DNA of 64,000 nucleotides. Source: Boletus sp. NGJ (taxonomy: Eukaryota; Basidiomycota; Agaricomycetes; Boletales; Boletaceae). This document shows positions 1 through 64,000 of the stretch, one piece after another; the stretch's first letter is position 1, and each line of letters opens with the position of its first letter. The stretch is from contig JAGTXK010000106.1 of assembly GCA_019096195.1 (NCBI GenBank), positions 30,931 through 94,930 of the forward strand, read 5' to 3'. The translations under genes and the position numbers were made by a program. Below the pieces are notes generated by a model. That model was not told the origin of the DNA. It was given only the letters and a program-made list of their open reading frames with translations, and searched no databases.

Positions 1-284
1 AACCTAATCCTCTAGTTGAAAGACTAGGTAAACACATGAGACGCGGTTCTAACCTATTCTTATGTGGGCATGGGTCCATTATCAAGGGTGAGCTCAGAGG
101 GTAGTTGTGGGGTCGTTCACAGCTCCAGTAGTGTCCGAGTCTGAACTGAGCTTGAACGTCAGGTGTCGGCGCAGGTATGTTGCCACGCAGCAGTCTATGA
201 ACGTGCTTCTGCGACAATGAGGGGTGAAGTAAACCTAGAGAATACAATGAGAGGGTGCTCGCTAAGACAAAGAATGGAATGCCA
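1..284. other. Intergenic, nothing recognised
   Basis: No convincing coding frame. It lies downstream of the 3' end of the kinase-domain gene that reads leftward and ends near position 285. Confidence 0.4.
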
Positions 285-2989
285 TTACCTTATCTGTGGA
301 CGCTCCGAGGGCAACGAGTCAAACCCAGCCATGTGGGTCAACACGTCCGACATCGTAGGTCGCGCCAACGGATCGGCAGCCATCAACTCTCTCGAAACTT
401 TAACGATGAATGCGCTTTGCATGGATGGGCTACAGAGCGAGCACAACACTTCCAGGGTCTTCCCGGACGACCAAAGGTCAGCACGCATGGCATCGTAATC
501 ATCACCCGCGGTGACTTCAGGTGCCATATACCCTTCGGTACCAACCATACCACAGGATTTGTTTCCACAGCCATCTGCGAAAATGGCGATGCTATAGTCA
601 ATGATCGAAAGGCGACCACCATCAGGAGGAATAAGGACGTTTTCAGGCTTGATGTCACGATGCGCAACGCTGTGCTTGTGTATAAACGCAACACCTTCAA
701 CAAGCTGTCTGGCAGCAGACCACAGATGCTCATCTGGTCGTCAGAGATTAGTGAGGTGAGCCCCACCAGAGGACATGTAGATGACAAAGCCTCCAGAGCT
801 GCGGGTCCAGATTTGGATGCCAGGAATGGTATGGTTGTCAGGGGAGTTGATTTTTGCCAAGTACTGCAATACTTCTACCTCTCGTTCACGCTTCGTAAGC
901 TTGAGGAACCCACGATCAAACTCGTTGGATTTGCGAGAGATCATGGCGACGTGTTCAAACTGGGAAACCTCACATGAGCGGAAAAATCAATGGAGCTTGA
1001 ATAAAGGGTCTTCATACACACCCCAAAGAGCACCATATCAACTCTATAGTCCATTGCATCAAGCCGTTCGATGATTTCAGGGTCATCCGTGAAGGGAGTC
1101 CGCTTGGCACCTAGAGCATGCTCGCTCGAATCTTCTTGGATCGAACGTAATGTCCCAATCCTTTTTGCGACCTTTCTTTGTCCGGTAAGAGAAGGGAGGT
1201 CACCAGCGAGTTTCTCGACGTCCCGTAGGACACCTTTCTTCGCAACATCGAGTTCCTCAGCGAAAGTTGTCGTCTTTTCCTGGTAATTGTACATCTCTCT
1301 GAGAAAGTCCAGCGCCTGATCGGATTGGAGGAGGTCATAATTGACCTGTGCAATTGAGACCTGCTGTGGACCGTGGTTGTCAATTCTCAGGCTAGAAAAT
1401 CAAGATATAGGACCAAACCTTGCCACTCGCTGCCGTCTGCATAACGACATAGCGCTCTGCGATCAAATTCGCGTTAAGATAGACGGCCACAACAAAAAAC
1501 GGGGTGCTTTTGGAAAACTGCATGTCTTCAGAGTTCTTGAGATAAAATCCAACACGAGCAGCTGCGATAGCCTCGACTAATAAGCGCCATCGATCTACTT
1601 CAGTTTTTATGGAGATAACTTCGCATAGCATGAACGGGCAAAGAAAACCAGTCGCGATCACACTGAAGTCACTGACTGGCGTAAACATACACCAGTTCGA
1701 CGACTCTGCCTGCGTGGTCACAAAGACGGGAAACTTCCAGGACAATTCTCTATGCGAACAGGTAAGTGATGAAGTCTCACTTATGTATGACCACTCACGT
1801 TTGGAACTTGGTTTTGGAGTTTTCAAGTTGGGAAGAGAAGAAAGGGGGTATGAAAAAGTATGATGAGAGATGATTGGCTTTGAAGTGAGACGAGTCTTCG
1901 TTGGAAACTCGATGCGAATCCTCCAGGTGACAGCGAAGAACAGCAAAGAATGCTAAGAACTCCCGGGTGTTGTTCACTACATATTGGTGGGTGTTTGTAG
2001 ACTGGAAGTATCGGCCAAGCTTAGCACTATACCGACATGCTACCTCAAAGTCGAGCGCAGCGTCCAGATTTTCCTCAGGGGACCAAGAGACCTATGACAG
2101 GATCAGCATCGTGTGTTGAAAAGTGGTCAATAGTCACAATGTAAGTGCGCTTCGCTGCCAAGGCCGCTTCCACTTCGGTAAAAATGGACTGCATCCGCCG
2201 TTGTCCGTGAGCCCAAAAGCTGCCACCCCTCAGGTTATGTTCAACATCGTTTCGCGACCAGGTCTGGACGCTCCCTAAAACAATTTGGAGAGATTCAAAG
2301 AGCGCGCGGTGTTCTTTTGTCCTCAATTGGTTGAGGGCTCGCTCTCGTTTGGCTGTTTGAGGGGTGAACGAGTAATACACGCCCGAGAGAACTAAACAAG
2401 TGTTTCTCACCTTGGGGAAGTTCAATGACAAGACAGACATATTTAGACGTCAGGTACTTTTCGTCCGCAATGCGTTCGACGGTGTACATCTCGTCGATTG
2501 GGAGCCAATCATCTCTTGTATCGAGGGCTATCTTGATCACCTCCTGCTTGCCTATGGCTGACACCGGCGTTCTAAACCTGTAGAACTTGCATTTGTCGAC
2601 AGTAACGTTAGAGAGGATGCTTGCTGGCCCATCACGTGGATTCTGAATGAGCTCGTCATACAGAATAGCGAGAGGGTCGTCCTTGTTAATATTCGGACCA
2701 AGCAATGGAGAACTCCCAATCAAAATCCAGAACCGGACTAAGCACGACATCAAAAACCGCCTTCCAGAGAGTCGATAGACGTACCCATGACAAAGGGAAG
2801 AGTTAATGGGGGATATTGATCCACTAAAGACGATTCTTTGCTTGTTAATTCGCCACTGGTATGTTCCTTGTTAGAGCCTAACCCGGGAATGAAAAAATCG
2901 TTGGACTCGGAGCCCAGGATGAAGGGAAGTGTGTGATGCGATAGTTGTCCCTTGCAATGATTGCCACTCGGCCTGTTTCCACGTGACAT
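285..2989 (-). CDS. Protein kinase-domain protein with long N-terminal region (multi-exon)
   Basis: The C-terminal third is a eukaryotic protein kinase domain. On the minus strand the catalytic loop HRDIKPENVL is encoded at about 636-662, the position of DFG reads DYS (591-599), and the activation segment ends in GTEGYMAPEV, followed by DLWSSG and an RPT motif. The N-lobe is in an exon near 741-944. Further upstream exons (about 1392-1780, 1795-2040, 2075-2352, 2411-2753) encode a region with the hydrophobic strand pattern FFVVAVYLNANLIAERY; it could be a degenerate nuclease-like or other effector-type module as in basidiomycete Crinkler-like kinases, but this is only a suggestion. One clear intron is 2353-2410 (GTGAG...CAG). 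The exact start is unresolved: frames between 2700 and 2990 do not join cleanly. Kinase assignment is firm; substrate and role are unknown. Confidence 0.65.
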
Positions 2990-4768
2990 TCACGTGCCTG
3001 TTCCGCATGCCGTGGGCAGGGCAGAACTGGAGAATGCGGAAGGTCTTCACAGAACTGCCCTTCATTGTCGACATCGAGGTATTGGAGGCAGCGAAAGAGG
3101 ACATCCAGTCACTGGCATTGGCGCGGTGTGTCATCACCCTGTCCACCATTCTGACGACCCCACTTGCCCAAAGCAATACACACCTCGAATTGGCGTGTAA
3201 ACGACATCGACTGAATGGCTCACCTGCCATGTTTGCGTGCATGAGAGTCACCATGACGGGCGACGCGATGGATGACTCGCGATCACCTGGAATTCTACAT
3301 TTCTGTTATCAAGAGCAACGACATAGCTGCCAGTGGCAGATGGCCGTTCGTCCACGTACCAGCTTACCAGTTCACCATTCAAATGTTCGTTGTGTGTGAG
3401 CATCACATTCACCGCTCCTCAGCGACATCCTCTCTCAGGATTATGAAACAGAGGGAGGGCGTGAGTGAGCAGTATAAGTGGGAATTTGTGTTCCATCCGG
3501 TATCTCTTCGGCAGCCCTGGTGTTTTTTTTCCAAAACCCCCATGACTCTGGGGAATGATATATTTTTCAATACCATAGTCAGTGGAGTAGGAAACTAGAG
3601 ATGTTGGCCGAACTGCCTCCGCAAGGACCTTGTTCACGGTCGAGACGGTAGCGAGAGGTTACATAAATTGATACCTCTTGGAGTCACCGTGTACACATCG
3701 TCGGCATCAAGCCCTTGGGTATGGCAAAGGGTTCCGCACGGGTACGGGTGACATGTCAGGCAGGTCTTACATCTTGCGATGACTTTACTCGCACTCAAAA
3801 CGTCAAGATGCTTGACCCACTGCGCTCACGGAAATTTGCCGCGATTTGGCACTAAAGTCGAGTCGGACTGGGACGGGCCCCTTGACGTTAACCCTCCTGC
3901 GTGTTACCGCCTACGTTCGGGTGCGAACAAAGAGGACCTTGGACGCATGAACGACGCGTGGTACGAGAGTCGCCCTGGTGTGGTGTGTCTTGGGAAGCCT
4001 CTCCACGATACAGTTCATATATCATATGATCACATACAAAGATGCTACGCCTGTATCTCAATATGTTGTATGTGTCCGATGCATTTTTGATGTTGATGGT
4101 TCCAGGCTGTAGTTTGCCTTATATCCTTGGCAGCCAGCGTGTCCGAGTTCTTCCGCCCGGAGTGGGTACTGCTACTACTACTAAAAGAACCTCAACCCAT
4201 GATTCATTCTTCTTATGGAACCCTTTGTGTGACATCTGGGAAAAGCCTAGGGTGCGGTCGAGGGTAAAGGAACGGCGAAAACACTGGAAACGTGCTTCCG
4301 ATGCTTCCGGCAGTCTTCCGATGGTGTGTGTGACGCAGTGTTCGGAATGGACCAATCCCTAACCGCAAACCCATGAACCACCAACCTCCTTTGCATCTTT
4401 GTTTGTGAGAACAAGTATATTGCATACAACTCAGAGTAGGTACGGGTAGTACATGGCCGAGCACAGTTTCTCCACCACACACAACGCATAGGGGTTATCA
4501 GAGTTGAAGAGCACAGCACTCTGAGGGGATGATTGCGAGAACATGACATTAACATTAGAACAAACGTCAAAAGTGACGTGTCGCATAGTGTTTGGCTCCA
4601 GCAAATGAAGTGGGGGCATACGCAATTTATACCTGCATATACATATACATACTAGTGTTTATTATTTTCATTTTCTCACTTACTGTAACGACAAATGCAG
4701 ATAAAAGCTCAAAATCCATTGCACAGGACGGAATAAACATGTACATAGTAGTTGACGAGCGTCTGTCA
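2990..4768. other. Gene-poor stretch with short unassigned frames
   Basis: Short open frames occur on both strands (for example minus 3419-3637 and minus 4431-4625), but none shows a recognisable domain or a consistent exon chain. A minus-strand frame near 3690-3780 with several Cys could be an exon of something unknown. A TTCCG-word cluster lies at 4290-4322. Confidence 0.3.
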
Positions 4769-6152
4769 TCAAGGCTTAGGGTTGAGCCTCAAACGGCTGA
4801 CCTGATGGTCCAGATTTGCAACTCTGGACACAAGCCGCTCCTTCTCCTCCTCGTCCGCGACCAACTTCCTCTCCAAATCCATGATGCGCTCACTCAGCTT
4901 GGTGACGAGCTGTGTCAGCTCATGCACCTTGCTGGGTGACGCGGCCTGTCGAGATACAGCCGCTTTTCCTCGTGGACGACGAATAGAAAACACCCCTGGG
5001 TGTTTCTTCAGCCAAGGAAGACGACAAAACAAGGGCATAGCCTGACTTACCTTCGATGTTGCAATGGGTTTTCTGCAAGACACACGCAGTACATGCGCAT
5101 CTCTCATTCTGGGATTGCGAGGCTTCAGTGTGGGAGGGCCACACACATGTTGAGCCACGGGAATTGCATGCATCGCAGACCTGTGAGGAATGTCGGAAGC
5201 TTGAAGCGTTAACGAAAGTTATGACTCACCTTGGATGCTTCCGGTTCTTCCGATGCTTTGGGTTCAACCGATGCATCTTGGATGGAAGGGTGCCCAGCCC
5301 GGGCGTCATCCTCCGTTTCACTCTCGATGAACTTGCTCTTCTTGCTCTTCTTTTTCTTCTTTGGCGGCGGTGCTAGGTCCTCATCTGCTGCACATCTCTT
5401 GCCCTTGCCCTTCGGATCCGCCCCAGCTCGGGCCGTTCCAGCGTTCCCTGCCTTGGAAGGGCGGTTGGCTACTTTGGACTTGGGCCCTGTCACGACCGTC
5501 AGAGTTTATCTCCAATATACATATACATTAAAACGTATTCTCACCATTTGTTCCGCCCGCAGCATTGCGTGAACGTGCAGGCAGCGTGAATTTTAGCTTT
5601 ATCCGGGAATGTGAAACCTGAGCCTGGTCTTTCGACGGCGCACTCCCCACATCTGAAGGGACGGTGTTTTGGATGAATATCAATTGTACTAGATGTGGAT
5701 GAATTCCGGTACAAACATGAAACGACCAACTCACCAGATGGTGGCAACCCATTCCACCACGAGAAAGGAGCTCCGTCGAGGTGAGGGAGCGCATGCTCTG
5801 GCACGTCCACGTATTCGGAACCCGAGATAGAAGGATCGTCTGCGCGCACCTCATCGAAGCGGAACGCTTCGATCGCCAGGCCGTCGGCGTATGAGCGGGC
5901 CAGCACTCTTTGCAGGCTTCCCAGAAGCTTGGGGTGCGGAAGGTTCGTGGCCTTGATTTTTTTCTGAGATGTGATTGATAAATCAACTTCATAGAACACA
6001 GATGTTGAGTTACTTACCACCTCAGCTACCAGGTTCGCGTGCATCCAGGGCATCCAGACATCCCTAGGTCCAGCAATGCGAGGGAGGAGTTGTAGAGCGG
6101 CATATACACGTGCAGTAGCAAGCATTACATCGTCATCTATTTTGTAGGACAT
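4769..6152 (-). CDS. Putative Zn2Cys6-type DNA-binding protein with C-terminal coiled coil (paralog A)
   Basis: Six exons can be chained by frame and GT-AG signals, giving about 365 residues; the ATG is at 6150-6152 and the first intron is 5964-6017. Order: an N-terminal helical region with ARVYAALQLLPRIAGPRDVW; an acidic patch (DEVRADDPS); a linker rich in Lys (PPPKKKKKSKKSK, a likely nuclear localisation signal); a cysteine cluster CDACNSRGSTC, 17 residues, CTACVLQKTHC; and a C-terminal heptad-like helix with many Glu/Lys/Leu. The cysteine spacing C-x2-C-x6-C-x17-C-x2-C-x6-C is that of fungal Zn(II)2Cys6 clusters, apart from a long central loop, and a coiled coil after the cluster also fits that class. 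Unusually the cluster is near the C terminus. A paralog with the same exon plan lies at 13.5-15.0 kb. Function as a transcription factor is inferred. Confidence 0.7.
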
Positions 6153-6438
6153 GTTGAGGGAGATCACGACAATGTTCAGTGTGGATGTGTTGGTTAGAGC
6201 GAGTGAACGACAAGTCCACGGGAACCGGAACGTCGGTTACTAAATATATTAGGTAAGGTGGCTGTTCAGACGCGTGGACCGAGAACACCAATTGAACGCG
6301 TTGACTATTTCCCAACTGCAAACGCAACCAGAGTGATAAGTCCGATTGAAAGTAAATAAAAGATATTTATATTTATATTTTTGGTGACATAGATGTGAGT
6401 TCGCGCTCAAAGGGTGGATTGCAAAGAGACTTGGACTG

Positions 6439-8941
6439 ATGAATCATGATGTAAGCCACCACTATCTGGGTCACGTTACTCTTGACACTTCTTTACTCGA
6501 CGCGCTCCGTGTGGCAACTCGACGCAAACATAAGCCACCTCTCGATCGACACTTGAAGATGGAAACTATCCTCGAGCGGTGTTCAGAAGACAACCGGGAG
6601 GTGTTCTCAGTTGACATCCCAGATGTCGGAGGGGTCGCAGCGACTTTATACGTGCTGAACGGTGGTACATGGCCACCAACGCCAATGGTTGGCGACTTCG
6701 CATATGAATTTTCGAGTTCCACATTCCGGGTTTATTACACGAATGAATGGAGGAGCTTTACGGTCGCCGACATTGAAACCCTGGTGCAGCATCCAAACCG
6801 GAACACGCTGAGGGTATCCTTCACAGGCAGCGGACTACCTTTCTGGAGGTCGATGGGTCAAGAGATGGGTCCATGCAGATTCGGTAGCGTTGACGAGCTC
6901 TTTTCTCACTTTCGACGCACGTTCGACACTGGGAAACTGAATGTTCATAAGCTGCCTCCCATCCACGCTGTTCGAAACTTCAGGGGGCGATCAGAGCGCG
7001 GTAGTGAGTTTGATCTCGTATCTTCACGCTCGTGAGTTGATCATTGTGATACAGAAAGAAAGCATGAAGGGGATGGGCCGCAAGGAGGGAAACACGCGGG
7101 AAAACGAAGTGAGTGTCAATGGCTTCGTGGTACGGTGGGCTGAACGTTACGATAGAATGCCGACATCTTGCGCCAGGCATCAGTAAAGATCAGGTAACTA
7201 TACTCTTCAGCCAGCGATCGGTATGGCTGATGATCGAGTTTAGTTGCGGTTCGTAAATTCATCGGCAGGATTCCCGGAAGATATGGAAAGAATCGAGTGG
7301 GATGCAGGCTTCGAAACTCACCTTCCATTCGTTGGAGAAGGGTGTTCAGAGGTGAGAATTTACATTCAAATGCGTTTACTATCACCAAACATCTGTCGGA
7401 AAGGATGAGGAAGGGTTAACGGTGACGGAGCTCGCGAGATGCGCCTCGCTGGAGCGTTCCGGGTCGGGAACGTGTGGACCCGAGACCGAAGCATTCCGAG
7501 TTCGGGACTTAGTGTTGGAAGTGGAGCTGGACTCGGCGCTACGAGGTCGAGGTCATGATGACGATGAAACTGTCGGCCTTGCTTTGATGGCAATGGTGGA
7601 TGAAATTCGCTCACACTTGCGGGAATCTACGATGGTCGTCATTCGAAGGTGTACTTCGGCGCTGGGGCTGAGGTTTTCCAAGGCGTTGATGGGTGTCCAA
7701 TTCGGAAACCTTGGGCACAGGTGTCAATGGGTGGATGGGGTGTTTGTCGCTGCTAACCGGAACTCTCCCGAGGAGATAGGCATACACAGGACCACGACAA
7801 TGGAAAGGTTTATCGACTTGGTCGAGGACCCAACGGTGTGCGGAAACTTCCTCGACTCCAAGGACACCAACCCGAGCCCTCCGATGTGGGTGATGCCTCT
7901 CCTCGACTCAACCTTCGCTTGGAACCACACAATGCATCTTCGGTTCACTCAGAGCGCACAGAAGAAGAAGAAGAAACCTTCAAAGGTGGTGGTAGGGGAG
8001 CAGGGACCCTCGGTCATCCGTTCGGGGACGTGGACCTCGCAGGGGTGGAGGCTAGTAACCCACCCCGGATTCATCACATTCCCGCACCGCGATTGCTCTG
8101 GGATGTGCACATACATCATTGGAAACTCGGGAGCCAAGATTTGGGCAGTCATGCGCCCGAAACGCGTGCTCTGCCCGGACTCTTCTGAGCAGCTTTCCGA
8201 GATCTTGCGGCGCGCGATCACCATGTCCCCGGAGGGCAGGTTCTCTGAGGCCGACGTAGCTACAGTTTGCCTTGAAGAGGGCGACATCATGTGAGTTGAT
8301 CTGAGACCCAATATTTACACCGAAATTGCAAAATTGTTCATTCTGCTGAACCATGTGGCACACAGGTTTCAACCACCAGGGGTCTTACACAGCGTCTATA
8401 CCCCGGTCCCATCCATCTTCAACGGTGGATATTTTTATAATTACGAAACAATGCACCTTACTCGGGCAGCGCTCTCTCCCAGCTCTGAGGAAGACGAGAA
8501 CTCACTGACGAACGATCATCGCCCCGGGTACTTTTGAACTTTGTGCCGGATGGTCATCGCACTGCAATACAGATCGGAAACACGTACGTCCCTCTACCTC
8601 GTATAATAGCGTGATTAACCGGCGATGTCATAGGAACGATTGGAAAAAAGAGTTTGATCAGCCTTTTGCTGATCATATTGCAACATGCCACGTGTAAAAG
8701 GGATAGACCGGACATCAAGGATAGCTCGGGTCTGGCCGATGAAGAGCGAGGCGACATGGCCTTCGCGGTCAAGTGTGCGGAAAGCGTCCTTAGTTGGATG
8801 GGATTGACAGTTTCCGCAGCAAAGAACTTCGTGGACAGCCATGGACCTTACTACTCGGGTGGCAATGAGGAGGTAGAGATTCCAGCGCTGCTGGATGGTG
8901 CTGATGATCCCATATTTCCAGCCATCGACGGTGCCATGTAG
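6439..8941 (+). CDS. JmjC-type Fe(II)/2-oxoglutarate dioxygenase-like protein
   Basis: Multi-exon gene. Exon 1 starts at ATG 6439 and encodes a ~190-residue N-terminal region with no recognised domain, followed by a charged linker. Exons around 7242-7351 and 7403-8290 lead into a cupin/JmjC core: strand motif FITFPHRD supplies the H-x-D metal pair (His 8085-8087, Asp 8091-8093), GNSGAKIWAVM carries the Lys and Trp typical of JmjC, and after a 75 nt intron (8291-8365) the third metal ligand is in PPGVLHSV (His 8388-8390). All three metal ligands are present, so an active enzyme is possible. A Lys-rich run QKKKKKPSK may be a nuclear signal. Last exons run to a stop at 8939-8941, but their joins between about 8520 and 8700 are unresolved. 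Histone or other protein demethylation is a family-based guess only. Confidence 0.7.
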
Positions 8942-9989
8942 TGTATATTATCTGTGCAATAATTCTAGGGTTGTAGATGATGGAACGCTGATGATATTTC
9001 AACCTTCATGAAGGTCGAAGTGAGTTCCCAGGAGCTACATCTGGTAGGCTGAAGCGTTCCCGTGTGAGAACCAGGGACCCCGGTGAACCTTGTGGTACAC
9101 TTGTAGCGCTGGAATATCAACTGAAGTAGAAACTAACTTGATGATTGCAGGACCATGCAAAGCTCCAATGTGGCCGGACACCTGGACAGGCCCTCCAGCT
9201 TCGGTCATGGAACCTGCACGAGGCATGTGAGCAGACTTGCCCATTTACTATCAAGTAGCAAACTGATCATATAACAACTTATATAGACCTCGATTACGGT
9301 TGGCGAGATTTTATGTGGCTCAGACAAACGCAGGTGTTCTGGAATTCAACCCGAAATCGGAAGTGTTCGGGAACGTCGGATCCGGGAGAGTGCACCAGAA
9401 GCGTCGGAACCGCGGGAGAAGGTTTTAAAGTTGGGGAGGTGCATTTTCCCAGGCACTTAGAACCTTATTACTATGCAATAGAAGTATATATACATTTGAT
9501 ACAAGAGTCAGGGCGAAAGGCGACATGGAGGCGCTCAAGGTTCATTGTTTGGGAGTGGAAGTCTCCCATCTGCTGACCCGAGTAGGTAACGTTACGAGTC
9601 ACCAACGCCTACATCATCCAGCAGGTTGTGACGGCAAGACGTTCCGGGGAAGGCGACTCGCAAAAGACACGGACACCCCTCTCACGCATCGTGAATGCGG
9701 AGAAATGGCTAGCGCTGGTAAACAACCAGTTACTCAGCCTGAGGAGAAGATATTGAGACCAATGCGATCTATATTTTGCTCGACGTCCTTTATTTTCTCG
9801 CCTTTTTCTGTTGCTTTCTTTTTGCTCTCCTCTCGTGCTTCGCGTAACGGCTCGCATTGATCAAGATGCGTCATATACTCATCGATGTGATGTACCTACC
9901 TCTAAGATAACATCCGCCACTCCTTTCCGTCTGTCGGCCTGTCGCCTCGGCTACAATTTGAATTTTTGCTTCAAACTCCGACCAACTGG
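8942..9989. other. Intergenic
   Basis: No supported gene. Contains a TTCCG/CGGAA-word cluster at about 9345-9415. A short frame near 9700-9750 (LALVNNQLLSLRRR on the plus strand) could be a 5' exon of the next gene, but the join is not evident. Confidence 0.35.
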
Positions 9990-12674
9990 GTGACCTCAGC
10001 CGCAAAGCAGAACTGAGCGTGCCCGGGGCGGCAAAGCTAGGGTTCCAGATCGGATCAGCACTTCTGTTCACTGCGCAAGCACTGGCTATGGCATCTGCGA
10101 ACATGAACATGTCTGCGCTCACTCAATTTGATGAATTTTGTTTCACCAAGTGGTATACAACCATAATGCAGCGTACTTTATTTGCATGCGAAAGTGAACA
10201 AGATATCAAGAAATGGGAGGACAAGGTTTCACGAGAGTTCCTCGTTGACAATTCTGCTGTGAGTGACACGGCACATTCAGCATCTAAAGTGAGGGTTTTT
10301 GTGTCCTAAACGTACTGCAGGTTGCCTTGGCTCAACAATACCTCCAACGCCATGGTATCAGTAAATGTGATCTTGATCTGCAACGGCAAGCCCTTGTCGT
10401 GTGCCAGAAGCTCTGGCTAGAGTTGTCACATATCCACCTGGAGATTGATCAGGGCGTAGATGTGGCACGTAGCCTGATGCTGCATGCTGCACTCGGGGTG
10501 AGTGGCCTGTTTATAAATGCATTCCTGTGCAAGTAATTAAACAGTGGCTTTCTCAAAGCACAACACGAGGGAAAGCCTCTTCGTGTTAGATTCGAACGAC
10601 CACTATGCAGATCCAGATTTACTGGATGATGTATCGGAGATGATGGGGATGGAAGAGGAAAAGCGCTTCAATCTAAGTGCGCGCAACTCATCTCAATGGT
10701 TTGCAATAATATCAGAAAATGTGGATGACCTGGTCCAAAGTTGGGTCAGAAACTTGGGGGGGTTTTTCTTCAACGATCCATGCGAGGTGGGCCTTCATTC
10801 CCGACCTACATCGTGCATCAAATACATTTGCACATTATACAGAGCGCAGAGAAGGGTGCCATTCGAGTCCTCCGGGAGATGAGGCAAGCGGGGAAAAGAA
10901 AGAGGTTCCGATCGGAAATAGGCGGCGTGCTTCACGTGAGCCATGTCTTTTAATTATCTCTGCTATTCTATCCCCTCCTTGCGGTTTATAAGTACTTACG
11001 TCAATCCTTATCAGATGCATGAGCTAGCAAAAATAATACTTGCGATCGCAGAGCCATCGATGCAGCAAGCAAGTCACTCGCAATTCCTGAAGCACAGCTT
11101 CAGAAGGTACCAGTGGAGGGAGGCTTTATTACTTTGTCTGGCAAGCTTTACAGACGACTTTGTGATGAGGGACCCTGAATTGATAATCAAAGGACAAACT
11201 GAAGAATTGCAAGACTCTGGCAGTTCACGGATAGACCCCAAACGGTTGCTATGGCTGATATCGGACCGAAATATGGTTCCGACAGTTACAAAGCCGCACG
11301 CCATATTTTTCCTCTCAAGCGAACAAAACTTTGTGGGGGCATGTTTTGACTGGCTTATATGGTCGGTTTCACAAACCAAGCAGATGAGCGTGAGCATACA
11401 GTGTTTTCTTTTGCTCAGGAGATCAGATGCTGATCTCTCGAAAAGTTTCAGACGGGTGACATCCTAAAGATGTATGTCGCCATATGTCGACTTACAGAAG
11501 GAAACTGGTCACGTTGGAATCTCTCCGAGGAGTTACAAGAGATATTAATTTTGAGCAAGACGCTCCGGGATGGTCGCAAGGCTTGGAAGAAAGACGCCCA
11601 TCGGAATCGGAATCGGAATCGGAATCCCTCGGATGGGGTTTGTCAGACTTGCGCGCTTTTGGACGATTCCCAGAAATGTACTCAGAACGTTGCGGTACTC
11701 CAGAGCGGCTTAAATAATATATTGGAGACCAAGTTGATTATCCCCGAAGAGCACGATGTGCTCAGCCCACAGGTATGAGAATCCATCCATCTTAAGTCCT
11801 CCATTTCTTACATGATGCAGAAAAGTGCCTTTGACACAGTTGCAGAAAAATGCGTGTCTTTGAAGGATCTTCACCTTGAGACCCTTAGGTTTGATCAGGA
11901 GGTCTACGACCGCTGTGGACGATTCATTATCCGTTTACTCCACGACAAGACTGGTGAGGAGGTCAGTTCTAAGAGCTAGTCACGGATCAACCGCTCATTC
12001 GTATTGATGTTCTCGAACATATTATATGCAGGTGTCCAGCATAGTTTTCAACTTACTCAACCAGGATCAAATGGAACAATTCAGTCAAAGTCAGGCCAAG
12101 ATCAAGACGTTGACACGCAAGCTAAACCGCCGCAAAGCTTTTGCGGACTGGGACTATGGTCAGATGCACCCCCTCGGGTCACGGCAGCCACCCGGAGGAC
12201 GACCCGGGGACGGCTATGCTCCCTATCCCGCCAGCGAGGTGCTAACACAGGAAGACATTCGCGCCCTTTTCGCGCACGCATCAGTGAGTTCCTGCCTTCC
12301 GCACTCGTGTCGATCCCCGTCTACAGCTAACTATTCGATAGGACATCGAGTGCTTGCTGGCATATCTCGAGCCACACGCACCCTCTGTGGTTAAGGAATT
12401 GAAGGAGCTCGGAAAGCAGGCGAACGTACTCGGCCACTACGGAGTAACCGCTTACCATTGCTGGAATTATATAGCGCCTGAGCATCTCGACAACGATGCA
12501 ACTTCCACAGTGTCCTATCAATTAAAAAAAATGGGTTGTAAAGATGACGAGTTTAACTTTTCCTTCACCGAGTGGGGGAAAGTGTTGGAAACTAAAGAGA
12601 ACTGCATCTGGTGGGCCTCAATGTGCCAACTCCCACTTACTCGTGCTGATCATGAGCAGGTGGTTCAAAGGTGA
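9990..12674 (+). CDS. Large uncharacterised multi-exon protein
   Basis: A continuous chain of exons joined by consensus introns: 10259-10320, 10498-10558, about 10788-10841, about 10939-11014, and others near 11390-11450, 11775-11819, 11960-12031 and 12283-12342, ending at a stop at 12672-12674. The protein is ~600 residues, mostly helical and charged, with no domain I recognise. Notable stretches are QWFAIISENVDDLVQSWVRN, an RNRNRNRN run encoded by CGGAAT repeats at 11602-11626, a CxxC (CQTC) and a terminal segment ENCIWWASMCQLPL. The true start may be upstream of 9990. It lies between the JmjC gene and the second Zn2Cys6-like gene in a lineage-specific block. No function is assigned. Confidence 0.5.
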
Positions 12675-13473
12675 CCAATTGCATGGCACAGTTGCCCCTC
12701 GTGCTTCTACATTGCGTAACGGGAACTGTCTCTCCCAAGGAGTCGGTATAACAGTTCCTCATAGGACTTTAGACATGGCAAAGAAGTATGTACAGGCACG
12801 CTGGAGCTGGAAGCCTTTGTGTGAACGGTGGAAGGTCTTTACTTAGAGTACTGAAGACATATTATTCATAACCATGCATCCAAGTACGAAAGGAAGTCGA
12901 GGGCACATAACCTAAGCGTTCCGGCCATTCCGAGTATCGGAACAATCGGAACATATTCCGGATCTTGCGGAAGTCCTGCCCGTATCCGTGAACGTTATTA
13001 ATTTGAGTAGCGTTCAACATCAAGAAGCAGTGTAAGTTATCTGAGAAATGGTCAGGTGCAGCAGTGAAGCTTTGTGCACGTATCGACAGTTCTGCCAACA
13101 TTTATTTCACCACGTTCATTGATAAGCTAAAGCAGTGTTGATACGATTCAGACAGCTGGCTGCAGGCGGTTGCAAACGAGGTGAGATAAATGTTTATGCG
13201 AAACGATGCTTAACACTACATCAGTCAAGGGTCACTATGGACTCTTCGCATGGCAAGACAACATTCCCTACGGTAGGATCTCCATCATATTTATCCTCAT
13301 ATTGGCCAGCGAAGATATCCGACAGGTTTATCCGTAATAAGCGCCGAATTCAGTGATATAATCATTCAGTCAAGTTGATTGATGAAGCCCTGCTGTGGAA
13401 AGGAACCGTTGTATACATCAGGTGATTATCGGACATGATTGCGTGGCTACGACAAATACGTAATTGTTCGTGA
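12675..13473. other. Intergenic with TTCCG-word cluster
   Basis: No supported gene. Dense TTCCG/CGGAA words at 12915-12970. A 73-codon plus-strand frame at 13135-13356 has no recognised feature. Confidence 0.4.
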
Positions 13474-15013
13474 TTAAGACCTGTCCTTCTTTTTCAACCC
13501 ACCGACCTGAAGTTCCAGGAGGGCAACAGAGGTTAGCAGCCGTTCCTTCTCCTGATAATGGGAAGCCTGCTTCTTCTCCAGGTCCGCGATGCATTCACTC
13601 ATCTGGGTTACCTGCTGAATCAGGCCATCAAGCTTGTCTTGTGGAGGTGAGGACCGTGATTCAGCCCGCTTTCCTCGTGGAGGGCGAATGACGAACACGC
13701 CTGAAGGACGCATCAGCCGAGAAATGCTTTCCAAAAAAATCGTGGGCTGACTCACCTGAAATTGTGCACCGAATTTTTTGCAAGGAACACATGGAGCACG
13801 CACGTTTCTCATTTCGGGAGGCTGAAGATTCGCCAGCCGCGGGCCACACACAAGTTAAAGCACGGGTCTTGCATGCATCACAAACCTGAAATAAGGTTAA
13901 AAATCTGATACAATGTAAAGGAGCACGACTAACCTTGAGAGCCTCAGCTTCCCCGTTTCTTTTGAGGCCTGATGGCATGGATGGCCCGGCCTGGGCGTCA
14001 TCCTCCTCATTTGTGAACTCCGTCGACTTGAACTGCTTCTTTTTCTTCGGAGGCCGTACTGGGACATCTTCCTTCCCAGCGCGTTCAGACCTCTTCAGAT
14101 TTCGGACTGGTGACAAATCGGGTGACCCTGCAGGAGCAGGAGTGGCTGCGGAGGCACCAGTGATGCCGGCTGTTCTGATGTCCCGAATCCCCTGGTGGTT
14201 AAATACCTGGTTAGTGGTCTTGGATGTGGATGTGGTCACTGTTCATGACCGTGAGCACACAAGACCATCTGAAACTAGAAGTCGGGACTCACCAACTTCA
14301 GTCCGAGTATCCTTGCTACCAGATGGAATTGGCGCCCGGTGTGAAGCCGGCGCATGGGACAGATCCCGAACCTTCCACTTCGTCTTCGGCTCATATTGCG
14401 ACCGCATATCGTTCCTGGTCGACGGTGCCGTCCCTACATCATCAGGGAGCATTGGCATTGGCAGTTGTTCATGCTGGGCGGGTGGCTCTAGTAATGATGG
14501 ATGTGGCATTGATTCTTTTAAAGACACTAGAGAAAAAAGATCAAGCAGAAGGAGAAATCGAAAAGACTAAATGAAGAAACTTACCTGATGGCGGAACCAC
14601 TGTCCACCATAGATCATCTCCCGTCGGGTCAGGGAGTGCATCCAATGGAAGGTCCACACACTCATCTCCCAGAAGGGATGGATCATCTGACTGCACCTCG
14701 TCGATGTCAAAGGTGCTGATTTGCATGGCGCTATAATAGTACAGGCATAACACTGTTTTTACCCTCATGAGAAACGTTGGCCAGGGAGAGCTTGCGCTGG
14801 CTTTGGGAACTTTTTTCTAACAGTAAATTAGAAAACTTTAACTTTGCACGCCTTGCGGATTTGTATACGTACTATCTCACTTTGGAGTCCGTTCCGCATC
14901 CATGTCTCCCAGGCTTCCTTTGGCCCGACGATACGAGGGATGACATCTAAGGCTGATTTAACACGCGCTGTGACCCTAAGAACTTGGGAGTCGATGTTGG
15001 TGTACGCGTTCAT
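13474..15013 (-). CDS. Putative Zn2Cys6-type DNA-binding protein with C-terminal coiled coil (paralog B)
   Basis: Paralog of the 4.8-6.2 kb gene with the same exon order. ATG at 15011-15013, stop at 13474-13476. Exon 1 encodes RVKSALDVIPRIVGPKEAWE, matching the paralog's ARVYAALQLLPRIAGPRDVW. Next come an acidic DEVQSDDPS segment, a DDVGTAPS exon, a basic exon with PPKKKKQFKS, the cysteine cluster CDACKTRALTC, 17 residues, CSMCSLQKIRC, and a C-terminal coiled coil rich in Leu, Lys and Glu. Each exon ends at a consensus donor. Spacing C-x2-C-x6-C-x17-C-x2-C-x6-C is identical in both copies, which supports selection on the cluster. A TATATAAG on the minus strand at about 15072-15079 is a plausible TATA box. 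Transcription-factor role is inferred. Confidence 0.72.
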
Positions 15014-15071
15014 GGCAATTAAGTTGGACTTGAGTTCGCTCGAATAAAAGTGTGGAAGTGAGAACCGTGAA

Positions 15072-15079
15072 GCTTATAT
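15072..15079 (-). promoter_or_regulatory. TATA-like box upstream of paralog B
   Basis: CTTATATAAG lies about 60 nt upstream of the ATG at 15013, read on the minus strand. Position and sequence fit a TATA box; it is palindromic, so orientation rests on the neighbouring gene. Confidence 0.4.
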
Positions 15080-15202
15080 AAGCAGAAATACCTGGTTGCA
15101 TCTACAATCTGTTGTTACTGCGATCGGATCGCGTCGTGTGACCAGAACCGAGCGTGTCATATAATATACGCCTGCGGAACCTTTCAAACTTCAAGTTGTA
15201 GT

Positions 15203-15633
15203 ATGGCCCGTGCACAACGTGTCGCCGTCTACGCCTCTGCTTTCCTTCTCGTCTACCTCTTCGCCTTCTTTTCTATCTTTCCAGTCCCTTTACTCGAGCC
15301 AGACATTGTCGCCCAACTGCTACCCATCGTGCGTAGCTCGTCCTATTCAAGATCCGAATCGAACTAAGAGTCGATACTTGTGTAGATTTCTTGGTGGCTG
15401 CTCGTCTGCTTTGGGGCCTACTCCCTTGCATCTCTCAGTTGGGGATTATTCACCTTTCAGGACTGTCCCGACGCCTATCACGAGTTGCTCAAGGTAACCC
15501 CGCTTTGTCTCAAGCTTTTGCCCACGAGCTTAAACTCACAACCCTCGCCTCCACATCCATCTCACATCCAACTTTGCAGGAAATCAATGATGCAAAGAGT
15601 GAACTAAGAGGGAAGGGCGTCACCGTAGACTAG
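15203..15633 (+). CDS. DPM3: Dolichol-phosphate mannosyltransferase subunit 3
   Basis: Three exons (15203-15328, 15386-15493, 15580-15633) with GT-AG introns give a 95-residue protein, the usual DPM3 size. Two N-terminal hydrophobic helices (about residues 7-30 and 42-60) are followed by the conserved FQDCPDAYHELLKEI and a short basic tail ending KGVTVD. DPM3 is an ER membrane protein that tethers the catalytic subunit DPM1, so that dolichol-phosphate mannose can be made for N-glycosylation, GPI anchors and O-mannosylation. The reading frame is intact across all exons, unlike most conserved genes in this window. It is divergent from the zinc-cluster gene at 15013, with a ~190 bp shared upstream region. 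Confidence 0.9.
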
Positions 15634-15800
15634 CTGGTTATGGATCTTTGTATATCCGTTCTCGCCTGATGCCCATGCTCTCGTGGCTCCTCGACCCCAT
15701 GCGCTCGAACAAGTCGTGAAATACAAGTCCATTAATGAAATGGACCAGACCTACTATACCCATGTCATACCTCCAATTTGTCTGGACATCCGACACCACG

Positions 15801-16930
15801 TCACTCGACCTTGACAGTCACTTTACCTGTCGCCCGGCCCGTCATTATCCTGTCATACGCATCCAGCGCCGATTCGAATTGATATGTCGAATCCACGTAG
15901 GTACGGAGTGTACCTGTTCCCAGAGTCATACCACACGTTGAGTCAGTGATGCGTGTTCAGCTTGACCAAAGGACCCACCTCGTTCGATCAACGTGCACAA
16001 CATTCATTTTCGTATCCTCCTTTCTATTCACCACGTGGATGAGCCTACCCCAGGGATGCAGTCAGTATCCATCACACAGCTCCAAGCATGCAACTCACCT
16101 CCACGGCGTCGACACGCCTCCCAAAAACAAGGTCTTAATACCGCACCTGTCCACCGTCCCACCATACCCAACATTCCCTTTGAATCAGCCCAAGGACCGG
16201 TGGTCACATACATGGCTCCCTTTTTCACATATGCATCGGATCTGACGTATATTGCAGTGTCCGAAGACCCTGCAGCGTCAAATACCATGGAAAACAGTGG
16301 GTCCGGTGGGTCCAGTGGGTTAGCGAGAAGTTGCTTGGCAATAAGCTGGACAGTGTAATCAAGGAATGTGTCTGCACCAATGCTGTGCACAAAGGAATCG
16401 TTTCGCGCCGAGGTAGAGGCAGTAACGCGAAGTGAGAGCGCTTTGGCGAGTTGGATCGCATATATACCCACGGAAGTGGAACCTCCGTAGATGAAAATCG
16501 ACTCCTGATTATCGGGGCTTGGTGCGGGCGTGTCCACGAGCGCACCGACAGGATCGTATCCGCCCAGACGGAGGGCCTGGGTCACTGTCGATGCAGCAAG
16601 GGGAAGGGCTGCAGCTTCTTCCCAGGTGAGCTTGGTAGGCTTGAGTGTGACGTTCGCCTCAGGGAGAGTGGCTTATTGAGCGAGTGCGCCTTGACGAGTG
16701 GTGTATTGGAGGGCTTTAGCGTCGGGACAAGATGAGTAGGATCAATGAGATGAAGAGGGATAGGACATACCAGTGGGAATATATCCAATGACTTTGTCCC
16801 CGTTGGAGAACGACGTGCCGTTCGCGTCAACAATCACCCCTGCAAGATCATGCTCTGGGATTTTGTTCTTCGACAATATAGTTGGCAATGTGCCCATGAC
16901 AGAGTAGCAGCTAAAATCTCGTTTCCGCAT
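15801..16930 (-). pseudogene. Quinone oxidoreductase / zinc-type alcohol dehydrogenase-like (MDR), broken
   Basis: Minus-strand exons encode a medium-chain dehydrogenase/reductase: IPEHDLAGVIVDANG near the start, a cofactor-binding segment IFIYGGSTSVGIYAIQLAKA in the middle, FDAAGSSDTA, and a C-terminal YQFESALDAYDRIMTGRATG ending at 15801. This is the fold of enoyl-reductase-like MDR proteins of fungi. Two defects are visible. The usual first ~45 residues (start to the NPVDWK-type motif) are absent upstream of 16930. The conserved RQGAxAEYATLPE region reads RQGALAQ, then TAA at 16673-16675, then ATLPE, so a Tyr codon has become a stop. The C-terminal exon is separated by a poorly conserved stretch at 15900-16070. 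Likely a pseudogene; a sequencing error could explain the stop but not the missing N terminus. Confidence 0.75.
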
Positions 16931-17000
16931 GGTTGTGACACGTGACCTTCCACACCCGTGGCCGAGTTAGTCGCACAATAAAGAACCAACGCGCTAGTAC

Positions 17001-17008
17001 TATATAAG
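17001..17008 (+). promoter_or_regulatory. TATA-like box of the 17.1 kb gene
   Basis: TATATAAG about 70 nt upstream of the ATG at 17074, at a usual distance for a TATA-driven fungal promoter. Confidence 0.45.
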
Positions 17009-17073
17009 TAACACCTTTTGACTTACACTGCCACCTACATCACCAACACTTACAATTTCGTCAACGATCAAAA

Positions 17074-17889
17074 ATGCCATTCAAAATCCAAGCCCTCCGT
17101 CGCCTGCTTCAAGACCTGATAGAATTTCAGGTGGACGAAAACAAGAAGCTAACCCCGCCGGCCACAGCTTATGTGGAGGTACGTTTGTTCATCTCGAGCA
17201 CGTCGCGTGTAAATCATGGCTTTTACAGAGGATTCGAACGATGCTGGGGGGCATGTGCGATTTCATGCAGGATAACCAGGAGTTGAGCCCATCATGGCTG
17301 GCTGCGCCTGAGGGAGCTGAAGTGGTGTCGGCATGGCTAGCAGATTGGTTGAAGAAGGAGGAAGCCAACGGTACGTCCCTGTTCAGTTTTCGTATTGCCA
17401 CAAATTTGAGAGTGTGGGTTACAACCTGACTAGCCAAGCGAAGCCCCCTGACCACGAATCGTGGCTCCGTTGGCGGTCCTAATAAGTCAACAACACAAAA
17501 TCCGTCGGCGCCTGACTCTCAGGTACGTCAATATCACTAGGCTAATGTCCATTCTAATTCGCCTTATGTAGGGAAGGCAGGGCAGCTCTCCCGCGAAGCG
17601 TCCTGCTGCTGAACCGCTCGAGCAACCCAACGCAAAGCATTTGAAGCCGGGCGCGCAACGGCTGACGGAGTGGCATATCAAGAAATTACTCGGATTCGTG
17701 GAGGGTCGGCCGGAGATCGCGGAAGCTGTGGAGCTCCTGCAGATCAGCATTGCGGCTGTCGATGACGGGTTAGACCCGGAAGTGTTGATGTATCACCTCG
17801 GGTATCTGGAGAGCCTGGTTCCCGATGACGCGCGGACCTCCCTAGCGGTCAAAATGGTCCGCAAATGCATTCTTTGGAGACACCTGTAG
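17074..17889 (+). CDS. Small uncharacterised protein with helical H-K/EAV/YHL module (family member 1)
   Basis: Four exons (17074-17178, 17229-17370, 17434-17522, 17572-17889) joined by GT-AG introns of 49-63 nt give ~217 residues. Residues 1-82 are helical and acidic; a Ser/Pro-rich linker with PAKRPAA follows; residues ~140-215 form a helical module WHIKKLLGFVEGRPEIAEAV ... DPEVLMYHLGYLESLVP. The same module occurs once or twice in the genes at 18.7-19.8 kb and 20.7-22.3 kb. No known domain recognised. No signal peptide or membrane segment, so it is probably intracellular. The TATA box at 17001 and intact splicing suggest a live gene. Confidence 0.7.
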
Positions 17890-18678
17890 ATAGGATATAG
17901 TCCATTATTGCAATGCAACCTTTCACTGCTTCTTCAGCCTCAAGTGACACTGTAGGACCAACCATGAAATGTCCAGAGTGAACAACTGAGTGGTAATCAT
18001 AGTTTTGTGGTCGCAATGTACCTTGTTAGAGTACCGATCAAAGCCGCACGTTCAGGTGTACTTCCGAGGTTCGGGATTTTCAGAACGGGGGAAGAGCCTC
18101 GGAACGCTCGGGGATGCTGAGAGGGTGAAGGAGTTGTGGGCTGTAACGGTGGTTGAAACCGAGAATTATGTAGATGAGAAACGAGATGACATGAACCCTC
18201 GTGAGGTTTAATGCATCGTATGGATCAGAAGTGACCGGAGTTGTGGATTTGTGCGGGAAAAAATAACTACGAACGTATTACAATTTGCCTGACATCTACC
18301 TGCCCAGGCACCGTAGGGATCTCCTTCCGGCGGATCCGGTACGGGAAACGAACAGATCACGTGGGTAGACGCGGGTCGGGTGGGAATGTGCCGTAACCCA
18401 ACCGTTTACTACGGGTGGGCGCAATTTAATTTCAAAGCCCGATAGGACCTAACAATAAGTTACGGCCCCATTGGTCACGTGGGTGGTCGCTGGCAATATC
18501 CGAGGTTGACGGGTTGGAAATCTACGCGTTGGACTTAAACATTTGTGGTCGACTCAAACAACCTCGCTCAGAGACACTTCCCTTGCAAGTTTCCAGTGAT
18601 TCCTGTAGGTGTCAAGTCTCTCTTGACTTTCCTTGCACCTGATCATTATCGATAGTTGAGCCACCGTGTGTCACTTCA
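17890..18678. other. Intergenic with CACGTG and TTCCG words
   Basis: No gene supported. TTCCG words at about 18062-18110 and two TCACGTGGGT sites (about 18357-18366 and 18475-18484), which contain the CACGTG E-box. These could serve the plus-strand gene starting at 18679. Confidence 0.4.
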
Positions 18679-19805
18679 ATGCAACCCCCTGCTGCTCCGA
18701 CCTCCATGGCTCCACCTCCCTTGAGGGGAAGTGGTCAGAAACACGGGGAGACTTGGCGACAGTTTTTCACTCGCCGTCAGCTCAGGAACGACGATGCGAC
18801 ACGACACGAGACATCCCAGTCACGAGGGAAGCGAGAGCAGCATGCCCAGCACGCCAAGGCCGGCAAGGCTCCCGGAAGGAAGGGAGCGAACGTTTTTTAT
18901 TGGGACGAATGCGACGGCGGGCATCGCATCCGAACACCAGTGGGGTACAACAACTACATAGATATGTGGTCCAGATACCATGGGATGCAACGGCGGTATG
19001 ATTCTTTCGCAGACGAATGGGATCTCTGCACGGAGTTTGAACCTGAAGCTGACTCACCGGAGGATGACAATGACAATGACAATGACGACGACAGCAAAAG
19101 CAGAGTACCAGTACCTCTGGCGGTCACAAACTCCTCGTCAAATGATCCAACAAAGTCCACCGGCTCGTTAATCGATCAACCAAAGGCTACCTCTTTCTCG
19201 AATGATCCACCAACGGCTACCCCTTTGCCCAATGATCCACCAACTACTCTTTCGTCGAATGATCAACCAGAAGCTCCTCCTCTAAACGTTGCTAGACCTG
19301 ACGTGGAACCAGAACCAGAACCAGAACCAGAACCAAAAACCTTATCCGTACGTCAGGTAACTGCACGGTGAATACTCAGGTAAGTGTGCATACTGATCAG
19401 TCGTGTTTCACCCGCCAGGTACCCAGGGCATCGATGAAACGCCTCATAGACTTTCATATCAAGGTGCTTCTCAAGTTGGTGGCAGACCAGCTGGAAATCC
19501 AAGAAGCAGTCCAGCTTCTCCATGATAGCACCGAGGCAGGCGAGGACCTTTTTCTGTACCACCTCGACTATTTGAAGAATCTGGCTCCCAATTATGCGCA
19601 GATTACCTACCAACCGGAATTCGCAGAAACTGTGGATATTCTGCAGCATGGCATCAGGGCCTTCAATGCGGGACTAGACCCGGACGTTTTACTTTACCAT
19701 CTTGACTGTCTGAAGAGTGTGGTTCCCAATGATGCGGACATTTGCCGGGAAGTCAAAATTCTTACCGATTGTATTTCTTGGAAAGCTTCTCTAGATAACA
19801 TGTAG
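18679..19805 (+). CDS. Uncharacterised protein with acidic/Pro-rich linker and duplicated helical module (family member 2)
   Basis: Two exons (18679-19356 and 19419-19805) around a 62 nt intron give ~354 residues. The N-terminal ~110 residues are basic. A low-complexity middle has (DN)n encoded by GACAAT repeats at 19063-19085, a series of SNDPPTAT-like repeats and EPEPEPEPEP encoded by CCAGAA repeats at 19308-19337. The C-terminal exon carries the helical module twice in tandem: FHIKVLLKLVADQLEIQEAV...LFLYHLDYLKNLAP, then PEFAETVDIL...DVLLYHLDCLKSVVP. The second exon aligns with the C-terminal module of the 17.1 kb gene and of the sirtuin gene. Function unknown. Confidence 0.7.
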
Positions 19806-20721
19806 GACAATATGATCCATTGACTGATGTGACTGCTCTTTTGAACGAGTTTCCAACCTAAGGTGACGTACATTCCAGAGTGGGGATCAACGGGCGTTAA
19901 CTAACGTCAGAATCTCCCTATGAACTGGCGCCAGCGGCGGAATCCAAGCGTTTGCAGCTCTAGGGAATAACCAAAACATTTCTCGGGTCCAAACGGAATG
20001 GCCCGTGCAACCATCCAAATCATCGCGCACCCCGTAATTCAAGTGTGGGAGTTCAAGGTGGAAATCGAAGAGTCCACTATTGGGGTTCTACTTGAAATGC
20101 CCCCATTCCTCAGACTACTGAGTGGCATAGATTATTACTGATAAATATCAGCGGGGACAAGTTATCAGAGGAGAAATGAGCCTGGCCGTTTCCACTTTCC
20201 AGGTCCGTGCGGTTCCGGCAATCGTGGCCCACGGATGCCCCGTACCGATGGTTCCGATCGGGGAGCCTTCGGAAGCGCGTTCCGAGTGCGCGGGGCCTGA
20301 ACCTTTAATTTATATGTACGGCACACCTCCCGTGTATGAATAATATAACAGCCCGTTGCTGACCCTAATCCTGTTGTAAGGTGTCCTAAGCCCCCTCCTA
20401 AGACTGCATCGAGTGTACCTCTGTTTCGGGAGGTCCCTCCGACATGTTCAGAATGGGAGAAGAGCCTCGGAACCATCGGACCTTGCCCAGAACGTTGAAA
20501 CTTCGGGAACTCTACAGGTAACCTCATCTAACCGCATTGAATCCTTCTTATTATACCTCAGATGCCGTACATTATCATAAGAAACTATAACCATTGTGCA
20601 ACCACATCTCTAGGCCCTTTGAATATGAATGTTTCTTTAACACATCAACCGTCGTCCAGCCTCAGGCAGCTGCTGACTCGGGATATCCATCGTCCTTGCT
20701 TGGATTTTCTAGTGAAAAGAC
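19806..20721. other. Intergenic with two TTCCG-word clusters
   Basis: No supported gene. Dense CGGAA/TTCCG words at about 20195-20290 and 20425-20510. The stretch separates two genes that share the helical module. Confidence 0.4.
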
Positions 20722-22337
20722 TCACAAATATTTGCAAGTAAGATGTACCAACTTCATCAAGAGACACAGATGCAAATCTAAATCTCTGTGACCTTTTCCG
20801 AGAGCATATACCCTGCTGAGGTGATACTCTACCGTAGTGAAGCCTTTTCTGTACTTCACTAAGTCAACAGCTGACTCGAGCATATCCACAGCTTCCATGA
20901 ACTCTGGATCACCCCTTCCAAAAGCGGAAATCCTTTTCATGTGAAATTTGAGGAGACAACTTAATGACAAGGCAAGGTCCTTCCTCTGTAGATCCAGTCT
21001 GAACAAGATTTCAACTTCATCCGTGGGCTAGAAAGAGTGATATCGATATCCACTTCAGCCTTGCAGTCACCATGTATTGAGTTTAGAAGGTCACAATACC
21101 TGCTCGGTCTCCACTGCGTTAGGATCTTCGGAATATTGTTCGCTGTGGACTCGAACTCAGTACAAGTGAAACAAAACAAATATAAATATACAGCTGAATG
21201 TTCTCACCATTCCATGGGTTGCAAGAGATCGGAGGGATAAATAGTAGCTTTGGTGTTTTCCTCCTCCTTCATCTCATTTAGCATGATATCGGCGACAAGT
21301 TGGCAGTCAGCTTGGACCCATAAATCGAAGGTTGATTCCCATTTCTTTTGTTGTTTGAAGTCAAGGTTGAGGTAGATCACTTGGGGCAAAGAATCGTGAG
21401 GCGGGCAATGTTGACGGATATGTTGAGCGAATGCCCGAATCAACCTCCAGTTCCGACCACGTGCATCCCGGTTCCGACCACTAGCAAAAGATCCATTGGC
21501 TGGGCTCCAGACAGATCTTGTCTCTGAAATTCAGCAATATGTTCAGCATCAGGATGTTCCTGCTCATAGAGGACGATGTCTGGAACCATGGTTGGTACAG
21601 ACTGCATTCGTCTTCCGGACTCTCGCCTGGCTTCTTGTCTTCTATGGCAAGCGCTACAAAGGGGAAATCTTCCAGACATGAGCTTATCACGGTGGGGTTT
21701 CATAATCTCCACAGCATGACAAGACTGGCAGTAGAGGTGCTGAAGATCTCCATGGAGGGGAATGCATCTGGCGCCATGGAGGTCATCTTGAGGGTGTGTG
21801 CGATGATACATAGACAAGCCAGCTTTTAGCTCCAGGCCGTCTATGTTTTGGGTGTACATGCGAACCAACGTCCCTCGATCGTCGAGGGTCTTAAGGAGCT
21901 TGTGAAATTGTGTAGGTTTGCTTTCCTCCACTTTCTGTGCCATACTGGCAACAAATCGGCAAAATAAGGGTCGCTGGGTTTCATCCTAAATAAAACAGGT
22001 TCATACCTTGGGTAATACTGAAGCATATCTGAACAAGGGTCCCTGGAAGGGATACTCACCGTGATCATTGAAAGGTTGAACATGTCCTTTAGCTTTCTCT
22101 GTGCTAATTCTGGAACCCCTGGAATGTGTTGCTTGCTTCTAAAATCAGGAATGCCAGCAGCTACGGAAATGCCTGCCCCTACGCATACAACTGGGTCAGA
22201 ATATGTACCGCTAGCTTTACTGGCTCAGGTTTTATGCTTGCCACAAATGAAGATGATGCCCTTTGCATTCAAGATGGCCGATTTCAGGGACTGTGTCCGG
22301 GGATCTTCATTTTCAAAACTGCACTTCTGGAGAGACA
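20722..22337 (-). CDS. Sirtuin (NAD-dependent deacylase, HST3/HST4-like) with C-terminal helical module; apparent frameshift
   Basis: ATG at 22335-22337. Sirtuin motifs in order: GAGISVAAGIPDFRS (NAD binding), YTQNIDGLE, catalytic His in LHGDLQHLYC, two Cys pairs (CQSC and CSAC) for structural zinc, and LLLVVGTGMHV. Class resemblance to fungal HST3/HST4, which deacetylate H3K56, is inferred. The Gly of GAG is restored only by a GC-AG intron (22179-22241). After VVGT the frame shifts by one near 21447 and continues as RLIRAFAQHIRQH...VIYLNLD, so either one base is missing or the gene is damaged. Beyond the deacylase core an acidic linker and an exon with TDEVEILFRLDLQ lead into the FHMKRISAF...PEFMEAV...EYHL module shared with the two neighbouring genes; stop at 20722. 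Confidence 0.75.
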
Positions 22338-24586
22338 TGGCTTATGGGGTGGCAGTTTGGAATTTGTCAAAGCAAAAGTGCACCTGAACAATTAAAAAAA
22401 GGGACTGTGCCACGTGGTAAAGGGTATTATCTAATCGACCTCGGAAGCTGTCCGGAAAGTCGGAAATACTCTGGTTGGTCGAAACGCTCGATAATATAAA
22501 TATACGCTGGATGGGAGAACTTGACCCCGGCAGGCCATAGCGTTTAAAACTCGCACCCGGGCCACAGAAAAGCGGCAGCTGGAAAATCAAAAGCTCGGAT
22601 CGCCTGGAAGAAGCCCTGGAACCTTGGAGACGGCGCAGGTTCCCAAGTAAGGTGTCGAGGACTTCCCCGATCTCTAACCTGCTGGAACTCTCATGCCTCC
22701 TATCCACCTTCGTGTTTTAACGTCAGTTCAGCTCCTCTAGGATTCTGACTGACCATCCAAGCAGAAGAATCTATCCCAAACTCGTATCGTCATCTCCTGA
22801 CCAACTATAATGCATTCATTATGAGGGTCACCAGAGAAGAGTTGAGAGTAGGTATAGGTGTGGGATGGGGTGTGGGGAAAAAAAGTGGAAAGGGAACACG
22901 CTGCCATCTGGATAGATGCTCCCAAATCCACCCCTTTTCATAACCCGCAAACGAGCATGAAGGTGTATTCTACAAAAAGTGACTGACGTCACTTTCCACA
23001 CCTTTGGCTGACCCCATAGATGCTGCAGAATACATCACTTTCTCCAGCTCAACTCAGCCCTGTCTGAAGTAGATACTCCAGACACCACCTTAGACTGATG
23101 TCGTTGGTGATTGGCCAAGAGAGGCGTGTAACGTGGCAAGTAAAAAACCCTAAACACTTCAGCACGTTGCCTCCTGGGTAGGTGCTTCCATGTTAGTTCA
23201 TTTTACTTTCCTACAACTGAGCCAGATGACCCATACTGTGGTGACGAATAGATGCCACAGGCGCTGTAGGATGGACCTAGGCCACCACAAGCTCTGACCC
23301 GTCTAAAGCAGATACCTTAGACATGACCTTAGATGGATACAACCAGTCATTGGTCAGAGAAAGGGGTAACCATGACAAGTAAAAATCCCTGAGCCGCATC
23401 GAGCACGTTGCCTCCTGGGTAGGTGCCTCAGCGTCAGTTCATTTAACTTGTTGGCCAAGGTGGGACGTCCTCCGAAGTCGCATGAAAATTTATCCTTTCA
23501 AGCGGAGCTTCAATAATCGAAAAGGAAGATCCTACAGCGCCCCCCAAAAAATTATCAGAGCGCATCTGAGCAGTCAAGTGTGCGTGATGGCAGTAATCGT
23601 GGGCGCAAATTTCTGACCTGTTCCTAAATGTGCCAGTACTTCGCCTGTCTCTGCGAGTGCTTCATGTCCGACATTATTCATGATCTAGTATACCAAGCCT
23701 CCATCGCCGCCAACCCTCACAAAAGTGGCTCCAAATTATGCTGACTTGATTCTCCAAAGATGTCGCACTCCACATCTTCCCGCTTGCCAACCATGCCTAC
23801 CTACCACATGAGGCATACAGCCCTCAACATTCGAGTCAGAGTCAGGTACGGTCTTGTTTTTTACACCAAGTACAGTTTACTGTGAATGTTGTATTCTTTC
23901 ATAGTGGCGCAACCAGTAGTGGGAAGTTGGAAAACCACTCCTCCGTCACGAAGATGCTGCTGCTGCTCTCCATTCTCAACCAAGTTCACTCACCATCGAC
24001 CACGGTCATAACGTGGACCTGTTCGGAACGTGGACGTTCTTGACGTATTGTAGCTGACTCGTTCCTTGGTGTACAATGGCCCGCGCTCGAGAGCACACTT
24101 ACAAAGCGAAGCTCGTCAAGAAAGTGCCTCGCAGTTCTGACGACCGTGACGACCCTTCCAAGACACTACCCTCTTCGTTTTGCCTGGTGGAATGAATACC
24201 TACACCAACACCTCTGCTGCAATGACTTCGACACCTTAATCAGTCCCTTTAATCTTCCCAGAACCCAAAACAAGATTGTGGAGAACATGGTGCATGCAAT
24301 TATTGTGGGGCATGGAGAACGCTGTAGGGATTAAAGGTGCAGGTATCATGCCATAATCACTAGCACGTACACGAGACGGAATAAAGGGGACTCGGAAGTC
24401 AGTTTTGTATTGAATCAATCAAATGTACTTGTGAAGGTGACAGCTTTATTGACGTGATTTCTCGGAGACGGTAAGGTATGTACTGTGGTTAGGTTAGGGC
24501 GGTATAGAGAGGGTTACTGCGGAAGGGAAGGCTGAACTTGTTGGGTGGTCCCATCGCCGCTGCACCAAAATGCCACCATCTTCTCT
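22338..24586. other. Gene-poor region with a diverged ~240 bp tandem repeat
   Basis: No gene supported. Two diverged direct copies (about 23058-23215 and 23298-23455) are listed separately. A short frame at 24077-24190 has no secure assignment. Confidence 0.4.
23058..23455. repeat. Two diverged direct repeats, period ~240 bp
   Basis: Both copies share the order CCYGTCTRAAG ... CTTAGA ... TTGGY ... GCAAGTAAAAA / ACAAGTAAAAA ... AGCACGTTGCCTCCTGGGTA ... AGTTCATTTACTT-like ends. The strongest identity is the AGCACGTTGCCTCCTGGGTA block at about 23162 and 23402. Other parts are well diverged, so the duplication is old. Confidence 0.65.
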
Positions 24587-27392
24587 TCATTGCTCCCGTA
24601 ACTCCCCTTCCAGTTCCTCTTCTGCGTCCTGTTGGAGTTGTTGAGGCGGAGGTGGGCGGAGTCTGGGCTGTCCACCGAGGTGCATGAGGACGGAAGGATT
24701 TACCAAGATCTTGGGACCTTCTGTACTACCTCTGGGAAGATGCTGCCATCTGGAGGATATCATCTTCCAGGTGCACCACATGCGATCGGACTCAGTATGG
24801 GATATCCATGCCAGAGTGTTAAACTTCGTTCGAAGTTCGGATCGGACACGGGCCAGTTGAGGGCGGGAAAGGCGACGAACAAGGTTGAGATAAGAGTTAA
24901 AGTAGCGGGACTTTCCAAAGTTCTGACCAGCTCTTTGGGGGATGGCGAGTGGGAAAAAACGGTCAAAGTGCATAGTCCACTGGTCAGTGGAAGCGATGGT
25001 ATATTGGGCGCAATGGAAGGGAAGGTCAAGTGTTAGATAGAGATCTTCGACGGCGAGTTCATGTCTGAGAGCCTGTGGAATGTTAGTCCAGGCGCCTTCA
25101 CGATGACTCTTCTTGTTTGGGGATTCTTGGAGGATGTCAAAGAACATCTGTTCCAAGATGACGCGAACTTCACTTTTGAGAGGATCACGAGGAACCTCTT
25201 GGAGTTCGAGTTCATCGTCATCAGCGACGGGTTCGTGATTGCCACCTCCAAGAAGGTGGAAATAGTCAACGTCGGGACCATGAAGGCATGGAGGATTCGG
25301 AAGTGGAATACCGTTGAGACGGGGACCAAGGGCAGGCAAGGGGCGATCTTGGGATCTAAAGTGACGAACATCCATGGTCTGACGGGTTGAACAATTGCTG
25401 GTGCGTTTGGCATGGGGCTGTAGCGGGCCACGTTGGAGTTCCCCAACTCCAAGGATGTGATTAAGTTCATTCATTGTGCCCTTTTCATATGCTTGGAGGA
25501 TGGACTGGGGATCAAAGGTCTTGGAATAAGGGATGCGATAGAAGTGAGTTCTGGAGTCAGAGACTATATCACAGATGAAGTAGGTGCCAGCTTTATACAT
25601 GAGGGGAGCAGTGACAGCATCCAGGTCTTCCGGGTCGACATCCTCTTCCATGAGGATTTGGGGACAGGCCTGTTTGGCCAAGGCAAGGAGACGATGCACT
25701 GGGGTGCGATGGGCGCCATTGAGAATCCAAATCATTATTGCACCAAGGGCGAGGGAGCTGTCAGAAGAACGATCCTTGCTTGGTGCGTTGTGAAGATTGG
25801 TGAGGACATTGTGGATGGCAGCAAGGCGAAGCCATTTGAAATACCTGAAGATGTGAGATAGAGTGAGAAAATATGAATGTGGGTGAGAATGTCGATGGTG
25901 ATGACGAACCACCAGTACTGAGCAGGGATTTGAACCATGGTTTGATTGAGAAGATTTCGAGGAAAGCGGGCGAGGGTGTGATGGACATTAGCGAGGCAAA
26001 CTCGAACTTCAAGTCTAGCACATCCTTCATGAGGCCTTCTGTCATCAGCCTCGACTTCGGCGTCACTGGTGCATGTGTGAATGACTTCACTTTGCTGTTC
26101 CAGATCGCTGATAAGCTTTGTGGAAAGCTTCTTACTGAGGAGTTCCGATGGTTTCCGATGTGAGAAGATGCCATTATGGAGTTGGTAGGAAATGGCCTTT
26201 TCTGTAGTGTAGGCCTGGATGTAGTGAAAGATATCGGAATGAGCCCCAGGAGACCAGCGAAATCCAGCAAGGTCCTTGAAATGCATCTGATGATCCATAT
26301 AGTACTTTTTGCTATGCAAGAGTGCCCTTCCAGGATCATCCAGGTCCGGAAGGAGAAAGTGGGCAAGAGCTTCGTGACCGAGAGTACGCCAGGTCACCAC
26401 CATTCTGGGAACTCCGAATTCCAAACCGACATCTATCAACCACTGCTCCTGATTGATCTCTTCCATATCTAGCACTCTGGTAAGGTCCTCCAAAGCAACC
26501 ACATGCTCATGTGCGGCACCGAGCTCCACTGGTTCATCAGCATCCCAATCCAGGTTATGGACCGTAGCAGCCTTCCAACCCTGAAGCTCATGACCGAAAT
26601 ATGCATCTTTGAACCTGTTCCCGAGGTTTTCCAAAGAGTTCAGATAGGAACGGCAAAAGTCGTGAAGGACATGAGCTGGTATGTCTAGGCTTCCCAGATG
26701 TAGACGACTGGTACGATCCTGGCTGGTTTCCATTGCCGTTCGGTAGTTGGGAGGCCAGTGAGTGGCTTGATTTGGCATGAGACCTCGGATGGCTGGACGG
26801 AGGCAGCGGTTGTAGATGAATTCCAGATCTGGGGTCGGAATTTTCTTGGATTCCAGCACTGGATACATCCGAGGAAAAAAGACTCGTATTGCTGACCTGT
26901 TAGCGACCTTGCCTAATGTGAGATTGGGGATCGAGTGCATTGGTACATGTATGGCATTTCCCTAGATCAGGGAACAGATGGATGAGGAAGAGCGAGAGAC
27001 GGGCATGGCATAGCACTCACATTCCTGTCGTATGCGACTGAGGTAACATGGTTGCTCATCTTGAGCGTATCTCTAAATGAAGGAATGGGCCAGACTGTGA
27101 GCGGGACAAGGTAGGGCAGAGTCCTTGTAGTTCCGATCAAGGAATCATAGTCTCTGGTCGTGGTGGCGCGCAGAATATCTGGTTCAGCTTGTGTCACATT
27201 CAGAGTGATCGTCCGTTGCTCGTCCAGATCCAAGCCCCGTCTACCTGCAAGGATGAACTTTAGGAAGGTCAGGTCATCGTTGTCACTGCGACCAAGGCGG
27301 TTGTAATAACCCGCCCCTTCCTGTATGAATTCCGAAAGCGTCAGCTGTACTGGCTCATCCTCCCGGTCATCAGGATAAGGCATAATCGCCAT
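24587..27392 (-). CDS. Large uncharacterised protein (~860 aa), neighbour of SNF2-like gene
   Basis: Three exons can be joined: ATG at 27390-27392 and exon 1 to about 27020; exon 2 from about 26962 to about 25914; exon 3 from about 25848 to the stop near 24587. Joins are RN|GNAIHVPMHSIPNL and QYW|YFKWLRLAAIHN across GT-AG introns. The protein starts with an acidic segment, has long mixed alpha/beta stretches rich in Trp, His and Arg (WRTLGHEALAHFLLPDLDDP, FRWSPGAHSDIFHYIQAY, WTMHFDRFFPLAIPQRAGQN) and ends in a Pro/Gln/Glu-rich tail. No domain recognised and no membrane segment. It lies 1.1 kb downstream of the SNF2-like gene on the same strand. Frames are intact over ~2.6 kb, so it is probably a live gene. 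It may belong to an expanded basidiomycete family. Confidence 0.7.
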
Positions 27393-28468
27393 CTTGTGTC
27401 TCCAAAAGAATAAAGCTAAGTTGAAATGGTCAGAATGTCTGTCCTATGCGTGAAACTCGAGTCGGAAAGAAGGGATTTCTAGACGGGATTGGCACTATTT
27501 ATATCTCAGGTTAGGTTACCATCTGAACACTGGCCAAGGCCTAGCCTCTGCTTTGGGTAGGAGGACGGCACAAGCGGAATGTGAAAAAAAAAAAGGCGAA
27601 TTTCAAATTTATTTTATCAGGTAGCTAATCTCCTTTGACCGTTCCATCTAGTACTCAAATGACAATAAGTATCCTACCTCATTATTAAAACACTGTTGAC
27701 TTAACCTGTTCAACGATCTGCTTTGAGTGCAGGGGGGGGGGGGCGGAATTCAAGGGAAAATGGATGTCGATGTCGACGTCGTGTGAATCTGTCAAACATT
27801 CATTCACCGCCTAACATTAAGTTGGGGACCCTCACAGATTGTAGGCAGTGTCTCTGATCAAGAAGATTGACTTTATTAGGAGTTAATGACCCTGGCACAT
27901 ACACTTATTTCCAAAGTGGACATTCAGAATACTCTACCCTATATAGAATGGGTCAGGATCACCAGAAAGATCACATAATGGGGTGTCAATAATGGAAAGG
28001 AGAAGGATATTATCTCAGGACACTACTGAGTGGAGTGATGGTCTAGCTCTAACCTAACAGGGCATGTGGAGGGACAGGCATCATCGACAGTTGGGATGTG
28101 AGTGTCACAGACCGGGAACACTTGCTGTCATGCCAACTGCATGTGGAACACTGGGAAGGAGAAATGGAATCCTTGGAGAAATTGACAGAATCTATGAAGG
28201 GGCTAGAATTGCCCAGGACAGCAGTTCTGAGGTGGTAGTCCCAGAACCTGTGGAAGGGCGGAGGAAATGTCCGGAGGTATCTTCAGAACCTGTAGTTCTG
28301 GGTTGAGTCTCCGGGATCGGAACCACCAGAGCCGGAACGGTTCGGGACTTGGTTTACGGGTGAATAAAGTTAGAAATGAACGATCTGTATTTACATTAGT
28401 TCGGGACACCGTGTATAGACAGCTAATATGGTAGACCTAAGGGGGTGGATTATAGTCTACTTTAGTGT
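27393..28468. other. Intergenic with poly-G and poly-A runs
   Basis: Promoter side of the gene at 27392 and 3' side of the SNF2-like gene. Contains an A11-type run near 27584 and a 12-G run at about 27732. A TTCCG/CCGGAA cluster lies at about 28208-28345. No gene supported. Confidence 0.4.
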
Positions 28469-31400
28469 CTAGCCCTGCCTAGCCTTCCCCTTACCACGGT
28501 TCCGAGTGACACCCTTGAAACGCCCCATTCCTCCGGGAATAAGAGGAGTACCGCTGATGTCTTCTATCAATGGAGGCCGGCGGGAGTTGGAGGGACTTGC
28601 TATTGCAGGTGTCCCATTGTCATTGTGTTTGCATTGGCGTGGCCTCACACCCGGTGTCATTCTTACAGCGCCGTGTGATTTGGAACTTGAAGGGAGTGAT
28701 TGGGAAGGAGGTGATGGGGGTGACACGGGTGAGGAAGCGCGAGTAAGGGAGGAGGGAGGAGGGCTGGACATGGGCGAGGAAGTGTGAGTAAAGGAGGAGG
28801 GAGGAGGGCTGGACATGGATGATGAGGGACCGGTTTCCCACTCCAGTTCAGCAAACTGGTCCAACTCATCTGAATCCACTTGCTGCGTAGAGGATTGCAT
28901 GACATCAAGGAGAGGATCGTTGTCCGGGTTCCAAGAAAGCTCAGGTTCAGGGTTGATGTCAACATCAAAAAGGCTCAAGGGTGAAGAAGGTGACCTGAAA
29001 TTCGGTGATGGGGCGGAAGGAGTGGGAATGGGAATGGGAATGGGAATGGGAGGTGGGGTAAAGGCGGGAGTAGATATTGCAGAAGTGGAAGGAGGAGGAG
29101 GAGGAAGAGGTGGGAGGGCCAGAACAAAAGTGGAAGTGGACGAAAGATGGGTGGTGGTGGTAGTAGCGATACTCATAGCAGAATGGGTGAGAGTAGTAGG
29201 CAGGGTTGAGATGGTAAAACCGGTTATATTCTCTGGCTGAGCGAGTGCTTCTTCACGCAGCTTTCCCTTTCCCTTTCCTTTCTTGGCAATAGGAACGGGA
29301 GTGATTGCCACCACCGCCTTGGCATGCTTGGGTTTCCGCTGGGCATGCTCAGCTGGGGTGGGGGAGGTCTCTGCGGGACGTTTGCTAGAGGTATGTGGGG
29401 GAGCATGGGACTCATTAAGTGTGGTCCCTCAGGACTTGCGGCCATCACGTTTATCACGTGGCCGCGTGTCTAGTGCCGGCAAACCTTTATCCGGTTCCGG
29501 ATCGGAATGGTTGGAATCGGCCAGCGCTGAAGTGACGAGATCTCTGTCATTAGATTCGCCATTGAATAAGGCCACTGTGGTGTGTGTGAGCAGAGGAGAA
29601 GATAAAATGGTAGTGTATATACGGACGGGCTTTGTCATTGAGACCAACGAAGGCAAGGTGGAGCATGCCTTTGTCGAATGCGATATTGTTGAGGAACACA
29701 TCGGGGGTTCCTCGGGCGACAAGGCGATAGAAGTGAACCTGCTTCTATTGAGGGTATCTGTATATGTGACCACGCAATTGTTCGTCGTCAAGCATGGACC
29801 AGAGGGTATCCTGCAGGGTTAGATGAGGGTCAATATTGATGGAATCTATGGAACAAAGGTCTGACCGCAACGACCATGATATTAGCAGATGCGAGGTTAA
29901 GACCGATGGTGCCGACCATGGAGAGAATAAGAACACGAGCTCCAGTAGTGTGATTTGAGGACCTGAACTCATTGAGAACAAGCTTATGCTTGTTCGGATG
30001 CATCTTTCCATGCAATTCGAGCGCCTGGATACCATACAAAGCCAATACCTAGATCAAGGCAGTAATTAGAAAAGAGCAAGGAGATTCATGGGGAAACATA
30101 GGTTACATCACAAATAGCTGCGTTGGAAGAAGGGAATGCAGAAAAGATGACTATGCGATCAGAGTCGACATGCTCTGCCTCGACCGCTATCTCCGACGTA
30201 TTTACCTCAATGGATCGAGCATCACTACAAATCTTGAGCGGTGGAGCATTGTCAATCTTGAGGTGATGGTCTACTATTTGGGTGAGAATATCTAATTTGG
30301 TAGAGGCCTTGCCCTTCCATTCGACGAGGGAAGTTGGTTTTTGCCAACCATCGGTGCCACAAGGGTTCATGTGAGGATGGAGGAGTCCACGGCGAAATTC
30401 AATGTAAAAGTTCTGAATATAAATATATATGAGCAAGGATGAACGATAAAATTGTGGAGGCAAAGGGATGAGGACATCCGGGTTTGGATTCGGATTGGAT
30501 TCGGAAAGCCCAGTTCCGATAGCTCCGGAACCATCGGAACCTGGGTCGAAGTAAAAGATACGGTGGATGCAAGGTGATGAGCCCACCTTTCCTGTTCCAA
30601 CAAGTGTGGTTAGGGGAGTTTGCTCTATAATTTGATCGGTGAGCAAGTTTAATTCCCTCCACTCCCAATCATGTAGCTCTATGAGCATGACATGTTCACG
30701 GTACAGCCTCATGCTAAATATCTTCCGACCTAGGTAATCTACGGAATCAAGAGTGCGACGGATGACATGCAAAGAAAAAACTTCTCTAAGCCAGGGGATG
30801 TATTTCTGGAGCTTGGGATAAAGCTCTGTCTTCATCGGATCATGAGGATCATTCCTAGAAAAGAGTTTTCTGAGGTGTTCGGCGGTATTTTCTGATTCAC
30901 ACTCAGCTTTGCGATCTCTTGCCTGGGCTCTATTCAATTCCTTTGTCATAGAATCATATGCCACCTTGTCAGAGAACTGTTGGATTCCCATGACATGGCC
31001 CATGATCCATAGATCCTAATATGGCAGCGATCAATCAACGATCAATTACAACAAAAAGAGCAACATATGGAGGGTTAGGAGAATACTGACCTGCAATTTG
31101 GTCATGACTGGGGTAGCGGTCATGGCGATGGTGTTGGTGGACATGGCACGCAGGGCACAGGCTGCAGTGTGCAACTTGTTGAGTTTGCGTGCAGCATGGG
31201 CCTCATCCATAATCATGGCGAGATATTGACAACCATACAATGTAGTTGACACTCGGGATGGATATGCAGAAGCTTTTCTAAGTTCATCTCCAACATTGCG
31301 AAAGATGTCCATGAATATTACCGATGCATCATCTTGGAGTGCCTGGAAAAGATGGGAAAGAGTCAGAGAATTGAAGGAAAAATCGGAAGTGGGCTCGAAG

Positions 31401-33560
31401 AAAAAGAGGCTGAAGGATCTCAGTTGGGACAGGGGAGTCAATAGAATGATACATCATAAGACTTATGCTCTCTGTGGCGAGTATGATACGGTGACAGAGT
31501 TCATGATTACTCTTGGTGAAAACGTCGTTCCACCACCCTTTCCGACTTCCGAGCTTTCCGGTATAAGGGAACAAATCGAATGTGCCCCGTTTAAGGAATC
31601 GTTCAATCTCCCTTGTCCACTGGTGAAGGAGATTTACAGGGCAGATGATCACAAAGGGCTGGTTCGGTATATTTTCCCCTTTCTGACCCTGCCATTGCCG
31701 GCCACCTGCAGTCACTATGTCAATTTCGTTGATCATGGAAGCACAGATCAAGACATACTGAAGGCGCCAGGGAAGGTCTGATTTTTCTCAAAGAAATGGC
31801 GATAGAATGCAAGACAAGCAATGAAGCCTATAACCTGAAACGTCTTCCCTATGCCTACGCCATCCATGAGTAGGACAGGTTCATTCTGGAACACCCTCTC
31901 CAACATCCTATATATTCCGATCAGCTGGTGCCACCGCGGTTCCAACACATCCCAAGGACTGTTCTCAGAGGCTAGCCATTTTTCACCTTCATCACTCCAA
32001 GGATCAATAGTGCCATCCAGATCCACATAAGCCTGGAAAAAAGGAAGAGCCGTGGTATCTTTGAGCCCCAGAAAAGTCCATAGCTCGAGTTCCGAGAGTT
32101 CCGAGAGTTCCTCGGTCCCCTCCTTCCAAGGAAAGTCGATAGCCTTTGCTTCCAGAAGTTCCACGTTGGCGGTCACATCCTCAGGGGCGATATTTTCCAA
32201 AGCAACTTTGAGGAGCTGCTCAATATCGCGTACATCGTTCTCGGAAGCCAAACGTTTAAGCGCGTCCCGGAGAACCTTCGGGAGCTCTGGGTGGAATTAA
32301 GCGCAATCATGGTCCATGCTCAGTAACCAGATTATGGAAGAAAGCTATATGACTCACTGTCCACCTCATCTAGCTTTCCATCATCATTATGTGCAGCCGC
32401 CAGCATCACCTCCAGTGTTTTCTGCTGGGTCTTAAGTTCCTCAATACTCTTTTGATCCTGGTAGCGTGCACGGATGGTCAGGACCCTTCGGAGCCGACTG
32501 AGATAAGCCTTGATCATCTTGACACCGGGGGTGGTGCCTTCCTGCGTGATGGCTGAAAAGTGGAATCATACATCACTCTGTATGAGGAATATAAACATAC
32601 CCCACTCACCTAACCATTCTTCTTGCAGCGCTAACTCATCCTTTTCCAACTGTTTGGATTCCCGGGACAAACCCTTCCGGTATCTATGCCAGGTCTGAAC
32701 TATGAGAACGTTGATGAATTGCTTGACCTCCATCTTCAGAAAGTTGACATCTTCATCCCGGTAGGCTGATTCACCAAGAAGAGCATGTGCGAGGGGCATG
32801 GTAATGATGTGTGTGACCTGAGCATCATCTAGACTCGGTAACTGAATCGCAACCTTAGACGTGGACATGTAGCAGAAAGAAGGAAACATATTCACTTTTC
32901 GTGTGTTAGCCCGTGCGAGGGTATCATATGGGGAGCATTTATATTCTGTGAACACCTCATCAATCCGACGATTCATCTTCCATCTTCTTCCCCAATTTTC
33001 TTGAACCCACTTGTTCCATTGAGACCGACCGATGCTGTCATTGTCGCTAAAGGTTCGTGACGAGTATTTCACTTGCGTTACCATGTCTGAGAATGACCAA
33101 AGATTTCTTGCATAGTTTTTGATGCTCTCTGCGGTCCGGGTCGTCCAGGACCACACAAGTGGAGCGCGAGCATCCGGAGCAGAGCCAGATTCTGTGTCCC
33201 AAGGTACCCCAAAGACTCTGGTGAGATCCTGCCAGATAGGGCTGGTCCATGGCAAGCCTTCTGGGTCTCCCAAAATGAGCAGCGCAGAGCTTATTGAAAG
33301 TGAGGGCATTTCGTCCTCAGTGGTATCGGTATGAAAAAATTCTATGTATCGTGTTGGTGACGTGGCCTGCTCCCTATCACTGGGTATATATATATATATG
33401 ACATGTAAATGACCCTGCTCCGGATAAATAGCCTTGCTCCGAGCAATGGTAGCAGTAGCGGAATTATGTCCCCGAGTTCCGATATAAAAGAAGTCCACGA
33501 TGTCCAAATACAACCACACAATACCACTGTTCCAGGCCTCAGTTGAAATCTTGGCCCAGA
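28469..33560 (-). CDS. SNF2-family-like DNA-dependent ATPase/helicase with disordered C-terminal tail
   Basis: Long multi-exon gene. Conserved motifs in order: motif I DGVGIGKT (31841-31864; DGVGIGKT in place of the usual DEMGLGKT); motif Ia FVIICPVNLLHQW; motif II MDEAH (31195-31209); motif III MTATPV; then the second RecA lobe with VLILSMVGTIGLNLASAN (motif V) and EQLRGHIYRYPQ (motif VI, a variant of Q..GR..R). After the motor come a conserved QVHFYRLVARGTPD segment and a long Ser/Pro/Thr-rich tail with KKGKGKGK and a C terminus GKGKARQG. Upstream exons (32332-33560) encode a ~400-residue N-terminal region without recognised domain. One intron (about 30420-30570) carries a TTCCG-word cluster. 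Chromatin or DNA translocase activity is expected from family; specific role unknown. The 5' end is uncertain; an exon at 34081-34371 might belong to it. Confidence 0.75.
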
Positions 33561-34440
33561 TCTAATACATCGGAGTAGTTTATGTTATGTCATGCAAATC
33601 CTGCCCTCAGGAAACCCTTGTAACCCTAATGATATGCTTGTGTAAATGATTCTAAACTTAAAGACATATTCATATTGTCAGGACTTAATCAAGAGTAACT
33701 ATTCGAAACCTAAGGAATTGTACATTACATTGGGTATGTGAACTACTTATATATTTACATTAGTATCATAAGGTTTGTAATATAAGCAGGGCTATTACAT
33801 ATATCCATGGAAACAGGATTAGGATTTGGTGAGAGGAATGGCAGAATAAACCATGTTAGGACTCAACCTGAACCTACAATCAGAATGATTTGATGTGGTG
33901 TATGAGAAGAGATATGAGGTGAAAATGAAGAAGAACTGTAAATTCTGAGACAAGAGAATATTGTACAGGGATCAACTATTTATATAGATGATTCTGAACA
34001 GAATTTATAATGTACAAAGATGAAAGCAAGACTGGATTAATTTGAAATTGATTATGGAATGAAAAAGAGGGCCATAATAATTATAGGTCAATCCAGCACT
34101 TCCGGGTTAGCTCTGCCGTGAACAAAAACCTCCCGGTGTTCCGGTGGTTCCGAGAGAGTGGGGGCGTGGGAAAGGTCGGGAAGCGGTTCCGGAAATGAAG
34201 TTCCGGTGGTGGAACTCGGAAGGGTAAGAATGTAAGGTCAGGAAAATAATCAACAAAGCGGCGAGCAGTGGTGGTTGAGTATGCAACCACCGTGGGTGAT
34301 GTGTAGTATCTGGATGGCTCGCCTTTCATGGTAATGTAGAAAATGTCCCAAGTTATGTACACTGCATTCAAGTTAGCAGCCAGTGCTTATGGTATATAAA
34401 AGATCATAATGGTGACTATATGGTAGCTACACAGGCAACC
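33561..34440. other. AT-rich interval with one possible exon
   Basis: AT-rich sequence upstream of the SNF2-like gene. The minus-strand frame 34081-34371 has 96 codons with a TTCCG-rich 3' half and could be a 5' exon of that gene or chance. No other feature seen. Confidence 0.3.
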
Positions 34441-34499
34441 TAGATGCCAAGGTGTGCACCATATCATGGTCATTTGGGGTAACCCGAGCATTCCAACAC

Positions 34500-36370
34500 T
34501 CCGTAGCGACCTCGGCGTCCAGGACAGCTCATATACATGGGACATCAAAGTTACTAGTCATTCTGACAATGTGATTAGGGTATTGGTCAAAAGGGTTGGT
34601 TAATAATTCTGCAAATGTGATAGTGACATGGGCATCCAGGACGCCCAGACATGCACTGGGTCATTTGGGGTAACCCGAGCATCCCGATACTCTATAGTGG
34701 CCCAGGCATTCGGACTCCCACGTGTACATAGGGACATCATGAATAATAATTCTAACAATATGATAGTGACACAGGCATCCCTGATGCCCGCATGTACTAA
34801 GGATAACCCGAGCATCCCGATACAATGTGACGGTGACATAGGTGTTCGAGGATGCCCAGATGTGCAACAGACCGTGAGTCATTTGGGATAACCCGAGCAG
34901 CCCGATACTCTGTAGTGATGAGGGCATCCAGGATGCCCACATGTACACGGGTCATCACGGTTTTATAATTCTGATGGTATGATAGTGATGTGGGCATCTA
35001 GGATGCCCATACATGCACTGGGCCAGGGGTTCTTTTGGGATAATCTGAACATTCCGACACTCTCTAGTGACATGGATGGGCATGGGGCATCAGGGTTACT
35101 AATAATTCATAATTCCGTCAACATGACAGTAACAAGGGCGTCCAGGATGCCCAGATGTGCAACAGGCCATGGGTCATTTAGGATAACCCGAGCAACCCAA
35201 TACTCTGTAGTGATCCAGGCATCCAGGATGCCCACGTGTACACGGGTCATCACGGTTTTATAATTCTAATGGTATGACAGTGATGTGGGCATCCAGGACG
35301 CCCATACATGCACTAGGCCATAGGACACTCAGGGACTAATTGACCACTAGCACATGTCACGATATTAATTAGTGAATGTCAGAATGCTCGGATTATCCCA
35401 AAAGAACCCCTGGCCCAGTGCATGTATGGGCATCCTAGATGCCCACATCACTGTCATACCATCAGAATTATAAAACCGTGATGACCCGTGTACACGTGGG
35501 CATCCTGGATGCCTGGATCACTACAAAGTATCGGGTTGCTCGGGTTATCCTAAATGACCCATGGCCCGTTGCACATCTGGGCATCCTGGACGCCCTTGTT
35601 ACTGTCATGTTGGTGGAATTATGAATTACTAGTAACCCTGATGCCCGACCCATGTACACTGGGCGTCCTGGATCCGGATCACTACAGAGTATCGGGTTGT
35701 TCGGGTTTTCCCAAAAGAACCCCTGGCCCAGTGCATATATGGGCATCCTAGATGCCCACATCACTGTCATACCATCAGAATTATAAAACCGTGATGACCC
35801 GTGTACATGTGGGCGTCCTGGATGCCCTCATCACTACAGAGTATCGGGCTGCTCGGGTTATCCCAAATGACTCACGGTCTGTTGCACATCTGGGCATCCT
35901 TGAACACCTATGTCACCGTCACGTTGTATTGGGATGCTCGGGTTATCCTTAGTACATGCGGGCATCAGGGACGCCTGTGTCACTATCATATTGTTAGAAT
36001 TATTATTCATGATGTCCCTATGTACACGTGGGAGTCCGAATGCCTGGGCCACTATAGAGTATCAGGATGCTCGGGTTACCCCAAATGACCCGGTGCATGT
36101 CTGGGCGTCCTGGATGCCCATGTCACTATCACATTTGCAGAATTATTAACCAACCCTTTTGACCTATGCACATGTGGGTGTCTGGGATGCCTGGATCACT
36201 ATGAAGTGTTAGGATGCTTGGGTTATTCTAAATGACCCAGTGCATGTCTGGGCATCCTGGATGCCCATGTCACTATCACATTATCAGAGTTAGAGTTATT
36301 AACCAACTTTATTGACCTGTGCACATGTGGGCGTCTGGGATGCCTGGATCACTATGGAGTGTCAGGATAA
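34500..36370. repeat. Array of ~75 bp-spaced palindromic units forming a giant inverted repeat
   Basis: About two dozen copies of a short palindrome (consensus GGGCATCCWGGATGCCC, often one or two mismatches) recur every 67-85 bp, for example at about 34629, 34701, 34768, 34841, 34923, 34993, 35133, 35218, 35288, 35430, 35500, 35579, 35661, 35742, 35812, 35892, 35960, 36030, 36103, 36177, 36250 and 36328. Between them are AACCCGAGCATCCCGATACT-like and AATTCT-type blocks. The left half (about 34588-35325) and right half (about 35408-36161) are reverse complements about an axis near 35374, so the array is also a large imperfect inverted repeat with a ~80 bp spacer. Open frames running through it are repeat read-through, not genes. 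Confidence 0.85.
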
Positions 36371-37265
36371 TAACCAACAACTACTTATATATATCTGGAA
36401 GTCCAGAATGCTGAAGTTATTATGTATAGTTGGAAGTATGGGAATTCCTAATCACATTGTACCTGTGAGCTGCTAACATATGTGTCAAGTCTTATAGGTT
36501 TTTTTAAAAAAATCTTTACCCTAGAGCTAGGGAATTTCAGAAAGTCAATCCCATAACCCTGGGTGCTCAACGCCTATAACCTATCTGGCACCCATCTCCT
36601 ACTCCATCCCCCTCACACACCGAGCGAAGCGAGGTGTGTTCGGCCCCCCTAACCCTCCAAGATGCGGATGTGATGAATTTAAATTTAAAGAGGAGGGGAG
36701 TTTCTGCTCGTTCGGGTCACCCAGCAGCTCCATATAGTGGTGCTTGGTGAGAAGTTGCGGTTGGTCCGTAGCCCCTGCATATGCATATGTTCTGTTTGCT
36801 GGGAGACGGACAGTGGGATAGAAAGAGAAATGCATCAGTATCTCGAACGGGAAGTAACCGTGCAATGGAAAGAGAAACATGTCAGTATCTCGAACGACAG
36901 ATTTGTGATTCATTGTACGACTCTGCGTCGTCGTTCTCCTTTTTAGTTCGACATATTCGCAGGGATATCCCATCATAGCAATCCCGTCATAGCATTGCCT
37001 GAGCACACGATAATACCTCTATGTACTCTTTACCCTTACTGTACCGTATATCAAAGATAACTCATTACCACAGCACTTTAGTCCATTGCATTATCATTAT
37101 CCTGCACGACTATTATACCATCTACCTACTCGAACTCACTTGTATGTAGTCGATCTCTTTGGTAGCCGTCGTGCATCGATCCTTTAGCCTTTATTACATT
37201 GTACATAGTTCTTGTTCCATCCACTTGCATACCCGTTACGACTCCACTTCTATTTCAAAGTTTTT
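36371..37265. other. Gene-poor stretch with a dispersed GGCCGAAC/GAGCGAAGCGAG element
   Basis: The interval 36555-36665 contains a segment (reverse complement TTAGGGGGGCCGAACACACC ... GTGTGTGAGGGGGATGGAGT ... GGTGCCAGATAGG) that is repeated near 62645-62735. No gene supported. Confidence 0.45.
36555..36665 (-). repeat. Copy 1 of a dispersed hairpin-containing element
   Basis: On the minus strand it reads GTTAGGGGGGCCGAACACAC, an imperfect hairpin around CTCGCTTCGCTCGG, then GTGTGTGAGGGGGAT and GTGCCAGATAGG. The plus strand at 62645-62735 carries the same order of blocks, and 63125-63190 has a shorter relative. Confidence 0.6.
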
Positions 37266-37269
37266 TTTA

Positions 37270-37470
37270 TAGATGGCTTGGCCAAGGGGGAGGGGTTGCC
37301 AAGGGGAGAGGGGACAGGGACAGGGACGCCAAGGAGAGGGGACAGCCAAAAGGGGACTGGGAGACGCCAAGGGGAGGGGACAGCCAAAAGGGGACTGGGG
37401 ACACCAAGGGGAGGGGACAGCCAAGAGGGGACTGGGGGACAGCCGAGAGGGGACAGCGAAGTGAAGGGAC
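37270..37470. repeat. G-rich minisatellite, unit ~36-40 bp
   Basis: Imperfect tandem units of the form ACGCCAAGGGGAGGGGACAG followed by CCAAAAGGGGACTGGG. At least four units are seen between 37300 and 37470, with GGGG tracts every 4-12 bases on the plus strand. Confidence 0.8.
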
Positions 37471-37611
37471 CGAGTAATGCCAAGGGGAACAACAACGTAC
37501 CGATTGTGGGCTAAGGGCGAGGAATGGTAGAGGAACGGGTACAGCATGCCAAGAGGGAGGGGCGGGGATAGAGGGAAGCAAGGGGAGATTAAGTGGAAAA
37601 AGTGACGGCAG

Positions 37612-37645
37612 GAGGGGACCGGGGACTGGGGACCGGGGACTGGTG
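37612..37645 (+). repeat. Predicted G-quadruplex: (GGGGACY)n run
   Basis: Four consecutive GGGG tracts separated by three-base ACC/ACT loops (about 37614-37640), preceded by further G runs. This meets the G4+N3 pattern for a very stable intramolecular quadruplex. Confidence 0.7.
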
Positions 37646-38130
37646 TTGGGTAGCGAAGACCATGACACATATGGATAGGTGATGATGCTATTCATCTTAC
37701 TCATATTTGATATGATTTATCATCTTATGATAGAGCTCGTTATGCTATTGGATAGCTGACTGATCATTACTACGGATTACTTATATCTGCTTATCTTGCT
37801 TACTGATCAGCTTATTGATCATTCCATGACATTCTATGACATTCCATGGACTATCCTAATATAGAAGATATAGTACATATGGACAAACAGTCCTCTTACT
37901 ATATATACCAGGGCTTTATGCCCTCTATCTCTCTAACAGAGACAGTTATCTCTTTTTACCCTGTTCACTCCACACACCCTCAAGACTCTGTGTTGATCTC
38001 AAGATCATTCAAGTAGTGAGTCTCACACTACTGTTCACTCCTCGCATTGCCCTGCACACCCATTCGAGGTATCTTGTACTTCGAAACAAAGTACTGTAAA
38101 GGGTGAAGGGGCGTACACCAGCTTCACAAT
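37644..38130 (+). mobile_element. Possible solo LTR-like segment
   Basis: Starts TGTTGGGTAGCG right after the G-rich tract, has a TATATATACC box near 37899 followed by AGGGCTTTATGCCCTC (a short inverted repeat) and a pyrimidine-rich leader-like stretch. This is the layout of a fungal Ty3-type LTR. No target-site duplication or second LTR was found, so the call is weak. Confidence 0.3.
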
Positions 38131-38139
38131 AGTATTAAC

Positions 38140-39150
38140 ATCAACAACTCAAGTTTGCAGAGGACGCAATAGGACTAAGGCCATGAATGTGGTGGCCAAG
38201 GGTAGTTGTGAGAGGATATGCACTGCAGCAAACGTTGAGCGCTGAGCACACAACACAGTGATAGATGGAGAATTGGCACATACAGTGTGTTGTAATAGAG
38301 CTGAAGATGCCAGGCAAGAGCGGGATCCAAGACACAGGAGGCATAGCAAAGAGGCACTTTGATGGACTTGCAGGAAGAATGTCCTTGTCATAGGCGGCAG
38401 AGAGAGTGAACACAGCAGGAGGACTGTAGGAAGATGGTGAAGACAGTTTTATCATTAAATGTTACACATACGAGGCGTTTTAATAGACCTGACAGCATTG
38501 GGCAAGGTCCAAAAGCCAGGAAACAGGGCTAGAAAATGGCAGGCTGATGAACGTCAGTGAGACTCAATGATAGAGGATGAACTGGTACATATGGAGCACT
38601 GTATTAAACCTCAAGATGTCAGGCAAGGGCAGGATCCGAGAGGCAGGAGATGTAGTGAAGAGACGGTTGGATGGACATGCAGGGAGGAACATCTTTGTCA
38701 TAGGCAGCAGAGAGAGCGAACATGGCAGGAAGAGCCATAGGAAGGCGGCCACTCAATGGGGCACAAAAACGATATAGCAGGGCAGCTAAAAGACAGCCTG
38801 ACGGACACTGGTGGGTGCTGAGGGCATAAGGAACGGGTAGAGTTGTAAATGACAGCAAGAAGGCAGGGAGAACAGCGTTGTTGTAGTAGGCGGCAGCGAC
38901 AGTGACAACAGCGGTAAAAACAAGCAAGAAGGGTCCCAAAAGAGGCGCAAAAACTATGCGCCAGGTGATACAGCCCATGAGAGGGTTGTTGGTGGCAGTG
39001 TGCAGTGACGAAGAGGCCATAGACGTTGTGAACAATGACGAGCGGGATGTAGGAAGGAGGTAAGGAGCATGGGAAGGGCAACCTGGGAGGGCTCTGCTCT
39101 AATACACAAGCCACTGCCAACACATTGCCAGATATGGACTGCCGCTGGCA
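38140..39150. repeat. Degenerate tandem repeats, spacing ~335 bp
   Basis: Segments at about 38262-38415 and 38572-38735 match in order: GATAGA.GG.GAA.TGGTACATA, GATG.CAGGCAAG.G..GGATCC, GTCATAGGCRGCAGAGAGAG and ACA.GCAGGA. A third, weaker copy lies at about 38850-38920. Open frames over this region repeat with the same period and are not considered genes. Confidence 0.6.
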
Positions 39151-39546
39151 TCAGCCAAAGTAATCTTATCTATCTTTTACCTACCATATTTACCAAGTAA
39201 GGATGGGATTTGGGGCAATATTTAATGCTGGATGCAAGAAAACTATGTTATCCAGCCTAATTATGAACACTTACGCGAAATGCTGCCATTCTTAGTTAGG
39301 CTTACTAAGTGGGAAAGCCAGGTGCTGTCCTCAGGTAAAAGTCTCCAGACGTTATGGAGCGCGGAAGATCCCGACACTAGAGAGTGCTACCCAAAACGGC
39401 TCGAGACTACAATAATGGGTGCAACCAATGTAGGCCAGGGTAGCCTTCGGGATTTTTGCTGATGGGCCATTGAGCATATACCGATCTTCAACGATCTACA
39501 CAACTCGGTACATGATGTCGTCCACCACCATCGCATCGTGCATACA
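39151..39546. other. Intergenic
   Basis: 3' flank of the FIT2-like gene. No feature supported. Confidence 0.4.
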
Positions 39547-40314
39547 TTAAAACCATAGCGTCAATAGCGTTAAACTGTACCCTGCCAGTCCCAGCACTGC
39601 AAAAGCGGGGTCAGCAACACACGCGCAACACGACACGCAACTCACGGTACCCCGTCACCTTCTCCAACAGCGTATGGAAATACACGCTCGTCGTCCCGAG
39701 CGCAAACAACCATATGGCGACGAGACTCATCATCGCCGCCACCGACCACGTATGCATCCGCGGCCACGACACGGCACGCAACGACGGCACCAACTGGTCT
39801 GCGAGGAACGAGATCGACATGGTCAACAAAAAGATGTGTCCGGACACGTCATGTCCCCTACAGAGTCTCGGGACCGTGCTCCAGGGTGGTTCGGGGAGGA
39901 TCAGCGGGGCTGCGAACAAGTGTGGGTGCGTGAGGGGTGAGAGACGGAGGTGGGTGAGACAGTATTCGTCGAGAATTGTAAAGGAGGCGCTGATGGGGAG
40001 TGCGATGGTGCATTCGCCCCCTGTGAGGAGGGCGAACCGGTCCATGAGCGCGGGTCCAAAGAACCAGCTCGTGAACGCGAGCCAGGCCAACGAGGCGAGC
40101 GTCCATTGGAAGACACGGCTGAGGGCTTGGGTGTGCTGGGGGCTCGTGAGCCAGAGGAAGAGAAAGGCGAAGGAGGTCCAGCCCCAGGCGCGTTTGATGA
40201 ACCAAAGGTTGAGGGGGTTGGATTTGTTAGCAAAGTAGTCGGACTAGTGGAGATGGTGGGGAAGGTTAGCGCTGCATCCGTCACCCAGCACGCTGCACGC
40301 CCCATTACACGCAT
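39547..40314 (-). CDS. SCS3: FIT2/SCS3-family ER membrane protein (acyl-CoA diphosphatase), N terminus short
   Basis: Exons 40285-40314, 39646-40243 and 39547-39596 with introns of 41 and 49 nt. The main exon opens with DYFANKSNPLNLWFIKRAWG and holds several hydrophobic helices and the two family hallmarks RGHDVSGHIFLLTMSISFL and TTSVYFHTLLEKVTGY, whose histidines are the proposed catalytic pair of FIT proteins. The last exon encodes LLGLAGYSLTLL. FIT2/Scs3 proteins act in the ER membrane, cleave acyl-CoA to acyl-4'-phosphopantetheine and support lipid droplet and ER homeostasis. The core frame is intact. Only ten residues precede DYFANK, with an upstream in-frame stop, whereas relatives have ~45 residues including a first membrane helix; the 5' end is therefore truncated or an upstream exon was missed. 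Confidence 0.82.
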
Positions 40315-40395
40315 AAATACTGATTAGTCGAGTAACGACAGTGATGCAATAGCAAGATCCAGTCCAACTTTCAGCTTCAGTGGTAAATGTATCTG

Positions 40396-42031
40396 TTACT
40401 TCTCCACGTCGTCGTCGACGCTGACACGGTTATAGCTCCCAGCCCGTCTTTTGCGAAAGAGACGACGCAGCAATATCAATCGCAGTCCTCCACAAATGTA
40501 CATTACACAAGGCACGGTCATTACGAGGAAGACAATGCTGGCGTACCTCAGGTACGGCGGCGAAAAGTGGGCAGTCTCTTCAACGGGCAAAGTCTCGGCT
40601 GACGTAGCGGGTGCAGCGTCCGTCGGCGTTATCGGAACAACTTCGACAGCGGCAGCGGGGGACGTTTCCGCAACAGTAGGCTCATCTTCAAGATCCTGCT
40701 GCATAAACAACAGATAATTTTATTATTGACGTGACATGTCAATGAAGAACATGGGCGGCTGAACTATAGCTCAGCGCGAAGTGGTACCTGGTGTCCTTGT
40801 TCGTCAACAACAGACTCCACAGGCAACTGCAAGAAAGCTCGTCAGTAAGTATGTAGTAGTATTTGTGGCTACCCAGACAAACCTCTCCAGAATCGTAGAT
40901 GACAACATCCTCCAGCGGTCGGTCATTACCACCCTTCGGAACAACCTCTGCACGGCGAGTGAGCGTGATAGGTCGAGGGGGACGTAGATAAAAGAACATA
41001 CCGATTGCATAAACGATATCCATTCCTTCTAGGACCTTGCCAAACACAACCTACGAATGCAAGATTAGCGACCCTCGGTAAGGGGAAGGCATTGCGACCT
41101 ACGTGTTTGCAGTCTAGACAGCCAGTAACAGCGGTACAGACGAACTAAATAACGGTTAAGCTTCTAAGCTACCTAAAAGCCGTGAACCTTACGAATTGCG
41201 AGCCTAAAAGGCAATTATCTCAGACATAGTTACATAGGAGTAGACCTGGAGCCAACATACCATTTGTGTCCTTGCCTGCGTTAGCCATGGAAAGCATACC
41301 GGGACCAGTGTGCTTGAGTTTGCTGAGCGAGCGTTTGAGTAAGACATGGATCAACGAATCTTTCATAACTCATAAGTTCTCATCATTGAACTTGTCACCG
41401 TAAATAGACTGAGCGACAGAAATGAGATTCTAGCACAGAATATCATGGGAGTACAAACCTTGCCACCAGTGCCGTCACCACAAACTGTATGCATTAGGAC
41501 ATGGTCGGATACAGGTATACTGTCAAACAAAACCTCGAGGTACTAAAGTCACCACCCTGGATCCTGAGGGAGGAAACACGTGTTACCAAGCTGTAAGCAT
41601 ATGACGAATTTGATAGGGACTTGCATGAAGTTTTAATGACATGGTGGAACTTGGAGCCCTTGTAGCCATAACAAAGCTCGGTACCCGTCTCGTCCTGTCC
41701 AGTCGCCAACGCGCGGAAGTTCTCGACAGTTTTAGGAACAGTCTATGGAATGATCTCGTTGAGTCTCACTCAAAAAAGACAATAAGGACGAAGGGAACAC
41801 ATACACCGCCGTACAGACCTATCACGACTGGCAGGAGATGTCTTTGAGCCTTTCATCGTCGCCTGATATTCTCACACGAGACTCACCTCGTCCCATTTCC
41901 TTGTCGCCATGTTTAATGTCAAAATAGGCCTTGTGCGTGATCTTTGGGCCTTTCGTGGCGTCTGCAGACTGCGCGCAGAAAAAGGTAGCGATGGATACTA
42001 TAATGAACGCGAGAGAGATGCGGGCAAACAT
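40396..42031 (-). CDS. Secretory-pathway cyclophilin (peptidyl-prolyl isomerase), with damaged exon and two possible C termini
   Basis: ATG at 42029-42031 begins a signal peptide ([19 protein letters not shown]) followed by [20 protein letters not shown], typical of ER cyclophilins. Later exons give [80 protein letters not shown], an 11 nt exon for SQF (41193-41203), [29 protein letters not shown] and [20 protein letters not shown]. Oddities: FHRVI reads FHHVI (catalytic Arg lost), the usual EWLDGKH reads GCLDCKH (Trp lost), and the donor after NDEN is AT instead of GT (41372-41373), giving an immediate stop if unspliced. The 3' end either stops as RAEL (40764-40766) or splices an 89 nt intron (40699-40787) into an exon with a membrane helix ending at 40396. 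Probably decaying. Confidence 0.75.
41193..41203 (-). other. 11 nt micro-exon of the cyclophilin gene
   Basis: GCTCGCAATTC is flanked by TAG on its 5' side and GTAAG on its 3' side, and in frame supplies the SQF of the invariant GSQFF cyclophilin motif between exons ending DTNG and starting FVCTA. Confidence 0.7.
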
Positions 42032-42360
42032 GACAGCCAAGTCAGTGATTCAAGGTGTTCGTGAAGTTGCAAACGTGGCTGAAATCTGTACCACATATGC
42101 CCGTGAGAGCAAACTTCCTTTTCAGTCGGACTAGAGTCTCGACTTGCTTGTGATCATGACTCGAGAGTACGCTGTACTAGAAGCTAACGCAGCCAGGCTT
42201 ATCAAGAAGCGAGTAAAAAGGGATGGACGATGGGCTCGTCCTGAACATCGCTACTGATGCTCCGGTCACAGCGAAGCATATCTCCAGCAAGAAATCTGGT
42301 CGATGGACCGAGAGGTGACTCGGAGCGTACTGCAACTGCGCCGAAATCAATACTCAAGCC
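42032..42360. promoter_or_regulatory. Divergent promoter region between cyclophilin and DBP7-like genes
   Basis: A 329 bp interval lies between the minus-strand cyclophilin start and the plus-strand DBP7-like start. No specific site identified. Confidence 0.35.
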
Positions 42361-44715
42361 ATGGTTAGGTTAAAGACCAAACGAGCGCAAAAGCGGAAGG
42401 AAAAAGGATATTCGCGTCAGATACCACGAGCACCAACCCCGGATGATGACTCCGATGCGGAAGAAGCCCACTCTCTTCGGCCCGCGAAGCGACCCCGGCG
42501 GGACGAGGCTCGAGGTGCTATTCCCGCCGAAGATCGGCTTGCTGGCTCGTCCAAGCCCCCGACACAAATCATATCCCTCCTTATTCTCGTACAACCCAAA
42601 AATCGACGCCCCAGAGCGCAACTCTGTTCCCAAAGCACCTTCCCAGCACAGTAACCCTCCCCCTCGCGTCCTCCTCTGGATTTTCGGAACTTGGACTCCA
42701 CCCACTTCTGCTTGCGCACCTAGAGTCTAAAATGGGGATAACAAAACCCACGTCCATCCAACGAGCCGCCCTTCTCGTGTTTACCAATCCTCCCTCGGAA
42801 GACATGGCAGAACGAGACGTGTTCATACAGTCCCAGACGGGGTCGGGAAAGACCCTGTCGTTCCTTCTCCCCATTATCCATGACCTCTTTCCCTTGAGCA
42901 CCCACTCCTATATCGACCGATCTATAGGTACACTCGCCCTTGTCATCGCGCCTACTCGCGAACTTGCAAAACAAATCTCAGACGTCCTCGAGTCCCTCCT
43001 CACACTTAAACTCCGACCCGATGGCGAAACCGACGATACCGAGTCGTGGACACAATATACACGCTGGCTTGTCTCAGGCTTGCTCTCCGGTGGGGCAACC
43101 CGTGCCCATGAAAAAGCGCAGGTGGTTGGTACTCGATGAAGCGGATCGGCTGATGGAACTTGGCTTTGAGGAAACGATCAAGGGTATCATCCAAGGACTC
43201 GATGGCTGTCGGAAATTAGCCGTTCAGGCTGTCAACGAGGGGAAAAGCATGGAAGTTGGCGGCTGGGATTGGCAGCGCAGAAGACGGACCATACTTTGCT
43301 CTGCAACAATTCGGGAGGATGTCCAGAAATTGGCGGGAACGACGCTAGTGAACCCTATCATGATTAAAGCGGTTGATACCGAGGAAGAGCAGCACTCACA
43401 ACAGCAGAATATATCTCCGCTGACCTCGTCCTCTGAAAACTTCACTCCACCTCAACTTGCCCAGAAGTACATCGTTGTACCTCTGAAGCTACGACTAGTC
43501 GCGCTCGTTGCCCTCCTTCGCTCCATCCTTGCACAAAATCAAGCAAGGAGAGGTTCGAAAGTCATTGTATTCCTTAGCTGCACCGATTCTGTCGATTTCC
43601 ACTGGCAATTACTAGGCGGCTCAAAAATGGGAACCTCAGAATCTGAACCAGGCGAGACTGGTGAAAAGTCCGATGGTAATGAACTCTGCTCGGAAGATGA
43701 AGGTCTCGAGAAAGGCGAAAACATATCAGTCCAATCTCCCCTTCTCCCCGACACCCATATCTATCGGCTTCACGGTTCTCTCCCTACACCAACCCGTCTT
43801 GCGTCCCTTCGCGGCTTCTCGTCTACGACGTCTAGCAAGGGTAGCCAACCCTCTACGTTCTCCTCTGTCCTCCTTTGTATATCTGTTGCCTCTCGCGGCC
43901 TCGACTTGCCACTCGTGCGTGCCGTTGTCCAGTATGACTTACCCACTGAAGGCGGAGCGACTGAGTACGTGCACCGAGTTGGACGTACTGCACGCGCAGG
44001 GAAGGGAGGGGAGGCATGGGGCATAGTCGCACCAAGCGAATCAGAGTGGGTAAATTGGGTGGAAGGGAAGATGCGGGGGGGATCTGGACAACAAATCAGA
44101 CGAAGCCCAGAAGACAAACGTCTCGCTCGAGGAATGAGCGTTGAAGGCGTGTTGGCCAAGGGTTTCGGACGTAAGGGTTCCGAGTACGAAGCCCGCACGA
44201 CCGATGTGCAGCTCTCGTTTGAGTGGTGGGTGTTGCGAAGAAAAGAAGTGAGCCTCCGCTCTTTCTTTTGCCATCTTTCCTCTTTCATACAAACTTTCTA
44301 GCGCTCGGAACTTGCACGAAGAGCCTTCTCCTCACATATGAGGGCCTATTCCACGCATCCGACAGACGAAAAACATATGTTCCACGTCCGCAATCTGCAC
44401 ATTGGACATCTTGCAAAATCCTTTGCGCTTCGAGAAGCCCCGAAAACCATTACCGATGGCGGCAAGAAAAGCAACCACTCCCAGGCCGCCAAACCCAAGG
44501 CTTCCAAATCCGCTCGCCCAGCTAGCGGCCGGAAACCACGCGACCTGGATGTATCTCAACGTACGGGTGATGCGGAAAGACGAATGACCGAGGTCGTTCG
44601 TGCGCATGGTCGAATGTCAAAGAAGAGAGGAAGGATGATAAATAGCGGGACAGACGAGTTTCAGATCGCATCTGGCGCTTCTCTGGAGAAGCTCGTACAG
44701 GGTCATCGGCCATAG
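42361..44715 (+). pseudogene. DBP7: DEAD-box RNA helicase DBP7-like, with frameshifts and internal deletion
   Basis: Homologous to Dbp7, a nucleolar helicase for 60S subunit assembly. Visible: basic N terminus, SLFSYNPKIDAPE, Q motif PTSIQRAAL, motif I QTGSGKT, SFLLPIIHDLFPLS, motif Ia PTRELAKQ, GLLSGGATRAHEKA, motif II LDEADRLMELGFEETI, motif III CSAT, motif V ASRGLDLP, motif VI HRVGRTARAG, and a C-terminal exon after a 54 nt intron with [20 protein letters not shown]. Lesions: one extra base near 42575 (in CCC) and one near 42661 (in CCCCC) break the N-terminal frame; at about 43118 the sequence jumps from HEKA directly to RWLVLDEAD, removing ~35 residues that hold motif Ib (TPGRLLDH) and changing frame. 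The deletion cannot be an intron remnant and would abolish activity. Either a decayed copy or partly assembly error. Confidence 0.85.
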
Positions 44716-46490
44716 TCTCCTTTTGTCCGCTTCGGGGTTGCACACGATAACTAAATAAGTGGAAGGACCCACACCTTTCGGATGCTGAACTTTTCAAACG
44801 AGTCGAAGCAGCCCGCCATATCAAGAATTTCATTTCGTTGCTGCAAAAGGTCGTCGTGCCGGCCTGTTTCCTTGGAAGGTACGCCTCAGAGAACGGATCC
44901 AATAGCTTGGATTGTCGGATCTTCCCGAATGCTTCGACGCTCCACACTCAGAAATAACGTTACAGTAAGATACTCAATCTTTTCTCCGCGGCGTTGGAAC
45001 TCAAGTTGGCTGCTCAGATGAGCTGAGCGCCACAGCAACTTCATTCGATCGTAATCTTTGGTCTATATCCGATGAGCAATGTTTCAGTCGAGGACCATCT
45101 TCCTTGAGAAAGTCTTCGATGAAGCTCCAGATGAGGCGGAGATGTTACCGGGACGTACAAAGTTGATACCCCATTCTCTCGCTGGCAATTCTATGGTAAC
45201 TTTTCACTGACCTTTCCTCATTCCACATGTATATATAGTACCTGCTGCAGCACCTCAACTCGCCAGCTCGATGAACTTCAAGGGAAGCGAGCGCCGTCGA
45301 GTCGGAATCATGAATCGTCCAAGCAACTCGGTACCAGCTCAATTCGGATGGAGGACAAGTCGACAACTCTACGCATCGACGCGGTGCTCTCGAATTATAG
45401 ACGTCCGTTCTCATGACTCTCATGAACAGGTTTCTCTGCAGCATCAAAGAATCGCCCCAGAAATAATTCCTGCGTTGCACAATTACGATACGTATTTTTC
45501 ATTGGCTCCCAAAACTTAACTTGCCTCCTTTGCTTCTTTCACGTATGTAAGTGCCATGCTTTGAAAAGCCACACATAGGTCGTACCGAAATAACTTTCTC
45601 TGCCTTCCATCAGTGGCTTATCCTTGACCTGTTCGATCGCGGTTCCCATGCCATGGAGTTTTTCCAGTGCTACGGGGTATGTTCTCCATGCCTGGATTGG
45701 TCGGTTTTGGTGGGAAGATGCTTTGGCCGGTATAAGTTTATCGAAAGATTGCCGGGGAACCGTGTCAACATCTAATAGTGACCCTCAAAAATGGTGTCTG
45801 GGTGCAGTCTCCTGTGTCTGATGAAGATATTCATACATGATGTAAAGGGTGAGCAAGTACCTTTTTTGTTGCTTTGTAGAGCGTCGCGCTCAAATGTCCC
45901 ACTATTGACAGACAAGAGTGTCAGATTCGTGGGTCGGGTTGGATAGCCCTGTATGCGTGACCGAGAATCGTCAGGGAAGTCTTTTGAAACTAATGGTTCT
46001 GCTCGTTGACGCTGCTGCTGGAACCGTACGCTTGAGCTTCGTAGCATCCGTCGCAGGGCATACGCATTATCTAGCCAGGAAGACTTTGTTCTGGCCCGGA
46101 TAGCCCCTTGCCATGTACTCTCCTCTCGCAGCGCGAAAAACATTTCCGTGCGTGAGCGTACTTGATATTTCCACAAGGGCGGAAGAAAGGGTACGTGAAT
46201 GTACCCACCAGTGGCTATGTGAGGTGACGGGTCGGTATCAAGTGTCGGACGACGTCGGTAGTCGTCGATCATCATCCTATCTTGAACCTTTTGATCTCGT
46301 GCGTGCCGCAGCCGATACAGGATGGTCACCGCCATATTTGCGGTCGCCGTGGTCCCCATCATCCCTTCTTCATACGAGTTCGGAAACAGTATTCGAGCAG
46401 GGCATAACGACCCTGGCCCACCCTCGACCCCTTGGCAGCGACTTAAGAGCTGATAAGCCATCATCAGTACATGCAAGTGCGTACTCGCTA
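44716..46490. other. No secure gene
   Basis: Several short frames on both strands. The longest is a minus-strand frame at 45772-46476 (Arg-rich, no recognised domain), overlapped by a plus-strand open frame, so neither is accepted. Part of this stretch may be the missing 5' portion of the MFS relic that follows. Confidence 0.35.
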
Positions 46491-46492
46491 GT

Positions 46493-46790
46493 ATGTGGCA
46501 CGCGGAGGAAACGAGGCAGAGTACACTATTTGGCCTTCACCTCTCCAGAGCATCCAGCATAGCTTTCGCTATCAGCTATGCTTTGATGGGCATCGCTCCC
46601 ACAGGGCTCATCTTCACCATTTGCTCCGTCATCAGCACCTTCGGAGTCGCATTCTTACCCGCCATACAGAGTGTGGCGACGATCTGCCATACTGGCTTAT
46701 CAGGCGAGGATGACAGCGGGCGTTTGTTCGGCGCATTGGGTGTTGTGTACGTTTTAGGGTGGGTCCCCCTCGTTTCACCTGTATCAAAAA
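46493..46790 (+). pseudogene. MFS transporter fragment
   Basis: One open segment encodes hydrophobic helices typical of the C-terminal half of a major facilitator transporter: SIAFAISYALMGIAPTGLIF, TICSVISTFGVAFLPAIQSV and DDSGRLFGALGVVYVLG. Full-length relatives have ~12 helices and 450-550 residues; here the N-terminal half is not found upstream, and the downstream sequence becomes basic low-complexity (KRRKKK) with no further helices. I read this as a remnant. Confidence 0.5.
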
Positions 46791-47146
46791 CTAAGGGTTA
46801 TTGCTTCAAAGAGATCCATGTGGATGCTCCGCCGGTACCTCACCGTGTGCCATTTCCACATCCCCTCGCCAGCAAGAGAAGGAAAAAAAAAGTCAGCGAG
46901 AACCAACCTGAGGGCTCCAAGCCTTATTAGACACCTGGTTGCTGGGCCTCAGTGGTTTCGGAGGGCAGAACGTAGCCAATACCCTTAATTCCCCTACGCA
47001 GTATTAAGTCCATCGAAAAAGAAGAGAATAAACACCGCGTGCATGAAAGGAGTATGATATGATGTTAAGATCTCCATCCTCAACCCAATTACAACTCCCC
47101 ACATCAGATTCTATCGACACAGTAAAGACCATCAGTACCGTCACGT

Positions 47147-51325
<4,179 letters not shown>

Positions 51326-52883
51326 GCGTACTGTCTGCGGTTGTGGCGACTCGATGTAGAGGAGTTGCGTAGACGGCCAAGCAACCCTACTGGGAATCGA
51401 CGAGCTCTCGCGATCTCGAGGGTGGAACTTCCGGGGATGGGACGTGCGTCGTGCCTGTGATCATTGGAAATGAGTTCTGCGAAGAGCACGAGGTCACGCA
51501 CCAAGAGTGAGGTTGACCAAGAGCACGATGTCCTCGACTATTCGTCATGAATGCTTCTGCTGTGGAGCGAACTGGTTGGAAAGAGCGGGACATGTTGGTC
51601 GCCCCAGAGCGATTAACGTTGTTCCGCCAGTTGGCATGGTGTGCACTGAAGAACGGCGTCCTTTCTGCGACAAGCGTCAGGCTTCAATGTAAACGTGGGG
51701 CCGCAGTCGTGGGAAAGCTGTTTGCTCACCAACGACCGCTCCGAGCACTGACTCCTTTCCAATAATTTCCATCACGGCTCGGCGGGAGACATTGAATCAA
51801 CTGGGTCAGGACTGAACCCACTGGCAGGAGCCTCACTGACTCATCCTCACCACAAGGCGTCTAGCCCGCGGCACTGTATCAGGTGAGCAGGAATTGTGTC
51901 GCGTTTACGGTTGCTAGTATTGACTAGCATTTATTAGGATAACACGAGGCCGAACGTTCGGCCTTGCTGACATAACCTGTTGCGTCCTAGTACAGTACTG
52001 CGAGACTGCCAAGTGAAACCGCACCTCGTGCAGCACTTCTCGGGAGCAATAGTGATCTGTGAGACCCATTTCCGATGTTGGCGGCAACTTGTACATCTGA
52101 GAGACCACAGCATTCTCGAGAGGCTCCCCTTCGCGTCGTGTGCCTCATCGCGCCTCATTAGGCTAGTAGATTGTTGAAGTCGCGCTCCGTCTAGATCGCG
52201 CGTGTCACAACAAGAACTTCGCGGAAATTTTCAGGCACTTGAAGCTCCATAGAATGACGGAGGTATGTTGCTCGCTGTTCTTGATGTGCAGCACCTTTAT
52301 GGGTGTCCAAATGCACAAAAGCCAGAGCACCACATCACGCGCTGTCCTCGATCTCCGTATCGATCCCTTGGTTCAAACGTTCATGGTCAATTATCCGCCT
52401 TATCAAGAGCTCACAGACGAGAGGATTGTTTGGTAGTATTCAGCATAGTTCAAACGGAGCCAAAGACGCCGTAGCATAGCGCTCATTACTACTGTAGTTT
52501 TACTATATTACTATAGTTGATAAAATCGATATCTCATCATGTCCGCAGGCGATTGCTTGTACAGTAGTATATACATTCGAGCACGAGGTCAGCTGCGCAC
52601 AAAGGGGTTATCATCATGATGGATGGAACGATCGCCTGCGGTCTGAAGATGATTCTAGTGCATTCGGCCGGGATTTCTTGACTTCGACGAGTCAGCGGGA
52701 TTTTGTAGGTGCCAAAATGCAAAAGTAGTTGAACAGCTCACCACTAAGAGTGACTCTTTCGCCGTTCTCTCTCCCCAGGTTATCTCCAGGATACTGCCGC
52801 TTCCTCTTTGTTCCCAACTTGTTACGTAGATGTCTCACCTGGGACACACCGCTCAAGTCTGGATGTTAGGTTGGTCAACACAA
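51326..52883. other. Gene-poor stretch
   Basis: No supported gene. A plus-strand frame at 52239-52436 and a minus-strand frame at 52537-52722 have no recognised features. Confidence 0.4.
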
Positions 52884-55800
52884 TCAAAGAAGATGGTTCG
52901 AGACAGTACCTCTCTCCTGATGCTGAATAACTCCAGTCTTGTCCTGACCACCAACCAAAAAAAGGGGGTTACATTTCTCAGAGAGGAGAGTAGCGTGAGC
53001 GGTACTGACCAAAGCAGTTTGTGAATTACCTGCGCGTCGAGAGGTGTCAATTTGATAAACGGCCTCATTCATATGCGTTGGAGATAGCTACCTTCGCTGG
53101 TAATAGATGATACTTCGGGCAGGTCGTCTTCATCGGAAGCTATGGAAGCTTGTTGGTAACCTGCGAGTCGAGATATCAATTTGGTAAACGGCCTTGTTCA
53201 TATACGTTGAAGACAGCTACCTTCGCTAATTGCAGAGGATACTTCGGGAAAATCGTCTTCATCAGAAGCTCGATCCACGGGGCGAGGAACACCTGCCGAG
53301 ATCGTACTGCCTTGCCCAGGAACGGGAGTGGTGCATGGGGTATTCTTTCTAACAGAAGCTTTGATGCCGGGGCTCACAGCGCTGGGATCACCGGCCGCAG
53401 TAGGGGGTGGGTTGACGCCAGGGTTCACAACGTTGGAGCCAACGGGGGTGTCAAGAGTTGTCGTAGGTTGCTGGCCTGACTTAGCAGCGTTGGCATCACC
53501 AGTCAAGGTCGGGGATGGGTCGATGCCTGGTGTCACACCGTTGTCGACAACGGCCGTGGGCACATGGCTTCGTCTAGCAGCGTTGACCTCACCTTCAGCA
53601 CCTCTGTAAGTACAGCTGGTACCCTCGGCGCACTCATCGTCCACTCCAATCTCTGACAGGTCCGCTGCAGTTCGAAGTGCACGTCTGGGCAGAGGCTTTG
53701 TCTGGCTTCGTTTGCCCTTTGGTATCACCCTCGTATCTTCGGTCCCGCGAAAGACAATGTGCAAGGAGGCCTCACGGTTATCTTCGCCATCACCTCCAGA
53801 TTGCCGTCTGTAAGCATTGGTTTCAAGGGCCTGTGCGACAAAATGACGCCAGCGGACCTCAGACAGGGTAAACAAGCTGAGCTGGCAGACAACGCACCTT
53901 AACAAGCTGTTCAAGAACCCGCTGTACTACCGGGTCGAGGGGGGGTGATTTCACCCCAGCATCTCCTTCAGGATCACGCCATGCGAGCGGGCAGCGTTCC
54001 ACAGCCTTAACCAGGCTTTGTATCGCAGCAGCATCGGACCTCCGACTCAGACTGTCTCGTAGCAAGGGGAGATATTCACTGATCTGGAACGAGAGCCCGT
54101 CTGGATCAGGTGAATAAGCAACCTGATCAGCGAAGGTGAATTCTTCGTCCCTCTGTTTCGTCACCATGTACCGCGATTTGAGCATGGGGCTGAGTTTCTG
54201 GATCAGTAAACCACGCAAGTAATTTGCGCCGGACCCAGGCGCAAGTAGTTGCGGCCTGTACTCTTCGATGATTCCCCACTCCAGGACTGCGCACCCGGCA
54301 ACATTTGGGAGTTCACGATGTCTTGAGTTTGCAGAAACTGAGCGCCAACCCCAGGAAGTACGGTGTACCAAGTGAACGCCGTCGATTCCTCGGTGTGCGC
54401 TGCTCGTGAGCGGAAGAGGATTTCTTGTCTTGACTGCACCTTGTATAGCCTTGACGAGTCGGGCGGCATGAGTGCGCAGGTGGCTGAGTTCCTCTTGCGC
54501 GGCTATGTCGTTTTCCTGGCCATGAGTTGCCGGGTGCTTTCTGGGGCGGAGTTTCCCAGTTGTCTTGGTAGGAGCATCCGAAGTATCCACAGAAGCAGGC
54601 GCTGGCGAGGTCCTGGCGGTAGATATCTTTTCAGGAAATAGAACCGCCAATTCCTTGGAACTCGTTATTCTTTCGGTATGCGAAACATTCGCAAGCTGCA
54701 TCTCCATGTCTAGGCAGGCTGCGTAACCTTGCAGAATACACTGCAATAACTGACGTGTACGATGTCAATCACCAGTTCAAAACTCTAGAAGTATTTCTCA
54801 CCATATCTTGCACGGGAATGCCAGGTCGAAGACGATCATGGTTTCTTAATGCGTCAATGGCAACTTGCGTATATGACAACGCAGCTGTAGACTTGGCCAA
54901 TGCCATCATGTAATCCACAAGCGGGTCGAACCATCTCGCAGTCTGTTCTCGTTAGTTACGAGGAGAAAACATAGGGGTGTCATATAAATACCTCCTTAAG
55001 GGCCCCCTCGATGCGTGATAGATGGGAGGCCAAGATGCGAAGTGGAGCTTGAGTGAGAACGGGGAGGCCATAGAAAGGATTGGTGGGATCTAAACATACA
55101 AACTTGAACTTTGCCGCGAATCCGTCCAGAATGGGATGCAAGTCTGTGGGTACCTCCATCCGCACATCCGGTTCACACACATATGCGGCAATACCATCGC
55201 AGGCTTGAAGGACATACTCAGTATACGCACAAGCATATTCCTCATCATCCATGCAAGTAAACGCATCAACTGCGGGCTTAGACACGTGTGATGTAAACGC
55301 GGAGTTGATGGCGTCAAGGATGTTCTGCGAACCAGTCAGGCCTATGGTGCTTGGGCGAGGCATAAGAACCCACAGTGGACTGAAGTATCACGCTCTTTCT
55401 TGAGGCGACCTCGGCATGTGCCGCTTGGTGAAGCTTGGTATACGTTGACGTAAAGGCATCCTTTGCATCCTCTGGGTTCTTTTTGTAACGCGACATTAGC
55501 TGCTCAACGTCATCAGCAGATAAATTAAAGGAGCTAAAGCAGAGATCTAATCTCTCTGCCATGACGGCGATGGCAGCGCTCAAGAGCTACGAAACCCATC
55601 AGCTTAAATACAGGCCGCATCACAAGACACAAGTACTGACGCCACCGTACGTCCCACAGAGTTGTCCATGAAGCCAGCGTACATTCATCTCTGGCATTTC
55701 CATAAAGTGCCCACCGTGCTGAACCAACAGTTCGACAGCTTGAAAGGCAGGGTTTGAGTTGAGGATAGCCACGAATTTGTTGGCCTTTTTGCGAATGCCA

Positions 55801-56732
55801 GTAGTGGCGCGCAACTCAGTCAGTCTAGTTGAACGCTTCTTCTCGTCCAATGTGGACATATACTGAATCTCCATGATGACCTTTTCCTCCTCGGTCTCCA
55901 TATAGACATGCTTTGTCTCGTTGCGACTAAGATACTGGGCAAGCCTCAGCCCATCCTTGATAATAAGATCTAGGAACATGAGCAAATCACTGCAACTAGG
56001 GTCAAGTACACTACCTTCATCATAGACAGCAATCATCCACTGTCCACCGTATTTCAGAATTCCACCCAGTCTCTTCATCTCCTCGGGTAGCACGTTATTA
56101 AACTTGCGTACTTCAACTTTTGTGAGTTCGTCATCCGCTAAACGCATGATTGCGTCACGTTCTGCAACGAGCTTGTCCATCCCAGTTTGGACTTCCTCAA
56201 GGTAAACCTCGAGGGATGCGACGCGATGCCGACCACCAGCACATTTGAGCTCCACTTCCTGCGAGTTGGATTGTAACAGCTTCAACTCTGGGAGCTTAAG
56301 GGGGTCGGTGGGATCCTTCACAACTGAGGCTAGGTCGATGAGGTTTTTCGAAATAACGACTGGTATGACGCTCTTCAAGTCAAAACGATCGAGTCCTCCA
56401 ACATCGAAAGATTCGACGAGCCTTTTGACTTGTCTTGGCTGCAATGCCCTGGGGTTCCAGGTCCCGAAAACCAACCGATCTTTGTGTTCGATGAAGTCCA
56501 AGATCGCATATCCCAACAAGGCCTGCTTGACTTCGGTTTGAATACGCCACCGGTCCTGAACCTTTGGGTCCAACGCCTTGAAAAGGGTCACCTCTGACGG
56601 TTCCAGGCGAAGAGCTGTTGGAACAACAAGCTGTTCAAATAATAAGAGTGAGCATGAACGACTGGGTTCCAAAGCGCCTACTGGTGCACTGGAAGCAGCA
56701 CCCCCCACTGCTGTTGCTTTTTTGCTTGCCAT
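52884..56732 (-). CDS. ParB/sulfiredoxin-like-fold protein, large, lineage-specific
   Basis: ATG at 56730-56732. Exon 1 (to about 55650) is a 360-codon frame whose residues ~85-185 look like a ParB-like nuclease/Srx fold: TWNPRALQPRQVKRLVESF, VIPVVISKNLIDL and the signature KCAGGRHRVASLEVYLEE (G-R-H-R at about 56217-56243). Later exons (55583-55375, about 55345-54992, 54957-54803, 54746-53935 and others) encode helical regions and an acidic/Pro-rich tail with repeated TPGxxPSPTxxGDANA-like units. The last exons include a tandemly duplicated ASDEDDxPEVSS exon (see repeat) and end at 52884. ParB-type folds in eukaryotes act as CTPase switches, nucleases or sulfiredoxins; which applies is unknown. 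It is divergent from the GTPase-vWA gene, with only ~90 bp between first recognised codons. Confidence 0.65.
53029..53275. repeat. Tandem ~128 bp duplication covering one exon and its intron
   Basis: Two copies, about 53029-53155 and 53157-53275, share CCTGCGNGTCGAGA, TCAATTTG.TAAACGGCC, CATANTGCGTTGRAGA-like and GCTACCTTCGCT blocks and a coding part reading ASDEDD(L/F)PEVSS on the minus strand. Each carries an intron with consensus GTAGCT...CAG ends. Confidence 0.75.
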
Positions 56733-56824
56733 TGTGGTAATCGAATCTCTCCTGTAAAAAGTTCAACGAGTGAGAATTTGTCACGTGCCATAGCCACGCC
56801 GAAGTCTGGACCCGTTTCCCGGTC
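56733..56824. promoter_or_regulatory. Very short divergent promoter interval
   Basis: The 92 bp between the ATG of the ParB-like gene (-) and the first recognisable codons of the GTPase-vWA gene (+). It contains GTCACGTGCC, an E-box, at about 56780-56789. Confidence 0.35.
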
Positions 56825-59800
56825 TTGCCCGCAGTACAACGCGAAACAATATCCTCATCAATTAGGAGCGCGCGCACGCTCGTGTTCGTGACAGATCGTG
56901 ATTATCAACGCTATGCGCCGCATTTTGCGGAGATGATCCTCACGTTCGAGAGGGCAACTAAGAAGCCAACAGGAGATATCCTCAAGTCCATTCAGGTCTC
57001 AGCTGCGTCATTTGCTGTCTTCGCTGCCAAATTGTGTGGTGGGGAGCACCCGAACACGACCCGAAATCGCGGTTGGAATGTCTCAGCTTATTGAGCAGGC
57101 GAATGGCTCGTTGATTTCCTATGCTTGATCCCGATTCACCTCGCGCTGATGAAAGAAAACCGGTTCGTGCCGCTCAAAGATGGAGTATACTCTCCAGAGC
57201 TGGAGAGGTTGGGTGTGGACGTGAACCGCATCGTGGATAGTCTCTCGTTTGGGTGGTATGAGTCATTGTTTCAGTCATATATGGCTTCCAAGGTGTGTAT
57301 TGTTGCTGTCGTTGGTGTGAGATTCTACTTGCTCAGGTTCATGTTGTCGATGATAGCCCGTCAAGGTGGTATCCTCGATGGGAGAACAATTGGTCGGGAA
57401 GAGTTTTGCGTTGAACCATCTCGTCGATACATCCTTTACTACTGGGTCGGCGACGTGGACGATAGAGGGAGTGTGGATGTCGGTTACACCGACGACGAAG
57501 GATACCTTGATTGTTGCGCTTGATTTTGAAGGTTAGTTCTTTGTACGTTCTTGCATAGTTCACCCCACCTTATTCCGGCATGCGTAACTTTTCGTCGCTA
57601 GGTGTACATGGTATTGACAGGTCTGCTCAAGAGGACACGTTGCTTATTTTGTTCAGCACTGCCATTTTAAACTTGGTAAGTAAGATGAAGTAGCATGGAG
57701 TGGGAGGAGGTAGGGACATTGACTAATAACGTCTCATGTTGCAGGTGCTGTTCCGCAATAACTTTGCGCACGGTCGGGATATTACTGGACTCTTTCAGTC
57801 GTTCCGGTCGAGTTCAGTAGTGTTGGATCCCAAGGCAAATCCATCATTATTCCAGCCAACATCGGTCATCATCATTAAGGTATGTCTGCTGCGGTCTGAC
57901 ACTGCATCAACTACGTCGACATGATTTGTCTGAGGCGGGTTTTCATTTTGACATAGGACGTCATCGACTCGGACAAGGCCAAGATCACCAAAGAGTGGGT
58001 GACAGTTGCTTGTCATATCTTTTGTAGAAGGCCGCTCATAATAGGTGTTCTTGGTTCCCAGATTTTCCCTCAAGTTCCAACGGTTCATACAAGATGAGCA
58101 AGAGGCGGATTTTATTTCTCGACTGCATGCCGGGAAGCTGAATATCATTCCATGGTAAGGACGTAGCGGGCGTGACCCCATCCAGGAAGTTCACGACTCG
58201 TCGGTCCTTCACACAGGCCAGTCATCGAATCCAAGGCCTTTTATAAGCTATTTCCTGCGTCGAAGCGACGGTTGGATCAGCAGGTGATCACACATCGGTC
58301 GGCGGGGGAGTTTTTGCACATGATGAAGACGTTAATGGCCAAAGTGAAGGTGAGAGTGGTTTTCCGGGGGAAGACGATATCATGTAGCTGACTCATGCAC
58401 GGGTTCAAGGCCAACGACTGGGGTGCAATGTCTCGTAAGAACATATATAATTATGGGTGGACTATGTGACGGTTTCGGGTCTAGAAACCATGGCGTCTGA
58501 TCGTGCACAGCTGATTTCGACGCTGCTTGCTAATGCGCTTGCCTTTGGGTATGTGGCGATCGACCCAGAGCAAGAGCCTCTAAAGGTGAACTTGACTTAT
58601 GACCTCCCTGCACGGGCTATGACACTGACTCCATTGGCGTAGAATCTGGATACAGACAGGCTAATCGATCTGCCAGATACACCTTACCAGCTTTTCATTG
58701 GCGGTGGCGGGGATCAATCTGTGTCATGCGAAAGTTTGCTGATGGTACTTCGGACGGCCTGGGAGGGCTACGCATCCCGCCAGTACACACCCGAAGACTA
58801 ATGGATCGCGGGTTTGGCCCAGCATCCTGACACGATCGTGAACTTGCAGATTGCCCACATGCGCGAATGGCTAGACCAGAACCTCTCCCGGTTCCAGGAG
58901 CTTGGCGGCGGCGGGAGCTATGTGCACATTGACGAGTTGAAACGTCACTTTGAGAATTCCGTTGTGGACTTGAGGGGTAATATCCAGCTGTGTGGGTTGA
59001 CATGTGCGTCGTGTCAGCTTCGGTGTGTACAGAGTCGGGCACACGAGAGTCCGCACGACTGTCTGTCCGACCATCTATGCGTGCACGAGTGTGATTTCTG
59101 TTTGGCGCTCGAGCCAGGGGAGCATTGGCCGTGTACAATGAGGTGAGTGATGTTTCGATTATGATGACGTACGTCTCGTGCTGAGTACGTTGCGATAGTG
59201 CGGCCCACGCGGGGAAGCACATGTGTGTGTTTGTTGCTTTGGCTGAGTGCGCAATGGCACAAATTTCTCTGTAGGTGTGTCGCAAACCAGCATTTGTGCG
59301 GGAAGTTATGCAAATTTTCTGGAAGGCAGGGATGTTTGGATGTGTGCGCAAAGGTATGTGCTCTCATTCTAGGTGCTGATGCACTTTTGAAGCGACATCG
59401 ATCATTCCCTCCACCAATGCGACGCTCGATTGTACTCTATTCAGTGCCAGTGCAATCACCTGTGTGCAGACGAAGACCACATGCATGGTCTGAACTCTAG
59501 CGCGACCCATGTATGCGGGTGTGTGTAAAGTTGAAGCAATGGCAATAACATTTATCTCTGATCGGTGACTCACAGACAAGAACATTTGTGTAATGCCCTT
59601 TGCGCTGCCCCCGGTATATGCGAGATCGAAACAGCGCCGCACTCTGTCGAGGCGACGTTTACGGGTAGAAACGAACATTCCAGTATACCAAAGTATGTTG
59701 TCCGGTCTCGAACGTCTGTTCTGACACTGATCCTTCTTGCAGTACTCTCAGTGTTCGTTTGAGTTCTTGTATAAATCCCCACGTTGATCTGACGATGCTC

Positions 59801-60655
59801 TGAAAATGGACAGTTGAAAAACGCTTGAAGTGCATCAAACCGATCCGCCAGGCGCTATGAATCACGGGGGACCCCACAACCACAGCTTGGACACGAATAT
59901 CGTTAATTTTTGTGAAGTGAGGTATGACGATCGGATACTCTGCACATGCTTCTTTCCCTCACAGTTTTGTAGATGCGCAAACTGCAATTATTTTTGCACG
60001 TTACCTCTTGGTAAATTGTAGGCGCGACCCGGAATTCATTCTGTCGCGTCCTAACGGCTCGCTCAAAGGACATCTACAACAAGAGTACGAGACGTGCGAG
60101 CACACCAGATCAATTGTTGGACGCTCTCCTTGGTTTTAATGCGACTGGCGGGACCAACTTTACTCTCGCGATTCAACAAGCGCAAGTGATCATGGACCAA
60201 AATTGGAACGCGGAAAGGTACACGTCTTGTCTGCGTTCTGTCCCAAATCTTGACATCAGAATCCCCGTTGGCACAGATCCCCAATCATCATTTTCCTTTC
60301 TGGCGGTGATTGTATAATCGAAGACAACATCATACAGGATCTGTGCCGTACGGCCATCCGACTTGGGTAAACATTGTCATTTGCATACTACATATCGTCT
60401 CAGCTGACCGGCGTTTTCATTTTCCAATGCAGAAAAGCGGTGTCGTTTCATTCTGTGTCGTTCGGACCCGGGGGTGCTTCGCTGTACCTGCGTCGCATGG
60501 CTGACATCGCGCGTGATGCGCAGAACAATGCGCCGAGGGATCCACTCGCACTGACTACTGCGGCTGTCCTTTCGTCGTATACGCAGGCCCTCGATACGGT
60601 GTATGATATCTCGGGCTACATGTATACTAGCCGACTTGTGGTTGGATCATGCTAG
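56825..60655 (+). CDS. GBP-like large GTPase fused to Cys/His-rich region and von Willebrand factor A domain
   Basis: Long multi-exon gene. First recognised exon encodes TLVFVTDRDYQRYAPHFAEM; the next ends FGWYESLFQSYMASK. A P-loop GEQLVGKS lies at 57381-57404, followed by ALNHLVDTSF, a G3-like LIVALDFEGVHGIDRSAQED and LFRNNFAHGRD; then VIIIKDV, in the place of the GBP T-x-R-D motif, and a helical part. These are traits of guanylate-binding/atlastin-type GTPases. After about 58860 comes a Cys/His-rich region (LCGLTCASCQLRC, HDCLSDHLCVHECDFC, HLCGKLCKFSG, CNYFCTLPLG) and at the C terminus a vWA-like domain with FNATGGTNFTLAI (about 60138-60170), IIIFLSGG and SVSFGPGGASLYLRRMADIA. Stop near 60655. 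The start is not resolved and may lie in the 56.74-56.82 kb interval or be lost. Confidence 0.65.
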
Positions 60656-61031
60656 GTCCAACTCGGGCAGATGTTCCTGGCTATTGCAGAGTCGTTGCGA
60701 AAGCCGAGAGAGGCACTGATGCATTAAGGTGGATGTTTTGACGTTGTGATTGTGATATCGTTTGTCTTGTACGTTCGAGTGGTGTAAGATACTTGCATGT
60801 TGATGTACTGTACCATCTTCCTTTGGTTCCTTGGTCGCTACATGAGATCGGTCTGAGTGCCACGGGGAGAGTCACAGCCAGAGACCGATCAACCGAATTA
60901 ACACCCTCAGTCCGTCTCAAGCTGCGGGTCATTCTCTACTGACACGCACTCATTAGCCGGTCATTCTGGCAGGCTCACACAAAACATGTTCACATTACTT
61001 AAATAATGATTGGAATTGATGGCTGGTCCCA
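60656..61031. other. Intergenic between convergent genes
   Basis: The 3' flanks of the GTPase-vWA gene (+) and the CK2 beta-like gene (-). No feature supported. Confidence 0.4.
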
Positions 61032-62054
61032 CTACCAGAAGCTAGTATCCCTGACCGCTTCCTGCCATCTCTGCAGCTTGGCAATTTCATGCAATTGGAA
61101 TCCATGAATTCTTGGTCGATATCTATCCGCCTTCAAGGCGACACTGGCTGTGCTGGCGGGTTCACCGATCGCTTCGGGTACCTCTGGTTCCTCCCTCGTG
61201 TGTCTGTTCCTCTTGCTTGCATCGGTCTCGCTGGCTCGACGGGACCAGCCTTTGGAGAAATGAGATGTGGATAAGCCATAAAAAGCAGATCCGGGAATGA
61301 GGTGCCGAAATAGGCCCATCGATGGATCCATGTCGGGAAGACTTGGGAGAATAAACGTCTTCACAACGACTGCAATAAAGCTTGACTGATTTTTCGTAAG
61401 GAATATCGCTTAGACCGACGGGCAGGAGGGGCTGAGATTGGCACAAGACTCTAGGACATTGACCGAAATCTACTCTCTTGAATTTTTCAAGCTGAAATGT
61501 ATAAGGTGGAGTTGGGAAGAAGGACCAAACACGTGCCGTGACGATCCACTGCGCGTGGTGAGACCATACAATAGGCGAGCTTGGACATCTAGTGCACCCC
61601 GAAGCTCATCCTGGATGTCATCATCTGCGGGATAGGATAAACTGGGTAAACATTGCAAATAATTGTGACGAACCAAAATTGTCCGCGATTAGGTAAAGGG
61701 CCTGTGCATAGTTGGAAACCTCATTGTTGAGCCCCGTCAAATTCAAAACCTGTCCAGGATATAGTCCTCCTCGACTTCACAGAAGTATTTGTTGCCTTTC
61801 GATGAAAGGAATTAGGATATCCACTACCGCACGCCATGGTTAGATCTGTTCAGATGGCATAATGTGGTGTCTCACCGAACTGCGCCGGGCCTAGACACGC
61901 GTGTGAGCGACTTACTTGACCAGAAGAATAAGAGGGTGACCTGCTTGGAATAATCAGAATCTGATCCCGTAGAAGCATCGTCCACTGCGCGACCGAGCAT
62001 TGAATCAGCTCTCCACTGAAATCTGCCGGTTTCAAATTGACTTGTGATGGCCAA
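61032..62054 (-). pseudogene. CKB1: Casein kinase II regulatory (beta) subunit-like, multiply frameshifted
   Basis: CK2 beta signatures in order on the minus strand: [123 protein letters not shown] (zinc-binding Cys), [20 protein letters not shown] and a C-terminal HGFQLHEIAKLQRWQEAVRD. CK2 beta forms the dimeric core of the CK2 holoenzyme and sets substrate choice. Lesions: WISWFLSS has TAA in place of the second Trp (about 61809); two extra bases after EEDYILDRF (about 61746); one base lost before HAQWIV (about 61562); one G lost in DGAYFGT (about 61315); another frame change before the C-terminal block. All domains are recognisable but cannot be read in one frame. Confidence 0.85.
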
Positions 62055-64000
62055 CTTGCGAGTCCTTCAATAATTTTCTTTGGTGTTCTCAAACGGAGAA
62101 GTGTAGATCATTTAGCCATAGATTAAAGGAACAGCATATAGTATAATGACATTTTGTACAGCCTGTATGTATATGTGAGCGCGCGAAGCACAACAAGGAC
62201 GTACCATCCATATACTGTACAAAGATAAGTCATGTGAGATGCACCAGAGTGGGCAGCGATCCCAAGAAGCGAATGATGGCGAGAATGAACTTGAGGGGGA
62301 AATCATTAAAGTTGTGGATGCGCTGCTGTCGTAGAAGATGGTCAAAATTGATGGATACGAGAATGAAACACGCAAGACAATAGGGCCTGACTGCACACTG
62401 ATCAGGATTTTTGACTCAGCCCGAGCATGGGGAACTGTGCGTCCATCCTCTCCCCCAGGTCCCTATTCCTGCCCTTGGCTCGCTCTCGGAGAATACCCCA
62501 TTTGATCCACCAGTCATTGGCCTGATCTTCGGCATCGTATCCGAATAACTCCTTGACTTGTTCCCACTGATTCAGAAGTTCACTGCTCGAGAGTATGGGC
62601 CGTCCCTCGGCAACCTGTTTACGTAGCATATTGTCGTGTTGGTTAGGGGGGCCGAGCACAGTGAGCGAGGCGAGCTGTGTGAGGGGGATAGGAGTGGGAT
62701 GGTGCCAGATAGGTAATAGGCGATGGGGCGACCGCTTCCATTGCCACCTATTTCGTCCGGGGACTCATCAGACCTCTGGCGAATAGAGAAAAGTATTTCA
62801 TAACTCTTACCTGTATTTATACAAGAAAGAGTTGCGCACGGACCATTAATATAACGTGGGAGAGCGGAGATAGACGCAGCGGAAATTAAAGCCGGATCTT
62901 GCCGGTAACACTCGGATCTTTCCGGTTGCGCTTCTGCATGAGAATTCTCTCACGGCTAACGGTAATTAAATTGCCGAGCCGGGTGTTGCAGTAACCGAGT
63001 CGGGCCGTTCGGGTCTTCGGTCTGATGCTTCTTTTGGCTATCTCCGGGATCAGTCTAGACCACTTACGTAATATTATCTCACCCCTTGCCGGGGGTGTGC
63101 CACCGTTAGGTTCTCTAAGTTAACCGGTTAGGGGGGAGCGAGGAGGGTTAGGGAGCCGAGCCGAGCCGCGAAGCGGCGAGGCGAGGCGTTACCGGCGGTA
63201 AGGCGATAACGCTGTTGCCTCGGCAAGGGATTACCTTTTGGGTCGCACTAGAGATATTGTCTACCGGTCGAGTAACCAATTCGCCGGCGGTGTCTAGCCT
63301 TAGCTAGCACCCTAGTGCTTATCTACACTAAAGGCCCGATCATGGGTTTCGACCTTTTGGTCTCATCAGTAGGGGCGCACACCCCTAAACCCACACCACC
63401 TTAGGACATACTAACCGGCTTATGTACACCTCACCATGATTTTGTATTGTCCTGGGCAGACTGGCTCATGAAATTTCCTTTTCAGGACTTATGACCGCCA
63501 TACTTAGGAATTTCTCCCACGCAGCCGCTTTCAGACCCCGCAATCACGTGTCATTGGTGCGCCGTGCCGGCTGTTAACCGGCCGCGTTATACCCGGTGAA
63601 CGCTTAGTCAGCCGCAACCCCCGCGGCTCGTTAGTTAACCGGTCACGTGACATTGGAAATTGACCACGATCGCTACACTAGTAGTAGGGCCGCGGTGGCC
63701 ACATAAAACGCGTACCAGTCAAGGCAGTGGCGTTAGGAATTCCTACAGTGGGTTAACGCCGCACAAGGATACGCAGTGTTCGGCTAGGGGATGTGCGCCA
63801 ATAGCAGGTCACGTGCCAAGTCACGTGATCGCCTTCGCCGTGCCGGTTTAACCAGGCGATCTACTGATTTGAGATCCATTGGTAACCATCAGCCAAATCG
63901 GGTCATAGAACATGCCCGTGGGTCCGCGCTGAAACACGCTCCCCAGCCAATTTCACGCCGGCAAACCAGAGCTATTTTCATAGATGGGTCCGATCATTTT
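62055..64000. other. Repeat-rich window end without a secure gene
   Basis: Short minus-strand frames at 62112-62396 and 62402-62659 (the latter with NQWEQVKELFGYDAEDQAND) have no recognised family; the second abuts the dispersed element at 62645. The rest is rich in GTTAACCGGT, CCGGC and CACGTG words, including several (G)TCACGTGA sites at 63540-63830, and looks like non-coding mobile-element sequence. Confidence 0.4.
62645..62735 (+). repeat. Copy 2 of the dispersed hairpin-containing element
   Basis: GTTAGGGGGGCCGAGCACAG, an imperfect hairpin (AGCACAGTGAGCGAGG...GAGCTGTGT), GTGTGAGGGGGATAGGAGT and GTGCCAGATAGG, matching the minus strand at 36555-36665. A related block GTTAGGGAGCCGAGCC with GCGAAGCGGCGAGG lies at 63145-63190. 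Confidence 0.6.

Follow-up and report, generated by a model that had tools for sequence, protein, structure and literature searches.

Foldback transposons carry long inverted arms. In the case of Tetris from Drosophila virilis, the arms contain ~220-bp repeats and only three structurally complete copies are described, in a paper that also names FB and Galileo (PMC4079207). Minisatellite and satellite arrays with dimeric higher-order repeats are another related class. In yeast, short inverted repeats close to breaks were reported to prime foldback inversions and inverted duplications, in a study that involved whole chromosome ends and mostly repair mutants (PMC10622511). In fungi, hairpin-derived small RNA loci have been reviewed, and the review calls for exploration of the natural occurrence of long hairpin RNAs (PMC9757828). 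In the basidiomycete Cryptococcus neoformans, inverted-repeat constructs are described as silencing genes (PMC7175516). Moreover, C-to-T changes with a CpG signature have been reported in repeats of three basidiomycetes that possess an enzyme of Masc2 type and, alongside other signatures, of the ascomycete Tuber (PMC4352252).

The array from Boletus sp. NGJ studied here shares with the foldback transposons (PMC4079207) its long inverted arms of tandem repeats and the lack of any coding region found, but differs from them in that no target duplication, conserved ends or second copy were found. With dimeric minisatellite and satellite arrays it has in common alternating monomer types, amplification of a dimer and a left edge more diverged than the centre; unlike them, it is a single short array in its genome and its halves lie in opposite orientation. 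It resembles the yeast foldback inversions (PMC10622511) in being a large inverted duplication in which palindromic cores would supply priming sites, whereas the copied stretch is short and the eroded centre, whose best short inverted repeat is 7 bp, hides any priming site. Like the fungal hairpin loci (PMC9757828), it is a self-complementary stretch in a genome with Dicer and Argonaute genes, but it shows no pairing-preserving changes. Among the titles and abstract openings searched, none described this array or a fungal inverted dimeric minisatellite.

Monomers and inverted repeat

The window, a stretch of 64,000 nucleotides, corresponds to positions 30931-94930 of a 94,930-base contig, i.e. 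to the end part of that contig. The palindrome GGGCATCCWGGATGCCC was found in it 14 times with up to 3 mismatches, every time within 34630-36266; the same search in 100 shuffles gave a mean of 0.11 and a maximum of 1. With up to 6 mismatches it occurred at 37 places in 34301-36450. From these, 24 were retained as monomer cores, including three (34513, 34704 and 36029) with 6 mismatches each, and most of the 13 discarded places either belonged to a second motif, repeated within B monomers, or overlapped other matches. The spacing from core to core was 68-82 bp in 20 out of 23 cases, and the remaining three values (117, 144 and 141) mark irregular places. The initial annotation had described about two dozen regularly spaced palindrome copies, which is in agreement with these counts.

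Two monomer types, A (~70 bp) and B (~80 bp), mostly alternate along the array, and the amplified unit is therefore an A+B dimer of ~150 bp. Tandem-repeat analysis, also proposed in the initial annotation, yielded periods of 152 and 147 in the array (Tandem Repeats Finder). The A monomers at 34922 and 35217 are 94% alike, while the neighbours 34922 (A) and 34992 (B) are 60% alike. When the A and B profiles were run over the window they matched the array, and the sole outside match with E ≤1 was an A at 48723 (E 0.44). A scan of the window with model R1 gave zero matches outside the array.

As shown in Table 1, the array extends past the arms of a large inverted repeat on both sides. Alignment of 34582-36167 with its own reverse complement gave 91.5% agreement over 1608 columns, including 44 gap positions, with the axis at 35374.5. 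In two clean segments, set by eye (34582-35043 with 35706-36167, and 35085-35321 with 35410-35646), the arms match at 677 of 699 positions. The claim that the two halves are reverse complements around 35374 was thus confirmed. The monomers, which run head to tail inside each half, change orientation near 35371, where a short spacer had been supposed. Profile B matched there at 35287-35374 (+) and 35368-35444 (-), so that no unique spacer exists at the centre and two diverged B monomers meet instead. In the rearranged patch, the right-hand partner holds one monomer core more than the left-hand copy. The monomers beyond the arms keep, on both sides, the orientation of the adjacent half. The most diverged monomers of the array are those at its left edge, and the junction at ~34583 is irregular, an A monomer being followed by a partial A monomer at a spacing of 117. 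The spacings past the right arm are 73, 74 and 79.

Table 1. Features of the array and annotated gene pieces in the window.
Feature	Position in window	Strand	Basis or remark
Whole array	34433-36368	.	two alternating types of palindrome-bearing monomer, ~24 in all
Outer left monomers (B, A)	34433-34583	+	outside the arms, more diverged
Left arm of inverted repeat	34582-35321	+	self-alignment
Rearranged patch, left arm	~35041-35085	+	partner at ~35660-35705 differs in length and content
Centre	35322-35409	.	head-to-head meeting of two B monomers near 35371, tails diverged
Right arm of inverted repeat	35410-36167	-	self-alignment
Outer right monomers	36168-36368	-	outside the arms, regular spacing
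SIR2 gene piece	21443-21985		Pfam
SNF2-related gene piece	31332-31787		Pfam
Fat-storage-inducing protein (FIT) gene piece	39614-40243		Pfam
DEAD helicase gene piece	42928-44298		Pfam
Cys/Met PLP enzyme gene piece	49349-50002		Pfam

Inverted repeats are in general prone to misassembly, and the possibility that the axis is a chimeric or collapsed join was considered. A self-join, however, would yield identical arms. The arms differ at 22 of the 699 positions, their outer ends are unequal and the patch between the segments has another length and content in each arm, which leaves an assembly artefact with hardly any probability.

Between A and B, the palindromic core is the most alike part of the monomer (75%, against 50% for the rest). 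This could reflect a constraint on the core, and a common ancestral core would give the same result. Following this likeness, the array might be taken as a series of binding sites in which a dimeric protein would bind the 17-bp palindrome for gene control, replication or chromatin. We regard this as very improbable. Within each type, the core is little more conserved than the rest (78 vs 70% in A and 80 vs 73% in B), and the core variants break the symmetry, mostly through CpG-type changes. With up to 2 mismatches allowed, the genome contains the palindrome 13 times inside the array and at only 10 scattered places outside it (reversed control 0). The scattered matches were considered to be at about chance level, the expectation by our own arithmetic being roughly 4, and the only one of the 10 that was inspected, with 1 mismatch on contig C45, was solitary.

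Scans of the window against Rfam (at gathering scores) and for tRNA genes yielded nothing. The array had zero matches in plasmid and phage collections, and an exact 35-base pattern had no match in viral contigs. A scan of bacterial type, with models unsuited to a fungus, reported 9 promoter-like sites (4.7 in shuffles) and 1 terminator-like site (1.4 in shuffles); the promoter-like sites recur because the monomers recur.

Distribution in the genome and decay of the arms

Searches of the own genome (32.8 Mb, 141 contigs) with DNA queries of 2 kb, 273 bp and 5.2 kb, which followed a suggestion of the initial annotation, located array monomers at this locus alone, the copy counts being lower bounds. 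Similarly, when up to 3 mismatches were allowed, a non-palindromic motif of 25 bp had 9 matches genome-wide, all 9 inside the array (reversed control 1). The edges of the array (34301-34620 and 36130-36460) were scanned for end repeats with a target duplication, using 10-bp ends and up to 2 mismatches, a setting that old mismatched duplications would escape. Three candidates were obtained, all of 4 bp, which is not above the five shifted controls (3-5 candidates each, the longest of 3-4 bp). No transposase was found in the 15 window frames scanned with Pfam, i.e. 14 of the 50 frames of at least 150 aa plus one shorter frame. The absence of end repeats and target duplication above the controls and of a second copy in these genome searches supports the earlier opinion that the locus is not a standard transposon.

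Since its anatomy resembles that of Tetris, the array was nevertheless considered as a possible remnant of a foldback-type, non-autonomous DNA transposon, with inverted arms of tandem sub-repeats and surviving as the last copy in the genome. This was kept as the first rival explanation. The long inverted arms filled with tandem repeats and the absence of any coding capacity found are what such an element would display, and Tetris is reported to be similarly built (PMC4079207). The outermost monomers, however, are diverged and do not form conserved ends, and the results on end repeats, second copy and transposase given above also speak against a relic of this kind, which we consider unlikely.

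Among the 22 arm differences there are 19 transitions and 3 transversions, the latter at, or at most three bases from, the ends of the segments set by eye. The excess of transitions over two-thirds has a p of 0.035 for all 22 differences, and of 0.0005 (19/19) when the three transversions are left out. The transitions lie in CpG (11), CpA (5), CpT (2) and CpC (1) context, and the share of CpG (11/19) is well above that among all cytosine positions (91/686, 13%; p 4e-6). The A/T state is in the left arm at 11 of these sites and in the right arm at 8. Such CpG-enriched transitions are as expected for the decay of methylated cytosines; the pattern itself is observed, and methylation would be its presumed cause. 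In the genome, five DNA-methylase stretches were over the cut-off, and one gene piece is DNMT1-like.

The arms have a CpG observed/expected ratio of 0.56, compared with 0.87 for the remainder of the window and 0.45-0.69 for the neighbouring kilobases at 30-39 kb. Because these neighbouring kilobases outside the array are CpG-depleted too, the CpG decay is not peculiar to the array. Repeat-induced point mutation of the ascomycete type, which prefers CpA, was also tried as a candidate and rejected, with CpA at 5 of the 19 transitions against 11 for CpG and CpA making up 36% of the cytosine dinucleotides in the stretch.

Predicted hairpin RNA

The minimum-energy fold of the + strand at 34640-36110 has -1366.9 kcal/mol, nearly all of it in one stem, a value that has no shuffle comparison at this length. 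As the long stem takes nearly the whole sequence in this fold, the small hairpins are predicted to compete with it. The initial annotation had proposed a transcript folding into a long stem studded with small hairpins; the very long hairpin is thus upheld by the prediction and the studding is not. When monomers were folded alone (8 of the 24), z ranged from -0.58 to -3.00, with one value below -2.

Argonaute (Piwi) matches were found in the genome at six places on five contigs (15 stretches, 14 of them over the cut-off); those for Dicer dimerisation lie at four places, spread over three contigs. With Dicer and Argonaute genes present, it is possible that the array serves as a source of small RNAs through its predicted hairpin RNA. 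If small RNAs did arise from it, the array would represent a natural long-hairpin trigger of silencing.

Changes that preserve pairing were looked for in both structures. On a + transcript, pairing survives as G-U at 8 of the 19 transitions between the arms and is lost at the other 11 (p 0.65), and on a - transcript it is kept in 11 of 19, neither strand showing a bias. Palindrome pairs changed on both sides numbered 0 of 8 in the 11 rows of B (0.6 in shuffles) and 1 of 8 in the 9 distinct rows of A (1.6 in shuffles). The paired cells of the palindromes (85.2 and 71.8%; shuffles 85.5 and 73.1%) were above slid controls, as must be the case for any shared palindrome. Pairing-preserving changes are thus not in excess in the long hairpin or in the small palindromes, and, within the limited power of so few changes, these data give no support for selection on RNA structure.

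These results also bear on the idea of a functional long-hairpin RNA locus, whose transcript would be cut by Dicer into small RNAs that silence something, perhaps the array itself. The long near-perfect hairpin and the Piwi and Dicer-dimerisation matches are in its favour, as are the inverted-repeat constructs reported to silence Cryptococcus neoformans genes (PMC7175516). Against it stand the unbiased arm transitions on both strands, the compensatory palindrome pairs, which do not exceed shuffles, and the single low z among the eight monomers folded alone. We judge such a locus improbable. Equally doubtful is a broader version for a basidiomycete, in which the minisatellite transcript would feed Dicer and Argonaute and direct CpG methylation back onto its own locus, while foldback duplications started time and again at the palindromic cores would restore the hairpin.

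Origin of the palindrome and its surroundings

Taken together, the features of the locus make it fairly probable that the array is a single-locus, non-coding minisatellite with dimeric higher-order structure that became a large palindrome, through an inverted duplication or through conversion of one arm by the other, and is now decaying. The two monomer types, the regular spacing of the cores, the orientation flip, the arm agreement of 677/699, the single locus, the CpG-biased transitions, the methylase genes and the divergence at the left edge all fit this explanation. On the other side, the likeness of the cores between A and B is higher than that of the rest (75 vs 50%), the transition excess over all 22 differences has only a p of 0.035, CpG depletion is found in the neighbouring DNA too, and the older orientation change is accounted for in outline rather than in detail.

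According to this minisatellite origin, a ~75-bp monomer around the palindromic core diverged into A and B and was amplified as the ~150-bp dimer, as the present repeats show. At some time, the halves of the array acquired the opposite orientation that they now display, in a manner that can be proposed only in outline. Later, ~740 bp comprising most of one half may have been copied onto the other, either through gene conversion between the arms or through an inverted duplication of the foldback or template-switch kind. As it is the left junction that is irregular, while the right side is regular, the copying probably ran from right to left. We infer at least two steps from the sequence, an older orientation change and then recent copying. 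Since the copying, the arms have decayed by cytosine transitions, chiefly at CpG, as would be the case in methylated repeats. A transcript of the array would form long double-stranded RNA that a fungal Dicer could possibly cut.

No sign of a function was seen in the sequence of the array. Its structure is striking, yet without signs of selection on that structure. On the minisatellite origin, it would show in compact form how a tandem array turns into a large palindrome whose arms then decay.

Several other repeats lie near the array. Just to its right, a GGGGAC-rich minisatellite with a 37/38-bp period occupies window positions 37316-37457. A dispersed repeat of ~88 bp (CGAGCGAAGCGAGGTGTGTTCGG...) is present at 36568-36656 and 62641-62725, and at least 14 rows at 76-90% were obtained for it in the own genome, the window copy at 62641 being among them. 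The segment 36986-37192 has 70-75% matches on the own-genome contigs C107 and C65. The sole genome match reported for 5.8S RNA, with 39 of 947 candidates scored, lies at C81:1729574-1729740; it is perhaps a stray copy, as its surroundings are not obviously an rDNA unit. The DUF6533 family, which is expanded in Agaricomycetes, has 19 matches in the genome.
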